Assembly (NCBI GenBank): GCA_027315365.1 | Contig: DAHUYF010000041.1 | Coordinates: forward strand, 1 to 64,000 | Length of the DNA: 64,000 nucleotides | Origin: Rhodospirillales bacterium | GTDB taxonomy: Bacteria > Pseudomonadota > Alphaproteobacteria > ATCC43930 > CGMCC-115725 | Direction: 5' to 3' | In this document: piece after piece, positions 1 to 64,000 of the stretch | How positions within the stretch are numbered: the stretch's first letter is position 1 | Layout of the letters: each line of letters starts with the position of its first letter | The notes under the pieces: generated by a model | The model's input: the letters and a program-made list of their open reading frames with translations, nothing else | What the model was told of the DNA's origin: nothing | Database searches by the model: none | Made by a program: the position numbers and the translations under genes

Positions 1-64
1 GGCCGCACACGGCCGGGCTGAGCCCGTCATGCGCTTGGGCACAGGGCGGCGGTCACGGCCGGAG

Positions 65-1789
65 ATGGCGCAGGAAAAATCTGAAACCGCAATCGGCGCA
101 CGCGACGGGGCCACCCGGCCGGCGACCGGCGATGCGGGGGAGTTTCTGCTGCGTGCCGGCCTGCATCAGCGCGCCGGCCGCCTCGCCGTCGCCGAATCGC
201 TCTACGCCGAGGCCATCCAGCGCTGGCCAGGCCTGGCCGAGCCGCATCGCCGCCTCGGCAAGCTTTGCCTCGATGCCGGCCGTGCCGGCGAGGCGGTTGA
301 TCACTTCGCCGTCGCCGCGCTGATGGCGCCCGGCAACGCCTTCTCCCTCGCCGAGCTCGGCCAGGCCTATGCCGTCGCCGAACGGCTCGAGGAGGCGGCC
401 GATGCGCTGCGCCGCGCGCTCGCGCTGCGGCCCGATCTCGGCGCGGTTCATTTCCAGCTCGGCAATCTCCAGCGCCGGCTGGGCGCGCTCGACGATGCCG
501 TCGCCTCCTATCGGCGCGTCGTCGCTCTGAACCCCTCGGTGCCGCATCCCTACATCAATCTCGGCATCACGCTGCAGGAGACCATGGCGTATGACGAGGC
601 GGTGGCGGTGCTGCGCCAGGGCGCCGCGGCGGCGCCGCGCTCCTTCGAGGTCCAGTACAACCTCGGCGTGACGCTCGCGGCGCAGCGCCGCAACACCGAG
701 GCCATCGCAGCCTACCGCGCTGCCCTGGTGCTCGATCCCCGCTCGGCTGCCGCCTGCCTCAATCTGGGGTCGCTGCTGCAGGTCGAGGAAAAGCTCGACG
801 AGGCAATCGCGCTCTACCGGCGCGCCGTGGCGCTGGCGCCGTCCCTGGCCCAGGCGCATGTCAATCTCGGCACCGCGCTCCACGTCCGCGGCGACGCGGC
901 AGAGGGCGCGGCGGCGATGCGCCGCGCCCTGGCGCTCGACGCTCGCAACCCGCAGATCGCCGCGAACCTGGCGCAGATGCTGCGCCAGACCGGCGACCGC
1001 GACGGCGCCGAGGCGGCCTTCCGCCAGGCGCTTGCCCTCGACCCCGCGCACGCTTTCGCGAAGGGCCATTTCTCGATCTTCCTGCAAGAGATCGGCAAGC
1101 GCGCCGAGGCGCAAGCGCTGCTCGATTATTCCCGCCTGCTGCGCATGCCGCGGCTCGGACCGGTCGATGGTTGGCCGAGCGTGGCCGCGTTCAACGCCGA
1201 TCTCGCCCGCCACATCTACGGCCATCCGACGCTGATGCCTGATCCGCCGGGCAAGGCGATCCGGTCGGGCCGGCAGACGCTGGAGATCCTCAATGGCGAT
1301 GCGCCGGCGATCGCCGCGCTGCGGCGGTTCTTCGAGGCGTCGGTGGCGGATTACATCGCGGCCACGCTGTCGGACCCGGGGATACCCTTCGCGGTGCCGC
1401 CGCCGGTGCGCTGGCATCTCGAAGCCTGGGCGGTCATCCTGCGCTCCAGCGGCTATCAGCTCGCGCACTGCCATCCCGGCTCTCTGGTCAGCGGCGTCTA
1501 TTACGTGCAGGTGCCCGCCACCATCGCCGCGGAGCGCGTCGCCGAGGCGGGTTTCCTCAAATTCGGCGAGCCGGTCGCCGAGGCGCTCCAGGCCGAGCCG
1601 CCGGAGCCGCTGCTGACCATCGCGGTGAAGCCCGAGGCGGGAATGCTCGTCCTCTTCCCCTCCTCGTTCTGGCACCGCGTCGTCGCCTTCGAGGGCGCGG
1701 AGGATCGCATTTGCATCGCCTTCGACGTCGTGCCGGGCCCCGCCTCGTCCGGCGAGACGCACGGCGCCGCCGATCCGGCCGGCGGCTGA
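65..1789 (+). CDS. TPR-repeat protein with C-terminal 2OG-Fe(II) oxygenase domain
   Basis: About 574 residues. The first two thirds are back-to-back tetratricopeptide repeats, with recurring blocks such as AEAIQRWPGLAEPHRRLGKL and YRRAVALAPSLAQAHVNLGT. The last 200 residues resemble the 2OG-FeII_Oxy_5 family: HCHPGSLVSGVYYVQVP supplies a candidate HxH/HxD-like metal site, FPSSFWHRVV the distal His, and an Arg lies in EDRICIAFDV. In this family TPRs usually recruit a protein partner; the substrate is unknown. The start at 65 was chosen because a GGAG lies just upstream, but an in-frame ATG at 29 exists and no stop is seen back to base 2, so the true start could lie left of the window. It ends 4 bases before the sensor kinase, so co-transcription is likely. 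Family confident, activity inferred. Confidence 0.8.
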   Translation: MAQEKSETAIGARDGATRPATGDAGEFLLRAGLHQRAGRLAVAESLYAEAIQRWPGLAEPHRRLGKLCLDAGRAGEAVDHFAVAALMAPGNAFSLAELGQAYAVAERLEEAADALRRALALRPDLGAVHFQLGNLQRRLGALDDAVASYRRVVALNPSVPHPYINLGITLQETMAYDEAVAVLRQGAAAAPRSFEVQYNLGVTLAAQRRNTEAIAAYRAALVLDPRSAAACLNLGSLLQVEEKLDEAIALYRRAVALAPSLAQAHVNLGTALHVRGDAAEGAAAMRRALALDARNPQIAANLAQMLRQTGDRDGAEAAFRQALALDPAHAFAKGHFSIFLQEIGKRAEAQALLDYSRLLRMPRLGPVDGWPSVAAFNADLARHIYGHPTLMPDPPGKAIRSGRQTLEILNGDAPAIAALRRFFEASVADYIAATLSDPGIPFAVPPPVRWHLEAWAVILRSSGYQLAHCHPGSLVSGVYYVQVPATIAAERVAEAGFLKFGEPVAEALQAEPPEPLLTIAVKPEAGMLVLFPSSFWHRVVAFEGAEDRICIAFDVVPGPASSGETHGAADPAGG

Positions 1790-1793
1790 GGCC

Positions 1794-3233
1794 ATGCTGC
1801 GGCTGCTCCGCACCAACGCGCTGCGTCTTGCTGCGGTCTATTTCGCGCTGTTCGCGGTCTCGGTGCTGGCGCTGCTGGCCTTCATCTATTTCTCCATCGC
1901 CAATTTCGTCGACCGCCAGACCGAGGCGATCATCCGCGCCGAGATCAGAGGACTCGCCGATCAATACGAGCGTGCCGGGCTGCCCGGCCTGATCGATACC
2001 ATCCACGCGCGCATCGCCGGCCAGCAGGTGCATGCGACGCTCTATCTCGTCACCGATCAGCAGCTCCAGCCGCTCGCCGGCAATCTCACCTTCTGGCCAA
2101 GCGCCTCGCCGCTGCGGCCGGGCTGGATCCGCTTTCCCGTCGAGGCGCGCGGCGACGGCACCTCCGAGACCGACAGCGCGCTCGCCTCGGTGTTTGTCCT
2201 CTCCGGCGGATATCGCCTGCTGGTGGGCCGCGACCTCAGCGACGCCGAGGCGTTCCGGGCGCGCATGAACCACACCCTCGCCTGGGCCGGCTGGCTGACC
2301 TTCGCGCTGGGGATCGCGGGCGCCGTGCTGATGACGCGCAACATGCTGCGCCGGGTCGAACTGGTGAACCGCACCAGCGCCGGCATCATCCATGGCGACC
2401 TCAGTCAGCGCGTGCCGCTCAACGGCAGCGGCGACGAGTTCGATCAGCTCGCCACCAACCTCAACGCCATGCTCGAACGCATCGAGCAACTGGTGATCGG
2501 CATGCGGCAGGTCACCGACAATATCGCGCACGATTTACGCACGCCGCTGGCGCGGCTCCGGGCGCGGCTGGAGATGGCGCTGCTGGAGCGCCCGACTGCG
2601 ACGCGCTACGTCAAGACGCTGCGCGACGGCATCGACGACGCCGACCATCTGCTCGCCACCTTCAACGCGCTGCTCAGCATCGCCAAGGCCGAGGCCGGGT
2701 CGCGGCGCGATCTGCTGGTGGTCGTCGACCTCGCACGGATCGCGCTGTCGATGGCCGAGCTCTACGAGCCGGTGGCGGAGAAGAAGGGATTGATGCTGAC
2801 GGTATCGAGCGATCCCGTCCTGCCTGTGAAGGGCAACGAGCACCTGCTATCGCAGGCGATCGCCAACCTGCTCGACAACGCGATCAAATACACCGCCGCC
2901 GGCACCGTCACGCTGAGCGCGCGGCGCGACGGCACGACGGCGCGCATCGAGGTCGCCGACAGCGGCTCCGGCATTCCGGTCGATCAGCGCGAGGCGGTGT
3001 TCGAGCGTTTCGTGCGCCTGGAGCCCAGCCGCAGCACGCCGGGAAACGGACTTGGCCTCAGCCTGGTGCGGGCCGTGGCCAAGCTGCACGGCGGCGAGGT
3101 CCGGCTCGAGGACAACGATCCCGGCCTCCGGGCGGTGCTGACCTTGGCGGCGCTCGACGATCAGGCGATGCCGCGCGAGGCCGCCGCCTCCGATCGCCCG
3201 GCTGCGCTGCGCCGCGCCTCCGGCGGCAGATGA
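1794..3233 (+). CDS. Two-component sensor histidine kinase with HAMP domain
   Basis: 479-residue membrane kinase. A first transmembrane helix (residues about 10-35, LAAVYFALFAVSVLALLAFI) and a second (about 160-185, LAWAGWLTFALGIAGAVLM) flank a periplasmic sensor of about 125 residues. A HAMP linker follows. The HisKA H-box reads NIAHDLRTPLARLRARLEM, with the phosphorylated His near residue 246. The HATPase domain shows the N-box NLLDNAIKY, the G1 box DSGSGIP and the G2 box GNGLGLSLV. Its partner is almost certainly the OmpR-type regulator that begins 111 bases downstream. Kinase before regulator is the reverse of the usual order. The signal cannot be read from sequence. Confidence 0.93.
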   Translation: MLRLLRTNALRLAAVYFALFAVSVLALLAFIYFSIANFVDRQTEAIIRAEIRGLADQYERAGLPGLIDTIHARIAGQQVHATLYLVTDQQLQPLAGNLTFWPSASPLRPGWIRFPVEARGDGTSETDSALASVFVLSGGYRLLVGRDLSDAEAFRARMNHTLAWAGWLTFALGIAGAVLMTRNMLRRVELVNRTSAGIIHGDLSQRVPLNGSGDEFDQLATNLNAMLERIEQLVIGMRQVTDNIAHDLRTPLARLRARLEMALLERPTATRYVKTLRDGIDDADHLLATFNALLSIAKAEAGSRRDLLVVVDLARIALSMAELYEPVAEKKGLMLTVSSDPVLPVKGNEHLLSQAIANLLDNAIKYTAAGTVTLSARRDGTTARIEVADSGSGIPVDQREAVFERFVRLEPSRSTPGNGLGLSLVRAVAKLHGGEVRLEDNDPGLRAVLTLAALDDQAMPREAAASDRPAALRRASGGR

Positions 3234-3344
3234 CTTTTATTTAACTAACCGCCCGATTTCCGGCTGCGTAGAATTCAACCCGCGGCCTCCTGGAGACGGA
3301 AGGCCGGCGACGCCAACCGACCGGCCCATACCCCAACCGCAAGC

Positions 3345-4010
3345 ATGCGCGTTCTTGTCGTCGAAGACGATACCGAAACCGCCGCCTACGTGACCAAGGG
3401 CCTGACGGAGCGTGGCCATGTCGTCGACCTCGCCACGGACGGCTATCAGGGTCTCGACCGGGCGCAGCGCGGCACCTTCGATGCGATGATCATCGATCGT
3501 ATGCTGCCGCAGCTGGACGGGCTCTCCATCATCGTCACCCTGCGCAGCGCCGGCATCAACACGCCGGTTCTCGTGCTGAGCGCGCTCAGCGACGTCGACG
3601 ACCGGGTGCAGGGACTGTCCGCCGGCGGCGACGATTATCTCGTCAAGCCCTTCGCGCTCTCGGAGTTGCTGGCCCGGGTCTCGGCGCTGACCCGGCGCGG
3701 CACCTCGGCCTCGCGGCTTAACGTCGCCGACCTCGAAATGGATCTTCTGTCGCGTACGGTGACGCGCGCAGGACGGCCGCTCGACCTGCTGCCGCGCGAG
3801 TTCCGCCTGCTCGAATACCTCATGCGTCACGCCGGCGAGGTGCTGACGCGGACGATGCTGCTGGAAAAGGTCTGGGACAGCCACGTCGATCCCCAGACCA
3901 ACGTTATCGATGTGCATGTCGGGCGCCTGCGACAGAAGATCGACCGCGGCTTCGCTGCGCCGCTGCTGCACACCGTGCGCGGCGCCGGCTACTGCCTTCG
4001 CGCCACCTGA
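3345..4010 (+). CDS. OmpR/PhoB-family response regulator
   Basis: 221 residues. The N-terminal receiver has the acidic pocket VVEDD, the phosphoacceptor Asp51 in MIIDRMLP, and the conserved Lys in YLVKPFALSELL. The C-terminal winged-helix DNA-binding domain contains LLPREFRLLEYLMRHAGEVL and ends in VRGAGYCLRA, as in OmpR/QseB/TctD-type regulators. It is the cognate output of the kinase upstream. The 111-base gap, which starts with an AT-rich stretch after the kinase stop, could hold a separate promoter, but no clear -35/-10 pair was found. No target gene is evident; the TPR-oxygenase gene upstream of the kinase is the nearest candidate. Confidence 0.93.
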   Translation: MRVLVVEDDTETAAYVTKGLTERGHVVDLATDGYQGLDRAQRGTFDAMIIDRMLPQLDGLSIIVTLRSAGINTPVLVLSALSDVDDRVQGLSAGGDDYLVKPFALSELLARVSALTRRGTSASRLNVADLEMDLLSRTVTRAGRPLDLLPREFRLLEYLMRHAGEVLTRTMLLEKVWDSHVDPQTNVIDVHVGRLRQKIDRGFAAPLLHTVRGAGYCLRAT

Positions 4011-4016
4011 TCGGGG

Positions 4017-4211
4017 CTACTCGCCGACATCGTGAAGACAGCGCGCATGACGCGCGCGGGTGCGGCTGAGCAGCAGCGCCTGCCGGCGCGCTATCTCGAT
4101 GCTTGCCGTCAGCGCGCGGCTGGCGGCGGCGAGGGCGTCGGCCTGGTCGGGCGCCGCGGCCTGCTCGCGGCGGGTGCGAAACTCGGCAAGAGAAATGATC
4201 TGAGCGGACAT
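4017..4211 (-). CDS. Small conserved hypothetical protein (64 residues)
   Basis: The reading frame opens with MSAQIISLAEFRTRREQ, a type of N-terminus common in short alphaproteobacterial proteins of unknown function, and continues as an Ala/Arg-rich, probably helical chain. The start at 4211 was preferred over a longer in-frame extension because a GGGGGT purine-rich site lies about 5 bases upstream and the IISLAEF pattern is conserved at this position. It lies downstream of the Crp/Fnr gene on the same strand, separated by two alternative hairpins. Function unknown; no membrane segment or Cys motif. Confidence 0.55.
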   Translation of the reverse strand: MSAQIISLAEFRTRREQAAAPDQADALAAASRALTASIEIARRQALLLSRTRARHARCLHDVGE

Positions 4212-4319
4212 CGGCGACCCCCGGGGCTGTGACGCAGCCGCCGTTTCAAGCGCCATGCCAACGCCCGAAGGGCGGGTTTCCGCGACGCCCGTCCACCCGG
4301 CGTCCGGCAGGGGCGGATT

Positions 4320-4352
4320 GCCCGTGCAAAATGCACGGGCGTTTCGCCCGTG
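4320..4352. repeat. Two mutually exclusive stem-loops
   Basis: GCCCGTGC (4320-4327) pairs with GCACGGGC (4333-4340) over a 5-base loop. CACGGGCG (4334-4341) can instead pair with CGCCCGTG (4345-4352) over a 3-base loop. The middle arm is shared, so only one hairpin can form at a time. The element lies between the Crp/Fnr stop codon and the 64-residue gene. It may act as a terminator or attenuator, though no T-tract follows on either strand. Confidence 0.5.
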
Positions 4353-4375
4353 ACTGCCCCCGCCGGCTTGCCGCG

Positions 4376-5182
4376 TCACGGGCGCTCGGCGTCCGGAGCG
4401 GAGCCGTCGCGGTGCCGCTCCAGCCGGTCGATGTAGCGCGCGACCTCCTCAGGCGCGCCGTCGAGGTGAAGGTAGGCCTTGCTGGATCCGGCGATGAGCT
4501 GCAGCGTCGCCATGTCATGCAGGCGAAGCCGGCGGCGTTCGAGCGCGATGAGCCCGGCCTTGCGAAACTCCTGGAGCACGCGGTTGATATGCACCGGCGT
4601 CAGGCCGAGCGCGTCGGCCAGTTCGACCTGGGTCAGCGGCAGCCGGATGGCATGGTCGTCACTCGCGCCGATCGCGGTCTGCCGCCACACCAGTTCGCAC
4701 AGCAGGTAGGCGACGCGGCCGCGCGCGTCCCGCCGTCCGAGCGCGACGACGCGCTCGCGCTGGATCGCCTCGTCCTGCAGCGCGCTCCACCAACAGGCCG
4801 CGGCAAGGCGCGGCCGGCCGGCGAAGACGGCGATCACCCGCTCGCGCTCGACCCTGGCGAGGCGCGTCGGCATTAGGGTGGCGATCGAATGGTCCATCGT
4901 CCGCAGCAGAAAGACATAGGGATCGAAGAAATCGCCGGGAATCAGGAAGCCCAGGATCTGGCGCCTTCCGTCGGGCAGGAGGCGATACCGGCAGGCCATG
5001 CCTTGGGTGAGCACGAAGCCGGCGCGCGGCGCCGTGCCTTCGACGACGATGTCGACGCGCGCGGGAAACGGCTCCTCGCCCGCGCAGAGCTCATCGAGCA
5101 CGCGGACATCCGCATCCGACAATGCGGCGAAATGCGAGAGCTTGGCCACGAGCGCGCTGCGCCCGCCGCTCTGCGGCTTCAT
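4376..5182 (-). CDS. Crp/Fnr-family transcriptional regulator
   Basis: 268 residues. The N-terminal cyclic-nucleotide-type sensor fold contains VEGTAPRAGFVLTQGMACRY and DGRRQILGFLIPGDFFDPYV. The C-terminal Crp-type winged helix reads LTQVELADALGLTPVHINR followed by VLQEFRKAGLI. No Cys cluster of the FNR oxygen-sensing type is seen at the N-terminus, so an Fe-S FNR is unlikely. Many alphaproteobacterial members of this subgroup control stress or nitrogen-oxide responses, but the ligand here is unknown. The start at 5182 (MKPQSGG) has GAGGGG 7 bases upstream; the only longer in-frame start is a TTG. Possibly transcribed with the 64-residue gene downstream. Confidence 0.88.
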   Translation of the reverse strand: MKPQSGGRSALVAKLSHFAALSDADVRVLDELCAGEEPFPARVDIVVEGTAPRAGFVLTQGMACRYRLLPDGRRQILGFLIPGDFFDPYVFLLRTMDHSIATLMPTRLARVERERVIAVFAGRPRLAAACWWSALQDEAIQRERVVALGRRDARGRVAYLLCELVWRQTAIGASDDHAIRLPLTQVELADALGLTPVHINRVLQEFRKAGLIALERRRLRLHDMATLQLIAGSSKAYLHLDGAPEEVARYIDRLERHRDGSAPDAERP

Positions 5183-5580
5183 CCACGGCCCCTCGGCGCG
5201 CAACCGGTCCGCGGCCAAGGGCCTCGCGGCACCCAAGGTTCGGTGGTGACTCCGACGGTTCCCCCCTTCCGCCTAGACTCGCGGGTATTGGGCTTCTCGG
5301 CCGACGCCTTCGATCCGTCGCTTCCCTCTTCCGAGGGAGGCCGTTTGTCGTACAACCAGCGCGTGCTTCGGCGCAAGTGTGGCAGGACGGTGACACGTGC
5401 AACGTCAATCGGCGGTTGCCATGAAGCGCGAAAATTTCGGTGTCAGCACCGCAAATAAGTGATCCAGGTTAAGGTGCACGCTTTGACACTGTGCGATGCT
5501 GCGCGCGATGTCGCGACCGCAGTCTGTCGTTGCCCCGCCGGAGCGTTAAGCCGCCAGCCGCCAGCCGCAAGGAGCACAGC
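5183..5580. other. Divergent intergenic region
   Basis: About 400 bases between the minus-strand Crp/Fnr start and the plus-strand 66-residue gene. Several open frames cross it, but none has a convincing start or family resemblance. It must hold the Crp/Fnr promoter and the promoter of the small gene. A less G+C-rich patch around 5435-5490 is the likeliest promoter position. No clear operator or -35/-10 pair was identified. Confidence 0.4.
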
Positions 5581-5781
5581 ATGCGACCCTATCGGTGTTT
5601 TTTCTTCGATCGAGCCGGTCACGTCACCTCGGTCGAGATATTCGACTGCGCCGACGACGACGAGGCGCGCCGCCTGGCACTGGAGCTGCAGCGTCAGCGG
5701 CAGTGCTTCGCCGCCGAGGTGTGGGACGAGGGCCGCCGCGTGCTGCGCAACCTCGAGACCTGCGGCCCGCCGGTGGCGTGA
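5581..5781 (+). CDS. Small conserved hypothetical protein (66 residues)
   Basis: MRPYRCFFFDRAGHVTSVEIF is followed by an acidic stretch and LALELQRQRQCFAAEVWDEG. Short proteins of this shape (a beta-hairpin start, then a helix carrying an Ala/Arg-rich segment, ending near an EVWDxxR-like motif) are common in Alphaproteobacteria and uncharacterised. A strong ribosome site, AAGGAG, lies 7 bases before the ATG and fixes the start. It stands alone, convergent with the amidohydrolase. No catalytic motif or membrane segment is visible. Confidence 0.65.
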   Translation: MRPYRCFFFDRAGHVTSVEIFDCADDDEARRLALELQRQRQCFAAEVWDEGRRVLRNLETCGPPVA

Positions 5782-5809
5782 TCGGGCGGCCCGGCGCCGC
5801 GGTCGGCGA

Positions 5810-6814
5810 TCAGCCCGGGTGCGCGCCGCAGCAGCCGTCGAGATGGAAGATCCGTGCCGCCGTCTCGCCCAGAATGGCGTGCCGCTCCGGCGCCGTGAGC
5901 GGCGCCTCGTCGATGACGCGCAGCGGCGCGCTGTCGCCGATCGGGAAGGGATGGTCGGATCCCAGCAGCACCTTGTCGGCGCCGGCGGTGTCGCAGAGGA
6001 AGCGCAGCGCGCGCGCCTCGAACAGCACGGTATCGAAATAGAGCCGGCGGAAGCCCTCGAGCGGGTCGGCATATTTGCCGGGATGGGCGGCATGGTTGCG
6101 CTTGAGGCGCCCCAGCGCATAGGGCAGCGCGCCGCCGCCATGGGAGACGATCAGGCTGACGCCGGGATAGCGCTGCAGATGGCCCGAGAACAACAGCCGC
6201 GCCACCGCCGTCGTCGTGTCGGTGAGCCGGCCGACGGCGTTGACGAGGTCGTAGGCTTCGAGCCGGTCGTCGCCGCAGGCGAACATGGGATGGAGGAAGA
6301 GCGTCGCCTTGCGCGCCGAGGCCGCCTCCCAGAACGGGTTCAGATCGGTATCGTCGAGCGCGCCGCCCACACCCTTGGGTTGGGTCCCGATCATCGCGCC
6401 GTGGAACCCGGCATCGAGCGCCTCCTCGAGCACCCGCGCCGCCAAATGGCCGCTTTGCAGCGGCACCGTGGCGAGCGGCGCGAAGGCTGCGAGATCGGCG
6501 GCGCCGGCGCGCATCGCCTCGTTCATGAAGCGGCACCAATCGGCGCCTTCCTCGGCGGGCAGCTCATAGCCGAACATGTCGAGCCAGCCGCCCACCACCT
6601 GCCGGTCGATGCCCACGCCCGCCAGCCATTTGCGGCGCTCGGCGAGGTCGCTGAGCTTGGGCGAGACCGGGCGCGTCGGTGCCTGGCCGGCAAAGGCGAG
6701 GCGCGTGCCGCCGCCCTCGGCCAGCAGCTTCACCGAGGGAAAGAGGCGGCGCTCGGTGCGGAGGCTTTCCAGCAGCGCGCTCGGGACGTAATGGGCATGG
6801 CTGTCGACGATCAT
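5810..6814 (-). CDS. Amidohydrolase family protein (amidohydrolase 2 / ACMSD-like TIM barrel)
   Basis: 334 residues. The N-terminal metal motif is DSHAHYVP (HxH). Later elements are LFLHPMFACG, LIVSHGGGALPYALGR (a conserved His) and LLGSDHPFPIGD with the metal-binding Asp. These are features of the amidohydrolase-2 family, which includes ACMSD, gamma-resorcylate decarboxylase and related hydrolases or decarboxylases. The start at 6814 has GAGGAG upstream. It is the last gene of a minus-strand run with a molybdenum hydroxylase and an ABC importer, 11 bases after the ATPase gene. Inference: it opens a ring or decarboxylates an intermediate made by the hydroxylase. The exact substrate is unknown. 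Confidence 0.88.
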   Translation of the reverse strand: MIVDSHAHYVPSALLESLRTERRLFPSVKLLAEGGGTRLAFAGQAPTRPVSPKLSDLAERRKWLAGVGIDRQVVGGWLDMFGYELPAEEGADWCRFMNEAMRAGAADLAAFAPLATVPLQSGHLAARVLEEALDAGFHGAMIGTQPKGVGGALDDTDLNPFWEAASARKATLFLHPMFACGDDRLEAYDLVNAVGRLTDTTTAVARLLFSGHLQRYPGVSLIVSHGGGALPYALGRLKRNHAAHPGKYADPLEGFRRLYFDTVLFEARALRFLCDTAGADKVLLGSDHPFPIGDSAPLRVIDEAPLTAPERHAILGETAARIFHLDGCCGAHPG

Positions 6815-6825
6815 GGGGATTCTCC

Positions 6826-7596
6826 TCAGGGAATGCCGTCGCCGCCGAGCGCGCGGCGGATCTCGGCGCGGATCTCGGCGCGGCTGTCGCGAGACGTGTC
6901 GGGGTCGAGCACCGCCTCGTAGACGATGCGCGCGGGTCGCTGGAAGACGAGGATGCGGCGGCCGAGCTGCAGCGCCTCCTCGATCGAATGGGTGATGAAG
7001 ATGCCGGTACAGCCGGTCTCGCGCACGAGATCGACGAACTCGCGCCGCAGCGCGTCGCCGGTCACCGCGTCGAGGCCGGAGAACGGCTCGTCGCACAGCA
7101 GGAGCGCCGGCCTGACGGCAAAGGCGCGGGCGATGCCGACACGCTGGCGCATGCCGCCCGACAGCGCGTGCGGGAAGTCGTCCGCGTGTCCCTTGAGCCC
7201 GAGCCGTTCGAGCCAGGCGCGGGCGATGGCGCGGCGCTCCTCGCGCGGGCATTTGTTGAGCTCGAGCCCGAGTGCCACGTTGTCCAGCGCGCTGCGCCAC
7301 GGCATCAGCCGGTCGCTCTGGAAGACGATGCCGATCTTGCCGCGGAACCAGTCGAACTCGTCATAGGGGTCGTGCCCCATCACCCGCACGCTGCCGGAAG
7401 ACGGGCGGATCAGCCCGGCGATCAGGTTGAAGGTGGTCGACTTGCCGCAGCCGGTGGGGCCGAGGATGGCGACCAGCTCGCCCGCACCCACCGACAAACT
7501 GAGCTCGCGCACGGCGTAGAGCTCGCTGTCGCCGGCCGCGCCGCGCTCGAAGCGCTTGGCGACCCGGTCGAGCGTGATCGCCGCCGCCGCGCTCAC
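6826..7596 (-). CDS. ABC transporter ATP-binding protein (NitT/TauT/SsuB type)
   Basis: 256 residues from a GTG start. Walker A is GPTGCGKST, the Q-loop lies in IVFQSDRLMPWRSALDNVAL, the signature is LSGGMRQRVGIARAFA, Walker B is ALLLCDEPFSGLD, and the switch His lies in IFITHSIEEAL. The PWRSALDNV block and overall length fit the nitrate/sulfonate/taurine/pyrimidine-precursor importer class. The GTG at 7596 overlaps the permease stop as GTGA, so the two are translationally coupled. It energises the importer formed with the permease and binding protein upstream. Confidence 0.95.
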   Translation of the reverse strand: MSAAAAITLDRVAKRFERGAAGDSELYAVRELSLSVGAGELVAILGPTGCGKSTTFNLIAGLIRPSSGSVRVMGHDPYDEFDWFRGKIGIVFQSDRLMPWRSALDNVALGLELNKCPREERRAIARAWLERLGLKGHADDFPHALSGGMRQRVGIARAFAVRPALLLCDEPFSGLDAVTGDALRREFVDLVRETGCTGIFITHSIEEALQLGRRILVFQRPARIVYEAVLDPDTSRDSRAEIRAEIRRALGGDGIP

Positions 7597-8357
7597 AGCC
7601 CGCGCTCCGCCAGCGGCCGATAGGCCAGCGACCAGCGCTCGATCAGGCCGAGCAGCGACTGCACGATGAGGACGAAGACCACCAGCACGATGGTCCAGGC
7701 GATGGCGCCCGCCATGTCGAACAGCTGCTGCTGCTGCAACAGCTCGTAGCCGATGCCGCCGGTGGCGCCCACCAGCTCGGCAACGACGACGACACGCGCG
7801 GCGTTGCCGAGATTGACCTTCCAGGCGGTGAGAATGCCCGGCATCACCGTCGGCAGCACCAGCACGCGCAGCAGGTCGAGCCGGCTCGGCCGGAAGGACA
7901 GGGTCATCTCCAGCAGCTCCTTCGACATCGAGCGATAGGCGTCGAGCAGCTGATAGGTGAAGGCCGGCAGCGTCGTCATCACCATGATGAAGAAGATGCG
8001 AAACTCGATGCCCTTGAACCAGATGATCGAGATCACGACCCAGGACAGCGCCGGGATTCCCTGATTGAAATTGAGCAGCGGATGGGCATAGCGGCGGAAG
8101 CGTTCCGAGCGCCCCATCAGCAGCGCCAGCACCGCCCCCAGCACGAAGGCGCCGCCGAGGCCGAGCAGGATGCGCGCCGCCGTCGACAGCGCGTCGGCGA
8201 GCGGCGCCGCCTCGAGGAAGATCCCGGCAAAGCGCCGCGCGATCGCCGGCACCGAGGGAAACAGGAACGGCGGAAAGAAATAGGACGCGATCTGCCAGGC
8301 GAGCGCGAGGCCGGCCATCGCGGCGATGCCTTCGAACCGGAAGCCGAGACGCTTCAC
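7593..8357 (-). CDS. ABC transporter permease (SsuC/TauC/ThiX-like)
   Basis: 254 residues with about six hydrophobic helices. The EAA-type cytoplasmic loop is visible around MTLSFRPSRLDLLRVLVLPT, followed by VMPGILTAWKVNLGNAARVV, as in binding-protein-dependent importers of the NitT/TauT class. Translation starts at a GTG (8357) that overlaps the upstream binding-protein stop as GTGA, and the stop overlaps the ATPase start. This arrangement supports one transporter complex with stoichiometric synthesis. The substrate is not readable from the permease. Confidence 0.93.
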   Translation of the reverse strand: MKRLGFRFEGIAAMAGLALAWQIASYFFPPFLFPSVPAIARRFAGIFLEAAPLADALSTAARILLGLGGAFVLGAVLALLMGRSERFRRYAHPLLNFNQGIPALSWVVISIIWFKGIEFRIFFIMVMTTLPAFTYQLLDAYRSMSKELLEMTLSFRPSRLDLLRVLVLPTVMPGILTAWKVNLGNAARVVVVAELVGATGGIGYELLQQQQLFDMAGAIAWTIVLVVFVLIVQSLLGLIERWSLAYRPLAERGL

Positions 8358-9343
8358 TCCATCGCCCCGTCATAGATCGTCGCGGCGCCGGGCATGGTCT
8401 TGAGCAGGCCTTCTGACATTCCGGCGCGGAACACCGCCTGGATTTCGCGCTTCAGCGCTGCCGCCGGCGCCACGTCGAGTCCGAGGCGGCTGTTGTCGCG
8501 CACCAGCTCGGCCACCGCCTTCTGTCCGGCGGCGTCGGCCTTGGGCGCGATCAGCGCCGCCGCCGCCTCGGGATGCGCGAACACCCATTGCGCCGCCGCG
8601 CGGTAGCTGCGGTAGAGGCGCGGGATGAGGGCTTCGTGCTCGGCGATCCAGCCGCGATGGGCGGCGAGGCCGAGATAGGGGCTGCGGTCGCTGCCGGCAT
8701 AGGCGCGCCATTGCGCGGCGATGTCGAGGGGCAGGGTGCGCATCTGCGGTTTTTTCGCCAGCAACAGCGCATAGGCGGGTTCCCACAGCTGCACCGCATC
8801 GGCGCGGTCGGCGAGCGCGTAGCCGATGAGGCCGGGCGGCGCCGTGTTCACCACCTTGAGCGTGGCGGGGTCGAGTCCCTGGCGGCGCGCGAACCACTCG
8901 AACATGGCATAGTTGGTGGTGCCCTTGGCCGCGGCGAGATCGCGGCCCTTGAGGTCGGCCAGCGTCTTGATGTCGGGGCGGTCGGTCACCACCGCGCCCC
9001 AATAGTCGAAGAGGTTGAAGAGATAGCTGACATCGACGCCGCGCGTGTCGGCCAGCCCGACGATCAGCAGCGAGGCGCTGCCGCCCAGCTCGAACTCGCC
9101 GCTGTTGAATTCGGTGGCATAGGCATCGGGCGTCCGCTCGACGAAATCGAGGGCGAGCCCGTTGGCGCGGTCGAACCCTTCCTGCTTGATGACCGCAGGC
9201 AGGATCGCGCCCACCGAGGGCGGGTTGAAGACGACGATGGTCAGCGACACCGGCTCGGCCGCCGCGGCGGGCGCGACGAGCGCAAGCAGGAGCAGGACGA
9301 GGCCGTGCCAGAGGCAGATCATGCGTCTTTTCCTTCGCTGCAT
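8354..9343 (-). CDS. ABC transporter substrate-binding protein (NMT1/THI5-like)
   Basis: 329 residues from 9343. A Sec signal peptide starts MQRRKRRMICLW, followed by a hydrophobic core and APAAAA as cleavage site. The mature part has NMT1/TauA-type features: LTIVVFNPPSVGAILPAV near the start, ELGGSASLLIVGLADTRG (the residence motif of the family), and LADLKGRDLAAAKGTTNY. A later ATG at 9322 has a better spaced AAGGA but would remove the positive n-region of the signal. It lies 128 bases after the molybdenum hydroxylase large subunit on the same strand. The likely ligand is the hydroxylase substrate or a precursor; homologues bind sulfonates, aromatic acids or pyrimidine precursors. Confidence 0.88.
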   Translation of the reverse strand: MQRRKRRMICLWHGLVLLLLALVAPAAAAEPVSLTIVVFNPPSVGAILPAVIKQEGFDRANGLALDFVERTPDAYATEFNSGEFELGGSASLLIVGLADTRGVDVSYLFNLFDYWGAVVTDRPDIKTLADLKGRDLAAAKGTTNYAMFEWFARRQGLDPATLKVVNTAPPGLIGYALADRADAVQLWEPAYALLLAKKPQMRTLPLDIAAQWRAYAGSDRSPYLGLAAHRGWIAEHEALIPRLYRSYRAAAQWVFAHPEAAAALIAPKADAAGQKAVAELVRDNSRLGLDVAPAAALKREIQAVFRAGMSEGLLKTMPGAATIYDGAME

Positions 9344-9471
9344 CGGCTCCCGCGCGCCGTCCGACATGCGTCTTTCGGGCGCACAGAAAATCTCCTCGTC
9401 CCGAGCGCGGGCGAAACGAGAGGCCGAAGGCCGCGGCCCGTCGATCCGGCGGAACCCTGCACGAGCCGTTC

Positions 9472-11859
9472 TCATCGCTCCGCGCTCGCCAGCAGCTCGC
9501 CCAGCACCGTTGCGGTCATCGGCAGCTCGGCGACGGCCAGTCCGAGCGGCGCCAGCGCGTCGTTGACTGCGCTCGCCACCGCGGCGGGCGCGCCGAGATA
9601 TCCGGCTTCGCCCGATCCCTTCTGACCGAAGGCGGTGAGCGGCGAGGGCGTGCAGTGATCGACGATGGCGATATCCGGCACCTCATGCGCCGAGGGGATG
9701 AGATAGTCCATGAAGGAGCCGCTGAGCAGCTGGCCGTTCTCGTCGTAGCGGAAGCGCTCGTAGAGCGCCGCGCCGATGCCGTGCGCGGCACCGCCATAGG
9801 TCATGCCGTGGACGATGTCGGGGTTGATCATGGTGCCGCAATCATGGCCGATGACGTAGGGGCCGAGCGTCACTTGGCCGGTGGCACGGTCGAGCTCGGC
9901 ATAGACGACATGCGTCTCGAAGGCGTAGCAGGGATACATCTGGACGCGCCCGTCGGCGGTGGGCAGGGCGCCGCCGGTCGGCACCTCCCAGACATGCATC
10001 GCCTGCAGCCCCGGCGCCATGCCGGGCGGCAGCTTGTGGAATTTGCGATGCGCGATCTCGACCAGCGCGTCCCAGGAGCGGCCGCTTGCGGGATCGCGCC
10101 GCAGCCGCACGCCGCCGTCGCGATACTCGAGTTCCGCCTCGGTCACGCCGAGATCATGCGCGGCGACCGCCAGTAGCGCCGCCTTGAGCGTGCGCGCAGC
10201 GCCGGCCGCGGCGCCGCCCAGCATGATCGCCATGCGGCTGCCGACCGGGCTGTTGCTCGGCATCGCCGTCAGCGAATCCGAATGCACGACGCGGATGGTC
10301 TCGGGATCGCGCTCCAGCACTTCGCCGATGATGGTGGCGACCAGCGTCTCGTGTCCCTGCCCGGAGGATGAGGTGCCCATCGCCGCGGTGATGGCGCCGG
10401 AGAGATCGACCTTGACAGTGCAGGATTCCATCCAGGTCGTGGTCTCGTTCTTGGGATTGAACAGCGGCTCGAAGGCGGAGTTGCCGCCGCTCGGCTCGAG
10501 GCAGCAGGCGACGCCGATCCCGGCGAGCTTTCCCGCCGCGCGCGCCGCGTCGCGCCGGGCCAGCAGATCGGCGTGGCCGGCGGCGTCGAGCGCCTTCGCC
10601 AGCACGGCGTGATAGTCGCCGCTGTCATAGGTGCTGCCGCTGGGAATGGTGTAGGGGAACTGCTCGTGCCGGATGAGGTTGCGCCGGCGCAGCTCGACGC
10701 GGTCGATGCCGAGTTGGCGCGCCACCCGGTCCATCATCGTCTCCAACGCGAAATTGGTCGGCGACTGGCCGAATCCCCGCACCGCCTCCTGCACCGTCTT
10801 GTTGGTGGTGACGCTGATCGCCTCGTATTCGACGCTGCCGATGCGATAGGGGCCGACGATCGCGCCCACCGGCTTGCCGAGCTGCAGCGGCGCCCGCCCG
10901 GCATAGGCGCCGGCATCGTCGAGCGCGCGCAGGCGCAGCGAGCGCACGATGCCGTCCGATGTAAAGGCGCAGGCCACGTCGAACAGACGGTCGGGCCCAT
11001 GCGCGTCGCCGCCGCGCATGTTCTCCAGCCGATCCTCGATCAGGCGGACCGGCGCGCCGAGCTTCCTCGCGAGATATCCCGCCAGCACGCTGTGCTTGAT
11101 GCCGCGCTTGACGCCGTAGGAGCCGCCGACATCGACGTCGAAATGGACGCGCACGGCGTTGCCCGGGAGCCGCAGCGCGCGGGCGAGCTGATCGGGGTAT
11201 TTCGGCATCTGGATCGAGGCCCAGACATCGAGCAGCCGCGCCGCCTCGTCCCAGCGCGCCACCACGCCGAAGGTCTCGATCGGCACCGTGGCGCTGCGAT
11301 GCCAGCGGGCGCGGAACGACAGCGTGTGCTCGGCGGCGGCGAAATCCTCCGCCACCGGGCCCCAGGTGAAGGTGCGGCGATAGAGCAGGTTCGAGCCGTG
11401 CTCGGGATGAACCGGCGGCGCGCCGGGCTCGATCGCCGCCTCGGGGTCGATCACGAAGGGCAGCGGCTCGTACGCCACATCCACCAGCTCGGCCGCGTCC
11501 TCGGCGATGGCGCGCGTCTCCGCCACCACCGCCGCCACCCATTCGCCGACATAGCGCGCGCGACCGACCGCCAGCGGAAAGCGCCGCACCTGGGGAATGT
11601 CGAGGCCCGACGCCAGCGCCTCGGTCGCCTGCGCCAGCTCCGCGCCGGTGAGCACCGCGCGCACCCCCGGCAGCGCCAGCGCGGCGCGCGCGTCGATGGC
11701 GACAAGGCGCGCCGCCGGATAGGGGCTCGCCACCAGCGCTACATGCAGCATGCCCGGGAGCGCGAGATCGGCGACGAAGCGGCCGGCGCCGGCGACGAAG
11801 CGCCGATCCTCGCGCGGCCGCCGCTTGCGCCCGATATAGCGGAAGCCGCCCTCAGCCAT
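9472..11859 (-). CDS. Molybdenum hydroxylase, molybdopterin-binding large subunit (xanthine dehydrogenase/CoxL superfamily)
   Basis: 795 residues, the usual size for a CoxL/NdhL-type subunit. The N-terminal a/b hammerhead domain includes YIGRKRRPREDRRFVAGAGR. The Moco-binding part carries GSYGVKRGIKH, a VRGFGQSPTN segment and GTSSSGQGHET. The catalytic base is the Glu in GQKGSGEAGYLG near the C-terminus. The aerobic CO dehydrogenase signature AYRCSFR is absent, so CO oxidation is not supported. The subunit adds water-derived oxygen to an electron-poor carbon, typically of an N-heterocycle or aldehyde. Its start overlaps the 2Fe-2S subunit stop by 8 bases. Electron flow would be Mo to the 2Fe-2S clusters to FAD. 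Confidence 0.93.
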   Translation of the reverse strand: MAEGGFRYIGRKRRPREDRRFVAGAGRFVADLALPGMLHVALVASPYPAARLVAIDARAALALPGVRAVLTGAELAQATEALASGLDIPQVRRFPLAVGRARYVGEWVAAVVAETRAIAEDAAELVDVAYEPLPFVIDPEAAIEPGAPPVHPEHGSNLLYRRTFTWGPVAEDFAAAEHTLSFRARWHRSATVPIETFGVVARWDEAARLLDVWASIQMPKYPDQLARALRLPGNAVRVHFDVDVGGSYGVKRGIKHSVLAGYLARKLGAPVRLIEDRLENMRGGDAHGPDRLFDVACAFTSDGIVRSLRLRALDDAGAYAGRAPLQLGKPVGAIVGPYRIGSVEYEAISVTTNKTVQEAVRGFGQSPTNFALETMMDRVARQLGIDRVELRRRNLIRHEQFPYTIPSGSTYDSGDYHAVLAKALDAAGHADLLARRDAARAAGKLAGIGVACCLEPSGGNSAFEPLFNPKNETTTWMESCTVKVDLSGAITAAMGTSSSGQGHETLVATIIGEVLERDPETIRVVHSDSLTAMPSNSPVGSRMAIMLGGAAAGAARTLKAALLAVAAHDLGVTEAELEYRDGGVRLRRDPASGRSWDALVEIAHRKFHKLPPGMAPGLQAMHVWEVPTGGALPTADGRVQMYPCYAFETHVVYAELDRATGQVTLGPYVIGHDCGTMINPDIVHGMTYGGAAHGIGAALYERFRYDENGQLLSGSFMDYLIPSAHEVPDIAIVDHCTPSPLTAFGQKGSGEAGYLGAPAAVASAVNDALAPLGLAVAELPMTATVLGELLASAER

Positions 11860-12358
11860 GGTCGGTGCCGGGAGCGAGATTGGCGCCGCCGAGCCGCTCG
11901 GCCGCGATGCGGATTGCCTCGACGATCTGCTTGTAGCCGGTGCAGCGGCAGAGATTGCCGCCGATCGCCTCGCGGATCTCCTCCTCCGAGGGCGACAGCG
12001 TCCGCCGCAACAGCGCCTCGGCGGCGATCAGCATGCCGGGCGTGCAGAAGCCGCATTGCAGCCCGTGCGCCTCGCAGAAGCTGTCCTGCAGCACGCCGAG
12101 CGCGCCCGGCTCGGGCGCCAGACCTTCGACGGTGGTGATCGCCGCTCCCTCCGCCTGCACCGCGAAGATCAGGCAGGAGCGCACCGGCCTGCCGTCGAGC
12201 AGCACCGAGCAGGCGCCGCAGACGCCGTGCTCGCAGCCGGCATGGGTGCCGGTGAGGCGCAGCTCGTCGCGCAGGAAATCGACCAGCGTCAGCCGCGCGG
12301 CGACGCGGGCGGCATGGCGGCGGCCGTTGACGGTGAGCGTGATCTCGTGCTGCGACAT
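11852..12358 (-). CDS. Molybdenum hydroxylase, [2Fe-2S] small subunit
   Basis: 168 residues. The plant-ferredoxin-type cluster motif is GCEHGVCGACSVLLDG, with a further Cys in RSCLIF. The second, helical domain has CGFCTPGMLI and NLCRCTGYKQIVEAI, giving the CxxC...CxC set of the xanthine dehydrogenase family. The start at 12358 (MSQHEITLTVNG) was chosen because the preceding reading frame is low-complexity and unlike the family. It starts 4 bases after the FAD subunit stop and overlaps the large subunit, so FAD, Fe-S and Mo subunits are in the order M-S-L. Confidence 0.95.
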   Translation of the reverse strand: MSQHEITLTVNGRRHAARVAARLTLVDFLRDELRLTGTHAGCEHGVCGACSVLLDGRPVRSCLIFAVQAEGAAITTVEGLAPEPGALGVLQDSFCEAHGLQCGFCTPGMLIAAEALLRRTLSPSEEEIREAIGGNLCRCTGYKQIVEAIRIAAERLGGANLAPGTDHG

Positions 12359-12362
12359 GGGG

Positions 12363-13238
12363 TCAGCCCAGGGCCTCGGCGCGCGCCTCGGCCAGGGCGC
12401 GCGCCAGCATCGCGCCGGCGGCGCGGCGGCGGTATTCGGCCGAGGCATGGAGATCGGCGATCGGCGCCAGATCCTTCTCGGCGAGCGCCAGCGCGGCGGC
12501 GACGTCGTCCTCGGCGAGGGTCGTGCCGACGAGGCGCCCCGCCGCTTCCTCGAGCACGAGCGGCGTCGTCGCGGCGCCGCCCAGCCCCAGCGCCGCGCGC
12601 CGGCACACGCCGCGCTCGTCGAGCGCCAGCTGCGCCGCCGCCGCCGCCAGCGCGAAATCGCTGCGCCGGATGCTGGTCTCCTGGAAGCCGGTGCCGAATC
12701 GCGGCGCCGTCGGCCAGACCGGGAAGCGCACGGCGACCAGACATTCCTCCTCGGCGAGCGCCGTCGCCATCGCGCCGATGAAGAAATCGCGCGCGGCGAT
12801 GATGCGCTCGCCTTGGGCCGAGCGCGCGATCAGCTCCGCCTCGAGGGTGGCCGCCGCGAGGCAGATCTCGGCGGCGGGGTCGGCATGGGCGAGGCTGCCG
12901 CCGATGGTGCCGCGGTTGCGCGTCTGGACGTGGCCGACGAAGCCCAGCGCCTTGGTGAGCAGCGGCAGGCGCCGGCGCAGCAGCAGGTTGGCCAGCGCGT
13001 CGGCCTGGGGCGTGGCCGCCTGCACGTTCAGGTGGTTTTCGCCGGCTTCGATGCCCCGCAGATCGGCGACGGCGTTGATGTCGACCAGCAGCGCCGGCCG
13101 CACCAGCCGCATCGCCATCAGCGGCACCAGCGTCTGGCCGCCGGCGATGATCCGGCCCTCGCCGCCGGCGCCGGCCAGCAGCCGGCAGGCCTCGTCCGCG
13201 CTTGCCGCCCGGGCGTAATCGAACTCCGCAGCCTTCAT
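12363..13238 (-). CDS. Molybdenum hydroxylase, FAD-binding medium subunit
   Basis: 291 residues. FAD pyrophosphate-binding motifs are visible: IIAGGQTLVPLM near residue 35, and NRGTIGGSLAHADPAAE near residue 115. The C-terminal CO_deh_flav_C domain follows (TSIRRSDFALAAAAAQLAL). It starts MKAAEFDYARA; the longer in-frame extension has no family resemblance. It is the first gene of the minus-strand run that ends with the amidohydrolase. The promoter is expected in 13239-13436, a 198-base stretch before nrsF in which no clear promoter or operator was recognised. Confidence 0.95.
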   Translation of the reverse strand: MKAAEFDYARAASADEACRLLAGAGGEGRIIAGGQTLVPLMAMRLVRPALLVDINAVADLRGIEAGENHLNVQAATPQADALANLLLRRRLPLLTKALGFVGHVQTRNRGTIGGSLAHADPAAEICLAAATLEAELIARSAQGERIIAARDFFIGAMATALAEEECLVAVRFPVWPTAPRFGTGFQETSIRRSDFALAAAAAQLALDERGVCRRAALGLGGAATTPLVLEEAAGRLVGTTLAEDDVAAALALAEKDLAPIADLHASAEYRRRAAGAMLARALAEARAEALG

Positions 13239-13436
13239 CCCTCGTGCTTCCGCGCGGCGTGCCCGCGTCTCCGGATTTCCTCCGCGTCCCACCCTTACAG
13301 GCCGGGTCCACCGGCGGCAAGGGGTGGGCCGGGCCGGCATCCGCGATCAGACAGGGCGGCAAACCGCGCGCGAGATCGTCAACCCCCGAAGGGAGAGGCG
13401 AGTGACCGAGCTGCAATCATTGATATCGGTGCCCGT

Positions 13437-14087
13437 TCACCCCTTCCGCCGGCCCACCGCCCGCTCCGCGCCAGCCACCGCCGCGACGACCACCGAGACC
13501 GCCGCGGCGTGGACGGCGAGATCCATGATGGTGATGTCGAAGGGGTGGAAGAACTGCAGGGCGAAGGCGGCGATGGCAGCGACGCCGAGGCCGCCCACCG
13601 CCGCCACCCGCACCGGCGCCAGCGGCGCCGCGCGGCGCAGCAGCGGCACCAGGCTCACCGCCAGCGGCACGCTGACGCCGAGGATGAAGCGGAAGCAATC
13701 GGCGCTCTCGCCGATCGCCCAGCCGTCCGGGCCATACACGATCCAATGCCGCCAGCAGGCATAGCCGCTGCTGGCGATCCACAGCGCCAGGCTCGGCAGC
13801 GGCAGCAGCGCCCAGGCGGCGGCGCGGTCGGGCAGGCTCAGCTCGAAAGCGGCGACGATGGCGAGGATGCCGGTCAGCAACGTGAAGATCAGCTCCAGCG
13901 CCAGCTTGGGATCGGCGGCGCGGCGGGCGAAGACGTCGAGATTGGCGAACAGCAGAATGGCGGCCGCCAGCACCGCTGCCACCGCGGCGAGCCAGAGCGC
14001 GGCGCGCAGCACCGGCGGCCGCAGGCGGCGCACCGGCTCGGCCTCGGCCGCCAGGCGCTCGATCAGCCGGTCGGTATCGCTCGTCAT
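13437..14087 (-). CDS. nrsF: NrsF-type membrane anti-sigma factor (DUF1109)
   Basis: 216 residues with a short cytoplasmic N-terminus (MTSDTDRLIERLAAEAEPVR), then six hydrophobic segments, the architecture of DUF1109. Two Cys in periplasm-adjacent positions, in GYACWRHW and ESADCFRF, match the conserved Cys pair needed for sensing in the Caulobacter NrsF. In Caulobacter crescentus NrsF holds SigF at the membrane and releases it under metal/redox stress such as chromate, cadmium or copper. The start overlaps the sigF stop by 4 bases (ATGA), so the two are coupled. The family assignment is strong; the inducer here is inferred. Confidence 0.9.
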   Translation of the reverse strand: MTSDTDRLIERLAAEAEPVRRLRPPVLRAALWLAAVAAVLAAAILLFANLDVFARRAADPKLALELIFTLLTGILAIVAAFELSLPDRAAAWALLPLPSLALWIASSGYACWRHWIVYGPDGWAIGESADCFRFILGVSVPLAVSLVPLLRRAAPLAPVRVAAVGGLGVAAIAAFALQFFHPFDITIMDLAVHAAAVSVVVAAVAGAERAVGRRKG

Positions 14088-14650
14088 TCCTCCGCTCCCG
14101 TCAGCCGCTGGCGCAGCGACTTGATCGCCCGGTGGACATTGACCTTGAGCGCGGCGATCGACTTGCCGCTCAAGCCCGAGGCCTCGGCCAAGCTGAGCTC
14201 GCGCAGCTTCAACAGCTCGATCGCCTCGCGCTGCGGCGGCGTGAGCCCGGCGATCGCCTCGCCCAACCCGTCGCGCGCCGCCGATGCCTCCACTACCCTG
14301 TTCGCTGCCGGGTCGGCAAAGGTTTCATAGGCGGTATCGTCGGCGATCTCATGCGCCTCGGTGCGCAGCCGCCGGCGCAGCGCGTCGATCGACCGCCGCC
14401 GGGCGATCGACGCCAGCCAATGCCGGAACGGGCGGGCGGGGTCGTAGGTGTGGCGGACGCGGTGGATGGTGAGCAGCACCTCCTGCGTCACCTCCTCGAC
14501 CCGGTCGCGCGCGCGGTGCTGGCGCGACACCACGGCGCGGATGAACGGCACGATCTCGCGCAGCAGCCGCTCATAGGCGGCGCGATCGCCGTCCTGGGCG
14601 GCCGCCATCAGCAGCGACCAGTGCCGATCCGCCTCGAGCTGTTCGCCCAC
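14084..14650 (-). CDS. sigF: ECF sigma factor, SigF type
   Basis: About 188 residues from a GTG at 14650, which has GAGG 5 bases upstream. A TTG at 14692 would add 14 residues but overlaps the -35 of the divergent promoter. Region 2 is seen in RVEEVTQEVLLTIHRVRHTY followed by RPFRHWLASIARRRSIDALR. Region 4 reads LTPPQREAIELLKLRELSLA followed by the recognition helix around ASGLSGKSIAALKVNVHRAI. Pairing with NrsF and divergence from a DUF2282 operon identify it as the SigF group. Known SigF promoters have the form GTAACC-N16-CGAA; one such site lies just upstream facing the bufferin operon. Confidence 0.9.
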   Translation of the reverse strand: MGEQLEADRHWSLLMAAAQDGDRAAYERLLREIVPFIRAVVSRQHRARDRVEEVTQEVLLTIHRVRHTYDPARPFRHWLASIARRRSIDALRRRLRTEAHEIADDTAYETFADPAANRVVEASAARDGLGEAIAGLTPPQREAIELLKLRELSLAEASGLSGKSIAALKVNVHRAIKSLRQRLTGAEE

Positions 14651-14684
14651 CCTCGCCTCGACCGGAAAATGCGACCCGGGCAGT

Positions 14685-14709
14685 GTAACCAATGACGCGG
14701 CCGGGCGAA
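14685..14709 (+). promoter_or_regulatory. Candidate SigF-dependent promoter of the bufferin operon
   Basis: GTAACC at 14685-14690 is followed after 15 bases by CGAA at 14706-14709. This is within one base of the spacing published for Caulobacter SigF promoters (GTAACC-N16-CGAA). It lies 62 bases before the DUF2282 start codon, pointing into the operon. No second copy with correct spacing was found upstream of other operons in this window, nor facing sigF itself. Confidence 0.75.
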
Positions 14710-14771
14710 CAGGGTGATGCGGGCGGCCGGCAAGACGGCGCGGTCCGCGGCCCCTTTCTCAGGAGAGACTC

Positions 14772-15050
14772 ATGAACAGCATCAGCAAGACCGGCTTCCT
14801 CGTCGCTTCCGCCGTCGCCGCCACCGTGGCGCTGCCGCTCCTGGCCAATGCCGGTCCGGCGCCGATGCCGACCTTCCAGGCGGAGAAGTGCTACGGCATC
14901 AACGCCGCCGGCAAGAACGACTGCGCCTCGTCCAACAGCCATTCCTGCGCCGGCGAGGCGAAGCGGGCGTCCGATCCGAAGTCCTGGATCTACCTGCCGG
15001 TCGGCACCTGCGGCAAGATCGTGGGCGGCAGCACCAGCCCCAAGGCGTAA
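14772..15050 (+). CDS. bufA1: Bufferin-type prepeptide (DUF2282)
   Basis: 92 residues. A Sec signal ([20 protein letters not shown], then LPLLANA) is followed by a short mature peptide with four Cys at 40, 51, 59 and 80: [24 protein letters not shown] and GTCGKIVGG. This is the DUF2282/BufA1 pattern. In characterised bufferins the DUF692 enzyme with its partner converts core Cys to 5-thiooxazole and the exported peptide binds copper. The ribosome site AGGAGAG precedes the ATG. The next three genes are the processing and accessory genes, and the SigF-type promoter lies upstream. Copper binding here is inferred from the family. Confidence 0.92.
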
Positions 15051-15084
15051 CCGCCGGTCAGGGCCCCACAGGCGGAGCGGGACG

Positions 15085-15954
15085 ATGATCTCCGAAGCGA
15101 ACGGCAACAGCGCGATCCCGGCGGCGATCGGGATCGGCCTGCGCGCGCCGCACCTCGCGGAGATCATCGCCACCCGCCCCGCCTTGGGCTGGCTCGAGGT
15201 GCATGCCGAGAACTACATGGGCGGCGGCCCCGCACTGACGCAGCTCGAGGTGGTGCGGCGCGACTATCGACTGAGCCTGCACGGCGTTGGATTGTCGCTC
15301 GGCAGCGCCGAAGGCATCGACGCGGCGCATCTCGGCCGGCTCAAACTTCTCGTCGACCGGCTCGAACCCTTCCTCGTCTCCGAGCATCTTTCCTGGAGCG
15401 TCAGCGGCGGCGCCTATCTCAACGACCTGCTGCCGCTGCCCTACACCGAGGAGGCGCTCGACATCGTCGCCGCCAATCTGGCGCAGGCGCAGGATGCGCT
15501 CGGCCGCCCGCTGCTGCTGGAGAATCCCTCGGGCTATCTGCGGTTTCGCCACTCCACCATCGCCGAGCCCGATTTCCTCGCCGAACTGGTGCGGCGCAGC
15601 GGCTGCCGGCTGCTCTGCGACGTCAACAACATCGTGGTGAGCGCGAGTAATCTCGGCTTCGATGCCAAGGCCTATCTCGACGCGCTGCCGGCGGCGGCGG
15701 TGGCCGAGATCCATCTCGCCGGCCACGCCGCGACGGAGCGCGGCGGCAGGACGCTGCTGATCGACGACCATGGCAGCCGCGTGGCGGCACCGGTCTGGGC
15801 GCTCTATCGCCGCGCGCTCGCCCATTTCGGCCTGGTGCCGAGCCTGGTCGAATGGGACAGGAACCTGCCGGCGCTGCCGGTGCTGATCGAGGAGGCGCGC
15901 CGGGCCGAGGGCATGGCGCAGGATGTGGGGGGCGGCGATGCCGGCACTGCGTGA
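15085..15954 (+). CDS. bufB1: MNIO-family peptide-modifying enzyme (DUF692)
   Basis: 289 residues forming a TIM barrel of the DUF692 family, multinuclear non-heme iron-dependent oxidases. Metal-ligand motifs occur in order: [70 protein letters not shown], and [11 protein letters not shown]. It is expected to oxidise Cys of the adjacent DUF2282 peptide. The start at 15085 is 34 bases after the prepeptide stop, with GGAGCGGG upstream. It overlaps the DUF2063 gene, its usual obligate partner, by 17 bases. Confidence 0.93.
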
Positions 15955-16732
15955 GCTGCAGGAGGATTTCCGCCGGGCGCTGCTGGAGGGCGCGGCGGAT
16001 GCGGTCGCGGCGCTGATCGAGACCGGCGATCTTTCCGCCGAGGAGCGCCTCGACGTCCATCGCAACAACCTCTTCGCCTCGCTCACTGCGGCGCTGCGCG
16101 ACACCTTCCCGGCGGTCTGCCGGCTGGTCGACGAACGCTTCTTCGCCTACGCCGCGCACGAATTCATCCGCCTTCGGCCGCCGGCGCGCGCGGTGCTGGC
16201 GGACTATGGCGCGGACTTCCCTGCCTTCCTCGCCGATTTCCCGCCCTGCCGCGAGCTTGCCTGGCTCGCCGATGTGGCGCGGCTCGAATGGCTGATGGCG
16301 CATGCCGCGCGCGCCGCCGAAGCCGAGCCGCTGGGCGCCGCGGCGCTCGCCGGGGTCGCGCCGGAGGATACGCCGCGTTTGGGGCTGTGGCTCCATCCCG
16401 CGTTGGGCTATCTCGCCTCGCCCTTTCCCGTCGACCGGATCTGGCGCGCCAATCGCCCGGAGGGCGACGCGGCGGCGGTCGATCTCGATGCCGGCGGCGT
16501 GCGGCTGGAGCTCGGCCGTCGCGGCGGCGAAGTGGTGATGCGCCCGCTCGGGCAAGCGAGCTTCGCCTTCCGCCAGGCGCTGGCGCAGGGCGCGGCGCTC
16601 GAAGCGGCGGCGGCGCGGGCGCTGATCGTCGAGCCCGCCTTCGATCTCGCCCGGGCGCTGGGCGATCTCTTCCGCGACGGCGCGGTGGTCGCCGCCGAGG
16701 TTCTCTTTCCCGCAATGGAGGCAATGCCATGA
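15938..16732 (+). CDS. bufC1: DUF2063 partner protein of MNIO enzyme
   Basis: 264 residues. The N-terminal DUF2063 DNA-binding-like fold is seen in [17 protein letters not shown] and [19 protein letters not shown], with the family hallmark [12 protein letters not shown]. In bufferin and related systems this protein recruits the prepeptide to the MNIO enzyme. An ATG at 15923 is in frame, but 15938 is better placed after a G-rich ribosome site and gives [11 protein letters not shown], typical of the family. Overlaps with both neighbours indicate tight coupling. Confidence 0.9.
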
Positions 16733-17199
16733 CCGATCATGCCGCGACACTCGCTCCCGTCTCCTGGCGCGGCCGCATCGCCGCGCTCCTGGCGCTGCTC
16801 GAGCGCTTCCCGACGGCGATCCTGCAATTCCTCTTCCGCTTCAGCGTGGCCGCGGTGTTCTGGAATTCCGGCCTCACCAAGATCGCCAGCTGGCAGAGCA
16901 CAATCGTGCTGTTCCGCGACGAGTACAAAGTGCCGGTACTGCCGCCGGAGCTGGCGGCGAGCCTGGCCGCCTCGGTCGAGCTCACCTGCCCGGTGCTGCT
17001 GGTGCTGGGTCTGGCGACGCGGCTCGCCACGCTGCCGATGCTCGGCATGACCTTCGTCATCGAGGCCTTCGTCTATCCCGAGGACTGGATCGAGCACCTG
17101 AGCTGGGCCTCGTTCCTGCTCTTCATCCTGACCCGCGGCCCCGGCCCGATCGCCCTCGACCGCTTCCTCGCGCCACTGCTGCTGGGGCGCCGGCGGTAA
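16729..17199 (+). CDS. DoxX-family membrane protein of bufferin operon
   Basis: 156 residues, four predicted membrane helices: AILQFLFRFSVAAVFWNSG, the helix around LVLGLATRLATLPMLGM, TFVIEAFVYP and SFLLFILTRGPGPIALDRF. The RFSVAAVFWNSGLTKI and GPGPIALD motifs are DoxX hallmarks. DoxX genes are a regular fourth member of SigF-controlled DUF2282-DUF692-DUF2063 operons; their role is unproven, perhaps membrane redox support. The ATG overlaps the upstream stop as ATGA. Confidence 0.9.
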   Translation: MTDHAATLAPVSWRGRIAALLALLERFPTAILQFLFRFSVAAVFWNSGLTKIASWQSTIVLFRDEYKVPVLPPELAASLAASVELTCPVLLVLGLATRLATLPMLGMTFVIEAFVYPEDWIEHLSWASFLLFILTRGPGPIALDRFLAPLLLGRRR

Positions 17200-17242
17200 C
17201 CGGCGCGCTCCGACCGTCCGCCGTCCGGCCGCTGGCCGAAAA

Positions 17243-17270
17243 TTGGCGGCAGAATGTAAGAAGATATGAT
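17243..17270 (+). promoter_or_regulatory. Candidate housekeeping promoter of MFS gene
   Basis: TTGGCG (17243-17248) and TATGAT (17265-17270) are separated by 16 bases in a locally AT-richer stretch, 42 bases before the ATG of the MFS transporter. The -10 is close to consensus. Prediction only. Confidence 0.5.
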
Positions 17271-17311
17271 ACGGTTGCGAGTCGCTCCTAATTCGCGAGA
17301 GGAGCTTGTCC

Positions 17312-18661
17312 ATGAATTTTGGACTGACCGGCGCGCAGCCGCTGCCGCCCCCCTCCCGCAAGGCGATGATCGCCGGCTGCGTCGGCTTCGCCGTCGATTT
17401 CTTCGACATCTATCTGCCGGTTCTGGCGCTCGCGCCGGTGACGCCGTACTTCCAGCCGCCAGGGCTGAGTTCGACGGCGACGACGACCATCTATTTTTTC
17501 ATCTTCGCCGCGACCTTGCTGGGCCGCCCGTGCGGCGCGGTGGTCTTCGGCCATTGGGCCGACCGGATCGGGCGCCGGCGGATGACGCTGATCAGCATCG
17601 TCGGCTTCGGCGCCTTCACCTTCCTGATCGCCTGCCTGCCGGGCTACGCCACGATCGGCATGGCGTCCCTGGCGCTGCTGATCCTGTTCCGCTTCGTCGG
17701 CGGCGTCTTCATGGGCGGCGAGTACACCTCGAACAACACGCTGGCGCTCGAGATGGTGCCCAAGGAACGGCGCGGCTTCGTCGGCGGCGTTCTGCAAGGT
17801 GCCTATCCTCTCGGCTTCTTCTTCGTCTCGGTGGTGACCAGCATCCTGCTCGGCGTCACCGCGCCGGCGCAGTACCTGCTCTGGGGCTGGCGCGTCGCCT
17901 TCGTGCTCGGCGCCGTCCTCGCCTACCTGTTCCTGCTCTACTATGTCAGCGTGCCGGAGTCGCCGGTATGGCTGGAAAGTGAAAAGAGCGGCGCGCCGCT
18001 GAAGGACGTGGTGTCGGGTCCGCATCGCAAAAGCCTGGCGCAGATCTTCGTCATGATGGTGGGCTTCTGGTTCGGCGCGCAATCCCTGATCAGTCTCATG
18101 CCGGGGGTGCTGATCCAGCAATTGCACGTGCCCAGCCGGCTGATGACCAACGGGCTGCTGATCACCAGCTTCGTCCAGTTCTTCGCTTTCGTCGGATTCG
18201 GCGTGCTGGGCCAGGCGATCGGCCGGCGCCCTGCCATCGTGCTCGGCGGCATCGCCATCCTGATCGGCGGCACCGGCCTGTATGCCGCGGCGGTGGCCAA
18301 CGCGCTTTCCGGCGGCGGCCCGGTGGCGACGACCTTGATTGCCTGCCTCTGCTATCTGCTCGTCGTCTCGCCCTGGGGGATCGTGACGACCTATATCTGC
18401 GAGCGCTTTCCGACGCAGATACGGGCATCGGGCTACGGCATCGGCTACAGCCTGGCGGTGGTCATCCCCGCCTTCAGCGGCGCCTATCTGCTCGCGCTGC
18501 GCCAGTTCATGCCCTACGCCTACACTCCCGTGGTGCTGATCGGCCTGTCGGGCGTCCTGATCGTCGTCGGCGCGCTGCTCGGGCCGGAAACGCGCGACGT
18601 GGAGCTGCGCGCCGTCGATCGGCGCGTGCAAGGGCGCGTGCGGCGGCGCCAACTGGCTTGA
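17312..18661 (+). CDS. MFS transporter, metabolite:H+ symporter type
   Basis: 449 residues, 12 predicted helices. The motif-A loop between helices 2 and 3 reads GHWADRIGRRRMTL. The first helix contains DFFDIYLPVLALAP, and GGVFMGGEYTSNNTLALEMV with VPKERRGF fits the metabolite:H+ symporter/ShiA-ProP-like subfamily, which carries organic acids, shikimate or osmolytes. A GAGGAG site 8 bases before ATG 17312 fixes the start; a TTG 6 bases earlier was rejected. It is transcribed alone. It follows the bufferin operon but has its own candidate promoter. Substrate unknown. Confidence 0.88.
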   Translation: MNFGLTGAQPLPPPSRKAMIAGCVGFAVDFFDIYLPVLALAPVTPYFQPPGLSSTATTTIYFFIFAATLLGRPCGAVVFGHWADRIGRRRMTLISIVGFGAFTFLIACLPGYATIGMASLALLILFRFVGGVFMGGEYTSNNTLALEMVPKERRGFVGGVLQGAYPLGFFFVSVVTSILLGVTAPAQYLLWGWRVAFVLGAVLAYLFLLYYVSVPESPVWLESEKSGAPLKDVVSGPHRKSLAQIFVMMVGFWFGAQSLISLMPGVLIQQLHVPSRLMTNGLLITSFVQFFAFVGFGVLGQAIGRRPAIVLGGIAILIGGTGLYAAAVANALSGGGPVATTLIACLCYLLVVSPWGIVTTYICERFPTQIRASGYGIGYSLAVVIPAFSGAYLLALRQFMPYAYTPVVLIGLSGVLIVVGALLGPETRDVELRAVDRRVQGRVRRRQLA

Positions 18662-18801
18662 ACCGGACGCATCCGCGCCCGAACGCTGCCGAACTCGCAT
18701 CCGAGACCCGCCGTCCGCGCTCGACGCGTCATCGCCGGCACGCGAAGGAGATGGTGAGGCGCCCGCTCAGCCGATAAGCTGCGCGCGGCAGGAGGAATCT
18801 C

Positions 18802-21273
18802 GTGGACTATCTCGAGGGAACATCGGCCGAGCCGCCGCAGCCCGGCGGCACCGCTGCCGCGGCCGACGACAGCTCCGTCCTCGCGGCGAACGGGGAGATG
18901 GCGCGGCGGGTGCGCGATTTCGACTGGCGCTCGACGCCGCTGGGCCCGCTCGCCGATTGGCCTCAAAGCCTGAAAACCGCGGCCGGGATGATTCTGCTCT
19001 CTCCCGTTCCCATCGTCATGCTTTGGGGCGAGCAAGGCATCATGATCTACAATGATGCCTACTCTGTAATCGCCGGCGGCCGGCATCCGAAGCTCCTGGG
19101 CTCGAAGGTTCGGGAAGGTTGGCCGGAAGTCGCCGACTTCAACGAGCACGTGATGAGGGTGGTGCTGGCGGGCGGGACGCTGGCCTACCGCGACCAGGAG
19201 CTGACGCTCTTCCGCTCGGGCGTTTCCGAGCAGGTCTGGATGAATCTCGATTACTCGCCGATCCCCGACGAGAGCGGCAAGCCCGCCGGGGTCATGGCGA
19301 TCGTCGTCGAGACCACGCAGCGGATAAGGGCGGAAGCCGCGCTGCGCTTCAGCGAAGAGCAGCTTCGCCTGGCGACCGAAGCGGCGGAGGTCGGACTTTG
19401 GGATGTCGATCTCGTCACCGACACGCTGTTCTGGCCGCCGCGGGTGAAGGCGATGTTCGGCATCTCGCCCGATGTTCCGGTGTCGATGGCCGATTTTTAC
19501 GCGGGATTGCACCCGGAGGATCGCGAGGCGACCGGTGCCGCCTACGCCGCCGGTGCGGATCCGGTCCGGCGCGCGCTCTACGACGTCGAATACCGCACCA
19601 TCGGCAAGGAGGATGGCTTGGTGCGGTGGGTCGCGGCCAAGGGGCGCGGCGTGTTCGACGGCGGCGGCAGATGCGTGCGGATGATCGGGACGGCGATCGA
19701 CATCACCGCGCGCAAGGCGATCGAGGAGCGCCTGCGGGAGCTCAACGAGACGCTCGAGCGACAGGTCGAAGAGCGGACCGCGGAGCGTGACCGGGTGTGG
19801 CGGAACTCCCGCGATCTGCTGGCCGTCGTCGGGGCGGATGGCGTGTTCCGCGCCGCCAATCCGGCGTGGACGGAAATCCTGGGCTATGCGTCCGACGATG
19901 TCGTCGGACGGCGCCTCCTGGATTTCCTCTTGCCGGAGGATGCGTCGCTCACCGAAAAGGCGTTGCACGGCGCCGCGTCGGGACGCGATCTCACGGGTTT
20001 CGAGAACCGCTGTCGCCATCGGGACGGAACGACGCGATGGATCTCCTGGCATACCGCGACCGAAGGCGATCTGGTCTATGCCTATGGCCGCGACGTCAGC
20101 GCCGCCAAGGCGCAGGAGGCTGCACTCGCCGAGGCGGAAATCGCGCTGCGGCAGGCGCAGAAGATGGAAGCGATCGGCCAGCTGACCGGCGGCATCGCCC
20201 ATGACTTCAACAACCTGCTGCAAAGCGTGGCCGGCACCCTGGACCTGATCCGGTACCGGCCCGACAATCCCGCGCGGGTGCGCGCCTGGGCGGAGGCGGG
20301 CCTCGGCTCCGCGCGGCGCGGCGCGGCGCTGACCGGGCAGTTGCTCGCCTTTTCCCGATCGCAGAAGCTGGAACTGAAGCCGGTGGACCTCTGCGCGCTG
20401 CTGCGGGGAATGCACGAGCTGCTGGGCCGCACGCTGGGCCCCGCCACCCGCATCGGCATGGACCTCGTTGCGGAGGGCCTGAGCGTCCTGTGCGACGCGA
20501 CGCAGCTTGAGATGGCGGTGCTCAATCTCGCGATCAACGCGCGGGACGCGATGCCCCAAGGCGGCGAACTCTCGATCGGCGCTCGGCCGCGCGTGATCGC
20601 GAACGATCCGGAGCTGGCGAACGGCGATTATGTCGAGCTGGCAGTGCGCGACAGCGGGTCCGGCATGTCCGAGGCGATTGCCGCCAAGGCATTCGACCCG
20701 TTTTTTACCACCAAGGGCGTGGGCAAAGGAACCGGATTGGGTCTCAGCCAAGTCTACGGGATGGTCAAGCAGGCGGGCGGCGTCGCCCGGATAGAATCGA
20801 GCACGCGCAGCGGCACCACCGTACGATTGCTGCTGCGCCGCGTCGAGACGGCGGCGGTACAGGAAGCCGCCGGCGGGGGCGGCGATCCGGCCATGGCGGC
20901 GATTCCGGCAACCCTTCTCATCGTCGATGACGATGCCGCGGTCCGCAGGCTTCTGGCCGACGCGTCGGTCACCTTGGGCTATCGCGTGGTCGAGGCCGAA
21001 GACGGGACTGCCGGCCTCGCCCTGCTCGAGACGGCCGCGCCCGATCTGGCGATCATCGACTATGCCATGCCCGGGCTGACCGGCGCGGAGGTGGCGCGCG
21101 CGGCGCGGTCGATGCGACCCGGTCTGCCGATCGTGTTCGCCAGCGGCTATGCCGACACGGCGGCCATCGAAAGCATTCTCGACGCGAACACCGCCGTGCT
21201 GCGCAAGCCCTTTCAGATCGGCGACTTGCAAGACGCCGTCACCGCCTTGCTGCGCCGCCGAAGCCGCGGTTGA
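18802..21273 (+). CDS. Hybrid sensor histidine kinase with PAS domains and C-terminal receiver
   Basis: 823 residues, no membrane segment, so probably cytoplasmic. A PAS-like N-terminal region covers about 35-170 (VMLWGEQGIMIYNDAYSVI). PAS domains follow at about 185-300 and 330-445. The HisKA box IGQLTGGIAHDFNNLL has the phosphorylated His near 467 and is of the HWE/DFNN type often paired with receiver domains. The HATPase has LNLAINARDAMP, DSGSGMSE and GTGLGLSQVYG. The receiver (about 705-820) has VDDDAAV, Asp753 in AIIDYAMPG and KPF. The start is GTG with AGGAGG upstream. No partner regulator is adjacent; output is likely by phosphorelay to an unlinked protein. Confidence 0.92.
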   Translation: MDYLEGTSAEPPQPGGTAAAADDSSVLAANGEMARRVRDFDWRSTPLGPLADWPQSLKTAAGMILLSPVPIVMLWGEQGIMIYNDAYSVIAGGRHPKLLGSKVREGWPEVADFNEHVMRVVLAGGTLAYRDQELTLFRSGVSEQVWMNLDYSPIPDESGKPAGVMAIVVETTQRIRAEAALRFSEEQLRLATEAAEVGLWDVDLVTDTLFWPPRVKAMFGISPDVPVSMADFYAGLHPEDREATGAAYAAGADPVRRALYDVEYRTIGKEDGLVRWVAAKGRGVFDGGGRCVRMIGTAIDITARKAIEERLRELNETLERQVEERTAERDRVWRNSRDLLAVVGADGVFRAANPAWTEILGYASDDVVGRRLLDFLLPEDASLTEKALHGAASGRDLTGFENRCRHRDGTTRWISWHTATEGDLVYAYGRDVSAAKAQEAALAEAEIALRQAQKMEAIGQLTGGIAHDFNNLLQSVAGTLDLIRYRPDNPARVRAWAEAGLGSARRGAALTGQLLAFSRSQKLELKPVDLCALLRGMHELLGRTLGPATRIGMDLVAEGLSVLCDATQLEMAVLNLAINARDAMPQGGELSIGARPRVIANDPELANGDYVELAVRDSGSGMSEAIAAKAFDPFFTTKGVGKGTGLGLSQVYGMVKQAGGVARIESSTRSGTTVRLLLRRVETAAVQEAAGGGGDPAMAAIPATLLIVDDDAAVRRLLADASVTLGYRVVEAEDGTAGLALLETAAPDLAIIDYAMPGLTGAEVARAARSMRPGLPIVFASGYADTAAIESILDANTAVLRKPFQIGDLQDAVTALLRRRSRG

Positions 21274-21349
21274 CGCGGCGCGGCACCGGCGGCTCCGCTC
21301 GTTCCCTGCGGGCGGGTTTGGCGTTAAGCTGGTCGGTGGAGGTGTCGCC

Positions 21350-21982
21350 ATGGCCGAGATCGAGGAAGTCGCCGGCAAGGACATCGTCATCCGCTTCGAC
21401 GGCACGCGCTGCATCCATGCCCGCCATTGCGTGCTGACGCATCCCGACGTGTTCGTGCCCAATGTCGAAGGCGCGTGGATCCATCCCGACGCTGCGTCGG
21501 CGGAAGCGGTCGCGGCGCTGGCGCATGAGTGCCCCTCGGGCGCCATCACCTACGAGCGGCGCGACGGCGGCGCGGCGGAGGCGGCGCCGCTGGTCAACAC
21601 GCTGCGGCTGCGCGAGAACGGGCCGCTGGCGGTGAATGCACCGCTGGCCGGCGCTGCCTCGGGCCATCGCGCCACGCTCTGCCGCTGCGGCGCCTCGCGG
21701 CGCAAGCCCAATTGTGACGGCAGCCACCGCGCGGCGGGCTTCGTTGCCACCGGCGAGCCGGCCGAGCTCGCTTCCGCGCCGCTCGCCGCCCGCGGCGGGA
21801 CAATGACCGTGACGCCGCTCAAGAACGGGCCGCTGCAGCTCGACGGCAATCTCGAACTCGTCTCGGGCACCGGCCGCACCCTCAACCGGGTGACGCAGGC
21901 CTTTCTCTGCCGCTGCGGCGGGTCGAAGAACAAGCCCTATTGCGACGGCTCGCACCGCAAGATCGGCTTCACCGCGGACTGA
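21350..21982 (+). CDS. Iron-sulfur protein with one Fer4_19 and two CDGSH domains
   Basis: 210 residues. The N-terminal mono-cluster ferredoxin-like domain has Cys21, Cys27 and Cys61 (CIHARHC and HECPSGAI). Two CDGSH zinc-finger-like 2Fe-2S domains follow: CRCGASRRKPNCDGSH (Cys111, Cys113, Cys122, His126) and CRCGGSKNKPYCDGSH (Cys187, Cys189, Cys198, His202). Each CDGSH site uses the 3Cys-1His ligand set known from mitoNEET and bacterial homologues. The protein could be an electron carrier or Fe-S transfer protein. It stands alone, 76 bases after the hybrid kinase; GGAGG precedes the ATG. Confidence 0.93.
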   Translation: MAEIEEVAGKDIVIRFDGTRCIHARHCVLTHPDVFVPNVEGAWIHPDAASAEAVAALAHECPSGAITYERRDGGAAEAAPLVNTLRLRENGPLAVNAPLAGAASGHRATLCRCGASRRKPNCDGSHRAAGFVATGEPAELASAPLAARGGTMTVTPLKNGPLQLDGNLELVSGTGRTLNRVTQAFLCRCGGSKNKPYCDGSHRKIGFTAD

Positions 21983-22050
21983 CGGGCGTAAATCTCCGGT
22001 TAACCAAAATCTGCCATGCTCCACCCCAGGTCGTGTGGAGCGAGGCTTCG

Positions 22051-22233
22051 GTGGTACATTCCATTGAAATATGGCAGTCGGTGGTGACGCTGGCGGAGGA
22101 GCGGCTGCCGGTGCTGATGCCGGCGGCGGCGGCGGATCTGCCGGCCCCTGGCGAGGGCGATGACGTCCTGATCGAACTCAGCCGCCAATTTCCCGCCCTG
22201 TCGCGCGAGATCGCCGCCTATCTGGCGCGCTAG
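22051..22233 (+). CDS. Possible small protein (60 residues)
   Basis: From a GTG at 22051 the frame reads MVHSIEIWQSVVTLAEERLP, then a short Ala/Pro linker and LIELSRQFPALSREIAAYLA. The composition (amphipathic helices, acidic/basic balance) looks coding, and a GGAG lies 10 bases upstream. An alternative GTG at 22033 is in frame. Not recognised; it could be spurious in such G+C-rich DNA. It precedes an AT-rich inverted repeat and the 205-residue gene. Confidence 0.4.
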   Translation: MVHSIEIWQSVVTLAEERLPVLMPAAAADLPAPGEGDDVLIELSRQFPALSREIAAYLAR

Positions 22234-22242
22234 TTAGATCGC

Positions 22243-22262
22243 TAAAATTGGGTTGAATTTTA
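22243..22262. repeat. AT-rich inverted repeat
   Basis: TAAAATT (22243-22249) and AATTTTA (22256-22262) form a perfect 7-base inverted repeat over GGGTTG. A second perfect dyad, TGCTTG-G-CAAGCA, follows at 22265-22277. Both lie between the stop at 22233 and the next start at 22320. They may be an operator or a weak terminator. Confidence 0.45.
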
Positions 22263-22319
22263 TGTGCTTGGCAAGCATTGCCCGGGCAGACTCGGGATCG
22301 GGCCGATGAGGGCAATGCG

Positions 22320-22937
22320 ATGGCGGCGAGCACGCGCGCGACAAGCTTCCGTTGGCAGGAAAGTCTGCGCAAGACGGTGCCGGCCTCGATGGCGCAGCTG
22401 CTCGATGCGCTGAAGCGGCTCTGGGCCGAGTCGGCGGCGCTCGCCGAGAACGCCTATGTCGCCATCCAGCAGCACTCCTTCGAGCCCTACTGGACGTTCC
22501 GCGCCAAGATCAACGAGCATGCCGCGCTGGTGGCGGTGATCCGCGGCCGCATCCAGCAGCAGCGGGACCTGCGCCTGCGCCAGGCCGACATCGCCGGTGC
22601 GGCGGTCGACCGCGAGGAGCAGGAGATCCTCATGCTCACCGTCAAGGCGTGCCTCAAATTCTGCTTCGCGCTGTCGGCCAATCCGTGGCTGCCGATCGGC
22701 GCGCGCGAGACCTTCATCCACGAAATCGATTCGCTGACCCAGGCGCGCGCCGTGCTGGAGAAGGCGCCCGCCGACAAGCTGCCGCCGGGCCTGCTCGACG
22801 ATCTCGACACGGCGCGCATGATCCTCGAGGAGATCATCGACAAATCCCCCTCGCTGGTCAGTTTCGAACGGCGCAAGCCGCCGCCGGCGGAAGAGGCGGA
22901 GGCCGCCGCCGAGGCCACCGCGCCATCGCCCGCCTGA
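22320..22937 (+). CDS. Conserved-looking hypothetical protein (205 residues)
   Basis: The sequence is largely helical and charged: SMAQLLDALKRLWAESAALA, VIRGRIQQQRDLRLRQADIA and DDLDTARMILEEIIDK. It has two central Cys (ACLKFCFAL) and an acidic, Pro/Ala-rich tail. No signal peptide or membrane span. No family recognised. Codon use (third-position G/C) is strongly gene-like. GAGGG upstream supports the ATG at 22320 rather than the TTG at 22278. It may be regulated by the AT-rich inverted repeats directly upstream. Confidence 0.6.
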   Translation: MAASTRATSFRWQESLRKTVPASMAQLLDALKRLWAESAALAENAYVAIQQHSFEPYWTFRAKINEHAALVAVIRGRIQQQRDLRLRQADIAGAAVDREEQEILMLTVKACLKFCFALSANPWLPIGARETFIHEIDSLTQARAVLEKAPADKLPPGLLDDLDTARMILEEIIDKSPSLVSFERRKPPPAEEAEAAAEATAPSPA

Positions 22938-23068
22938 GCACGCGCACGAGCCTTGGCGGCTGAGGGGCGTCTCCTTGCCGTCGCTTCCGTGCCGCTTCCG
23001 GACGGAGGCTACGTCACCGGCGCGGAGCGAATTTTGCAGCGCTGGCGGCATCCGCCAGCCCTTGCATG

Positions 23069-23524
23069 TCAGAGCACCGCATAGACGCTGATCTCGACGC
23101 TGTCCGGCCGCCGCACGCCGCTGCCGACGAACACCGTGCGCGCCAGCCATTGCAGCGCCGGCGCCGCGGTCTCGAACGTCGGCGCGCAGCGGAAGTAATA
23201 GGCGCCGGGATCCACCGGCTCGCCGGCGGCGAGCCGGGCGATCACCTCCGGCGGTCCGTGGCGCAGGCCGCGATTCACCACCGAGACCAGCGCGCCGTCC
23301 TGGGCTTCGATCGTGTAGCGCGCCTCGAGCTCGGCGCAGCCGTCCCGCCGGACGATCTGCCAATCGGCGCCGCCGGGCAGCACGCGGCCGGCAAGCCGCG
23401 GGCCGTCGATGCGGCCGCCGGTGATTGGGATGACGCGGCGCCGTCCGGCAGCCGTCTCGCCCAGTTCGAGCGCTGGCGCGACGGTGACGCTGAGCCGGAA
23501 GGCGAGATCGAGGGCCGGGGTCAC
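23069..23524 (-). CDS. DUF3237 family protein
   Basis: 151 residues of a single beta-barrel-like domain: LDLAFRLSVTVAPALELGET, ITGGRIDGPRLAGRVLPGGAD, and VDPGAYYFRCAPTFETAAP, which are the DUF3237/UPF0311 hallmarks. The function of the family is unknown. It starts at a GTG (23524) that overlaps the stop of the upstream dehydrogenase as GTGA, so the two form a small operon, perhaps acting on related metabolites. Confidence 0.85.
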   Translation of the reverse strand: MTPALDLAFRLSVTVAPALELGETAAGRRRVIPITGGRIDGPRLAGRVLPGGADWQIVRRDGCAELEARYTIEAQDGALVSVVNRGLRHGPPEVIARLAAGEPVDPGAYYFRCAPTFETAAPALQWLARTVFVGSGVRRPDSVEISVYAVL

Positions 23525-24405
23525 GGCTCCGTCCTGCCGGCGCGCCAGGCGACCAGGGTCGAGGCGTCGCGGCCGCCCCAGCCTTCGCCCGCCGCCGCGT
23601 CATAGGCGTCGAGCGTCCGCTGTGCCAGCGGCAGCTCGGTCCCGGTGCGCGACGCGGCTTCGGCCATCAGGCGGAGGTCCTTGCGCACGCCGTCGATGTC
23701 GAATCCGACATCCGGCGTGCCGCCGGCCAGTGCGGTCACGATCTTGGCGGCGCGATTCTTGAGCGCATTGGCGCCGCCGGAGCTCTCCTGCATGATCGCC
23801 AAGGCTTGGGCGGGATCGATGCCGGTGTCGGCGATCAGCGACATCGCCTCGCGCAGCGCTTCCCAATAGACCGCCAGCGGCAGGTTGATAGCCAGCTTCA
23901 TCGCCGCGCCGCAGCCGCTCGGTCCGAGATAATCGACCCGGCGGCAAAGCTGCTCGAGCAGCGGCTTGGCGCGGGCGAAGGCGGCGCTGTCGCCGGCGGC
24001 AAGGCCGAGGAGCTTGCCGTCGCGGGCCGGCCCGACCGTGCCGCCGACCGGGCATTCGAGCAGCCGGGCGCCCTTGGCCGCGGCCCCGGCCGCCAGTCGC
24101 TTCGTCGCGTCGGGGGTGAGCGTGCTCATTTCGATGAAGAGACTGCCCGCCGCCGCGGCCGCCAGCAGCCCGTCGGCGCCGCCATAGACCGCCTCGGCGG
24201 CGCGCGCGTCAGTCAGGATGCTGAGCACGGTGTCGTGCCGGCGCGCCAGCTCGGCCGGACTGGCCGCCCAGAGCGCGCCCTGCTCGAGCAGCGCCGTCGC
24301 CTTGGACCGGGTGCGGTTCCATATCGTCACCCGATGGCCCTGTTCCAGCAGCCGCAGCACCATCGCGCCGCCCATGCGGCCGGTGCCGCAAAAGCCGATC
24401 TCCAT
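23521..24405 (-). CDS. NAD(P)-dependent beta-hydroxyacid dehydrogenase (3-hydroxyisobutyrate dehydrogenase family)
   Basis: 294 residues. The Rossmann motif is IGFCGTGRMGGAMVLRLL with WNRTRSKA as the cofactor-choice loop; an Arg after Asn hints at NADP. Other family signatures are FIEMSTLTPDATKRLA, ECPVGGTVGPARDGKL (substrate binding) and the catalytic Lys in AAMKLAINLPLA. The C-terminal helical domain includes VGFDIDGVRKDLRLMAEAA. It reduces or oxidises a small beta-hydroxyacid or semialdehyde; the exact substrate is undetermined. Coupled to the DUF3237 gene. Confidence 0.92.
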   Translation of the reverse strand: MEIGFCGTGRMGGAMVLRLLEQGHRVTIWNRTRSKATALLEQGALWAASPAELARRHDTVLSILTDARAAEAVYGGADGLLAAAAAGSLFIEMSTLTPDATKRLAAGAAAKGARLLECPVGGTVGPARDGKLLGLAAGDSAAFARAKPLLEQLCRRVDYLGPSGCGAAMKLAINLPLAVYWEALREAMSLIADTGIDPAQALAIMQESSGGANALKNRAAKIVTALAGGTPDVGFDIDGVRKDLRLMAEAASRTGTELPLAQRTLDAYDAAAGEGWGGRDASTLVAWRAGRTEP

Positions 24406-24656
24406 CCGCCATCTCCGTCAGGTTTGCGTGTCTCGGCCTAGCGCCGTGCCGGCCGGGGGTCAAGCCGACCGCGGCGCGGCCCAACCCAGGCGTTCGTCGG
24501 CCGTGTACGGCGGGCTGACGACCGCCGTGAAAGTTCCCGGCGCGCGGCAAAATTCTTTGCCGTTCGCGCCACAAAGACGAGTCCGCAGCGCCCGCAACTC
24601 ATGGTAGCGTAATCGTCATCGGCACCGGGGGGGCCGTGGGAACGGAGAGGACTCCC

Positions 24657-26216
24657 ATGACGCATCGCATTCTGCCCGCACTCGCGCTCCTGGCGCTGGC
24701 GGCATGCCAGCCCTATTCCGCCGGCCCGTCATCGGTCGGGGTCGATAGTTACGCGCCGCAGCGCGGCCCCGTGCTTGCCGGCGGCGAGACCGCGTCCCAT
24801 GCCGGCAAGGATTATGCGCCCTTCAGCCCGGCCCAGGCGCCGGCTTACGGTGCCCCGGCGGCGACGCCCGCGGTGTTCACGCCGACCCCCTCGGCGAAGC
24901 CGCCGCCCGACGCGCCGGGCGGCGTCTTCCGCGACATCGATATCCATGGCGGCGAGGTCGGCTTCTGGAACGAAGATCCCGTGGCGAAGCGCGAGGCCGC
25001 AACCTATGCCGACCGCTATGTCGAGCGCATCACCCTGCGCAATGGCGGCGTCATCACCTACGAGATGCTGAATCACGGCACGTTCTCGGATGAGAGCGAT
25101 GCCGATCTCCTCAAAGCGGATCTCTCGCTGCCGCCCTTCCGCGCGCGCGGCCTGAGCTTCGACCCGGCGACGGTGGAGCGGTTCGGTCCCTTCACCTACC
25201 TCGCGCCGTCTTCGGCGGACTACAACTGCTTCCTCTTCCGGGGCAAGTTCGGCGTCTCCGGTGCGCCGATGGAAGAGGCCTACGGCAACATCTGCTACGC
25301 CGCGCAGGCGAGGGATATTGCCTCGATCAAGGCGGAGATGCTCGACCTGCTGGCCCATGCGCGCTTCGGCGGGCGGGCTGGCGCGACTGTCGCCGACGCC
25401 ACTCCCGAGGCGACCAAGACCGCGGCCGGCGCGGCGCGGCCGGTGACGGTCGATCTCGACCGCTGCCGCTACGCGGTGAGCTTCAGCGCCGCGCCGGCCG
25501 CGGCGCAGAAGGGCGGCAGCACCTATCGCTATGCCGAGGGCAGCTACAGCGAAGAGGCGCGCTGCGCGTGCAAGCCCGATGCCGATTATGCCAAGCTGAG
25601 CCAGTTCGATGCCGTCGACGCCGTGCGGCACCTCGCCGAGGCGCGAGGGTTCAAGCTGCAAAAGGCGACGTTCGGCGAGACGCCGGAGCTGGGCAGGGAG
25701 CTGACATTCGAAGCCGTCGCCGACAAGGGCGCCGGCGAAGCCTTCCTGCTCGGCCGCAGCTTCTATGGCAAATGCGGCTTCTCGGTGCTTACCACCGGCG
25801 TCTCCTACGCCGAGCTGCGCAAAGGCCGGAAATTCGTCGCCTCTGTGGCCGCCGCGCCCGAGGCGAGTGCGGCCGCGCCTGACGCGGTGTCCGATGCCAC
25901 CGTCACCAACGCTGCCGGTCCGAACGGGCAGCAGGCCGACGCCGCGCCGCAAGCGGTGCCGGCGACGCCCGTGACGGCGACCGACGCGGCGCCGGCCGCC
26001 GTCCCTGATGCCAAGCTTGCCGAGGCTGCCAAGCAGGGCGACGAGGCCGCGTCCGGCGGCGGCAGCGGCTCGACCGTGCCGCCCCAGGCGGCCCAGCCGG
26101 TGGCCGCCGACGAGGCCGTCCAGCGCCTGCGCCGGCTGAAGCTGCTGCTCGATCAGAAGCTGATCACGCCGGACGAATACGATGCCAAGCGTCAGGCCAT
26201 CCTGAAGACGCTGTAG
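24657..26216 (+). CDS. Predicted outer-membrane lipoprotein with C-terminal SHOCT domain
   Basis: 519 residues. The lipoprotein signal is MTHRILPALALLALAACQPY, with lipobox LAAC. The mid region has repeated Cys in CRYAVSF, EARCACK and GKCGFSV but no recognised family. An Ala/Pro-rich linker (about 395-480) resembles a cell-wall spacer. The end is a SHOCT oligomerisation helix, LKLLLDQKLITPDEYDAKR. The ATG has AGAGGA upstream. It is followed, 12 bases on, by the convergent 488-residue gene. Localisation is predicted from the lipobox (Gln at +2 favours the outer membrane). Function unknown. Confidence 0.75.
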   Translation: MTHRILPALALLALAACQPYSAGPSSVGVDSYAPQRGPVLAGGETASHAGKDYAPFSPAQAPAYGAPAATPAVFTPTPSAKPPPDAPGGVFRDIDIHGGEVGFWNEDPVAKREAATYADRYVERITLRNGGVITYEMLNHGTFSDESDADLLKADLSLPPFRARGLSFDPATVERFGPFTYLAPSSADYNCFLFRGKFGVSGAPMEEAYGNICYAAQARDIASIKAEMLDLLAHARFGGRAGATVADATPEATKTAAGAARPVTVDLDRCRYAVSFSAAPAAAQKGGSTYRYAEGSYSEEARCACKPDADYAKLSQFDAVDAVRHLAEARGFKLQKATFGETPELGRELTFEAVADKGAGEAFLLGRSFYGKCGFSVLTTGVSYAELRKGRKFVASVAAAPEASAAAPDAVSDATVTNAAGPNGQQADAAPQAVPATPVTATDAAPAAVPDAKLAEAAKQGDEAASGGGSGSTVPPQAAQPVAADEAVQRLRRLKLLLDQKLITPDEYDAKRQAILKTL

Positions 26217-26228
26217 CGGCGGGGCGCC

Positions 26229-27695
26229 TCAGCCGATCACGCCGTAGAGCCCGCCCGAGGGTTGTGCCGCCGCCTGCGCGTTGCGCAGCCGGCGCAGCAG
26301 CAGGTCGCCGCGGCCGTCCTCGAACAGGATGTCGGCGACCTGCTTGGCCGCCGCGATCTGCCGCGGAATGTACGGGTTCTGCGGCGTGGCGCGCAGCGCG
26401 TCGAGCAGCTGGCCGGCGCGGCGCTCGATCTCCTCGTCGATCGCGTCGACGGTCTCGCGCGCGGCGACTCCGAAGCCGTGGCGCGGGCCGTGCTTCAGCA
26501 GGAAGGACAGGAAGCGCGCGCCGTCGAGCGCCGCGGCGACGATGGTGGCGTCGGGCGAGCGTGTCAGGTCGGGCACGGCGAGCGTCCGCCGCGCATTGGC
26601 GCGTTCGATCTGCGGCAGCACGGCGAGCACGGCCTCGCCGATGTTCAGCAGCTTGGCGCCGACGGCGCGGGCAATCTCGGCGCGGGTCCTGAGGATGGCC
26701 TCGCCCCAGACGCTGTCGCGGCGGAAGCCGAATTCGCCCAGCAGTCCCTCGGCATTGCCGATGTAGTCGGCGAGCCAGGCCTTGAGCTGCGCCAGCTTGA
26801 GGGTCGCGTCGCGCGCCTGGGCCAGCGCCACGATATCGCGCGCCTGCTGCTGCAGATCGGCGATCAGGCGCTCGCCGATGATGCCGAATTCGGTGTCGCG
26901 CACCATGCTGTCGTTAGGCTTCCACGACAGCGCGCGGCCCAGCCGCAGGATCGTCCAGGCCCGCTCCAGCTTGTTGAGGAGGCCGAGCGCGAAATAGCGC
27001 GCCTCGAGGCCGAACGCGTCGCTGAGGCGGAGATATTGCAGCTTGGCCTCGGTCACGGTCTCCGGACCGAGGTCGGCCAGCTGGCGACCTTGCGCCTCAC
27101 CATGCTCGCCGGCGACGCGGAGCACCGCGTCGATCCCGCTCTTGACCGCGCTGCCCAGCGGCAGAACCCGCACGATCTCCTGCAGGTCGGTGGCCAGCAG
27201 CGGGTCGGCGAGCAGCTTCTTGAGCGCGGGATCGGGCTTGCGTCGGTCGAGTTGCGCCAGCACCCCCTCGGTCCAGCCGCGCGCGGCGCGCGCCACGGTC
27301 TCGCCGAGCAGCGCCACCCCCTCCTCGTCGTTGCGCGCCACCAGCTGCTTCAGTTCCGTCTCGAAATCGCGGATCTCCGCTCCCGCGACATGCAGCAGCG
27401 CCTGCCACCAGGGGTCGATGGTGGCGCGTGGGATCAGGCCCGGCCGGCGCGGGACGTCGCGCCGGTCGCTGAGGAAATCCTCGAACCGGACGCAGGCCAG
27501 CCGGCACAGCGTCGGCACGCGCTTGGCCCCGGCATGGCGCAGCTGCGGCCGGAGCGCGGCCAGGATGACCTCGCTCGGCAGCGACTCCTGGCCCAGCGCG
27601 CGCTCGGTCTCGATGCCGCGCGCCACCGCCGTCGCCTGGCGCGCGGAGAGCCGCGCCAGCAGCTGCTTGAGCTTTTCCGCCTTGTCCTCGCGCAT
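26229..27695 (-). CDS. Unrecognised 488-residue protein
   Basis: Starts MREDKAEKLKQLLARLSARQ at 27695. It is almost entirely helical and charged, with no signal peptide, membrane helix or catalytic motif that I recognise. Notable blocks are KRVPTLCRLACVRFEDFLSD, HVAGAEIRDFETELKQLVA and RDTEFGIIGERLIADLQQQA. Composition and third-position G/C bias are gene-like over the full length. Its 5' end lies 141 bases from the divergent thiocyanate hydrolase-like genes. The long in-frame continuation above the ATG was rejected as non-family low-complexity sequence. Confidence 0.7.
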   Translation of the reverse strand: MREDKAEKLKQLLARLSARQATAVARGIETERALGQESLPSEVILAALRPQLRHAGAKRVPTLCRLACVRFEDFLSDRRDVPRRPGLIPRATIDPWWQALLHVAGAEIRDFETELKQLVARNDEEGVALLGETVARAARGWTEGVLAQLDRRKPDPALKKLLADPLLATDLQEIVRVLPLGSAVKSGIDAVLRVAGEHGEAQGRQLADLGPETVTEAKLQYLRLSDAFGLEARYFALGLLNKLERAWTILRLGRALSWKPNDSMVRDTEFGIIGERLIADLQQQARDIVALAQARDATLKLAQLKAWLADYIGNAEGLLGEFGFRRDSVWGEAILRTRAEIARAVGAKLLNIGEAVLAVLPQIERANARRTLAVPDLTRSPDATIVAAALDGARFLSFLLKHGPRHGFGVAARETVDAIDEEIERRAGQLLDALRATPQNPYIPRQIAAAKQVADILFEDGRGDLLLRRLRNAQAAAQPSGGLYGVIG

Positions 27696-27754
27696 GCTCC
27701 AGGAATAGCCGGGAGCCCTGAAAGATGCGTTAACGATCCCGTAAGGAAAGCCGC

Positions 27755-27784
27755 CCGCCCGGTCGCTTCCCGCCCGGTCGCTTC
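27755..27784. repeat. 15-bp tandem duplication
   Basis: CCGCCCGGTCGCTTC occurs twice without a gap (27755-27769 and 27770-27784) in the divergent intergenic region 27696-27836, upstream of the scnB-like gene. It could be a pair of regulator-binding sites or a replication-slippage duplication. Confidence 0.7.
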
Positions 27785-27836
27785 CGCTTGCCTGCGACCG
27801 CCGGGCAGGGGGATACTTGCCGCCGGGAGGCCCGGG

Positions 27837-28148
27837 ATGCGCCAACACCATGACATGGGCGGGCTGCCGGCGGGGCCGGTGGAGCGCCAGGAGCACGATT
27901 ACGCGCTCTGGGAAAAGCGCGTCGACGCGCTGATGGTGCTGCTGTCCGAACCGCAGCGCGCGCTGCTCCGCGTCGACGAACTGCGGCGCAACATAGAGGC
28001 GCTGGGCGCCGCGGCCTATGAGAACATGAGCTACTACGAACGCTGGATTTCCGCCATCGCCAACACCTTGCTGCAGCGCGGCGTGCTTAGCGCCGACGAA
28101 CTCGGCCGCAAGCTGGCCGAGATCGAAGCGCGGAAGACCGCCGAGTGA
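27837..28148 (+). CDS. scnB: Thiocyanate hydrolase beta-like subunit / N-terminal half of nitrile hydratase beta
   Basis: 103 residues. The HDMGGL motif at the start, VDELRRNIEALGAAAYENM and MSYYERWISAIANTLLQRGV are the N-terminal half of a nitrile hydratase beta subunit, including the Arg (in DELRR) that contacts the metal-site sulfur ligands in the family. The protein ends where the nitrile hydratase beta linker would begin. In thiocyanate hydrolase this half is a separate subunit (ScnB). GGGAGG lies 6 bases before the ATG. The stop overlaps the next start as GTGA. The name is by homology and order; a split-beta nitrile hydratase cannot be excluded. Confidence 0.82.
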   Translation: MRQHHDMGGLPAGPVERQEHDYALWEKRVDALMVLLSEPQRALLRVDELRRNIEALGAAAYENMSYYERWISAIANTLLQRGVLSADELGRKLAEIEARKTAE

Positions 28149-28447
28149 GCGCGGCGGCGCCGGCGCCACGCTTTCGCCCCGGGGCGCGGGTCGCCGTGCG
28201 CCGCGCCGATCCGCCCGGCCACCTCCGCACGCCTTGGTACATCCGCGGCAAGGCGGGCGAGATCGAGCGCCTGTGCGGTGCCTTCGCCAATCCCGAGGAG
28301 CTCGCCTACAACCGGCCCGGCCTGCCGGCGCAGCCGCTCTATCGCGTGCGCTTCCGCCAGCGCGAGATCTGGCCCGACTATGCCGGGCCGGCGCAGGACA
28401 CGATCGAGGTCGAGATCTATCAGCACTGGCTGGAGCCGGCGCAATGA
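28145..28447 (+). CDS. scnA: Thiocyanate hydrolase alpha-like subunit / C-terminal half of nitrile hydratase beta
   Basis: 100 residues from a GTG start. FRPGARVAVRRADPPGHLRT, WYIRGKAGEIERLCGAFANP and PLYRVRFRQREIWPDYAG form the SH3-like barrel of the nitrile hydratase beta C-terminus. The second conserved Arg of the active site lies in YIRGKAG. It is encoded separately from the N-terminal half, as ScnA is in Thiobacillus thioparus, where the order is also scnB-scnA-scnC. It overlaps scnB by 4 bases and precedes the gamma gene by 7 bases. Confidence 0.83.
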   Translation: MSAAAPAPRFRPGARVAVRRADPPGHLRTPWYIRGKAGEIERLCGAFANPEELAYNRPGLPAQPLYRVRFRQREIWPDYAGPAQDTIEVEIYQHWLEPAQ

Positions 28448-28454
28448 GCGCGTC

Positions 28455-29081
28455 ATGACCGATATCCATCATCTCCATCCTCATCCTCACCCGACCGCGC
28501 CGGACCGGGACGGTCCGCAGGGCTATTATCAGGCGCTGGAGATCGCGGTGCGCGAGCTGCTGATCGGCAAGGGCATCATCAGCGCCGACGACGTCCGCCG
28601 CGCCGTCGAGGCGATGGACGCGCGCACGCCGGCGCAAGGCGCGCGCGTCGTGGCGCGCGCCTGGACCAACCCCGGCTACAAGGCGCGGCTGCTGGCGGAC
28701 GGCACCGCGGCGGTGCGCGAGCTCGGCATCGAGATGGCGACCACCCGGCTGATCGTCGTCGAGAATGCGCCGGCGCTGCACAACCTCGTCGTCTGCACCT
28801 TGTGCTCGTGCTATCCGCGCATGGTGCTGGGCCTGCCGCCCGACTGGTACAAGAGCCGCGCCTATCGCAGCCGCGCGGTGCGCGAGCCGCGCGCGGTGCT
28901 GCGCGAATTCGGCACCGAGCTGCCGGAAGCGGTCGAGCTGCGCGTCCATGATTCGACCGCCGACATGCGCTATCTCGTGCTGCCGGAGCGGCCGCCGGGA
29001 ACCGAGGGCTGGAGCGAGGAGCGGCTCGCGGCGCTGGTGACGCGCGACAGCATGATCGGCGTGACGCGCTGTCGGGCGTGA
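28455..29081 (+). CDS. scnC: Thiocyanate hydrolase gamma-like subunit / cobalt-type nitrile hydratase alpha
   Basis: 208 residues. The metal-binding claw VCTLCSCYPR (Cys114, Cys117, Ser118, Cys119) has Thr at the second position, the cobalt-type signature; iron types have CSLCSC. Following blocks are VLGLPPDWYKSRAYRSRAVR, REPRAVLREFG, VHDSTADMRYLVLP and LAALVTRDSMIGV. Two of the claw Cys are normally oxidised to sulfinate/sulfenate. The N-terminus is unusual: HHLHPHPHP, a His-rich stretch that could hold cobalt. The reaction would be hydration of thiocyanate to carbonyl sulfide and ammonia, or of a nitrile. No activator, cobalt importer or amidase gene is adjacent. Confidence 0.87.
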   Translation: MTDIHHLHPHPHPTAPDRDGPQGYYQALEIAVRELLIGKGIISADDVRRAVEAMDARTPAQGARVVARAWTNPGYKARLLADGTAAVRELGIEMATTRLIVVENAPALHNLVVCTLCSCYPRMVLGLPPDWYKSRAYRSRAVREPRAVLREFGTELPEAVELRVHDSTADMRYLVLPERPPGTEGWSEERLAALVTRDSMIGVTRCRA

Positions 29082-29100
29082 GGCCGGTTGGAGGCTGGTG

Positions 29101-29856
29101 ATGGCCGAGGAGCAGCTGTCGGGCGTGATGGTGGCGGGCCATCCGCTGTCGTCGGAGATCATCGACTCGCTGAAGCAGGCGAGCGCCGCCACCGGCGTCG
29201 ATTTCGATTTCCTGGTGGCGCAGGCCAGCGTCGAGAGCGGCTTGCGCGGCGCGGTCCATGCGCGCCAGCGCCATTCCAGCGCCTCGGGGCTGTTCCAATT
29301 CACGGCGCAGACTTGGCTGATGATGATGCGCCGGCACGGCGCCCAATACGGCCATGGCGATCTCGCCCGGCGCATCGCGCCGCTGGCCAACGGCCATCTC
29401 GGCGTCAGCGACCACGCGACCGAGAAGCAGATCCTCGATCTGCGCAAGGACGTGAAGCTGGCGGCGATCATGGCGGGCGAGCTGGCGAAGCACAACGCGG
29501 CGGCGCTGCAGCACGCCTTCCACCGCAAGGCCAACGCCGCCGAGCTCCATCTCGCGCATCTGCTCGGCGCCACCGGCGCGATCCGCTTTCTCGAGGCGCG
29601 CGCCGCCGACTCGGCGCAATCCGCCGCCGATGTCGTGCCGGCCGCGGCGCGCCAGAACCCGCAGCTCTTCTTCGAGCGTGGCAACCACGCGCCGCATACC
29701 GTGGCCGCCGTCTACGGCAAGATCAAGAACCGCATCGAGACGCCGCTGAAGCAGATCGCCGCGGCGGCGCAGCAGGCGGCAAAGCCCGACGTCGCCGACG
29801 GCCTGCGCCCCGGCCCCGGCATCATCGACACGCCGCCGAAGGGGAAGCGGGCGTAG
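29101..29856 (+). CDS. Lysozyme-fold (SLT-type) transglycosylase-like protein
   Basis: 251 residues. The catalytic-type motif FLVAQASVESGLRGAVHAR has a candidate general-acid Glu, followed by SSASGLFQFTAQTWLMMM, the SLT GLxQ-type segment. A helical C-terminal region and a Pro/Gly-rich tail follow. No signal peptide is seen, which is odd for a peptidoglycan enzyme and suggests export by another route or a cytosolic role. GGAGG precedes ATG 29101. It lies 19 bases after scnC, possibly in the same transcript, but a functional link is not evident. It ends in an 18-bp inverted repeat. Confidence 0.78.
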   Translation: MAEEQLSGVMVAGHPLSSEIIDSLKQASAATGVDFDFLVAQASVESGLRGAVHARQRHSSASGLFQFTAQTWLMMMRRHGAQYGHGDLARRIAPLANGHLGVSDHATEKQILDLRKDVKLAAIMAGELAKHNAAALQHAFHRKANAAELHLAHLLGATGAIRFLEARAADSAQSAADVVPAAARQNPQLFFERGNHAPHTVAAVYGKIKNRIETPLKQIAAAAQQAAKPDVADGLRPGPGIIDTPPKGKRA

Positions 29857-29933
29857 AAGCCGTCAGCTATCAGCCAAGAGCAGGTGCGCCTGCCGCGGCT
29901 CCGTCGAGCTGACGGCTGATAGCTGACGGCTTC
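29856..29933. repeat. 18-bp perfect inverted repeat
   Basis: GAAGCCGTCAGCTATCAG (29856-29873) is the exact inverse complement of 29916-29933, around a 42-base centre that itself contains a smaller dyad (CAGGTGCGCCTG) and a further CTGACGG copy. It lies between convergent genes (SLT-like protein and CGNR regulator), overlapping the stop region of the first and abutting the stop of the second. Its most likely role is a bidirectional terminator; the AGCTGAC/CTGATAG repetition suggests a REP-like element. Confidence 0.8.
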
Positions 29934-30563
29934 TTACCCCGGCTCCGCACCCTTCTTCCGCGCGTAATGCCGATGCGCCTTGGCGCGGTTGCCGCAGGCG
30001 CTCATCGAACACCAGCGGCGGTTGCCGCTCTTGCTGTCGTCGAGGAACAGCCATTGGCATTCGGGATTGGCGCAATGCCGCACCCGGGCCAGCCGCTTGC
30101 CGGTGAGGAGATCGCCGGCCGACCACAGCACCGGCGTCAGCAGCCGCACCGCGCCGGCCTCGCCTGCTGCCGCCACGTGCCAGCCGAAGCCGGACCCCAG
30201 CGGCTCGACGGCGCGGCGCGGCGGGGCCTGCGCCAGCGCGCGGTTGAGCCGCACCAGATCGGCGGCCGGCCGCGCCGCCGTTCCGGTGGCATGGAACAGG
30301 CGATAGATCGTCTCGCGCAGCGCCAGCGCATCGGCATAGAGCGCCGCCGCACCGGGCCCGTCGGCCGCCGCCCAACGCGTCACCGCAGCTTGCCCGGCCT
30401 TCGGCAGCCCGGCCTTCGTTCCGCACCAGGCGAGCAGGTCGCCGAGGCCGCCCAGCTCCTCGGTCGGCCGCACCGAGCCGCGCCAGTACCGGGTATTGGC
30501 GAAATCCAGGCACAGCTCCTCGCCGGCCGGGGCGATCCAGGGCATTTCGGGCTCGGCGGTCAT
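29934..30563 (-). CDS. CGNR zinc-finger (ABATE domain) transcriptional regulator
   Basis: 209 residues. The N-terminal ABATE domain includes ELCLDFANTRYWRG and LGDLLAWC. The C-terminal zinc finger has CANPECQWLFLDDSKSGNRR followed by WCSMSACGNRAKAHRHYA, giving the CxxxxC...CxxxxCGNR pattern of family PF11706, with Lys/His-rich end for DNA binding. It is divergent from the VOC gene, and two related dyads lie in the 95 bases between them, so it probably represses that gene and itself. The ligand is unknown. Confidence 0.92.
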   Translation of the reverse strand: MTAEPEMPWIAPAGEELCLDFANTRYWRGSVRPTEELGGLGDLLAWCGTKAGLPKAGQAAVTRWAAADGPGAAALYADALALRETIYRLFHATGTAARPAADLVRLNRALAQAPPRRAVEPLGSGFGWHVAAAGEAGAVRLLTPVLWSAGDLLTGKRLARVRHCANPECQWLFLDDSKSGNRRWCSMSACGNRAKAHRHYARKKGAEPG

Positions 30564-30576
30564 GGGCCTTCACATA

Positions 30577-30596
30577 CTAACCGCCATGTAGGTTGA
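30577..30596. promoter_or_regulatory. Candidate CGNR operator, site 1
   Basis: CTAACCGCCATGTAGGTTGA shares 13 of 20 positions with the stronger dyad at 30623-30642. It has AACC/GGTT arms over an 8-base spacer, lying 14 bases upstream of the regulator start, so binding here would autoregulate the regulator. Confidence 0.55.
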
Positions 30597-30620
30597 CAAG
30601 GGCGCCGGATGTTGTTTCTA

Positions 30621-30644
30621 TTATAACCGTCAATATGGTTATAA
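30621..30644. promoter_or_regulatory. Candidate CGNR operator, site 2
   Basis: TTATAACC-GTCAATAT-GGTTATAA is a perfect dyad with 8-base arms and an 8-base spacer. It lies just before the ribosome site (GGGAGG) of the VOC gene, within a locally AT-rich stretch likely to hold its promoter. The centre lies 46 bases from that of site 1. Confidence 0.65.
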
Positions 30645-30658
30645 GACGGGAGGAAGAC

Positions 30659-31030
30659 ATGATCGACCATCTCTCCATCGGGGTGCGGAGTATCCAGGCG
30701 GCGCGCCGGTTCTACGACGCGGTGCTGAGCCCGCTGGGCTATCGGCTGCTGCAGGAGTATCCGACCTCGCTGGGCTATGGCGACAGCCATGCCGAGCTGT
30801 GGCTGCTCGAGGCGGAGCGGCCGGTGCCGGCGGATGAGAAATCGGGGCTGCATCTCTGCTTCGGCGCGCCCGATCGCAAGAGCGTCGACGCCTTCTACCA
30901 GGCGGCGCTCAAGACCGGCGGCACGGACAACGGCAAGCCCGGTCTGCGGGCGGATTACGGTCCCGACTACTATGCCGCCTTCGCCATCGATCCCGACGGC
31001 TATCGGCTCGAAGCCTATTACGGAAAGTGA
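30659..31030 (+). CDS. VOC (glyoxalase/bleomycin-resistance) family protein
   Basis: 123 residues, one vicinal-oxygen-chelate module: MIDHLSIGVRSIQAARRFYD (first metal His), GLHLCFGAPDRKSVDAFYQA (His), and YYAAFAIDPDGYRLEAYY (terminal Glu). This H...H...E pattern supports a metal-binding enzyme such as a lyase, dioxygenase or detoxifying transferase. The gene is divergent from the CGNR regulator and preceded by its candidate operator, a pairing common in Proteobacteria. Substrate unknown. Confidence 0.9.
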   Translation: MIDHLSIGVRSIQAARRFYDAVLSPLGYRLLQEYPTSLGYGDSHAELWLLEAERPVPADEKSGLHLCFGAPDRKSVDAFYQAALKTGGTDNGKPGLRADYGPDYYAAFAIDPDGYRLEAYYGK

Positions 31031-31055
31031 GGCGGCCGGGCGTCCGGCGCGGCGG

Positions 31056-31712
31056 TCAGGCGACTTCCGCCATCGCCGCGTCGCGGCGCTCAAAACGCCA
31101 GACGCAGGCGGGGGGAAAGTTGCGCCAGACGCGGGCGGCGATGCGGCCGGAGACGGCGTAGTCGCGTTCCGGCAGCGGCGAGGCGAGGCCATAGGTGAAC
31201 TGCACCAGGCTGCCGCGCGCGCCGAGGAGGGCGAAACACTGTTCGACAATGCGCTGGCGCAGCCGCTTGGGCATCGACAGCAGCGGCAGGCTGGAGACGA
31301 TGGCAGAGACGCTGGTGACGCCCAGCGGGCGCAACAGCGTGGTGAGCTGCGCCGCGTCGCCGGCGACCACGCGCAGCTCGGGAAAGCGCTCGGCGAGGAG
31401 CCGGTGGAGGCGCTCGTCGCGCTCGACCACGAGGAGCTTCTCCGGCGGCAGGCCCGATGCCAGCAGCGCGCGGGTGATGCTGCCGGTGCCGCCGCCGAGC
31501 TCGACCACGAGGCGGGTCTGGCGCGGTTCGATCTGGCGCGCCATGGCGCGGGCGAGATAGCGGCTGGAGGGCGCGATTGCGCCGATACGATGCGGTGCCT
31601 TCAGCCAGCGGCCGAGAAACACCGCCATCTCCCCCTCGGCCGCATCGTGCCGCGCCGCGGGCCCGCAGCTTTGATCCAACCCCTTGAAACTTCGGATGAT
31701 TCCGTTCCTCAT
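31056..31712 (-). CDS. SAM-dependent methyltransferase, PmtA-like
   Basis: 218 residues. Motif I is VVELGGGTGSITRALL, with the acidic motif II in LLVVERDERL. The N-terminal AVFLGRWLKAPHRIGAIAPS matches the phospholipid N-methyltransferase (PmtA, Sinorhizobium type) and KsgA-related group, which methylates phosphatidylethanolamine. LPLLSMPKRLRQRIVEQCF fits the same group. The assignment to phosphatidylcholine synthesis is plausible but not proven. The ATG at 31712 was taken; an internal ATG at 31628 (MAVFLGRW) is possible, since the first 28 residues are poorly conserved. Confidence 0.75.
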   Translation of the reverse strand: MRNGIIRSFKGLDQSCGPAARHDAAEGEMAVFLGRWLKAPHRIGAIAPSSRYLARAMARQIEPRQTRLVVELGGGTGSITRALLASGLPPEKLLVVERDERLHRLLAERFPELRVVAGDAAQLTTLLRPLGVTSVSAIVSSLPLLSMPKRLRQRIVEQCFALLGARGSLVQFTYGLASPLPERDYAVSGRIAARVWRNFPPACVWRFERRDAAMAEVA

Positions 31713-32032
31713 GAGCGCGCTCGGCCGCCTTCCTGCGGCACCCGCGCGGGTTTACCACGTTGGCGTATGATTAAAAACGGGTAGAAACCGGGAGCTGTCA
31801 AGCGCTCGTTACGAAAGCCGGGCGCTGCCGGCCGCTGCGCGAGGCGTGCCGACCGGTCCGAAAGGACCCGGCGCGTCTTCCCTTAAGTAATTGTTTCCAA
31901 TGGCTCGCCATCATCCTTTTCATGACGCGCTCGCCGCCTCGATACTGGCGCGCGGCTTTAATGCATCTACATGTTGGATAGTCGCGGGCCGGGCCGCCGG
32001 TCTTGGCACAGCAGATCCGGAAGGGGAGGATG
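31713..32032. other. Intergenic region upstream of glutamate dehydrogenase
   Basis: 320 bases between the divergent methyltransferase and glutamate dehydrogenase genes. It has two AT-richer patches (about 31755-31795 and 31883-31922) likely to hold the two promoters. No convincing coding frame, operator or hairpin was seen. Confidence 0.4.
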
Positions 32033-35000
32033 ATGCGCGCTGAGCAGCGGAAGCAAGAGGCGGTCGAGACGGCGGCGGACCTGGCGCTCCGCCGGCTCAA
32101 AGGCGAGCGCGGCGGCGACGCCGCGCGCTTCCTCCGGCAGTTCTACGATCACGTGCCGCCGGAGGATATCGTCGGGCGCTCATCCGATGAGCTCTATGGC
32201 GCGGCACTGTCGCTGTGGCGCTTCGCCGAGACCCGGCCGGGCGGCCGCGCCAAGCTGCGGGTGATCAATCCGCGGCTCGAGGAGCATGGCTGGCGCTCTT
32301 CGCGCACGGTGATCGAGATCGTCAACGATGACATGCCCTTCCTCGTCGACAGCGTGACCTCGGCGCTCGCCGGCCAGGGCGTCACCGTTCATCTCGTCAT
32401 CCACCCCATCCTGAGGCTCGAGCGCGACGATTCCGGGCGCGTCCTCGCCCTGCACGAGAGCGCGGCCAAGACCAAGGCGAATGGCAAGGCGCTGCGCGAA
32501 TCCTTCATGCATGTGGAGGTCGGCGAGGAGACCGATGCGCGCCGCCTGGCCGAGCTCGCGGCGCTGCTCGAGCGCGTGCTGGGCGAGGTTCGCGCCGCGG
32601 TCGGGGACTGGCCCAAGATGCGCCGGCGCCTCGCCGACATCGTCGCCGATCTCGGCGGTCGCCCGCCGCCGCTCGACGCGGCCGAGCGCGCCGAGGCGCT
32701 CGACTTCCTTGCCTGGCTCGACGACGACAACTTCACCTTCCTGGGCTTCCGCGAATACCGCTTCGGCGAGGCGCGCGACGGCGGCCTCGACATCGTCCCG
32801 GACAGTGGGCTCGGCATCCTGCGCGACGACGCCCACGCCGTCTTCGACGGGCTGCGCAATTTCGCCACCCTGCCGCCCGACGTGCGCGAGTTCCTGCGCG
32901 AGCCGCGACTGCTGATGATCAGCAAATCGAACCGGCGCTCGCTGGTGCATCGTCCGGTCCACATGGACGTGATCTGCATCAAGGTGTTCGACGCCGCCGG
33001 CCGCGCTGCCGGCGAGCGGCTCTTCGTCGGCCTCTTCACCTCGCTCGCCTACAGCCGAAGCCCGCGCCAGATCCCGTTGCTGCGCCGCAAGGTCGCTGAC
33101 GTGCTGCAGCGCAGTGGCTTCGGCGCCTCGAGCCATGACGGCAAGGCGCTGCTGCACATCCTCGACAATTATCCTCGCGACGAACTCTTCCAGATGGGCG
33201 ACGGTGAACTTTACGACATCGCGCTCGGCATCCTCAATCTGCAGGAGCGCCAACGCATCGCGCTTTTCGTGCGCCGCGACCCGTTCGAGCGCTTCGTCTC
33301 CTGCCTCGTCTATGTCCCGCGCGAACGCTACGACACGGCGTTGCGCCAGCGGTTTGGCGCGATTCTCGAGGAAGCGTTCGGCGGTATCGTCGACAGCTTC
33401 AACACCCAGCTCGACCAGTCGGTGCTCGGGCGCGTGCATTTCATCCTGCGCACGACGCCCGGCCGGCTCGCCCTTGCCGACATCGAGCAGGTCGAGGGCC
33501 GGCTCGCCGAAGCTGCCCGCAGCTGGTCCGACCGCCTGGCCGAAGCGCTGACCGAGGCGCAGGGCGAGGAGGCCGGGCGGGCGCTGCTGCTGCGCTACGG
33601 CGGCGCCTTCCCCAGCGCCTATCGCGAGCGCTTCGGCGCCGCCGCGGCGGTGGCCGATATCGAGCGCTTCGAGGAGCTGCGCCGGGGCCCAGCCGTCGCC
33701 GTCGCGCTCTATCGCGCGCTCGAGGCCGAGGACGCGGAGCTGCGCTTCAAGATATACCGCGCCGGCGCGCCGCTGCCGCTCTCCGACGTGCTGCCGGTGC
33801 TGGAGCATCTCGGCCTCAAGGTCGTCGCCGAGGTGCCCTATACCCTGACGCCTGCCGCCGGACCGTCGCTGTCGATGCAGGATTTCAGCCTGGTCGCGGC
33901 CGCGGGCGAGGTCGAGGTCGCGCGCGAGCGCGCGCGCTTCGAGGCGGCCTTTCTCGCCATCTGGTCGGGAGCGATGGAGAGCGACGGGCTCAACCGCCTG
34001 GTGCTCGCCGCCGGACTCGACTGGCGCCAGGTGACGGTGCTGCGCCTTTATTCGAAGGTGCTGCGCCAGGTCGGCAGCGCCTATAGCCAGGCCTATATGG
34101 AGGATGCGCTGGCCGGGCATCCGGCGATCGCCGCCGATCTGGTGCGGCTGTTCGAGCGCCGCTTCGATCCCGCCGGCGACGACCAGCGCGACACCGAGGA
34201 GACGCGCGCCGCGATGGCGGTCGAGCAGGCGCTCGACGCGGTGCAGGGACTCGATGAGGACCGCATCCTGCGCAGTTTCCTGCTGCTCGTGCGCAAGAGC
34301 CTGCGCAGCAACTATTTCCAGCGCCTGCCCGGCGGCGCGCCCAAGCCCTATCTCGCGGTGAAGCTGGCGAGCCGCGAGATCGAGCTGCTGCCGTTGCCGC
34401 GGCCGCTCACCGAGATCTACGTGCTGAGCCCGCGCATGGAAGGCGTGCATCTGCGCGGCGGCAAGGTGGCGCGCGGCGGCATCCGCTGGTCCGACCGCAA
34501 GGAGGATTTCCGCACCGAGATTCTCGGCCTGATGAAGGCGCAGATGGTGAAGAACGCCGTCATCGTCCCGACGGGGTCGAAGGGCGGCTTCGTGCTGAAG
34601 CGGCCGCCGGCGGCGCGCGACGCGCTACAGGCCGAGGGCGTGGAAGGCTACAAGACGCTGCTGCGCGGCCTGCTCGACCTCACCGACAACATCGTCGGCG
34701 GCGCGATCGTGCCGCCGCCGCAGGTGGTGCGGCATGACGGCGACGACCCCTATCTCGTCGTCGCCGCCGACAAGGGCACCGCCAGCTTCTCCGACATCGC
34801 CAATGCGGTCTCGGCCGAATACCGCTTCTGGCTCGGCGACGCCTTCGCTTCCGGCGGCTCGGAAGGCTACGACCACCGCGCGATGGGCATCACCGCGCGC
34901 GGCGCCTGGGAGACCGTGAAGCGCCATTTCCGCGAGCGCGGCGCCGACATCCAGGCGGCCGATTTCACCGTGGTCGGCGTCGGCGACATGTCCGGCGACG

Positions 35001-36838
35001 TCTTCGGCAACGGCATGCTGCGCTCGCCGCACATCAAGCTGGTCGGCGCCTTCGATCACCGCCACGTCTTCCTTGATCCCGATCCCGATCCCGCCAAGAG
35101 CTTCGCCGAGCGCCGGCGCCTCTTCGACCTGCCGCGCTCGAGCTGGGCGGATTACGATCGCGCGCTGATCTCGCGCGGCGGCGGCGTCTTCGAGCGCGGC
35201 GCCAAATCGATCGAGCTGTCGCCCGAGGCGCGCGCCCGGCTCGGCGTCGACCGGAAGCACCTCACTCCAGCCGAACTCGTCCAGGCGCTGCTCAAGGCGC
35301 CGGTCGATCTGCTCTGGTTCGGCGGCATCGGCACCTATGTCAAGGCGAAGGAGGAGCGCCACGCCGATGTCGGCGATCGCGCCAACGACGCGCTGCGCGT
35401 CGACGCCGAGGATCTCGGTGCGGCGGTCGTCGGCGAGGGCGCCAACCTCGCGGTGACGCAGCGCGGTCGCGTCGCTTTCGCCTTGAAGGGCGGCCGCATC
35501 AACACCGACGCCATCGACAACTCCGCCGGCGTCGATACCTCGGACCACGAGGTCAACATCAAGATCCTGCTCGACGCCGTGGTCGCGGCGGGCGATGTGA
35601 CGGTGAAGCAGCGAAATGCGCTGCTGCGCGAGATGACCCCGGCGGTGGCCGAACTGGTGCTCGCCGACAACGACCTGCAGGGCATGACCCTGACCGTCGC
35701 CGAGGCGCAGGGGGCGGAGCGGCTCGACCAGCAGCTCCGCATCATGCGCGCGCTGGAACGTGCCGGCGAACTCGACCGCGCGGTGGAGTTCCTGCCCAGT
35801 GACGAGGCGCTGTCGACGCGCGCGGCCGCCGGCCGCGGCCTGGTGCGGCCCGAACTGGCGGTGCTCATGGCCTATGTCAAGCGTTCGCTGTCGCATGAGC
35901 TGGTCGCCGCCGGGATCGGCCGCGACCCGCAGCTCGAGCGCGATCTGCTGGCCTATTTCCCGCCGGTGCTGACCGAGCGCTTCCGCGGCGCGATCGGCGC
36001 CCATCGCCTGCGCAACGAGATCATCGCCACCGTCGCGGCGAACGACATCGTCAACCGCGGCGGCATCACCTTCCTGTCGGAGATGCGCGAGCAGACCGGC
36101 CGCGGCGCCGCCGACATCACCCGCGCCTATATGATCGTCAAGCAGGTGTTCGATCTCGAGACGCTGTGGCAGGCGGTGAGCCGACTCGACAACAAGGTGC
36201 CGGCGCAGACCCAGACCGACATGCTGCTCGCCGGCAGCCGGCTGCTCGAGCGCGCCACCGCCTGGTTCCTGCGGAGCAACGCGCCGCTTGACATCCAGGC
36301 GCAGGTCGATGCCTTCCGGCCCGGCGTCGAGCAGCTCGCCGACCACATCACCGAGATCCTGCCGCTGCCGCAGCGCGCCGAGCTCGCGCGGCGTGCCGAC
36401 GTGCTGGTGCAGCGGCGGGTTCCGTCGGAGGTGGCGCTGATGGTGGCGCGCCTCGACTTCCTGGTCTCCGCCGTCGACATCGTGCGCCTCGCGCTCGGCG
36501 GCGGCTCCGGGATCGTCGAGATCGGCCGCGGCTTCTACGCCGTCGGCGCGCGCTTCCGGCTCGACGCGCTGCGCATGGCGGCGCGGCGGCTCAAGCCCGC
36601 GACCGCTTGGCAGAAGGTGGCGGTCGACGCGCTGCAGGAGGATTTTTACGCGCACCAGGCCGAGTTCGCCGCCAAGGCGATCGCCGAGGGTGGCGACTTC
36701 ACCGCCTGGATCAACGCGCAGGCCGGCGCGCTCGGCCGCATCGAGGCGCTGCTGCGCGAGATCGAGGCGACCCCCAACCCGGATGTCGCCATGCTCATCG
36801 TCGCCAACCGCGCGCTGCGCGGCTCGCTGGCGGGATAG
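32033..36838 (+). CDS. gdhB: NAD-specific glutamate dehydrogenase, large 180-kDa type
   Basis: 1601 residues, the size typical of the L180 family of Streptomyces, Pseudomonas and Caulobacter. It interconverts glutamate with 2-oxoglutarate plus ammonia, mostly in catabolism. The N-terminal ACT-like regulatory half includes VIEIVNDDMPFLVDSVTSAL. The catalytic core has GGKVARGGIRWSDRKEDFRT followed by GLMKAQMVKNAVIVPTGSKG. The NAD-domain has VVGVGDMSGDVFGNGML and the conserved GGIGTYVKA. The start at 32033 has AAGGGGAGG upstream; ATG 32030 is the alternative. It stands alone with a long 5' region. The symbol follows Pseudomonas usage. Confidence 0.95.
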   Translation: MRAEQRKQEAVETAADLALRRLKGERGGDAARFLRQFYDHVPPEDIVGRSSDELYGAALSLWRFAETRPGGRAKLRVINPRLEEHGWRSSRTVIEIVNDDMPFLVDSVTSALAGQGVTVHLVIHPILRLERDDSGRVLALHESAAKTKANGKALRESFMHVEVGEETDARRLAELAALLERVLGEVRAAVGDWPKMRRRLADIVADLGGRPPPLDAAERAEALDFLAWLDDDNFTFLGFREYRFGEARDGGLDIVPDSGLGILRDDAHAVFDGLRNFATLPPDVREFLREPRLLMISKSNRRSLVHRPVHMDVICIKVFDAAGRAAGERLFVGLFTSLAYSRSPRQIPLLRRKVADVLQRSGFGASSHDGKALLHILDNYPRDELFQMGDGELYDIALGILNLQERQRIALFVRRDPFERFVSCLVYVPRERYDTALRQRFGAILEEAFGGIVDSFNTQLDQSVLGRVHFILRTTPGRLALADIEQVEGRLAEAARSWSDRLAEALTEAQGEEAGRALLLRYGGAFPSAYRERFGAAAAVADIERFEELRRGPAVAVALYRALEAEDAELRFKIYRAGAPLPLSDVLPVLEHLGLKVVAEVPYTLTPAAGPSLSMQDFSLVAAAGEVEVARERARFEAAFLAIWSGAMESDGLNRLVLAAGLDWRQVTVLRLYSKVLRQVGSAYSQAYMEDALAGHPAIAADLVRLFERRFDPAGDDQRDTEETRAAMAVEQALDAVQGLDEDRILRSFLLLVRKSLRSNYFQRLPGGAPKPYLAVKLASREIELLPLPRPLTEIYVLSPRMEGVHLRGGKVARGGIRWSDRKEDFRTEILGLMKAQMVKNAVIVPTGSKGGFVLKRPPAARDALQAEGVEGYKTLLRGLLDLTDNIVGGAIVPPPQVVRHDGDDPYLVVAADKGTASFSDIANAVSAEYRFWLGDAFASGGSEGYDHRAMGITARGAWETVKRHFRERGADIQAADFTVVGVGDMSGDVFGNGMLRSPHIKLVGAFDHRHVFLDPDPDPAKSFAERRRLFDLPRSSWADYDRALISRGGGVFERGAKSIELSPEARARLGVDRKHLTPAELVQALLKAPVDLLWFGGIGTYVKAKEERHADVGDRANDALRVDAEDLGAAVVGEGANLAVTQRGRVAFALKGGRINTDAIDNSAGVDTSDHEVNIKILLDAVVAAGDVTVKQRNALLREMTPAVAELVLADNDLQGMTLTVAEAQGAERLDQQLRIMRALERAGELDRAVEFLPSDEALSTRAAAGRGLVRPELAVLMAYVKRSLSHELVAAGIGRDPQLERDLLAYFPPVLTERFRGAIGAHRLRNEIIATVAANDIVNRGGITFLSEMREQTGRGAADITRAYMIVKQVFDLETLWQAVSRLDNKVPAQTQTDMLLAGSRLLERATAWFLRSNAPLDIQAQVDAFRPGVEQLADHITEILPLPQRAELARRADVLVQRRVPSEVALMVARLDFLVSAVDIVRLALGGGSGIVEIGRGFYAVGARFRLDALRMAARRLKPATAWQKVAVDALQEDFYAHQAEFAAKAIAEGGDFTAWINAQAGALGRIEALLREIEATPNPDVAMLIVANRALRGSLAG

Positions 36839-36913
36839 GCGCCGGGATCTCGGCTTTCCCTGGGCCCGCGCCCCGCGGTATCATGGCGCGACAGCAGACA
36901 GGGAGCAGAGACC

Positions 36914-37315
36914 ATGCCGCGGGACGATGCCGGTGGCGGCGGGCGCAAACCGTCGCGCAATGTGCTGGGCGAGCGGCTCGAAGGCTGCTCGGCGAAGCCG
37001 GTGACCGGCTTCTTTCGCAACGGCTGCTGCGATACCGCGCCGGAGGATGTCGGCAGCCACACCGTCTGCGTCGTGATGACTGCCGAGTTCCTCGCCTTTT
37101 CCAAGGCGCGCGGCAACGATCTCTCGACGCCCGTGCCGGGGTTCGGCTTTCCCGGGCTCAAGCCGGGCGATCGCTGGTGCCTCTGCGCGCCGCGCTGGCA
37201 GGAGGCGTTCGAGGCCGGCCAGGCGCCGCGCGTGGTGCTGCGCGCCACGCATGAAGCGGCGCTCGAGCATTGCGCGCTCGCCGATCTCAAGCGCTTCGCC
37301 ATCGACCTCAGCTAG
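36914..37315 (+). CDS. DUF2237 family protein
   Basis: 133 residues. RNVLGERLEGCSAKPVTGFF, DTAPEDVGSHTVCVVMTAEF, STPVPGFGFPGLKPGDRWCL and LKRFAIDLS are the defining blocks of DUF2237. Several family copies carry a conserved Cys in ALEHCAL that is also present here. The function is unknown. GGGAG lies about 9 bases before the ATG. Single gene downstream of glutamate dehydrogenase. Confidence 0.9.
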   Translation: MPRDDAGGGGRKPSRNVLGERLEGCSAKPVTGFFRNGCCDTAPEDVGSHTVCVVMTAEFLAFSKARGNDLSTPVPGFGFPGLKPGDRWCLCAPRWQEAFEAGQAPRVVLRATHEAALEHCALADLKRFAIDLS

Positions 37316-37362
37316 TGCGGTCTACATCCCGATGCCGCGCGCCATCGGCGTCGCAGCCGCCG

Positions 37363-37893
37363 CTAGTCCTGCCATCGGATGGCCTCGGCGAAGTCGCGGA
37401 GCGCGGCGCGGAGCCGGGCGGACAAATCGGCATCCGTTGCGATGCCGTCGGCGTCGAGACCGCGTCCGAGCAGCGGAAGGGTGATCGACGCCGCGTCGAC
37501 GAGCCGCGCCGACATCGTCCTCAGCGTCAGGCGCAACTGCACATCGGCGTCGGTTGCGCGCTGCGACGCGTTGATCAGCGCCACCGGCTTGCCGGGAAAT
37601 TCTCGGCTGGCGACCAGCCAGTCGAGCGCATTCTTCAGCACGCCTGCGACGCCGCGCGCATATTCGGGGCTGCAGAGCAGCAATCCCCGGCAGGATCCGA
37701 TCTCGCGCCGCAACGCCGCCACCGGCGCCGGCGGATCGTCGGTGTCGAGGTCGGGATTGAAATGCGGAAGGGCGGCAAGCCCGCGATAGAGTGCGACCTC
37801 CATCGCCGGCGGCGCGAGCCGTGCCGCCGCCTTCAGCACGGCGGTGTTCGAGGAATTCGCCCGCAGGCTGCCCGAGATCGCCAGAATGCGCAT
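37363..37893 (-). CDS. NADPH-dependent FMN reductase
   Basis: 176 residues, flavodoxin-like fold. The FMN phosphate-binding loop is ISGSLRANSSNT and the isoalloxazine-side motif SPEYARGVAGVLKNALDWL. It reduces flavin, quinones or azo/metal substrates with NAD(P)H. Soluble, alone between divergent and convergent neighbours (DUF2237 convergent, GFA gene divergent). Confidence 0.92.
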   Translation of the reverse strand: MRILAISGSLRANSSNTAVLKAAARLAPPAMEVALYRGLAALPHFNPDLDTDDPPAPVAALRREIGSCRGLLLCSPEYARGVAGVLKNALDWLVASREFPGKPVALINASQRATDADVQLRLTLRTMSARLVDAASITLPLLGRGLDADGIATDADLSARLRAALRDFAEAIRWQD

Positions 37894-37991
37894 CGCCGCT
37901 TGGTACCGCAGAACGCCGCCTCGCGCCAGTGGCGGAGCCGATGCTCGACGCTCGCCTTTGACATGCTGCCGTCCGAAGTTGGGAGATGCCG

Positions 37992-38453
37992 ATGACGCCG
38001 CCCTTGACCGGCGCCTGCCAATGCGGCGAGGTCGGCTACGCCATCACGGCCGAGCCGGTGACCGTCTATGCCTGCCATTGCCGTGACTGCCAGCGCCAGA
38101 GCGGCGCCGCCTTCGCGCTCTCCCTGGTGGTGCCGCGCGCGGCGATCGGCGTCATCCGCGGCACGGCGCGGGAATGGCAGCGCCCGTCCGCACAGACCGC
38201 CAGCGGCACGCCCATGGTATGCCTGTTCTGCGGCGCTTGCGGCGCCCGGCTCTACCATCTGCCGTCGCGCAACCCGGAAGTCGCCGTGGTGAAGCCCGGC
38301 ACGCTCGACGATACCGCCTGGCTCGTTCCGGTCGGCCACATCTGGACCGAGAGCGCGCAGCCCTGGGTCGCCATCCCGGCGCGGACGGTGAACTACCCGC
38401 GCCAGCCGCCCGATCTCGCCGCGCTGGCCGCGGCGTGGCGCGCGCGACGCTGA
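37992..38453 (+). CDS. GFA (glutathione-dependent formaldehyde-activating-like) zinc protein
   Basis: 153 residues. The zinc-binding cysteines are GACQCGEVGY, YACHCRDCQRQSG and CLFCGACGARL, matching the GFA/CENP-V fold. Family members are mostly of unknown activity; glutathione-dependent formaldehyde activation is documented only for one subgroup. The start at 37992 follows GGGAG by 6 bases; the ATG at 37986 abuts that site and is less likely. Confidence 0.9.
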   Translation: MTPPLTGACQCGEVGYAITAEPVTVYACHCRDCQRQSGAAFALSLVVPRAAIGVIRGTAREWQRPSAQTASGTPMVCLFCGACGARLYHLPSRNPEVAVVKPGTLDDTAWLVPVGHIWTESAQPWVAIPARTVNYPRQPPDLAALAAAWRARR

Positions 38454-38488
38454 TGCCGGCGTGAGCAACAGGCATGGAACACGGTTTC

Positions 38489-38505
38489 ATTTTATTTCAT
38501 AAAAT
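38489..38505. promoter_or_regulatory. Candidate operator dyad upstream of XRE regulator
   Basis: ATTTTAT-TTC-ATAAAAT is a perfect 7-base inverted repeat in an AT-rich stretch (about 38485-38545), between the GFA stop and the XRE-type regulator start at 38627. Its position fits autoregulation; binding is untested. Confidence 0.45.
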
Positions 38506-38626
38506 AACGCTCGCTACACGAGTAATTCTAACCATCCAGAACATCTTACGGCGTGGTAACTTGCGCAGAAACTCCGAAAACGGGTAAATCATCGCGGGGT
38601 CTGCGGCACCGAAAGCGACCAGGACC

Positions 38627-39094
38627 ATGACCACGGATAAGCACCAAGAGACCAGCCGCCGCGGTGGCGCGCGCCGGCGCACCGCGAAGCTCGACGGCCC
38701 GCACCCGATCGACGTTCATGTCGGCGCGCGCATCCGGCACCGCCGCGCCATGCTCGGCCTCAACCAGACCGACCTCGCTCTGCGGGTCGGCGTCACCTTC
38801 CAGTCGATCCAGAAATACGAACGCGGCACCAACCGTGTCAGTGCCAGCCGCCTGCAGGAGATCGCCGGCGTGCTCAACGTGCCCGTCAGCCATTTCTTCG
38901 AGGGGCTTGCGGCCGAGGAGGGCGCGCTCCCCGCCGAGCTGCCGCTGGGCGCGCTCACTGCGCAGGAGATCCGCGACCTCAACGGCGCCTTCGCCTCGAT
39001 CAAGGACAAGACGGTGCGTCAGGCGGTGCTGCATTTGCTGAAGCGCGTCGCCGGCACCGGCGACGCCGCCGAGCTGCGGACGCTCCCGCTTTAG
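38627..39094 (+). CDS. XRE-family helix-turn-helix transcriptional regulator
   Basis: 155 residues. The Cro/CI-type helix-turn-helix is ARIRHRRAMLGLNQTDLALR, then VTFQSIQKYERGTNRVSASR and LQEIAGVLNVPVSHFFEG. The C-terminal helix LNGAFASIKDKTVRQAVLHL is found in alphaproteobacterial members of this class, some of which control the cell cycle, quorum or stress genes. No enzymatic or peptidase domain. It stands alone and is convergent with cydB. Confidence 0.9.
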   Translation: MTTDKHQETSRRGGARRRTAKLDGPHPIDVHVGARIRHRRAMLGLNQTDLALRVGVTFQSIQKYERGTNRVSASRLQEIAGVLNVPVSHFFEGLAAEEGALPAELPLGALTAQEIRDLNGAFASIKDKTVRQAVLHLLKRVAGTGDAAELRTLPL

Positions 39095-39118
39095 GCTGCG
39101 GCGGCGCGCGGCCACCGG

Positions 39119-40114
39119 TCAGTGGCCGCCATAGCCGCTGCCAGACGTCGCCTTGCCGCGGAAGATCCAGTGGGCGTAACCGAGATAGGCCAGGATGATC
39201 GGCAGGATGACGAGCACGCCCACGCCGATGAACTCCAGCGTCGGCGTCGAGGCCGCCGCCTGCCACAGCGTGAGGCGCCATGGCACGGCGTAGGGAAAGA
39301 CGCTCACCCCCAGGCCCGACAGCCCCAGCAGGAACAGGAAGATCGAGGCGAGGAAGGGCACCGCCTCGGGGCCGCGCGCGATGCTGCGCCAGATGACCAG
39401 CGCGGTGGCGGCGGTGACCAGCGGCACCGGCCAGAGGAAGAGGATGTTGGGCAGGCTGAACCAGCGCGCGCGGATCGGCTCGAAGGCGAGCGGCGTCCAC
39501 AGGCTGACCAGCAGCAGGAAGAGCAGCGTCGCCAGCAGCGCCGGCCGTGCGGCGCGGCGGCCGAACAGCGCGGTGTCGCCCGCTGTCTTGAGGATGAGCC
39601 AGGTGGCGCCCAGCAGCGCGTAGCCGGCGACCACGCCAAGCCCGCTCGCCACGGCAAAGCCGCTGAGGAAGCCCAGCGGCGCCGCCGGCGAGGCGGTGCC
39701 GTCGATGAATCCCCCGAGCACCACGCCCTGGCAGAACCCCGCCAGCGCCGAGCCGCCGGCGAAGGCGATGTCCCAAAGCGCGCGCGAGCGCCCGGCGCGG
39801 AAGCGGAACTCGAAGGCGATGCCGCGAAAGATCAGGGCGAAGAGCATCAGCATCAGCGGCACGTAGAGGGCGGGCAGCAGGCTGGCATAGGCGACGGGAA
39901 AGGCGCCGATCAGCAAGGTGCCGCCGAGCACCAGCCAAGTCTCGTTGCCGTCCCAGATCGGCGCCACCGAATTCATCATCGCGTCGCGATCGGCATCGCT
40001 CGGCGCGAACGGGAAGAGGATGCCGATGCCGAGATCGAAGCCGTCCATCACGACGTAGAGCGCGATGCCGAAGGCGAGCAGCAGTGCGAAGAGCAGCGGC
40101 AGGTCGAGGGTCAT
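39119..40114 (-). CDS. cydB: Cytochrome bd-type quinol oxidase subunit II
   Basis: 331 residues, about eight or nine membrane helices. The N-terminus LLLAFGIALYVVMDGFDLGI and SVAPIWDGNETWLVLGGTLL are the CydB hallmark. It pairs with CydA to oxidise quinol and reduce oxygen without pumping protons through a haem-copper centre. The ATG overlaps the cydA stop as ATGA. No small CydX-like frame was recognised after the stop. Confidence 0.95.
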   Translation of the reverse strand: MTLDLPLLFALLLAFGIALYVVMDGFDLGIGILFPFAPSDADRDAMMNSVAPIWDGNETWLVLGGTLLIGAFPVAYASLLPALYVPLMLMLFALIFRGIAFEFRFRAGRSRALWDIAFAGGSALAGFCQGVVLGGFIDGTASPAAPLGFLSGFAVASGLGVVAGYALLGATWLILKTAGDTALFGRRAARPALLATLLFLLLVSLWTPLAFEPIRARWFSLPNILFLWPVPLVTAATALVIWRSIARGPEAVPFLASIFLFLLGLSGLGVSVFPYAVPWRLTLWQAAASTPTLEFIGVGVLVILPIILAYLGYAHWIFRGKATSGSGYGGH

Positions 40115-41538
40115 TTGAACTTGTCCCAGGGACCGCCGCCCCAGGGGCCGGCGACGGTCGGCTTTGCCGCGCTCGCCCGCGACGGCGCGGAATCGATGCC
40201 GGGGCGGAGCAGCTCCGGCGGCTCGTCCGCCGCTTCCACCGGCCCCCGCAGCACCAGCCGCATGGCGTAGTAGAAGAACGCGGCGAGCAGCACGAGATAG
40301 ATCGCGACGAAGAGCGCGAGCGAGCCCGACACCGCCGCCGCGGTCACCGGCGCCGCGGCATCCGCCGTCCTCAGATAGCCGTAGACGACATAGGGCTGGC
40401 GTCCGGTCTCGGTCACCGTCCAGCCCGCCAGGATGGCGATGAAGGAGAGCGGGCTCGAGCAGGCGGCGACGATCGCGAACCAGCGCGTGTCGTAGAGCCG
40501 CCCGCGCCAGCGCAGATAAAGCCCGATCAGCGCTTCCGCCAGCAGCACCAGCCCGATCCCGACCATGATGCGAAAGGCGAAGAAGGGCAGCGGCACATAG
40601 GGCCGGTCGGCGGCCGACACCGATTTCAGGCCCCTGACCTCGCCGTTCCAGGAGTGGGTGAGGAGGAGGCTACCGAGATCGGGGATGTCGACGGCATAGT
40701 CGTTGCGCTCCTTGGCGATGTCGGGCCAGGCGAACAGCGTCAGCGGCACCTGCCGCGCGGTGTCCCAGCGCGCCTCGATCGCGGCGAGCTTGATCGGCTG
40801 GTATTCGAGCGTGTTGAGGCCGTGCTGGTCGCCGAGGAAGATCTGCAGCGGCGTCAGCACCAGCGCGAGCCACATCCCCAGCGAAAATCCCGCGCGCGCG
40901 AAGTCGAGATGCCGGCGCTGCCAGAGATAGAAGCCGCAGACGCCGATGACGACGAAGCTGCCGGTGATGTAGGCCGCGGTCACCATGTGCAGGAAGCGGT
41001 AGGGCAGCGACGGCGTGAACACCGCCTGCCACCAGGACGTGACCTGGAACTTGCCGTCGGCGCCGATGGCGAAGCCGGCGGGCGTCTGCATCCAGCTGTT
41101 GGCGGCGAGGATCCAGAAGGCGCTGAACATCGCGCCCAGCGCCACCATGCAGCAGGCGAAGAAATGGAATTTGGCGCCGACCCGGTTCATCCCGAACAGC
41201 ATGACGCCGATGAACCCCGCCTCGAGAAAGAACGCCGTCAGCACCTCATAGGTGAAGAACGGGCCGATGACATTGGCGGTCTTCTCGGCAAAGCCGCTCC
41301 AGTTGGTGCCGATCTCGTAGGACAGCACCAGGCCGGTGACCACCCCCATGGCGAAGCCGAGCGCGAAGAGATGGATCCAGAAGCGCAGCAGCGCGCGATA
41401 GGCGGGCTTGCCGGTGGCAAGCCACAGCGCGTTGACGATGACGATGAAGCCGGAGATGCCGATGGTATAGGCCGGCCACAGGATGTGGTAGCCGATCGTC
41501 CAGGCGAATTGCAGGCGCGACAAGAGCACGGTATCCAT
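40111..41538 (-). CDS. cydA: Cytochrome bd-type quinol oxidase subunit I (CIO-like, short Q-loop)
   Basis: 475 residues, about nine helices. The haem-ligand helix reads LQFAWTIGYHILWPAYTIGI; others include FFLEAGFIGVMLFGMNRVG and SWMQTPAGFAI. The conserved GRQPW segment is GRQPYVVYGYLRT here. Length is at the short end, which places it with the short Q-loop or cyanide-insensitive oxidase group rather than the long E. coli CydA (about 520). Works in low oxygen or when haem-copper oxidases are inhibited. Start ATG 41538; promoter in the 118-base gap to the divergent dioxygenase, where no FNR-type dyad was recognised. Confidence 0.93.
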   Translation of the reverse strand: MDTVLLSRLQFAWTIGYHILWPAYTIGISGFIVIVNALWLATGKPAYRALLRFWIHLFALGFAMGVVTGLVLSYEIGTNWSGFAEKTANVIGPFFTYEVLTAFFLEAGFIGVMLFGMNRVGAKFHFFACCMVALGAMFSAFWILAANSWMQTPAGFAIGADGKFQVTSWWQAVFTPSLPYRFLHMVTAAYITGSFVVIGVCGFYLWQRRHLDFARAGFSLGMWLALVLTPLQIFLGDQHGLNTLEYQPIKLAAIEARWDTARQVPLTLFAWPDIAKERNDYAVDIPDLGSLLLTHSWNGEVRGLKSVSAADRPYVPLPFFAFRIMVGIGLVLLAEALIGLYLRWRGRLYDTRWFAIVAACSSPLSFIAILAGWTVTETGRQPYVVYGYLRTADAAAPVTAAAVSGSLALFVAIYLVLLAAFFYYAMRLVLRGPVEAADEPPELLRPGIDSAPSRASAAKPTVAGPWGGGPWDKFK

Positions 41539-41656
41539 GCGGGAGGCACTCCCCGGCTCGTTCGCACGTCAGCAAATACCCGGACTGTTTATCACGCCCC
41601 GCGCGTTTTGTCGCGGCCGCCCATGCTATGCTGCGGCCCGGGGAAGGAGACCGGCC

Positions 41657-42529
41657 ATGCAGGTGATCCCGCTCGCCGACGGCTTCGGCGCCGAGCTGGC
41701 GGGCGTCGGCCTCGTCGACGTGGCATCGAGCGATGCCGCCTATCGCGCCGTCCGCGCCGCCTTCGAGGCGCATTCGCTGCTGGTGTTCCGCGGCCAGAGC
41801 GTCGGCGACGATCTCCAGGCGGCGTTCTCCCGCGCCTTCGGTCCGCTCGAGCTGGTCAAGGTCGGATCGGTCGGCCACGGCACCTTCTACAGCCGGCTCA
41901 GCAACCTCGCCTCCGACGGCACGGTGGTGGCGGAGAACGACCGCCAGATCTGGCGCGCGCGGGCGAACCAGCTCTGGCATACCGACAGCTCCTTCAAGCC
42001 GACGCCGGCGCTCGCCTCGGTGCTGTCGGCGCGCACTCTCCCGACCGCCGGCGGCGAGACCGAGTTCGCCTCCACCCGGCTGGCCTGGGAGCGGCTGCCG
42101 GCCGCGCAGCAGGCGCTGCTCCAGCGCGCGATCGTCACCCACTCCTACGCCCATTCGCGCGACCAGATCCATCCGGAGCTGATGACCGCGCAAGAGCGCG
42201 CGGCGCTGCCGCCGGTGCGCTGGCGCCTGACCTGGCGCAATCCGGTCAACGGCCGGCGCGCGCTCTATGTCGCCTCGCACGCCTATGCGGTGGACGGGAT
42301 GGGCGACAACGAGGCCAAGGCGCTGCTCGCCGGGCTCATCGCCGAGGCGACGCGGCCCGGGCGGACCTATCTCCACCGCTGGCGCCCGGGCGACGTGGCG
42401 ATGTGGGATAACCGCGCCACCATGCATCGCGGCCGACCCTGGCCGCTTCAGGAGCCGCGCGCGATGGTGCGCACCACCATCGAGGCGCGCGACGCGGACG
42501 GGCTCGAGGAGATGCGGCCGGCGGGGTGA
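41657..42529 (+). CDS. TauD/TfdA-family 2-oxoglutarate-dependent dioxygenase
   Basis: 290 residues. The iron ligands are HxD in LWHTDSSFKPTPALAS and the distal His in MWDNRATMHRGRPW, with the 2-oxoglutarate Arg in PRAMVRTTIEA. The family oxidises taurine, alkylsulfonates, aryloxyalkanoates or related acids; AHSRDQIHPELM and the overall length resemble alpha-ketoglutarate-dependent 2,4-D dioxygenase relatives. GGAAGGAG lies before ATG 41657. Longer in-frame start at 41537 was rejected because it lies across the intergenic promoter region. Substrate undetermined. Confidence 0.9.
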   Translation: MQVIPLADGFGAELAGVGLVDVASSDAAYRAVRAAFEAHSLLVFRGQSVGDDLQAAFSRAFGPLELVKVGSVGHGTFYSRLSNLASDGTVVAENDRQIWRARANQLWHTDSSFKPTPALASVLSARTLPTAGGETEFASTRLAWERLPAAQQALLQRAIVTHSYAHSRDQIHPELMTAQERAALPPVRWRLTWRNPVNGRRALYVASHAYAVDGMGDNEAKALLAGLIAEATRPGRTYLHRWRPGDVAMWDNRATMHRGRPWPLQEPRAMVRTTIEARDADGLEEMRPAG

Positions 42530-42545
42530 GGGGCGTCTTGGTGCG

Positions 42546-44486
<1,941 letters not shown>

Positions 44487-44723
44487 GACGATTTCGCTCC
44501 CGGTCTGGCGGCGGTTCGCCCGCCCGATTTATCGCGATCGCCAACTCTAGGGCGGCGGGGCCGGCGGAGACAAGGCGCGGGCCGGCGGCCGGTCGCCGCG
44601 CCCCCGGCTGCGGGTACCGCGTTCGTTCCCGGCATGCCTAGGCATGAAGGTGTGGACCATTTCCGCAACCCTGGCGTCCGGCGTCGGGAACCGCCGTGTT
44701 GCCCAGGTTTTGGCTAAAAAACA

Positions 44724-44760
44724 AGGGACCCGGCCGCTTGGGGGGCGGGGCCGGGTCCCT
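44724..44760 (-). terminator. Rho-independent terminator of the LuxR-type regulator gene
   Basis: A perfect 12-bp stem AGGGACCCGGCC (44724-44735) / GGCCGGGTCCCT (44749-44760) with a 13-base loop. On the minus strand it is followed by TTGTTTTTT. It lies 41 bases after the stop of the LuxR-type gene. Confidence 0.88.
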
Positions 44761-44801
44761 ATCCACGCCGCGGGGGAGCGGCGTCGATGTTCGGTCGACG
44801 G

Positions 44802-45602
44802 CTATTTTGCCATCATGCCGTTGCTGACATGACTGTTGCCGACATGGCCGCCGCCGTTGAAGGCCGGCGGCGGGAAGGGGCCATGGCCGGTGGCGAGCAG
44901 CGCCGCCTGGGTGCGGTTTGAGACATGCAGCCGCTTGATGATCTGTTTCACATGCGCCTTGACCGTGCTCTCGGACATGGAGAGCGCGTCGGCGATGAGC
45001 TTGTTCGACTTGCCATGCGAGATCAGCGCCAGCACGTCGCGCTGGCGGCGCGTCAGCTCCGACCACGGCTCGGTCGGGCGCTCCTCGCCATCCCAGCCGG
45101 CATGGCGATGCGGTGCCGTGTCGAGCAGCGAGGAGGGGACGTAGATGCCGCCCGCCAGGACCAGGTCGAGCGCGCCGATCAGCACCTTGAGGCTGAGGCT
45201 CGTCGGCAGGAAGCCGCGCGCGCCAGCGGCGAGGATCTGCCGCGCGCGATGCGGGTTGCCGTTCTCGGCCACCACCACCACCGGCACCGCCGGCAATGCC
45301 TCGCGCAGGTTTTCAAGCTGGACGAGGTCGACATGCTCGGCGGTCGCCGCGCCGATGACGATGAGATCGATGCCGTCGCCCGCACCGATATCGCGCACCA
45401 TCTCGCCGGCGGTGCCAAATTCGCTCACCCGCCAATGCGGATTGTGCTGCATCAGCGCAACGCGCAGGCACTCGCGGCGCAGCCGGCTCTGATCGATGAC
45501 CGCCAGCGCGCGGGCGGCGGTCGTGACGATGCCGCCGCTGTTCGAAGATCCCGGGAAATTCAACTCGCCGCTCTTGTCGAGACGCCCCACCTGATCCTCC
45601 AT
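44802..45602 (-). CDS. LuxR-type (NarL/FixJ) regulator with degenerate receiver
   Basis: 266 residues. The N-terminal domain has the receiver fold (ALAVIDQSRLRRECLRVALM) but the phosphoacceptor position reads LIVIGAATAEHVD, with Gly where Asp is expected, and the conserved Lys is Thr in ARGFLPTSLSLK. It is thus a pseudo-receiver that probably does not take phosphate. The C-terminal LuxR helix-turn-helix is SELTRRQRDVLALISHGKSN followed by IADALSMSESTVKAHVKQII. GAGGAAG precedes ATG 45602; a GTG at 45626 is less likely. Gly/Asn-rich tail. Ends in a strong terminator. Confidence 0.88.
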   Translation of the reverse strand: MEDQVGRLDKSGELNFPGSSNSGGIVTTAARALAVIDQSRLRRECLRVALMQHNPHWRVSEFGTAGEMVRDIGAGDGIDLIVIGAATAEHVDLVQLENLREALPAVPVVVVAENGNPHRARQILAAGARGFLPTSLSLKVLIGALDLVLAGGIYVPSSLLDTAPHRHAGWDGEERPTEPWSELTRRQRDVLALISHGKSNKLIADALSMSESTVKAHVKQIIKRLHVSNRTQAALLATGHGPFPPPAFNGGGHVGNSHVSNGMMAK

Positions 45603-45803
45603 GGCTTCCTCACGTTCTCTGTCCACCGCGGGTAGCGCGCAACCCCGTCTCTCATCGCCCCGGAGTTACCTGACTTTTCCGACGACAGCATCGACAGTTG
45701 AGTGATCCCGATGAAGTAATGAATTGTGAGGTTTTGTAACAATCTGTATCCGATAGGGTTAGGCGGGTGTTAATCAGCCCTTCACCAAAGGCTGACATGC
45801 TCG

Positions 45804-45989
45804 ATGCCGCCCATGGGCCCGCCCTCCGCACCGGTTCCGCTCACCGCCGCCAACCTCGCCGTGCTGCAGCCGCGCCAAGCGTCGCAGCCGCCCCGCGCCG
45901 GCGAGATCAAGGCCGCCTCGGACCAGTCCCCTCCCGCGCCGCCGCCCGGCGGAAGCGGCCGCGGCCGGCTGGTGGATATCCTTGTCTGA
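45804..45989 (+). CDS. Possible small Pro/Ala-rich protein (61 residues)
   Basis: Frame MPPMGPPSAPVPLTAANLAV, a Pro-rich middle and the end GRGRLVDILV. Short proteins with a C-terminal RGxLVDIxV-like end occur in Alphaproteobacteria and are uncharacterised. An internal ATG at 45813 is also possible. The rest of 45603-46081 is promoter region for the LuxR-type gene (AT-richer 45660-45770) and an 11-bp inverted repeat. Weakly supported. Confidence 0.4.
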   Translation: MPPMGPPSAPVPLTAANLAVLQPRQASQPPRAGEIKAASDQSPPAPPPGGSGRGRLVDILV

Positions 45990-46015
45990 GAAGAGGTTTT
46001 CGGTCGCCAGTTCTT

Positions 46016-46067
46016 AGTTGTCAGTTGCTCGCCGGCGCTGAAAACTGATGACCGGGAACTGACAACT
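46016..46067. repeat. 11-bp perfect inverted repeat
   Basis: AGTTGTCAGTT (46016-46026) and AACTGACAACT (46057-46067) flank 30 bases that contain a further GAAAACTGATGACC dyad-like segment. It lies directly before the ribosome site (GGGAGG) of the SDR gene. Its CTGA/TCAG-repeated design recalls the element at 29856-29933, though sequence identity is low. Confidence 0.6.
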
Positions 46068-46081
46068 CCGGGAGGAATCCG

Positions 46082-46843
46082 ATGCGCCTCGAAGGCAAAG
46101 TGGCGATCGTCACCGGTGCGGGTTCGGGTTTCGGCGAGGGCATTGCTCGGCGCTTCGCCGAAGAAGGCGCCAAGCTGGTGGTGAACGACATCGACGATCC
46201 CCGCGGCGAGCGCGTCGCGGCCGAGATCGACCGGGCGCATGGCCAAGGCAGTGCGCTCTACCTGCGCGCGGATGTCTCTCGCGATGCCGCCATGGCCGCG
46301 TTGGTCAAGGGCGCGCTCGCGCGCTTCGGCCGCATCGACGTCATGGTCAACAACGCGGGCACCACCCACCAGAATCGGCCGATGCTCGACGTCGACGAGG
46401 CGGAGTTCGACCGCGTCTTCGCCGTCAACGTCAAATCGATCTATCTCGCGGCGCGGCATGTGGTGCCGGTGATGCGCCGTCAGGGGGGCGGGGCCATCCT
46501 CAACACCGCGTCCACCGCGGCGCTGCGCCCGCGCGCCGGTCTCGTCTGGTATTCCGGCTCGAAAGGCGCGGTGGTGACCTTGTCGAAGGCGATGGCGCAG
46601 GAGCTCGCCGCCGACCGGATCCGCGTCAACGCGCTTTGTCCGGTGGCCGGCGATACGCCGCTGCTGCCGAGCTTCATGGGCGACGACACGCCGGCGCTGC
46701 GCGCCAGGTTCCTCGCCTCGATCCCGATCGGCCGCTTCTGCAGCCCCCGGGACGTCGCCGACGCTGCCCTCTACCTCGCCTCGGACGAGGGCGCCTTCAT
46801 CACCGGCGTGGCGTTCGAGATCGACGGGGGACGCTGCATCTGA
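46082..46843 (+). CDS. Short-chain dehydrogenase/reductase (SDR)
   Basis: 253 residues, classical SDR. The cofactor motif is VAIVTGAGSGFGEGIARRFA with Asp after VVND, which favours NAD. NNAG is in VMVNNAGTTHQN. Active-site Ser is in LNTASTAALRP and the YxxxK motif is VWYSGSKGAVV. The C-terminal ITGVAFEIDGG is typical of the FabG-like group. It reduces or oxidises a hydroxyl/keto group; substrate unknown. GGGAGG before the ATG. Convergent with purH. Confidence 0.93.
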   Translation: MRLEGKVAIVTGAGSGFGEGIARRFAEEGAKLVVNDIDDPRGERVAAEIDRAHGQGSALYLRADVSRDAAMAALVKGALARFGRIDVMVNNAGTTHQNRPMLDVDEAEFDRVFAVNVKSIYLAARHVVPVMRRQGGGAILNTASTAALRPRAGLVWYSGSKGAVVTLSKAMAQELAADRIRVNALCPVAGDTPLLPSFMGDDTPALRARFLASIPIGRFCSPRDVADAALYLASDEGAFITGVAFEIDGGRCI

Positions 46844-46851
46844 GAGCCTTC

Positions 46852-46907
46852 GGTTGCCGGTCGCGTTCTTGGCCGACCCGATGGCTGAGAACGGACGACC
46901 GACAACT
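46852..46907. terminator. Candidate bidirectional hairpin between SDR and purH
   Basis: GGTTGCCGGTCGCGTTCTT (from 46852) pairs imperfectly with the stretch GAGAACGGACGACCGACAA (46887-46905). It lies in the 67-base gap between two convergent stops. Imperfect stem and no long T-tract, so the call is tentative. Confidence 0.35.
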
Positions 46908-46910
46908 TGC

Positions 46911-48497
46911 CTAATGCCGGAAATGCCGCATGCCGGTGAAGACCATGGCGATGCCGGCCTTGTCGGCGGCGGCGATCACCTCCTGGTCGCGCACGGAGCC
47001 GCCGGGCTGGATGACGGCGGTGGCGCCGGCGGCGATCGCGGCTTCGAGACCGTCGGCAAACGGAAAGAACGCGTCGGAGGCCACCACCGAACCTTTCGCC
47101 GGGCTCTCGGCGAGGCCTGCCGCCTTGCCCGCCTCCTCCGCCTTCCAGGCGGCGATGCGCGCGCTGTCGACGCGGCTCATCTGGCCGGCGCCGACGCCGA
47201 CCGTGGCGAGCGATTTGGCATAGACGATGGCGTTCGACTTCACGTGCTTCGCCACGCGGAAGGCGAAGAGCAGGTCGGCGAGCTCGGCGGCGCCGGGCGC
47301 GCGCCGCGTCACCGTCTTGAGCCCGGCCGCGCCGACGCGGCCGTTGTCGCGCGTCTGCAGCAGATATCCTCCGGCCAGCGAGCGCAGCGTCATGCCGGGC
47401 GCGGCGGGATCGGGCATGCCGCCGGTGATCAGCAGCCGCAGCGCCGTCCGGCGCGCCAGCGCCGCCTGCGCCGCGGGCTCGATCGCCGGTGCGATCACCA
47501 CCTCGGCAAAAAGCTTGGCGATCGCCTCGGCGGTGGTGGCGTCGAGCGCGCGGTTGACGGCGATGATGCCGCCATAGGCGCTCACGGGATCGCAGGCGAG
47601 CGCCTTGGCATAGGCCTCGCGCAGGCTGTCGCCGAGCGCCACGCCGCAGGGGTTGGCATGCTTGATGATGGCGACTGCCGGCTGATCGAATTCGGCGACG
47701 CATTCGAAAGCGGCGTCGGTGTCGTTGAGATTGTTGAAGGAGAGCTCCTTGCCCTGGCGCTGCTCGGCCGAAGCCACGCCGGGCCGGCGCTCGCCGCCGA
47801 GATAGAACGCCGCCTGCTGATGCGGGTTTTCGCCGTAGCGCAGCCGCTCCTTGAGCGTCGCCGCCACGGTCAGCGTCGCCGGGAAGGTCTCGCCGCGCTC
47901 GGACGCGAACCAGGCGGCGATCGCGGCGTCATAGGCGGCGGTGTGGGCATAGGCGAGGCCGGCGAGCCGCCGGCGCAGCGCCAGCGTCGTGGCGCCGCCA
48001 TGGCGCGCCAGCGCCTCCACGAATTCGCCGTAATCGGCGGGATCGGTGACCACCGCCACATCCTCGTGGTTCTTCGCCGCGGCACGGATCAGCGCGGGGC
48101 CGCCGATATCGATATTCTCGATGCAATCCTCCGCGGCGGCGCCGCGCGCCGCGGTGGCGGCGAAGGGATAGAGATTCACCACCAGCAGATCGATCGGCTT
48201 GATGCCGTGCTGCGCCAGCGCCGCGCGATGCGCCGCCTCGCCTCGCCGCGCCAACAGCCCGCCATGGATCGCCGGATGCAGCGTCTTGACGCGGCCGTCG
48301 AGCATCTCGGGAAAGCCGGTGACGGCGGCGACATCGGTGACCGCGAGCCCGGCCTCGGCGAGCGTCTTTGCCGTGCCGCCGGTGGAGATCAGCTCGACGC
48401 CGCGCGCGGCCAGCGCGCGCGCCAGCTCGGCCAGACCGGTCTTGTCGGAAACCGACAGAAGCGCCCGGTTGATCGGGCGAAGCTCAGCATCGGACAT
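46911..48497 (-). CDS. purH: Bifunctional phosphoribosylaminoimidazolecarboxamide formyltransferase / IMP cyclohydrolase
   Basis: 528 residues, full length. The IMP cyclohydrolase half starts [20 protein letters not shown] and includes [25 protein letters not shown] and NLYPF. The transformylase half has [24 protein letters not shown] and the end [20 protein letters not shown]. It performs the last two steps of de novo IMP synthesis. The upstream heparinase-rpe-rsmB run on the same strand is a frequent neighbour in Alphaproteobacteria. Confidence 0.98.
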
Positions 48498-48551
48498 CGG
48501 CGGCCTCGGTCGGGGAATGGGCGAGGACGATAGGCCGCGCGACCGGGACGA

Positions 48552-50162
48552 TCAAGCGCCCTCGCCGGTCTTCCTGCCCTCGCGGCGCAGCCCCCATCTG
48601 ACCGTCGCGCCGGCGCTGCCGACATGTCCGACCAGCACCGCCTGCTGCGATTTCCGCGGTTCGCCGCCGCCGAGATAGATGCTCTCGGCGAGGTTCATCA
48701 CCGCGCCTTGGGCGCGCAGCCGCCAGCCGACGCCGCTCTCCAGCCGCAGCAACATGGTGCCGCCGTCCTGACTGAGCGAGGCCTGGACATCGGGGTGCAG
48801 GTGGAAGCGGATGACGAAGCTTTGCCCGGACGGGCCGCTGAGGCGATCCTCGCCGCGCAGATCCTCGCCGTCGGCGGCGAGGAAGAGTTGGCGGTGATGG
48901 GTGAGGCCGAAGACCGGCTCGTAGCCGTCATGGCTGGCCGATATCCATTGCGCGCCGGCATCCTCGGTGCGCTCGCAGCGCACGCGGCGCGGCTTGCGGC
49001 CGAGCCCGTCGTCCTCGCGGATCTCGGCGGAATTGGTGTCGGCCACCACCAGCGTCGAATGCGCCGCGCTGGCGCGCGCCACCGCCCGCCAGAGCGCGCT
49101 CGGCCCGTGATAGGCGCCGCAATTCACGATCAGCCGCTCGCGTCCGTGACTCATCTCGAAGGACAGCGTGCCGGCATGGGCGTCGCCGTCGAGTCCCGGC
49201 GGCGGCGGTGCGCCGGTATCGGTCAGTACCAGGCTGCGTCCCGCCTGGAGGCGCTGGAAGCCGGTATGCGGGGCCGAATGCGGTGCGCGGCCCTTGGCCT
49301 CGGCGCGTGCCAGCACGCGCTCGACGACCTCCGCGTTCTCCTCCCCAGCGCCGTTGAAGAGCGCCAACGCGCCGTCGCCGTGGCGGAAGAAACGCAGCAT
49401 GGGCGCGGCGCGGTCGATGGCGGTAAGCACCGCCGCCGGCACTTCGGCGTGCACCGCGGCGACCGCCGCCCGCGCCGTGACCAGGGCTTCGAGTGCGCGA
49501 CGCTGCGCCCGCGGGCTGCGCTCGACATGGCCGCCATCGGGCAGCAGCTGCGCCTCGGCCTCGCGGCCGAGCAGCCTCAGGCCGCGCTCAAGCTTGCCGG
49601 GGTTGCCCAGCGCGGCGGCGGATGCCACGAGGCCGGCGAGCGCCACCAGCCGCGCCACCCCCGGCGCCTCGCGACCGCCGACCCGCGACAGGTGCCGCAT
49701 CTGGCGCGCCAGGCTGGCGCAGAGCCGCGCCGCCAGGTCGCGGTCCTCGGCGCGGCCGGCGAGGCTCGGCCAGTAGGTGATCCAGGCGATCAGCCGGCGG
49801 CCCACGACATCGGCGCGCCAGGCGACGTCGTCCCAGCCGTCGCAGCGCTCGAGCCAGTCGGCGGTCCAGCGCTGCGCCGCAGCCCAGGCGGCAGCATCGC
49901 CCAGCGCCGCGAGATCGGCGAGCCAGGCGAAGCCGTGCAGCTCGGCGAGGAATGCCGCCGGCAGCGCCGCCGTCCAGGGCGGCATCTCCGCGGCAACGCT
50001 CTCGCCGGCGAAGCGAAAGCCGCCGGCGGCGAGTTCGGCGCCGCGCGCGGGATCGCCGGGGCGGCTCGCGTCGAGCGTGATCTGCGGCCGGTCGGGGGCC
50101 GGGCCCCAGAGGCTCAGATGGTAAAGCGCCGAGCCGTAGAGCACGGACCGGGCCAAGGTCAT
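48552..50162 (-). CDS. Heparinase II/III family protein
   Basis: 536 residues. The N-terminal helical toroid-like half (ADWLERCDGWDDVAWRADVV, ITYWPSLAGR) precedes the beta-sandwich heparinase II/III domain with AGTLSFEMSHGRERLIVNCG, ARASAAHSTLVVADTNSAEI and the end region LESGVGWRLRAQGA. No signal peptide is apparent, and activity on heparin is unlikely in this widespread alphaproteobacterial housekeeping subgroup. Its ATG overlaps the rpe stop (TGATG). Confidence 0.88.
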   Translation of the reverse strand: MTLARSVLYGSALYHLSLWGPAPDRPQITLDASRPGDPARGAELAAGGFRFAGESVAAEMPPWTAALPAAFLAELHGFAWLADLAALGDAAAWAAAQRWTADWLERCDGWDDVAWRADVVGRRLIAWITYWPSLAGRAEDRDLAARLCASLARQMRHLSRVGGREAPGVARLVALAGLVASAAALGNPGKLERGLRLLGREAEAQLLPDGGHVERSPRAQRRALEALVTARAAVAAVHAEVPAAVLTAIDRAAPMLRFFRHGDGALALFNGAGEENAEVVERVLARAEAKGRAPHSAPHTGFQRLQAGRSLVLTDTGAPPPPGLDGDAHAGTLSFEMSHGRERLIVNCGAYHGPSALWRAVARASAAHSTLVVADTNSAEIREDDGLGRKPRRVRCERTEDAGAQWISASHDGYEPVFGLTHHRQLFLAADGEDLRGEDRLSGPSGQSFVIRFHLHPDVQASLSQDGGTMLLRLESGVGWRLRAQGAVMNLAESIYLGGGEPRKSQQAVLVGHVGSAGATVRWGLRREGRKTGEGA

Positions 50163-50827
50163 CAGCTGCTGCCGCGCAGGCGCCGGATATTGGCGGCGTA
50201 GGCCGGCGCGCCGCCGGCGAAGCCCGCAGTGCCGGCGACCAGCACATCGGCGCCGGCGGCGATCGCGGCCGGCGCGGTCTCGGCATTGATGCCGCCATCG
50301 ACCTCGAGATCGACGGTGCGGCCGGCGGCGTCCAGGTGCCGGCGCAGCGCCCGCAGCTTGTCGAGCTGCGAGGCGATGAAGCTCTGCCCGCCGAAGCCGG
50401 GATTGACGCTCATCACCAGCACGAGGTCGATATCGCCCAGCACCGGCTCGACCACCGCGAGCGGCGTCGCCGGGTTGAGCGACACCCCGGCCTTCTTGCC
50501 CAGCGATTTGACCAGCTGCACGGTGCGGTGGAGATGCGGCCCGGCCTCGGGATGGACGGTGATGATGTCGGCGCCGGCCTCGACGAAGGCGGCGATGAAG
50601 GGATCGACCGGAGAAATCATCAGGTGGACGTCGAAGGGCAGCGTCGAATAGGGCCGGAGCGCCTTCACCACCGCCGGGCCGATGGTCAGGTTGGGCACGA
50701 AATGCCCGTCCATCACGTCGATATGGATGTAGTCGGCGCCCGCCGCGGTGATTGCGCGCACCTCGTCGCCGAGCCGCGCGAAATCGGCCGAGAGGATCGA
50801 CGGTGCGATGCGGACCGCCTGCTGCAT
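50162..50827 (-). CDS. rpe: Ribulose-phosphate 3-epimerase
   Basis: 221 residues. TIM barrel with [34 protein letters not shown] (metal His/Asp), [16 protein letters not shown] and [11 protein letters not shown]. It interconverts ribulose-5-phosphate and xylulose-5-phosphate in the pentose phosphate pathway. It lies in a minus-strand run between rsmB and the heparinase-like gene, 123 bases after rsmB. Confidence 0.97.
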
Positions 50828-50950
50828 GCCGGCTTGGTAACAGGGAACGGCAGGCGCCGCAAGCGCGGCGGGCGGCCGCGGCGCCCATTTCGCAAAGAAG
50901 CTCCTAGTGTTGCGGTTTCAACGCTTGATCCTCGACCAAGTGTCGGAACA

Positions 50951-52267
50951 CTAGCCGTTGCGCACCAGGCGCGCGGCGTAGAAGCCGTCGATGCCGTCGA
51001 GCTCGGCGAGATGGCTGGGCAGCGTGCGCAGATCGCCATCGGGGGTGACGCATTGCGCCAGCCCGCCGATCTCGGCGGGATCGATCGGCTGGCGCCGCAC
51101 CGGCGCGCCGCGCGACAGCAGGCGCTGCACCTGCTGCACGCCTTCCTGCGGCTCGAGCGAGCAGGTGCAATAGACCAGCATGCCGCCGGGCGCGAGCATG
51201 TCGATGGCGGCGGCGACGAGCCGCTCCTGCACCGCGGCGAGCCGCGCCACGTCGTCGGGCGATTTGAGATAGGGCACGTCGGGATGGCGGCGGATCGCGC
51301 CGGTCGCGGTGCACGGCGCGTCGAGCAGCACGTAGCGCACCGGCTCCCTCGGTCGCCAGACCGAGGCGTCGGCGACCAGGCTTTCCACCGGCAGGGCGAG
51401 GCGCGCGAGATTGGCGTTCAGCCGCTCGAGCCGGCGCGGCGAGCGGTCGATGGCGGTGACGCGTGCGCCCATCGCGGCGAGCTGCGCGGTCTTGCCGCCG
51501 GGAGCGGCGCAGAGATCGATGACGTGCTGTCCGGCGATGTCGCCGAACAGGGTCGCGGGGATCGCCGCAGCGGCGTCCTGCACCCACCACGCGCCTTCGC
51601 TGTAGCCGGGAAGACTCATGATGGCGCCGCCGCCGGTACGGCGCAGCGTACCGGTCGGCAACAGCACCGCATCGAGGATCTCCCGCCAGCGCTCGCGGTC
51701 GGCGCGCACGGTGAGATCGAGCGGCGCCTCCTTGAGATGGGCGGTCGCGATGCCGCGCGCGCCCGCCTCGCCATAGGCCTCGCTCCAGGCGCGCCACAGC
51801 CAGTCCGGCGTATTGAGCCGCGGCGCATCCTGCTGCACCACCAGCGCCGCCCCTTCCTGGCTCAGGCGGCGCAGCACGGCGTTGACCAGCCCCTTATGCG
51901 ACAGGAACCCGCGGAGATCGGCTAGGTCGACGGTTGTCGCGACCGCGGCGTGCGGTGGCGTGCGCAGGAAGAGAAGCTGCGCGATGCCGAGCCGCAGCAT
52001 GTCGTGCACCATCGCCGCGCGCGGCGGCAGCGGCGTGTTGAGGCAATGAGCGATGAGCGCGTCGATCTGGCCGAGCCGGCGCAGCACGGTGGCGACGAGC
52101 AGGCGGGCGAAGGCCCGATCGCGCGCCGGCAGCCCACCCATCTCGGGATTGTCCTCGATCGCATCGTCGAGCGGTCGCTTGCGGCGCAGCACCGCCCCGA
52201 TCAGATCGATGGCGACGCTACGGGCCGTGGCGGGGGCGGTCTGGGTCGGGGCCGAATGTACTGCCAC
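50951..52267 (-). CDS. rsmB: 16S rRNA (cytosine-C5)-methyltransferase, RsmB/Fmu family
   Basis: About 438 residues. The N-terminal NusB-like domain (residues about 10-150) includes RDRAFARLLVATVLRRLGQI and HKGLVNAVLRRLSQEG. The methyltransferase domain has the SAM motif VIDLCAAPGGKTAQLAAM, motif IV VLLDAPCTATGAIRRHPDVP and catalytic Cys in LVYCTCSLEPQEG. GTG 52267 is preferred to TTG 52282; neither has a strong ribosome site. Methylates C967 in E. coli 16S rRNA. htpX lies upstream on the same strand. Confidence 0.93.
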   Translation of the reverse strand: MAVHSAPTQTAPATARSVAIDLIGAVLRRKRPLDDAIEDNPEMGGLPARDRAFARLLVATVLRRLGQIDALIAHCLNTPLPPRAAMVHDMLRLGIAQLLFLRTPPHAAVATTVDLADLRGFLSHKGLVNAVLRRLSQEGAALVVQQDAPRLNTPDWLWRAWSEAYGEAGARGIATAHLKEAPLDLTVRADRERWREILDAVLLPTGTLRRTGGGAIMSLPGYSEGAWWVQDAAAAIPATLFGDIAGQHVIDLCAAPGGKTAQLAAMGARVTAIDRSPRRLERLNANLARLALPVESLVADASVWRPREPVRYVLLDAPCTATGAIRRHPDVPYLKSPDDVARLAAVQERLVAAAIDMLAPGGMLVYCTCSLEPQEGVQQVQRLLSRGAPVRRQPIDPAEIGGLAQCVTPDGDLRTLPSHLAELDGIDGFYAARLVRNG

Positions 52268-52345
52268 GTGTGCAAATCCCAAGGTTCCGGGTGTCGACTA
52301 ACGCACGCCTGCGCCGATTGTTCCGGCACCGCCGGGTAGGGCGGT

Positions 52346-53251
52346 CTATGCGGTGCGCCGCACGCTCCAGGGGCCGTGTGGCCCGGTCGCGCCGGCGATG
52401 CCGCGGGCCGCCGCCATCGCCTCGAGCCGCCGGACGCGCTCCGCGGTGGCGGGGTGCGTGGCGAAAAGCCGGCCAAGGCTCGCGCGATGCAGCGGATTGA
52501 CGATGAAGAGAGGCGTGGTTGCTGGGTTGCGCTCGGCATCGGCCATCGCCGTGCGGCGCACCATCGCCTCGATCTTGCCGAGCGCGGTGGCAAGCGCCAG
52601 CGGATCGCCGCTGATCTCCGCGCCGTGCCGGTCCGCCTGGTATTCGCGCGTGCGCGAGATCGCCATCTGCACCAGCAGCGCGGCCAGCGGCGCCAGGATC
52701 GCCACCAGCAGGCGGGCCGCCATGCCGAGCGGCGCGTCGCGCTCGTCCTGGCGCGGACCGAGGAAGAAGGCGAAGTTCGCCAGCATGCCGATCGCCCCGG
52801 CAAGCGTGGCGGTGAGCGTCATGGTGAGGGTATCGCGATGCACGACGTGCGACAGCTCGTGGCCGACGACCGCCGCGACCTCCGCCGCGTCGAGCGAGGC
52901 GAGCAGTCCGCGCGTGACCGCGACCGCCGCATGCTCGGGATCGCGGCCGGTGGCAAAGGCGTTGGGCTGCGCGCTGTCGATGAGATAGAGCCGCGGCATC
53001 GCGATCGCGGCGCGCCGGGCAAGACCGGCGACCAGGTCATGGAGCTGCGGCGCCTCGGCGCGCGCGATCGGGCGCGCATCATAGGCCGCAAGTACGATGC
53101 GGTCGGCGTTCCAGTAGGCAAAGAGATTGCCCGCCGCTGCGACGACCAGCGCGATCAGCATGCCGCCGCCGCCGCCGATCAGCCACCCCCCGCCCATGAA
53201 GAGCGCAGTGAGGGCGGCGAGCAGGACGCCGGTCCGGAAAAGGTTGCCCAT
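52346..53251 (-). CDS. htpX: Protease HtpX homologue (membrane zinc metalloprotease)
   Basis: 301 residues. Two N-terminal helices (LFRTGVLLAALTALFMGGGW and GGMLIALVVAAAGNLFAYWN), the zinc motif VVGHELSHVVHRDTLTM, and a further zinc Glu in SRTREYQADRHGAEIS. The C-terminal region LFATHPATAERVRRLEAMA completes the M48B family. It degrades misfolded inner-membrane proteins with FtsH. ATG 53251 (MGNLFRTG) is the family start; the longer frame is not. Divergent from the DUF1674 gene. Confidence 0.97.
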   Translation of the reverse strand: MGNLFRTGVLLAALTALFMGGGWLIGGGGGMLIALVVAAAGNLFAYWNADRIVLAAYDARPIARAEAPQLHDLVAGLARRAAIAMPRLYLIDSAQPNAFATGRDPEHAAVAVTRGLLASLDAAEVAAVVGHELSHVVHRDTLTMTLTATLAGAIGMLANFAFFLGPRQDERDAPLGMAARLLVAILAPLAALLVQMAISRTREYQADRHGAEISGDPLALATALGKIEAMVRRTAMADAERNPATTPLFIVNPLHRASLGRLFATHPATAERVRRLEAMAAARGIAGATGPHGPWSVRRTA

Positions 53252-53351
53252 GGTCACGGGATGATCACAAAACCTGCACCCGGATAGCTGGCGCTCGCGG
53301 GCTTGATCTTCAAGGCTTGGCAAGCGCGCCGGCGCGGATCATATCTGCGGC

Positions 53352-53513
53352 ATGGCAGAACGCGATGGCAAGCCCGAGGCCGGGAAACCGGCGGCGCCGG
53401 CGCAAAAGTCCGGCACGGGCGACCGGGAGCCGCGGGAGATCGGCGGCCCGAAGGGGCCGGAGCCGACCCGCTACGGCGACTGGGAGCAGAACGGCCGCTG
53501 CACCGATTTTTGA
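53352..53513 (+). CDS. DUF1674 (SdhAF4-like) small protein
   Basis: 53 residues ending EIGGPKGPEPTRYGDWEQNG followed by RCTDF, the DUF1674 signature. In eukaryotes the homologue SDHAF4 assists flavinylated succinate dehydrogenase assembly; bacterial members next to htpX/rsmB are common but untested. The N-terminus is short and charged. It is divergent from htpX, whose start is 100 bases away. Confidence 0.9.
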   Translation: MAERDGKPEAGKPAAPAQKSGTGDREPREIGGPKGPEPTRYGDWEQNGRCTDF

Positions 53514-53538
53514 TCGCTGCGGCGGCGCCGGGCGACGC

Positions 53539-53865
53539 TCAGCGCACCGCGGCGGGATGGCCGGCGGTGTGCGGGCTCCAGGATGGCGGGTCGCTTGCCG
53601 GGAAGCTGTCGTCGATGTCGCGGTCGACCGCGTCGGCCGGGTGCGGAATTTCCATCGTGGCGCCGATTCCCAGGGCCTGGTAGAGCGGGCAATGGCCGCC
53701 CAGGCCGCGCTGCAGCAGCAGCCCGCCACCGGCGGCGAGCAGCGTGCTGGCGAGCGACGGCCGCCGCGCCAGCCCATAGAGCAGCGCCGCGATACCGGCG
53801 ATCAGCGAGATCACGCGTTCGGCTTCGCCGAGATTGCGCGCGGCGGCAGGCGGGGCGGATAGCAT
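53539..53865 (-). CDS. DUF2892 (YgaP-type transmembrane) protein
   Basis: 108 residues. RNLGEAERVISLIAGIAALL and SLASTLLAAGGGLLLQRGLG form two short hydrophobic helices with HCPLYQALGI after them, as in DUF2892. The C-terminal tail DRDIDDSFPASDPPSWSP matches a short motif shared by many alphaproteobacterial members. GGAGAAGG lies upstream of ATG 53865. It is convergent with the DUF1674 gene. Function unknown. Confidence 0.8.
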   Translation of the reverse strand: MLSAPPAAARNLGEAERVISLIAGIAALLYGLARRPSLASTLLAAGGGLLLQRGLGGHCPLYQALGIGATMEIPHPADAVDRDIDDSFPASDPPSWSPHTAGHPAAVR

Positions 53866-54011
53866 GATGCCTTCTCCGGGAGCGAGGCTGGCCAAGGGCT
53901 GAACGGGCATGGTGCCGCAAGGTTCCGGGCCTTCGCCATTGCCTTGCCGCCGCGCCGACCTATCCTGTTTCCCGAACCGGCTCCAAGCTTTTCCGACGGA
54001 GGGACGCAGCG

Positions 54012-54710
54012 ATGGATTTCGACGGCCGCAATGTCGTCGTCACCGGCGGCACTGGCGCACTCGGCGGCGCAGTGGTGACCGCGCTGCTGGAACGCGGCGC
54101 GGTCTGCCACCTGCCCTATATCGCCGCGGCCGAGGCGGAAGATTTCCGACATCGCGGTCATGCCCGCGTAAGGCTGCTGGCCGCCGGCACCCTGGCCGAC
54201 GAGGCGGCGGTGGCGGCGGTCTATGACGGCGTCGCCCCGCTCTGGGCGTCGATCCACATCGCCGGCGGCTTTGCCATGGCGTCCGTCGCGGACACCGGCA
54301 GGGCGGCGCTCATGGCGCAGCTCGAGATGAACCTGGTGAGCGCCTTTCTCTGCTGCCGCGCCGCGGTCGCGGCGATGCGGCAAAGCGGCGGCGGCCGCAT
54401 CGTCAACATCGCGGCGCGCCCGGCGCTCGAGCCGCGGCTCGGCGCTGGCATGGTCGCCTATACCGTGAGCAAGGCGGGGGTGGCGGCGCTGACCCAAGCG
54501 CTGGCGCAGGAAGTGGTCGGCGACGGCATCCTGGTCAATGCGGTCGCGCCCTCCATCCTCGACACGCCGGCCAACCGCCGCGACATGCCCAAGGCCGATG
54601 TCGCGCTCTGGCCCAAGGTGGAGGAGGTGGCGGCGGCGATCCTGTTCCTCGCCTCGCCCGGCAATGCCGTGACGCGCGGCGCGATCGTGCCGGTCTACGG
54701 CAAATCCTAG
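54012..54710 (+). CDS. SDR family oxidoreductase
   Basis: 232 residues, SDR fold with NVVVTGGTGALGGAVVTALL at the cofactor site and the YxxxK motif in VAYTVSKAGVAAL. HIAGGFAMA is found where NNAG is usual, a divergent variant. ALTQALAQEVVGDGILVNAV and the terminal ASPGNAVTRGAIVPVYG complete the family. The substrate is unknown. Followed by an 11-bp hairpin, convergent with the YccA-type gene. Confidence 0.88.
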   Translation: MDFDGRNVVVTGGTGALGGAVVTALLERGAVCHLPYIAAAEAEDFRHRGHARVRLLAAGTLADEAAVAAVYDGVAPLWASIHIAGGFAMASVADTGRAALMAQLEMNLVSAFLCCRAAVAAMRQSGGGRIVNIAARPALEPRLGAGMVAYTVSKAGVAALTQALAQEVVGDGILVNAVAPSILDTPANRRDMPKADVALWPKVEEVAAAILFLASPGNAVTRGAIVPVYGKS

Positions 54711-54723
54711 GTTCCGAAGGCAA

Positions 54724-54751
54724 ACCGCCCGCGGTGCGATCCGCGGGCGGT
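54724..54751. terminator. Bidirectional hairpin between convergent genes
   Basis: ACCGCCCGCGG (54724-54734) and CCGCGGGCGGT (54741-54751) form a perfect 11-bp stem over TGCGAT. Only a short TTTG follows on the minus strand; a weak rho-independent terminator is likely for the SDR gene and the Bax-inhibitor-type gene. Confidence 0.7.
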
Positions 54752-54776
54752 CGGCGCAGAACCCAGGGGCGACGGT

Positions 54777-55493
54777 TCAGTCGCGACGCGTGCCCATCAG
54801 CTGCATCAACATCATGAAGAGGTTGATGAAGTCGAGATAGAGCCGGAGTGCGCCGAGGATCGCCTTCTTGCCCATGACCGCCGCGCCGTCGCTCTCGAGA
54901 TACATCTCCTTGATCGACTGCGTGTCCCAGGCGGTGAGCCCGGTGAAGACGAGGACGCCGGCCACCGAGAGGGCGAATTGCAGCGCGGTCGAGTGGACGA
55001 ACAGGTTGACGAGGCCGGCGATGATGATGCCGATCAGCCCCATGAACAGGAACGAGCCGAAGCGCGAGAGATCGCGGCGCGTGGTGTAGCCATAGAGGCT
55101 CATCGCGGCGAAGGTGCCGGCGGTGATGAAGAATACGCGGGCGATGCTGGCGCCGGTGAAGACCAGGAAGACGCCGGCGATCGACAAGCCCATCAGCGCC
55201 GCGTAGGCCCAGAAGGTGAGCTGCGCCGCGCCGAGGCTCATGGTCTGGATGCGGAAGCTCAGCAGCATCACCAAGCCCAGCGGCGCGAACAGCACGATCC
55301 AGAACAGGATGCTGCCGACGATCGCCTGATAGACGCCGCTGGCCACGGCGAGATAGGCCACCCCGCCGGTGAGCGCCAGGCCCCCCGCCATGTAGTTGTA
55401 GACGCGCAGCATGTATTCACGCAGGCCAGCATCGATGCCGATCTGCGTCGCCGCGCTGCCTGCGGTCCAGCGGTTACCGGGTTCATACGCCAT
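54777..55493 (-). CDS. Bax inhibitor-1/YccA family membrane protein
   Basis: 238 residues, seven predicted helices: LRVYNYMAGGLALTGGVAYL, SILFWIVLFAPLGLVMLLSF, AQLTFWAYAALMGLSIAGVF, and others, ending ALRLYLDFINLFMMLMQLMG. DTQSIKEMYLESDG is a hallmark of BI-1/YbhL. In E. coli YccA modulates FtsH. HtpX and FtsH act on the same membrane proteins, but the nearby htpX is not in this operon. 86-base upstream gap holds the promoter. Confidence 0.95.
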   Translation of the reverse strand: MAYEPGNRWTAGSAATQIGIDAGLREYMLRVYNYMAGGLALTGGVAYLAVASGVYQAIVGSILFWIVLFAPLGLVMLLSFRIQTMSLGAAQLTFWAYAALMGLSIAGVFLVFTGASIARVFFITAGTFAAMSLYGYTTRRDLSRFGSFLFMGLIGIIIAGLVNLFVHSTALQFALSVAGVLVFTGLTAWDTQSIKEMYLESDGAAVMGKKAILGALRLYLDFINLFMMLMQLMGTRRD

Positions 55494-55579
55494 GGTAAAG
55501 ACCCCCAGATAGGGTTGTAACTTTGTCGGGGCATATTGGCACAGCCGGCGGTTAATTCAATGACGCGCGGCACCTGCCC

Positions 55580-58096
55580 CTATTCATTGCGCAGATAGGG
55601 CGCCGGTTTGGCGCCGAGCGCCCGCCATGTGCCGGCATAGCCCGCCGCCAGCGTCAGAACCGTCGCCAGCAGCGCGGTGAGCGCCACCGCGCCCGGCAGG
55701 AACCGCCAGTCCTGGTGCATGACGCGGGTGAGCACGAGCCAGCCGGCGAGCGTGCCCAGCGCGGCGGCGACCGCCGCCGTAGCCAGGCCTATGAGCCCGT
55801 ATTCGATGAGGAAGACGCGGGTGATGTCGGCGCGTGTCGCACCCAGCACCTTCAGTACCACCGCCTCGTAGACACGGCGGCGATGGCCGGCGGCCACCGC
55901 GCCCGCCAGCACCAGCGTGCCGGATGCGAGCGTGATCGCGGCCACCGCGCGCAGGCCGGCGGCGATGGCGGCGACGATGCCGCTCACGGCTTCCAGCGCG
56001 TCCCTGACGGCGATCGCCGAGACATTGGAGAAGCGGTCGGTGACAGCGCGCTCGAGCGCGGCCTCCCCGCCGGGCGGGGTGCGCGCGGTGGCGATGTTCA
56101 TCTGCGGCGCGCCGTCGAGGATGCCGGGCGAGAACACCAGCACGAAATTGATCCCGAGCGAAGTCCAGTCGATCTCGCGCAGATTGGCGATGGTGGCGGT
56201 GACCTCGCGGCCGAGCACGTTGACGGTGAGGGTGTCGCCGACGGCTAGGCCCATGCCCTGGGCGATGTCGGCGTCGAGCGACACCAGCGTCGGCCCGCGG
56301 TAATCGGCGGGCCACCATTTTCCGGCGACGATGCGCGAGCCCTTGGGCGGGTGCGCCGCATAGGTCAGCCCGCGCTCGTTGCTGATCGCCCAGCGCGCCT
56401 CGGGCTTCACCTGCGCGCGCTCGGCCGGCACGCCGTTGATGCGGCTGATGCGGCCGCGCAGGCTCGGGACGCGCGCCACCTGCGTCACCCCGGGCGTGCC
56501 CTTCACCAGCGCGTCGAACGCCGCTGTCTGGCTCGGCAGGATGTCGATGAAGAAGAACGAGGGGGCTTGCTCGGGCAGGCGCTCGTCGATGGTGGCGTCG
56601 ACGTTGCCTTCGACCAGCGCGATCGCCACCAGCACGGTGAGCCCGAGGCCGAGCGAGGCGACGATACCCGCGGTCGGCGCGCCGGGCCGGTGGAGATTGG
56701 CCAGCGCCAGCCGCAACCCGGCGTGGCGCGGCCGGCCGGCGCGGCGTGCCAGCATCACCATCGCGGCGGCGAGCAGGCGGAAGGCGGCGAGCGCGCCGAT
56801 CGCGCCCAACACGAACCAGAAGGCGGTGAGCCGGTCGTTGGCGGTGAGGATGCCGAGCAGCGCCAGCGCCAGCGCCGCGACGGCAATGGCGAGAAGGTAG
56901 ACCGGGCGCGGCCGGCGCGCGGCCGGGTCGACGAGGCTGCGGAAGAGCGCCGCCGCCGGTACCTCGCGCGACGCGGCGAGCGGCCAGAGCGCGAAGGCCA
57001 GCGTCGTCAGTACGCCGAATCCCGCCGCGATCAGCAGCGGCGCGGGATAGAATCCCATCCGCGCGGCGATCGGGAAAGCGGCGAGCAGCGGCCGCGCCAG
57101 CAGCGGCATCAGCGCACCGAGCGCCAGGCCGGCGCCGATGCCGAGCAGCGCCAGCACCAGGATCTGCGCCAGATAGGTCGCGAAAATCAGCCGGCTCGGC
57201 GCGCCCAGGCATTTGAGCACGGCGATGGTCTCGGTCTTGCCGGCGAGATATCCGCGTACCGCATTGCCGACGCCGACGCCGCCCACCAGCAGCGCCGTCA
57301 GCCCGACCAGCGTCATGTAGACGGTGACGCGGTCGATCAGCCGCTGCAGCATCGGCGACGCATTGCCGAACTCGCGGATGCGCCAGCCGGCATCCGGGAA
57401 GTCGCGCTTGACGCCGCCGATCCAGCGGCCGAGGTCGGCGCCCGGCGGCAGGCGCAGGCGGTAGCTGTAGCCGATCAGCGCGCCGGGCTGGACGAGGCCG
57501 CTCTCGCCGAGCGCCGCCGCGGCGATCATCACCCGCGGCCCGAGTTCGAAGTCGGAGGTCGCGGCGTCGGGCTCGTGCTGCAGCATCGCGCGCAGCACGT
57601 AATGCGCGTCGCCGACGCGGATGGTGTCGCCCAGATGCAGCTTGAGCCGCGCCAGCAGCCCCGGCGCCGCCGCCGCCCCCCAGCGCCCGTCGTGTCGGGC
57701 GAGCACCGCGGCGAGCGGTTCGGCCGGCGCGAGCCCGACCGCGCCATAGAGCGGATAGGCGCCGTCGACCGCTTTGAGATCGATCAGGCTGCGGGCGTCG
57801 CCATCCTCGGTGCGCGCCATGGCGCGCATCTGGGCGACGGCCGAGACCCGGCCGCCGCCTTCGAGATAGGCCAGCTGCTCCGGCGCCGCCGGACGATGGA
57901 CGAGATGCAGCTCGACATCGCCGCCCAGCATGGCGCGGGCATCGGTGCGCAGGCCGGTCGTCACCGCGGCGGAGAACGAGCCGACGCCGGCGATGACCGC
58001 GGTGCCGAGCGCCAGACAGGCGAGGAAGATGCGAAAGCCCCGGATGCCGCCGCGCAGCTCGCGCCGTGCCCAGCGTGCGGCAAGACGCAGCGTCAT
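55580..58096 (-). CDS. ABC transporter permease (YbbP / FtsX-like)
   Basis: 838 residues with the MacB/FtsX-like arrangement: an N-terminal helix (FLACLALGTAVIAGVGSFSA), large periplasmic domains and two FtsX blocks, LVGGVGVGNAVRGYLAGKTE and VLAGAVAAGHRRRVYEAVVL. Ten or so helices in all. It pairs with the YbbA-type ATPase 3 bases upstream. Such exporters in E. coli lie next to tesA and may move lipids or peptides; the substrate is unproven. Ends CYLRNE-like (APYLRNE), complete. Confidence 0.93.
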   Translation of the reverse strand: MTLRLAARWARRELRGGIRGFRIFLACLALGTAVIAGVGSFSAAVTTGLRTDARAMLGGDVELHLVHRPAAPEQLAYLEGGGRVSAVAQMRAMARTEDGDARSLIDLKAVDGAYPLYGAVGLAPAEPLAAVLARHDGRWGAAAAPGLLARLKLHLGDTIRVGDAHYVLRAMLQHEPDAATSDFELGPRVMIAAAALGESGLVQPGALIGYSYRLRLPPGADLGRWIGGVKRDFPDAGWRIREFGNASPMLQRLIDRVTVYMTLVGLTALLVGGVGVGNAVRGYLAGKTETIAVLKCLGAPSRLIFATYLAQILVLALLGIGAGLALGALMPLLARPLLAAFPIAARMGFYPAPLLIAAGFGVLTTLAFALWPLAASREVPAAALFRSLVDPAARRPRPVYLLAIAVAALALALLGILTANDRLTAFWFVLGAIGALAAFRLLAAAMVMLARRAGRPRHAGLRLALANLHRPGAPTAGIVASLGLGLTVLVAIALVEGNVDATIDERLPEQAPSFFFIDILPSQTAAFDALVKGTPGVTQVARVPSLRGRISRINGVPAERAQVKPEARWAISNERGLTYAAHPPKGSRIVAGKWWPADYRGPTLVSLDADIAQGMGLAVGDTLTVNVLGREVTATIANLREIDWTSLGINFVLVFSPGILDGAPQMNIATARTPPGGEAALERAVTDRFSNVSAIAVRDALEAVSGIVAAIAAGLRAVAAITLASGTLVLAGAVAAGHRRRVYEAVVLKVLGATRADITRVFLIEYGLIGLATAAVAAALGTLAGWLVLTRVMHQDWRFLPGAVALTALLATVLTLAAGYAGTWRALGAKPAPYLRNE

Positions 58097-58099
58097 CGC

Positions 58100-58828
58100 T
58101 CAGCGGCCGCTGAGGACGGCGACGCCGGCCGCGTCCTCGCTCTCGACGATGCAGCCGTCGGCCATGTGCAGCACGCGGTCGCAGCGCCGCGCCAGCTCGC
58201 GGTCGTGGGTGATGAGCAGCAGCGTGGTGCCGCGTGCGGCGGAGAGCGCGAACATCAGCTCGATGACATGCCGGCCGGTGGCGGTGTCGAGATTGCCGGT
58301 GGGCTCGTCGGCGAGCAGCAGCCGCGGCCCGGCGGCAAAGGCGCGGGCCAGCGCCACGCGCTGCTGCTCGCCGCCGGAAAGCTGGCCGGGGTAGTGCAGC
58401 GCGCGCGCCTCGAGCCCGACTGCGGCAAGCTGCGCGCCGGCGGCGGCGAAGGCATCGGCGTGCCCGGCGAGCTCCAGCGGTATGGCGACGTTCTCCAGCG
58501 CGCTCATGGTCGGGATGAGGTGGAAGGATTGGAAGACGATGCCGATGGTGTCGCGGCGAAAGCGGGCCAGCGCGTCCTCGTCGAGCGCCGAGAGATCGGT
58601 GCCGGCGACGGCGACGCGACCGCGGCTCGGCCGCTCGAGCCCGCTCGTCACCATCATCAGCGTCGATTTGCCGGAGCCGGAGGGGCCGACCAGGCTGACG
58701 GTCTCGCCCGCCGCGACCGCCAGGCTGGCGCCGCGCAGGACATTGACGGCGCCGGCGGCGCTCGCCAGTGTTAGGTGCACGTCCTCGAGCAGGATCATCG
58801 GAACGTCGGAGCGGGGCCGGCCCTGCAT
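58100..58828 (-). CDS. ABC transporter ATP-binding protein (YbbA / LolD-like)
   Basis: 242 residues. Walker A is VGPSGSGKST, the Q-loop in IGIVFQSFHLIPTMSALENV, signature LSGGEQQRVALARAFA, Walker B LLLADEPTGNLDT, and the switch His in LLITHDRELARRC. This is the MacB/LolD/YbbA class that works with FtsX-type permeases. The start at 58828 has GAGGTG upstream; ATG 58798 is an alternative. It is divergent from tesA, as in E. coli ybbAP-tesA. Confidence 0.95.
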   Translation of the reverse strand: MQGRPRSDVPMILLEDVHLTLASAAGAVNVLRGASLAVAAGETVSLVGPSGSGKSTLMMVTSGLERPSRGRVAVAGTDLSALDEDALARFRRDTIGIVFQSFHLIPTMSALENVAIPLELAGHADAFAAAGAQLAAVGLEARALHYPGQLSGGEQQRVALARAFAAGPRLLLADEPTGNLDTATGRHVIELMFALSAARGTTLLLITHDRELARRCDRVLHMADGCIVESEDAAGVAVLSGR

Positions 58829-58859
58829 GTCACCTCATCGCGAGCAAAGAACGTCCGGC

Positions 58860-59573
58860 GTGCCGTTGCCGCCGCCCGCCCTCCGCCGATATGGCGACGC
58901 GGCGGCGGTTGTCAACAGCGGTGCGCGTCGCACCGACGCTCTCACGCGCCGGGCGGCGGCGCTCGTCCTGCTCGGGTTCGGACTGGCGCTGGCGATGCCC
59001 GCCGCCGCCGCGACGCGCGTCCTCGCCTTCGGCGACAGCCTGACCGCCGGGTTCGGGCTCGCGCCGGATCAGGCCTTTCCGGCGCGCGTGGCTGCGCTGC
59101 TCGCCAAGCAGGGGATCGCCGCCGAGATGGTCAATGCCGGCGTCTCCGGCGATACCACCGCCGACGGGCTCGCCCGGCTCGACTGGACGATGGCCGACCA
59201 TCCCGACGCGGTGCTGCTCGAGCTCGGCGCCAACGATGCGCTGCGCGGCATTGATCCCAAGCTCGCCTACGCCAATCTCGACCGCATCCTGGCGCGGCTC
59301 ACGGCGAGCGGCGCCAGGGTGCTGCTGATCGGCATGCTTGCGCCGCCGAATTGGGGACGCGACTATCAGCAGGCGTTCGACGCGATCTATCCCCGACTGG
59401 CCGAGAAGTACCATCTGCCGCTCTATCCCTTCATTCTCGACGGCGTCGCGTTGCAGCCGAACCTGCTGCAGGCGGACGGGCTGCATCCCAACGCCGCCGG
59501 CGCCGCGCTCATCGCCCGCAAGCTGACGCCCTATGTGGCGCGGCTGCTCCACGATGCCGGGAGGGCAGGATGA
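58860..59573 (+). CDS. tesA: Periplasmic GDSL esterase, lysophospholipase TesA type
   Basis: About 237 residues. The GDSL block is VLAFGDSLTAGFGLAPDQ; the other SGNH motifs are SGDTTADGL, LLELGANDALRG and DGLHPNAAG with the Asp-His. The signal peptide ends MPAAAA after a helix LVLLGFGLALA. GTG 58860 is the nearest in-frame start with the signal; the ATG at 58827 would overlap the divergent ATPase gene by a start codon. It hydrolyses thioesters, lysophospholipids or aryl esters in the periplasm. It overlaps the FIST gene (ATGA). Confidence 0.9.
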   Translation: MPLPPPALRRYGDAAAVVNSGARRTDALTRRAAALVLLGFGLALAMPAAAATRVLAFGDSLTAGFGLAPDQAFPARVAALLAKQGIAAEMVNAGVSGDTTADGLARLDWTMADHPDAVLLELGANDALRGIDPKLAYANLDRILARLTASGARVLLIGMLAPPNWGRDYQQAFDAIYPRLAEKYHLPLYPFILDGVALQPNLLQADGLHPNAAGAALIARKLTPYVARLLHDAGRAG

Positions 59574-60700
59574 GCGACCCGCGCGGCGCGCGCTTCCTCG
59601 CGGCGCATGCCCAGGGCGATGGCTGGGCCGCGGTGGCGAAGGCCTGCGGCGATCAGCTCGCGAGCCTGCCGGCGGGCGCCAATCTGGGTTTCCTCTACGC
59701 CACCGAGGCGCTTGCCGGCGATCTCGGCAGCATTCTCACCTTCCTGCGCGAGCGCACGCGCATCACCGATTGGGTCGGCAGCGTCGGCCTCGGCGTCTGC
59801 ACCACCGGCCGGGATTATTTCGGCGTGCCGGCGCTGTCGGTGATGGTGGCGGCGTTGCCGCCGGAAAGCTTCCGCCTGTTCGCGCCGTCGGAGGCCGATC
59901 CGGCACGGCTCGCCGCCGCGGGCGACCGCTGGCTCGCCCGCGTCCGGCCGATGCTCGGCATCGTCCATGGCGATCCCCGCGTCGCCGACATCGCCGCAGA
60001 GCTCGGCGCGCTGGCGCGCGAAGCGTCGCTGTTCCTGGTCGGCGGCCTCGCCGCCTCGGCCCAGGCGCCGGTGCAGGTGGCCGGGCGCGTCGTCGAGGGC
60101 GGACTCTCGGGCGTCCTGCTCGCGCCCGACATTCCGGTCATCACCGGGCTGACGCAGGGCTGCTCGCCGATCGGCCCGGTGCGCCGCGTCACCGAGGCGC
60201 GCGACAACATCCTGATGGCGCTCGACGGCCGGCCGGCCCTCGAAGCCTTCAAGGAGGATATCGGCGAATTGCTGTCGCGCGACCTGAAGCGCGTCGCCGG
60301 GCTGATCTTCGCCGGGTTCCCGGTGGCGGGCTCGGACACCGGCGACTATCTCGTGCGCAATCTCGTCGCCATCGACATGCCGCGGCAATGGCTCGCCGTG
60401 GCGCATCCGGTGGCGGTGGGCGATCCCGTGCTGTTCTGCCGCCGCGATCCCGCCAGCGCCGCCGGCGATCTCGCGCGCATGCTTGAGCAGATGAAGCGCC
60501 GCGCCGGCGCCGTGCCGCGCGCCGGGCTCTATTTCAGTTGCGTCGCGCGCGGCCCCAACCTCTTCGGCCAGCCCTGCCAGGAACTCGCCATGATCCGCGA
60601 CGTGCTCGGCGACTTCCCGCTCGCCGGGTTCTTCGGCAATGGCGAGATCGCCCATGACCGGCTCTACGGCTATACCGGGGTGCTCGCCCTTTTTCTCTGA
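59570..60700 (+). CDS. FIST domain protein
   Basis: 376 residues. FIST N-terminal domain (NLGFLYATEALAGDLGSILT, VGSVGLGVCTTG, VIT-type strand DIPVITGLTQGCSPIG) and FIST C-terminal domain (GLYFSCVARGPNLFG, LAGFFGNGEIAHDRLYGYTG). In this class the domain is a predicted small-ligand sensor, often linked to two-component or chemotaxis signalling, but here it is alone without an output domain. It is coupled to tesA by an ATGA overlap and ends 9 bases before thpR. Confidence 0.9.
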   Translation: MSDPRGARFLAAHAQGDGWAAVAKACGDQLASLPAGANLGFLYATEALAGDLGSILTFLRERTRITDWVGSVGLGVCTTGRDYFGVPALSVMVAALPPESFRLFAPSEADPARLAAAGDRWLARVRPMLGIVHGDPRVADIAAELGALAREASLFLVGGLAASAQAPVQVAGRVVEGGLSGVLLAPDIPVITGLTQGCSPIGPVRRVTEARDNILMALDGRPALEAFKEDIGELLSRDLKRVAGLIFAGFPVAGSDTGDYLVRNLVAIDMPRQWLAVAHPVAVGDPVLFCRRDPASAAGDLARMLEQMKRRAGAVPRAGLYFSCVARGPNLFGQPCQELAMIRDVLGDFPLAGFFGNGEIAHDRLYGYTGVLALFL

Positions 60701-60709
60701 CGCGATCCC

Positions 60710-61234
60710 ATGCTGCGCCTCTTCGTCGGCATCGCCCTTCCGCCCGAGCTGAAGCTGCGCCTGTCGCTGCTCTGTTCGGGCTTGCCTGGTGCGCGCTGGG
60801 TCGATCCCGGCAACTATCACCTGACGCTGCGCTTCATCGGCGAGGTCGATGAAGGGCGGGCGGCGGACATCGACGAGGCCCTGGCGAAGCTCGACGCGCC
60901 GCGCTTCGCGGTGGCGCTTGCCGGCATCGGCCATTTCGGCGACCGCATGCTCTGGGTCGGCGTCGACAAGAGCCCGCCGCTGGTCCATCTGCGCGACAAG
61001 GTCGAGAGCGCGCTGGTGCGCCTCGGACTCGCGCCGGAGACGCGGCGCTATGCACCGCATGTGACGCTGGCGCGGCTGCGCAATGTCGGTGAGGCGAAGC
61101 TCCAGGCCTTCATCGCCGAGCATGCGCTATTCCGCGCCGCGCCCTTTGCTGTGGCGCAGTTCAGCCTGGTCGCGAGCTATCTGACCAAGAGCGGCGCGAT
61201 CTACGAGGATCAGGCCGACTATCCGCTCTACTGA
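60710..61234 (+). CDS. thpR: RNA 2',3'-cyclic phosphodiesterase (2H family)
   Basis: 174 residues. The two HxTx motifs are NYHLTLRFIGEV and PHVTLARLRNVG, the defining residues of the 2H phosphoesterase family (LigT/ThpR). The start MLRLFVGIALPPELK is typical. It hydrolyses 2',3'-cyclic phosphates at RNA ends. It lies at the end of the tesA-FIST run and faces a small minus-strand gene with a strong terminator. Confidence 0.95.
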   Translation: MLRLFVGIALPPELKLRLSLLCSGLPGARWVDPGNYHLTLRFIGEVDEGRAADIDEALAKLDAPRFAVALAGIGHFGDRMLWVGVDKSPPLVHLRDKVESALVRLGLAPETRRYAPHVTLARLRNVGEAKLQAFIAEHALFRAAPFAVAQFSLVASYLTKSGAIYEDQADYPLY

Positions 61235-61256
61235 GGCGGCGAGCGGCAAAAAAAGA

Positions 61257-61298
61257 GGCCGCGGCTGGAGGGCGAGGGGGGGCCCGCCAGCCGCGGCC
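61257..61298 (-). terminator. Rho-independent terminator of the 48-residue gene
   Basis: GGCCGCGGCTGG (61257-61268) pairs with CCAGCCGCGGCC (61287-61298), a perfect 12-bp stem with an 18-base loop. On the minus strand it is followed by CTC and a run of seven Ts. It lies 33 bases past the stop of the small minus-strand gene, and its orientation supports that gene; it may also stop thpR transcripts. Confidence 0.88.
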
Positions 61299-61331
61299 GT
61301 CGCGCGCGCGAAACCAAACCGGCGAAAGGAC

Positions 61332-61478
61332 CTAGTCGAGCGGCAGACCGAACCCGACGGCCAGCAGGATGAATTGCATCATCAGGCCGGCGGCCGAGGC
61401 CAGCAGGATGATCGCGAGATCGTCCGCGTGGCCGACAAACGACCGACTATGCACGAGCCGTAGCACTATCTCCGACAT
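61332..61478 (-). CDS. Small single-pass membrane protein (48 residues)
   Basis: Begins MSEIVLRLVHSRSFVGHADD and continues with one long hydrophobic segment, LAIILLASAAGLMMQFILLA, ending VGFGLPLD. It is below the usual annotation size limit but has GAGGTG 11 bases before the ATG, a membrane helix and a strong downstream terminator. Not recognised; possibly a regulator of a membrane complex or stress protein. Opposite-strand frames here lack such support. Confidence 0.68.
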   Translation of the reverse strand: MSEIVLRLVHSRSFVGHADDLAIILLASAAGLMMQFILLAVGFGLPLD

Positions 61479-61636
61479 GGCCGCCAATGCACCTCTTCGC
61501 CTTCCGACCCGTTGTTCGGATGTAGCCGGTTTCGATGGGTCGATTGTGGCGCCTCTCCGTTAAATGAAAGTAAAATGAGGCTCTATGGTGGCTGACTTCT
61601 TCCTAAAATGCGTTCTTTCTGTCACCATTCCCGGCA

Positions 61637-61650
61637 TCTAAAATTTTAGA
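61637..61650. promoter_or_regulatory. 14-bp palindrome upstream of ABC importer genes
   Basis: TCTAAAATTTTAGA is a perfect palindrome. It is followed by an imperfect inverted repeat, GACAATATTTCGC (61649-61661) and GCGAATATTTGTC (61675-61687). The surrounding 295 bases (61479-61773) hold no supported gene and are unusually AT-rich for the window, fitting a regulated promoter for the downstream ABC genes. Confidence 0.5.
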
Positions 61651-61773
61651 CAATATTTCGCGATCCTGCCGTCGGCGAATATTTGTCGGCAAGCGAAGCG
61701 CTGCGCGCCCGCTTTGCATCGCGCCGGTGCCGCGCCAAAATGCCGCGACAGGATGGGCCGGGAGGTGCGTGCC

Positions 61774-62547
61774 GTGGATCTGATCGTCGAGGTGAAGCGG
61801 CACGCTTATGATCGGCTGACCGTGCTCGAGGACGTCTCTCTGACGGTGCGCGGCGGCGAGATCGTCGCGGTCATCGGCCCGTCGGGCTGTGGCAAGTCGA
61901 CGCTGCTCGGCATCGCCGGCGGCATCCTCGCGCCGAGCGCGGGCAGCGTGCGGATCGAGGGTGCGCCGCCCGCCGACTGCCTCAACCCGCTCACCTACGT
62001 CTTCCAGGATTTCGCGCTGCTGCCCTGGCGCAGCGTGGCCGACAACGTCGCCTTCCCGCTCGAGCACCACCGCCTCCCCCGCGGCGAGCGCGAACGGCGG
62101 GTGATGGACGCGCTGCGTCGCACCGGACTGGCCGACGTCGCCGGCGTCCTGCCGAAGCAACTCTCCGGCGGCATGCGCCAGCGCGTCGGCATCGCCCGCG
62201 CGCTGGTCGTGCGCCCGGCGGTGCTGCTGATGGACGAGCCGCTCTCGGCGCTCGATGCGCAGACCCGCGAGCTGCTGATCGAGGATTTTCTCGACCTGCT
62301 GCTGCGCGAGCAGGTCGCGGCGATCTACGTCACGCACAATTTCGCCGAGGCGCTGCGGCTCGCCGACCGGATCGTGGTGCTGTCGCGCCGTCCGGGGCGG
62401 ATCAAGGATGTGGTCGCGATCCCGCTGCCGCAGCGCGAGCGTGGCGCGGCCTCGGCGCAGGCGGAACTCGCCGAACTCGGGGCGCGGCTATGGTCGCTGA
62501 TCCGCGACGACGCCTCGATCGCCGAGCGGGAGGTCGCCGATGTCTGA
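61774..62547 (+). CDS. ABC transporter ATP-binding protein (NitT/TauT/SsuB type)
   Basis: 257 residues from GTG 61774, which has GGGAGG 8 bases upstream; an ATG 21 bases earlier is in frame. Walker A is IGPSGCGKST, Q-loop YVFQDFALLPWRSVADNVAF, signature LSGGMRQRVGIARALV, Walker B VLLMDEPLSALDA, switch His VTHNFAEAL. It is overlapped 8 bases by the permease start, so it is half of a sulfonate/nitrate/pyrimidine-precursor class importer. No binding-protein gene is next to it in this window. Confidence 0.95.
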   Translation: MDLIVEVKRHAYDRLTVLEDVSLTVRGGEIVAVIGPSGCGKSTLLGIAGGILAPSAGSVRIEGAPPADCLNPLTYVFQDFALLPWRSVADNVAFPLEHHRLPRGERERRVMDALRRTGLADVAGVLPKQLSGGMRQRVGIARALVVRPAVLLMDEPLSALDAQTRELLIEDFLDLLLREQVAAIYVTHNFAEALRLADRIVVLSRRPGRIKDVVAIPLPQRERGAASAQAELAELGARLWSLIRDDASIAEREVADV

Positions 62548-63352
62548 GGATGTCTCGGCCGCGATGTCGCCAGCGCGCGGCGTGGCGTTTCGCGGCGGCG
62601 GCTTCCTGCCGGCGCCGCGGCCGCTCTACTCCTGGCTCGCCTTTCCCGTGCTGCTGACGCTGTGGCAGGCGGCGCTTTCGTTCGGCTGGGTCTCGCCGGT
62701 GTTCCTGCCAGCGCCGACCGACATCGCGGTCGCGCTGTGGCGCCTCACGGTTTCGGGCGCGCTGTGGCAGAACCTGTCGGTCTCGCTGCTGCGCATCGGG
62801 TTCGGCTGGATCATCGGCAGCGCGCTGGGATTCGTCGCCGGTCTCGCCATGGGATTGTCGTCGCGGGGGCGCGCCGTCGGCATGCCGCTGGTCTCGGCGC
62901 TCTATCCGATCCCCAAGATCGCGCTGCTGCCGCTGCTCATCCTGTGGCTCGGCATCGGCGAGGCGCCCAAGATCGCCACCATCGCCGCCGGCGTGTTCTT
63001 TCCGACGGCGATCGCCGCCTTCAGCGGCGTCGACGCCGTGCCGCGCTCGCTCATCCGCATGGCGCAGAGCTTCGACCTGCCGATGGCCGCGATCCTGCGC
63101 AAGGTGGTGCTGCCGGCGGCGCTGCCCTCGATCCTCGCTGGCTGCCGCATCTCGGTGTCGACGGCGCTGCTGCTGGTGGTCTCGGCCGAGATGATCGGCG
63201 CCGAATTCGGCCTCGGCGCCTTCCTGCTGGCCGAGGGCAATCTCAGCCGCCCCGACGAACTGATGGCGGGCGTGGTCGTCGTCTCGCTGCTGGGATTGGG
63301 ATTCGGCGCCCTCATCGGCCTCGCCGAGAAGGCCTTGCTTACCTGGCGCTGA
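62540..63352 (+). CDS. ABC transporter permease (SsuC/TauC-like)
   Basis: 270 residues, six predicted helices. The core includes ALYPIPKIALLPLLILWLGI followed by GEAPKIATIAAGVFFPTAIA and the EAA-type loop around LPMAAILRKVVLPAALPSIL. The family imports taurine, alkanesulfonates, nitrate or pyrimidine precursors. It overlaps the ATPase by 8 bases. The next gene is convergent, so the periplasmic binding protein must lie elsewhere, unlike the first ABC system in this window. Confidence 0.95.
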   Translation: MSEDVSAAMSPARGVAFRGGGFLPAPRPLYSWLAFPVLLTLWQAALSFGWVSPVFLPAPTDIAVALWRLTVSGALWQNLSVSLLRIGFGWIIGSALGFVAGLAMGLSSRGRAVGMPLVSALYPIPKIALLPLLILWLGIGEAPKIATIAAGVFFPTAIAAFSGVDAVPRSLIRMAQSFDLPMAAILRKVVLPAALPSILAGCRISVSTALLLVVSAEMIGAEFGLGAFLLAEGNLSRPDELMAGVVVVSLLGLGFGALIGLAEKALLTWR

Positions 63353-63391
63353 GGCGAGCGACCGGCGCTGCCGCCGGCCGCCCGCGCGCGC

Positions 63392-64000
63392 TCAGGACTT
63401 CGGCTGCGGCACGATGCGCAGATAGGGGCGCGGCGCCTTCCAGCCTTGCGGATAGATCTTCTTGGCCTCCTCGTCGGAGACCGAGCCGGCGATGATCACG
63501 TCCTCACCGGGCCGCCAGTTGGCCGGCGTCGCCACCCGATGCTTGGCGGTGAGCTGGAGCGAGTCGATGACGCGCAGCACTTCGTCGAAATTCCGCCCGG
63601 TGGTCATGGGATAGACGAGGATCAGCTTGATCTTCTTGTCGGGACCGACGACGAACACGTTGCGCACGGTCTGGTTGTCGGCGGCGGTGCGCTTGGACGC
63701 GTCGCCGGACGATGCGGCCGCCAGCATGTGGTAGAGCTTGGCGACCTTGAGGTCGGGATCGCCGATGATGGGATAGTTCGGCGCCGTACCCTGCGTCTCC
63801 TTGATGTCGTTGGCCCAGCGGCCGTGGTCCTGCACGGCATCGATGCTGAGGCCGATGATCTTGGTGTGGCGCTTGTCGAACTCCGGCTTCATCCGCGCCA
63901 TGTAGCCGAGCTCGGTGGTGCAGACCGGCGTGAAGTCCTTGGGATGCGAGAACAGCACCGCCCAGCTGTCGCCGATCCAGTCATGGAAGCGGATGCGGCC
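63392..64000 (-). CDS. 1-Cys peroxiredoxin (Prx6 type), 5' end beyond the window
   Basis: Over 200 residues visible; the frame is open at the right edge and continues through RIRFHDWIGDSWAVLFSHPK. The peroxidatic Cys is in DFTPVCTTELG, followed by KRHTKIIGLSIDAVQDHGRW, DNQTVRNVFVVGPDKKIKL and the long C-terminal region PANWRPGEDVIIAGSVSDEE, which marks the Prx6/1-Cys class. No resolving Cys is seen. It reduces peroxides with low-molecular thiols. It is convergent with the ABC permease. Confidence 0.95.
   Translation of the reverse strand, partial: GRIRFHDWIGDSWAVLFSHPKDFTPVCTTELGYMARMKPEFDKRHTKIIGLSIDAVQDHGRWANDIKETQGTAPNYPIIGDPDLKVAKLYHMLAAASSGDASKRTAADNQTVRNVFVVGPDKKIKLILVYPMTTGRNFDEVLRVIDSLQLTAKHRVATPANWRPGEDVIIAGSVSDEEAKKIYPQGWKAPRPYLRIVPQPKS

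Follow-up and report, generated by a model that had tools for sequence, protein, structure and literature searches.

How NrsF-type anti-sigma factors perceive metals or oxidants is unsettled, and the published models rest on two cysteines that are conserved in the family as described so far, Cys131 and Cys181. In the window, by which we mean the whole 64,000-nucleotide stretch of DNA analysed here, an NrsF with no cysteine at position 181 is encoded beside a set of bufferin genes. This locus raises the question of what such a sensor reads, and of whether the bufferin genes next to it are under its control.

Open reading frames and Pfam and NCBIfam profile searches show that none of the named genes of the locus is missing and that all are intact. 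On the minus strand, sigF (14084-14650) encodes an ECF sigma factor of 188 amino acids with sigma-70 regions 2 and 4 (PF04542 and PF08281), and nrsF (13437-14087) encodes a six-helix membrane anti-sigma factor of the DUF1109/NrsF type, 216 amino acids in length (PF06532, 1.6e-18, 67.7 bits). The two genes are coupled, with the end of sigF overlapping the start of nrsF by 4 bases. The start of sigF is most likely the GTG at 14650, rather than a TTG within the promoter, because the former codon is common to two genus relatives (L070, L071). Divergent from this pair, four overlapping or closely spaced genes lie on the plus strand: bufA (14772-15050), for a Buf1-type (DUF2282) bufferin precursor of 92 amino acids (PF10048, 1.3e-21, 76.7 bits); bufB (15085-15954, starting at ATG 15085), for an MNIO (DUF692) maturase of 289 amino acids (PF05114, MbnB_TglH_ChrH, 4.7e-101, 337.9 bits); bufC (15938-16732), for a DUF2063 partner protein of 264 amino acids (PF09836, 6.2e-22, 78.1 bits); and doxX (16729-17199), for a DoxX-family membrane protein of 156 amino acids (PF07681, 2.8e-16, 60.3 bits). 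The profile searches thus bear out the gene assignments and strands given in an earlier note on this DNA. That note also placed the whole path from sensing to product within 3.1 kb. The components do lie together, but nrsF falls outside the interval that had been named (14084-17199), and with nrsF included the system extends over ∼3.76 kb (13437-17199).

On one side, nrsF is adjoined by genes for a xanthine/CO-dehydrogenase-type enzyme (9472-13340, minus strand), of which the 2Fe-2S and FAD subunits were confirmed; on the other, doxX is adjoined by a gene for an MFS metabolite transporter (17312-18661, plus strand). We saw no link between either neighbour and the bufferin system. ARAGORN calls a tRNA-Ser (GCT) at 13130-13214 on the minus strand, inside the coding region of the molybdopterin dehydrogenase FAD subunit. 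This is probably a false call, as Rfam gave no match anywhere in the window.

Alignments show that the window NrsF carries Cys111, Cys131 and His181; the earlier note passes over the missing Cys181. Among 67 aligned relatives of the same kind, Cys111 and Cys131 are each present in 67/67 and His181 in 66/67; the loci of these relatives were mostly fetched with the pattern AAFx[LA][ST][LM]PDR, which does not cover the three residues in question, although the seed alignment was itself of this kind. An unselected, even class-wide sample of 60 NrsF sequences divides into 29 with Cys131 and Cys181 (hereafter class I), 25 with Cys111, Cys131 and His181 (class II), and six that have a CxxC including Cys131 and neither Cys111 nor Cys181 (L171, L172, L173, L178, L202 and L208). 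Hence ∼40% (25/60) of evenly sampled NrsF proteins lack Cys181 and have the near-invariant Cys111 and His181 instead. Cys131 is common to all 60, Cys111 and Cys181 never occur together (0/60), and every sampled NrsF without Cys181 has a different second cysteine, either Cys111 or one forming a CxxC with Cys131. On a tree built from SigF alone, the three NrsF layouts require three changes, compared to 24.4 for shuffled labels. The class found in the window falls in one SigF branch (support 95/94), which also holds two members of the CxxC type.

The AlphaFold2 model of NrsF has a pLDDT of 92.3 and a pTM of 0.87. If the N terminus is cytoplasmic, the model would place Cys111 toward the periplasmic end of helix 3, Cys131 where helix 4 begins, and His181 in the loop that joins helices 5 and 6. 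Searches of the PDB returned no significant fold relative of NrsF, and none by sequence either. In the literature that we searched, the coverage of which was incomplete, a second NrsF class is not mentioned, and the NrsF described here is apparently an undescribed sensor variant. We also considered a link between class II NrsF and bufferins and rejected it, since BufB is encoded close to 12/29 of the class I pairs and to 8/25 of those of class II.

We propose, tentatively and as somewhat short of probable, that NrsF proteins fall into two or more sensor classes, which divided along with their sigma factors. The second sensing cysteine would have passed from position 181 to position 111, with an invariant histidine at the old place. 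Copper or redox stress would then be read by a Cys-Cys-His site instead of by a pair of cysteines, and the direct autoregulation known from Caulobacter would mostly be absent. A rather doubtful but serious alternative leaves the operon and promoter unchanged and gives the residue difference no sensory meaning, Cys111 and His181 being kept for folding or packing while sensing falls to methionines, to Cys131 alone or to another protein. Conservation within a clade may reflect structure and not sensing, and Cys131 is the only one of these positions shared by the whole class-wide sample. Two published observations also speak for this alternative. In Caulobacter, where Cys131 and Cys181 of NrsF both matter, single cysteine mutants still respond (PMC3511200). 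For Bradyrhizobium OsrA, the authors caution that the signal does not necessarily enter primarily at C179, and they draw attention to methionines in the periplasm; in their mutants, repression is abolished by C129S and induction by H2O2 is abolished by C179S (PMC3420878). Set against this are the near-invariance of Cys111 and His181 across diverse relatives and the presence of another second cysteine in every sampled NrsF that lacks Cys181.

Whether SigF controls the bufferin genes was addressed through its predicted promoter (14685-14709, plus strand, directed toward bufA). Between the divergent genes, GTAACC (14685-14690) is separated by 15 bases from CGAA (14706-14709), which ends 62 bases before the bufA ATG. 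The core elements are exact, in keeping with the earlier description of this sequence as close to the Caulobacter SigF consensus, and transcription of bufA would be expected to start near 14716. Among related loci with bufA beside class II sigF-nrsF, 26 of 36 have GTAAC-N-N14-17-CGAA upstream of bufA (N15 16 times, N16 12 times). The same motif is found upstream of sigF in 2/59 class II relatives, and GTAACY-N15/16-CGAA occurs 58 times in the 1.32 million strand-bases of all 60 related loci, bufA sites included. Such recurrence at the same position, given the scarcity of the motif across these loci, argues that the match goes beyond chance. In the even class-wide sample, the motif lies upstream of 22/26 bufA genes, and the spacer is N16 at 11/11 class I sites and N15 at 6/8 class II sites. 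We therefore rejected the idea that the N15 spacer is a defect, since it is common in this branch. GTAACC-N14-17-CGAA is not enriched genome-wide (14 matches versus 24 for the reversed control pattern), and the case for the promoter is therefore positional and comparative.

No σF-type promoter was found upstream of sigF within the window. Class-wide, such a site is seen upstream of sigF in 12/29 class I and 3/25 class II loci, suggesting that direct autoregulation is uncommon in class II. We also looked for a structured leader RNA at 14715-14775 and found none (z-score −0.01).

A stricter pattern, GTAACY-N15/16-CGAAC, has three sites in the 4.97 Mb genome: the bufA site, a site ∼98 bp upstream of msrP on contig C152, and a site on contig C7 with no evident target. 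MsrP of C152 scores above its NCBIfam cut-off, and the msrP site recurs in G018 and in each of the three genus relatives that were searched. Because msrP (CC2748) is also a σF target in Caulobacter (PMC3511200), finding it again independently is what most strongly identifies the motif as the σF site in this organism. Taken with homology, gene order and promoter position, this second predicted target supports the reading of the locus as a σF-controlled bufferin system, as the earlier note had it. In genus relative G003 (79% complete), sigF-nrsF has no adjacent bufA and the old promoter reads CGAC rather than CGAA. Elsewhere, locus L072 (3066-3764, minus strand) has a class II sigF-nrsF without bufferin genes, and GTAACT-N15-CGAA lies upstream of the gene for a secreted DUF1223 protein, possibly a different σF target.

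Retention of the msrP site in 4/4 genus members, including G003 with its altered −10 element and no bufA beside sigF, lends some weight to a second alternative: that SigF, like other ECF16 factors, responds chiefly to oxidative or chlorine stress (we assign this SigF to ECF16 on the basis of NrsF, promoter and tree), with msrP as its main target and the bufferin in a secondary role, serving redox protection rather than copper. OsrA responds to H2O2 (PMC3420878) and Brucella BcrS/AbcS to HOCl. We nonetheless regard this as unlikely, given that few Caulobacter genes are copper-induced under every condition, the bufferin set and msrPQ among them, and that a mutant in sigF is sensitive to copper (PMC8224329). 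It is very improbable that GTAACC-N15-CGAA matches by chance and that a different promoter serves bufA: the pattern by itself is not enriched and its spacer falls one base short of that in Caulobacter, but most relatives keep the motif at this position, the N15 spacer is the more frequent one in this branch, and the msrP site was recovered independently.

The product of the operon was examined along with its maturation enzymes. The BufA precursor has a signal peptide, as judged by eye, and cysteines at positions 40, 51, 59 and 80, with a spacing (11-8-21) that is the same in relatives. The earlier description of a four-Cys DUF2282 prepeptide is correct in this respect, except that the four positions had been attributed to the mature peptide and are those of the precursor; with cleavage after Ala27, a site likewise chosen by eye, the mature BufA would have cysteines at about 13, 24, 32 and 53. 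BufB scores above the cut-off of the NCBIfam MNIO_BufB equivalog (371.5 bits versus 310), shows the conserved His/Asp/Glu/Asn columns in alignment, and has a relative in the PDB, 3BWW; no MNIO gene other than bufB was found in the 4.97 Mb genome. BufC falls below the NCBIfam HvfC equivalog cut-off and DoxX below that of the HvfX family. The Buf1 core cluster is complete, consisting of the four-Cys DUF2282 precursor, a BufB-type MNIO, a DUF2063 partner and DoxX. In Buf1 bufferins, modification falls on the two central cysteines, and a disulphide links the outer two (PMC12452194); by analogy the MNIO-modified residues here would be Cys51 and Cys59.

The same genome contains a second, orphan DUF2282 bufA with four cysteines (L026:1403-1668; G000:C61:4948-5213), with no adjacent MNIO gene and no σF motif upstream. 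Similar orphan bufA genes are present in G002 and G003. The G003 copy (L022:1483-2079, minus strand) has lost the two central cysteines and kept the outer pair, and no MNIO gene was found in the 79% complete G003 assembly. This combination, in one incomplete assembly, fits with the central cysteines being the MNIO targets.

The gene content and order, the conservation of the promoter, the msrP site and the pattern of residues in NrsF were observed directly, and we consider it very probable that bufA-bufB-bufC-doxX is a Buf1-type operon under a divergent σF/NrsF pair with a variant-class sensor. For σF dependence, copper induction, thiooxazoles and what the two classical cysteines do, the scheme that follows draws on work in Caulobacter and Bradyrhizobium. 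NrsF in the inner membrane would hold SigF until copper or a related thiol-reactive stress in the envelope altered its periplasmic side and SigF was released. With RNA polymerase, SigF would then transcribe bufABC-doxX, with GTAACC-N15-CGAA as the promoter, and also msrP at its separate place in the genome, the latter for the repair of oxidised periplasmic methionines. BufB and BufC would convert Cys51 and Cys59 of BufA to thiooxazoles, the outer pair Cys40-Cys80 would form a disulphide, and the exported peptide would sequester copper. The sensing residues would most likely be among Cys111, Cys131 and His181, at the periplasmic face of the membrane, rather than the classical Cys131 and Cys181; what the sensor binds, and what Cys111 and His181 do in it, are our own inferences.

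This reading of the locus is supported and is not new, as the same set is known in Caulobacter under σF. There, CC3252 (nrsF), CC3253 (sigF) and CC3254-CC3257 (DUF2282, DUF692, DUF2063 and DoxX) are controlled by σF via GTAACC-N16-CGAA, and the bufA homologue has its start site at −61 (PMC3511200). Caulobacter Buf1 bears thiooxazoles and aids growth in excess copper, and genes for the sigma factor and NrsF are recorded as components of Buf1 clusters (PMC12452194). The presence of sensor, sigma factor, promoter and product at one site is therefore ordinary, given the published Caulobacter arrangement (PMC3511200, PMC8224329), the recorded cluster components and recurrence in many relatives. With its complete core cluster and four-Cys precursor, the operon shares what defines the Buf1 bufferins (captophorins); we found nothing that sets it apart from them, and it adds one more well-defined bufferin locus.

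The likeness to Caulobacter vibrioides/crescentus extends to the genes, the sigma/anti-sigma pair, the promoter core and the second target, msrP. The differences lie in the spacer (15 bases here, 16 in Caulobacter), in the promoter upstream of sigF, which is present in Caulobacter and has no match here, and in the number of MNIO operons, with two in Caulobacter and one here plus an orphan bufA. Bradyrhizobium OsrA/EcfF and Brucella AbcS/BcrS pair an ECF16 sigma factor with a six-helix DUF1109 anti-sigma factor of the NrsF family that has the equivalent of Cys131 (C129), as here. The Bradyrhizobium sigF-type gene has its own σF-type promoter, however, which the window sigF does not, and OsrA C179 has no equivalent cysteine here, its place being taken by His181. 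The same contrast holds for Caulobacter NrsF, with Cys131 and Cys181 there and Cys111, Cys131 and His181 here, and the two NrsF classes, on one scaffold, offer a direct route to what the sensor reads.

Follow-up and report, generated by a model that had tools for sequence, protein, structure and literature searches.

Organization of the locus

The window analysed here is a stretch of 64,000 nucleotides from a Rhodospirillales bacterium, whose genome (G000; 4.97 Mb, 215 contigs) belongs to genus g1 together with the three same-genus relatives to which it was compared (G001, G002 and G003). A short open reading frame (ORF) on the minus strand faces the thpR gene, and the following features were delineated around it:

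60710–61234, plus strand: thpR (LigT-like phosphoesterase/2'-5' RNA ligase family), the convergent neighbour that accompanies the hairpin
61248–61298, minus strand: terminator-type hairpin of 12 perfect base pairs with CCCCUC in its loop, then TC and seven T (predicted fold, conserved in ten genomes)
61301–61310, minus strand: CG repeat located 2 nt 5' of the stem, with eight columns invariant in 10/10 sequences
61332–61478, minus strand: ORF (ATG to TAG) for a predicted 48-amino-acid single-pass membrane protein (ORF scan, hydropathy, homologues and coding frame test)
61560–61578, minus strand: promoter-like motif TCATTTTACTTTCATTTAA, conserved in g1 at one place per genome
61638–61649, no strand assigned: 12-bp palindrome CTAAAATTTTAG, the sole exact copy in G000

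The ORF runs from an ATG at 61478 to a TAG at 61332 and is translated in the window as the 48-amino-acid sequence MSEIVLRLVHSRSFVGHADDLAIILLASAAGLMMQFILLAVGFGLPLD. The original prediction of a 48-residue protein with one clear membrane helix is borne out by hydropathy: the membrane segment is predicted at residues 23–41, with a best 19-residue Kyte-Doolittle mean (KD19) of 2.41, and among the 99 ATG-initiated ORFs of 40–70 amino acids in the window no other reaches a KD19 of at least 2.3. Twenty mononucleotide-shuffled versions of the window, which contain on average 152 ATG ORFs of this size, gave none as hydrophobic. The three homologous proteins from G000, G001 and G002 (48, 47 and 47 residues) have KD19 values of 2.34–2.64 and one membrane segment each, which agrees with the definition of small single-pass membrane proteins by length (below about 50 residues) and by a single hydrophobic helix. 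The AlphaFold2 model of the 48-amino-acid protein, obtained with an alignment of three rows, consists of a single long helix spanning residues 3–44, with a mean pLDDT of 78.

An in-frame TTG is found three codons 5' of the ATG and a start there would yield 51 residues; in the alignment with the relatives, homology begins at the ATG and not at the TTG. A plausible ribosome site had also been proposed. AAGAGG is indeed present, but its spacing of 13 nt to the ATG is long and makes the site only moderate. By reading, the relatives have GGGAG 9 nt from the ATG (G001) and AAGGG close to the ATG (G002), and no clear site was seen by eye 5' of the start in G003. Of the features described for this gene, the ribosome site is the least convincing.

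Downstream, exactly 33 nt separate the stop codon from the stem, as had been predicted. The 5' arm (61298–61287) and the 3' arm (61268–61257) pair perfectly over 12 bp, and the seven T (61254–61248) follow after an intervening TC. The fold of region 61335–61245 has a predicted energy of -47.1 kcal/mol (z -2.9), with 1/200 shuffles as good, and a script scan of the window returned only two hairpins with a perfect 10-bp stem and a T-run. A terminator scan of the window did not list the hairpin, probably owing to the limit of 8 nt that it sets on the loop. Another strong hairpin of terminator type, with a 12-bp stem, a C-rich loop CCGCCCCCCAAGC and a T-run, was noted on the minus strand at 44760–44724, by eye just past the end of a putative regulator gene; it is absent from the matches of the hairpin model described below (R1) in G000.

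Upstream of the ORF, the motif TCATTTTACTTTCATTTAA is found, allowing up to three mismatches, at one place per genome in all four g1 genomes, always at this locus. Exact copies of CTAAAATTTTAG occur at one place each in G000, G001 and G002, also always here, and a second, degenerate copy lies 23 bp nearer the gene. In G003, the palindrome has one base changed at this locus and one exact copy elsewhere in the genome. The gene beyond the motifs is variable: an ABC transporter in G000 (Pfam) and G002 (by ORF reading), a YkcB-like gene in G003 and a 137-amino-acid ORF with no Pfam match in G001. As this gene differs among the four genomes while the motifs stay, the motifs seem to be part of the same unit as the ORF, for which they could serve as promoter and operator. 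A sigma-70-type promoter scan of positions 60000–63000 returned none, but promoters of this type are perhaps not what this organism uses.

On the other side of the locus, directly upstream of thpR, the window encodes a protein with FIST N and FIST C domains (Pfam; 59570–60697, plus strand). Reading of the ORF lists revealed a FIST-like ORF upstream of thpR in G001, G002 and G003 as well.

Homologues in genus g1 and conservation of the reading frame

A protein search of 61 genomes, comprising the genome of origin and its relatives, produced strong matches only in G000, G001 (E 1.7e-11, 53% identity) and G002 (E 1.3e-10, 54% identity). In both relatives the homologue occupies the same strand and the same place on the 3' side of thpR, to which it is convergent, and starts at the same codon. 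In G003, the start and the first 17 residues are in frame 3' of thpR, followed by a middle part made of conserved DNA that is out of frame, until a second shift restores the frame, leaving an ORF of 48 codons whose end is hydrophobic. The two one-base shifts of this copy (locus L010, 1503–1646), across which a 48-codon frame is still open, are either real or assembly errors. The original prediction had suggested looking for conserved copies next to thpR in relatives, and the place of the ORF is in fact kept in 3/3 of them, clearly in G001 and G002 and with a frame-shifted middle in G003; the frame is open at 47–48 codons in all four genomes of the genus.

A profile built from the three clear sequences was compared with the 43 genomes of the order and recovered G003 (E 2.1e-4) and otherwise two weak matches; none of the 39 remaining genomes yielded a convincing homologue. 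Similarly, 385 genomes sampled from the class contained no convincing homologue, the two weak matches beside the window itself having E-values of 0.002 and 0.008. Two of the weak matches were examined and rejected as chance: the one in G019 lies opposite the reading frame of another gene, presumably a DUF899 gene, and the one in G185 falls within a longer ORF but in a different frame. The remaining weak matches, including those in G029 and G124, were set aside on score only. The protein had no match in the phages and plasmids searched, and a search of viral contigs returned none.

No accepted match to the protein was obtained from Pfam, NCBIfam, PHROGs, PADLOC or the sequences of the PDB. Pfam TraL was hit below the cut-off (E 0.12). 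Residues 13–26 of the G001 homologue align with the last 14 of the 37 positions of DUF1232 (PF06803) with an E-value of 0.013 and 15.7 bits, for a gathering score of 23 bits; this concerns only one of the four homologues, the protein of the window having no match to it. Searched across six genomes, the DUF1232 model found nothing over the cut-off and met the ORF, below it, in G001 only. Among the titles listed in a literature search, none concerns this locus.

To what extent is the frame maintained as a protein? In the gene frame, the mean BLOSUM62 score per site is 2.85, a value reached by 0/1000 column shuffles, whereas the best of the other five frames scores 2.13, reached by 39/1000. The observed number of identical residues was attained in 18/10000 column shuffles. 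Over 46 aligned codons, dN/dS is 0.53–0.55 in the three pairs, and over the first 28 codons it ranges from 0.27 to 0.72. The frame score and a dN/dS of about 0.5, which come from three clear sequences only, point to selection acting on a protein. Summed over the three pairs, changes at first, second and third codon positions number 50, 24 and 58, which is what a membrane helix would give and is not strong evidence alone. Most of the invariant residues are in the N-terminal half, which carries the conserved motif LVHSRxFxGxADDLA, and not in the helix, where substitutions mostly exchange one hydrophobic residue for another.

An overlapping ORF of 64 amino acids is found on the opposite strand (61369–61563, plus strand), with counterparts of 65 amino acids in G002 and 69 in G001. 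It was considered as a candidate gene and discarded, its frame being the less conserved one reached by 39/1000 shuffles.

The same data could be read as a chance ORF within a conserved non-coding RNA, the conservation of residues being a by-product of conserved DNA. A dN/dS of about 0.5, the shifted middle of G003 and first codon positions that vary almost as much as the third would all suit such a reading, and three aligned ORFs free of stops are not rare (1067/10000 column shuffles). We nevertheless consider it quite improbable, since no frame other than that of the gene outscores every column shuffle, the frame is open in all four genomes, the exchanges in the helix are mostly hydrophobic, and the RNA fold predicted inside the ORF involves mostly pairs without changes on both sides.

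With coding-type conservation and same-genus homologues beside thpR, the view that this is a real gene is thus likely to be correct. We propose, with fair confidence, that it is a genuine small membrane-protein gene restricted to one genus of an uncultured or little-known alphaproteobacterial family. Counting against a gene are the small number of genomes that carry the ORF (four, of which one has two frame shifts), a dN/dS of only about 0.5, the lack of convincing homologues in the rest of the order and in the class sample, the missing family match, the long spacing of the ribosome site, the negative sigma-70 scan and, for the hairpin, the one measure that was not raised (see below).

A hairpin 3' of thpR in three genera

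The regions 3' of thpR were read in 27 of the 30 thpR loci fetched, L026, L030 and L048 being left out; in two of the 27, the reading covered just 120 bases. The same hairpin was found there in ten genomes: the four of g1, two of two in g7 (G009 and G018) and four of four in g9 (G011, G020, G024 and G028). In none of the six g7 and g9 genomes does the protein profile have a match. The terminator had been described as dedicated to the small gene; its presence 3' of thpR in genomes without the ORF contradicts this and indicates that the RNA element can occur independently of the protein. More generally, the phylogenetic range of a "dedicated terminator" should be set against that of the ORF before the terminator is taken as more than weak evidence for a gene.

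In the alignment of the ten sequences, the invariant columns include CGCGCGCG, which precedes the stem, and four loop C; by reading, the loop contains CCCCUC in 10/10. With a structure derived from this same alignment, 99.4% of the cells of 16 pairs are paired and 7 pairs have changes on both sides; the pairing, the both-side changes and the covariation score of the hairpin were reached by 0/500 shuffles. One of the five measures, the number of further pair types, was not raised (13 for a shuffle mean of 14.2, with 489/500 shuffles as high). A consensus fold of the whole putative transcript was also attempted with four sequences; it comprises 58 pairs, 9 with both-side changes, in weak helices among which only the terminator stem is convincing.

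The R1 model was built from the ten hairpin sequences, which score 66–88 bits by construction. When all 43 genomes of the order were searched with it, the best of the 33 others scored 28 bits, so that none comes near; ten of them gave weak matches (E 0.0018–0.05, 23–28 bits), and some of the ten hairpin genomes contain second weak places. Among 289 genomes of the class, four matches of 27–29 bits were obtained, 29 bits being the best beside the window. No match at the gathering score was found in Rfam for positions 60500–62500 of the window or for loci L002, L003, L010, L024 and L029. Loops containing CCCC are rare among terminator-like hairpins in the stretches sampled by script: 3/74 in G000 and 6/107 in G009, counts that include the thpR hairpin itself, and 0/26 in G011.

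In g9, the motif TTTCAYNSTTGNTTAAGCGC starts about 170 nt before the end of the hairpin and is present once per genome in 4/4; it was searched in g1 and g7 and not found. The same-strand gene upstream of the hairpin is NicO in G011 and DUF934 in G020, as well as in G009 of g7. As the upstream gene differs within g9, the hairpin unit seems to go with thpR. The g9 unit would fit a small RNA, though it could also be the 3' end of the upstream mRNA.

These observations can be accommodated by a dual-function RNA, that is to say a regulatory RNA at the root, whose CCCCUC loop would pair with G-rich, Shine-Dalgarno-like targets, and to which g1 adds the 48-amino-acid ORF. The hairpin without the ORF in g7 and g9, the invariant loop and CGCGCGCG on a covarying stem, the rarity of CCCC-bearing loops, the single TTTCAYNSTTGNTTAAGCGC of each g9 genome and the changing upstream gene all argue for it. 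Conversely, Rfam holds no match, there is a single hairpin, and where DUF934 lies upstream (G009 and G020) the hairpin could simply end that mRNA. We regard this reading as possible, though tentative.

Alternatively, the hairpin could be no more than a plain terminator: it would shield thpR from minus-strand transcription, its likeness among genera would come from descent and thermodynamic need, and the ORF would be an ordinary small gene or untranslated. The T-rich tract found 3' of the stem on the minus strand in 9/10 sequences, short in some, would suit this function, as would its overlap with the thpR stop in three g9 genomes (G011, G020 and G024). Yet a terminator needs no fixed sequence in its loop or in the bases before its stem, both of which are kept in 10/10, and in G018 the loop is kept though the T tract is poor. 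We regard this explanation, too, as possible, though tentative.

A thpR tree of 30 rows places the hairpin-bearing g7 and g9 genomes in one clade with g3, g5 and g8 (support 93/91). The rows of g1 fall into two pairs, which meet g10, the g3/g5/g7/g8/g9 clade and a g6/g11 clade at an unresolved fork; this tree is poorly resolved and midpoint-rooted. The simpler reading is that the hairpin predates the ORF; the ORF may also have been lost outside g1. With an older hairpin, a small regulatory RNA with a C-rich-loop terminator would stand 3' of thpR in three genera, and the ORF would have arisen between the promoter region and the hairpin in one genus, resulting in a young dual-function RNA. We consider this complete scenario unlikely. 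For g1, the putative transcript could thus have a regulatory role besides encoding the membrane protein, or it could simply be an mRNA whose terminator is conserved to an unusual degree.

Possible function and relation to known systems

For the small membrane-protein gene that we favour, we hypothesize a monocistronic transcript of about 300 nt that would start near the conserved AT-rich motif at 61578–61560, would perhaps be controlled by a regulator reading the palindrome pair upstream, and would end at the conserved hairpin. Its translation would produce a protein of 47–48 amino acids whose short N-terminal stretch is probably cytoplasmic, as basic residues precede the helix, with one membrane helix tolerant of hydrophobic exchange. 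The conserved N-terminal motif and the exchange-tolerant helix form a pattern that suits a membrane-anchored modulator, with the N-terminus as a possible binding site for a partner. In addition, the constant C-rich loop of the 3' hairpin may confer a function at the RNA level.

Such a protein resembles the bacterial single-pass small membrane proteins of less than 50 amino acids in length, in its single helix, in its monocistronic-looking unit and in a size that is missed by length cut-offs, and it differs from them in having no accepted family match. Type I toxins are generally small, with a single helix and a strong 3' hairpin, and the size, helix and hairpin of the candidate match this general look. 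We therefore also weighed a small hydrophobic toxin whose mRNA would be silenced by an antisense or adjacent RNA. Precedents exist in two reports: TimP is a toxic small protein targeting the membrane (PMC7667032), and ORFs of small RNAs are enriched in membrane segments, with many predicted type I toxins (PMC5521070). Like the TimP of the TimP/TimR pair (a toxin and its repressing small RNA), the candidate would be a small membrane protein overlooked by annotation; it differs in having no identified repressing RNA, the sequences being compared via family libraries only (PMC7667032). Against a toxin, in g1 the gene is single-copy with a fixed place beside thpR, the phages and plasmids searched have no matches, the sigma-70 scan of 60000–63000, which may not fit the host, found no promoter-like site for an antisense RNA, and the invariant residues fall mostly in the N-terminal half, which is unexpected for a toxin acting by its helix. 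We consider a type I toxin very improbable.

If the short transcript carries both the ORF and a conserved RNA element, it would be comparable with the dual-function small RNA VcdRP of Vibrio cholerae (PMC8672173). The RNA element expected of this class is present here, with covariation, a constant loop and occurrence also without the ORF. By contrast with VcdRP, hairpin and ORF differ in phylogenetic range, and both the transcript and its RNA function are putative. Among Alphaproteobacteria, the Rhizobiales small RNAs SmelA075 and SmelA099 are reported to have three and four hairpins with anti-Shine-Dalgarno loops CCUCCUCCC (PMC3927594). They share with the candidate a conserved C-rich loop on a variable stem; the candidate differs from this description (PMC3927594) in having one conserved hairpin, which is also a terminator and bears CCCCUC in its loop, instead of three or four CCUCCUCCC hairpins.

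If our proposal is correct, the locus would define a new family of small membrane proteins together with an RNA hairpin family absent from Rfam, both from a little-studied alphaproteobacterial group. The different ranges of the RNA element and of the protein would provide a case in which one can test how a small gene is born or lost within an RNA unit, and, should the RNA part be older than the protein part, this could be dated on a tree.
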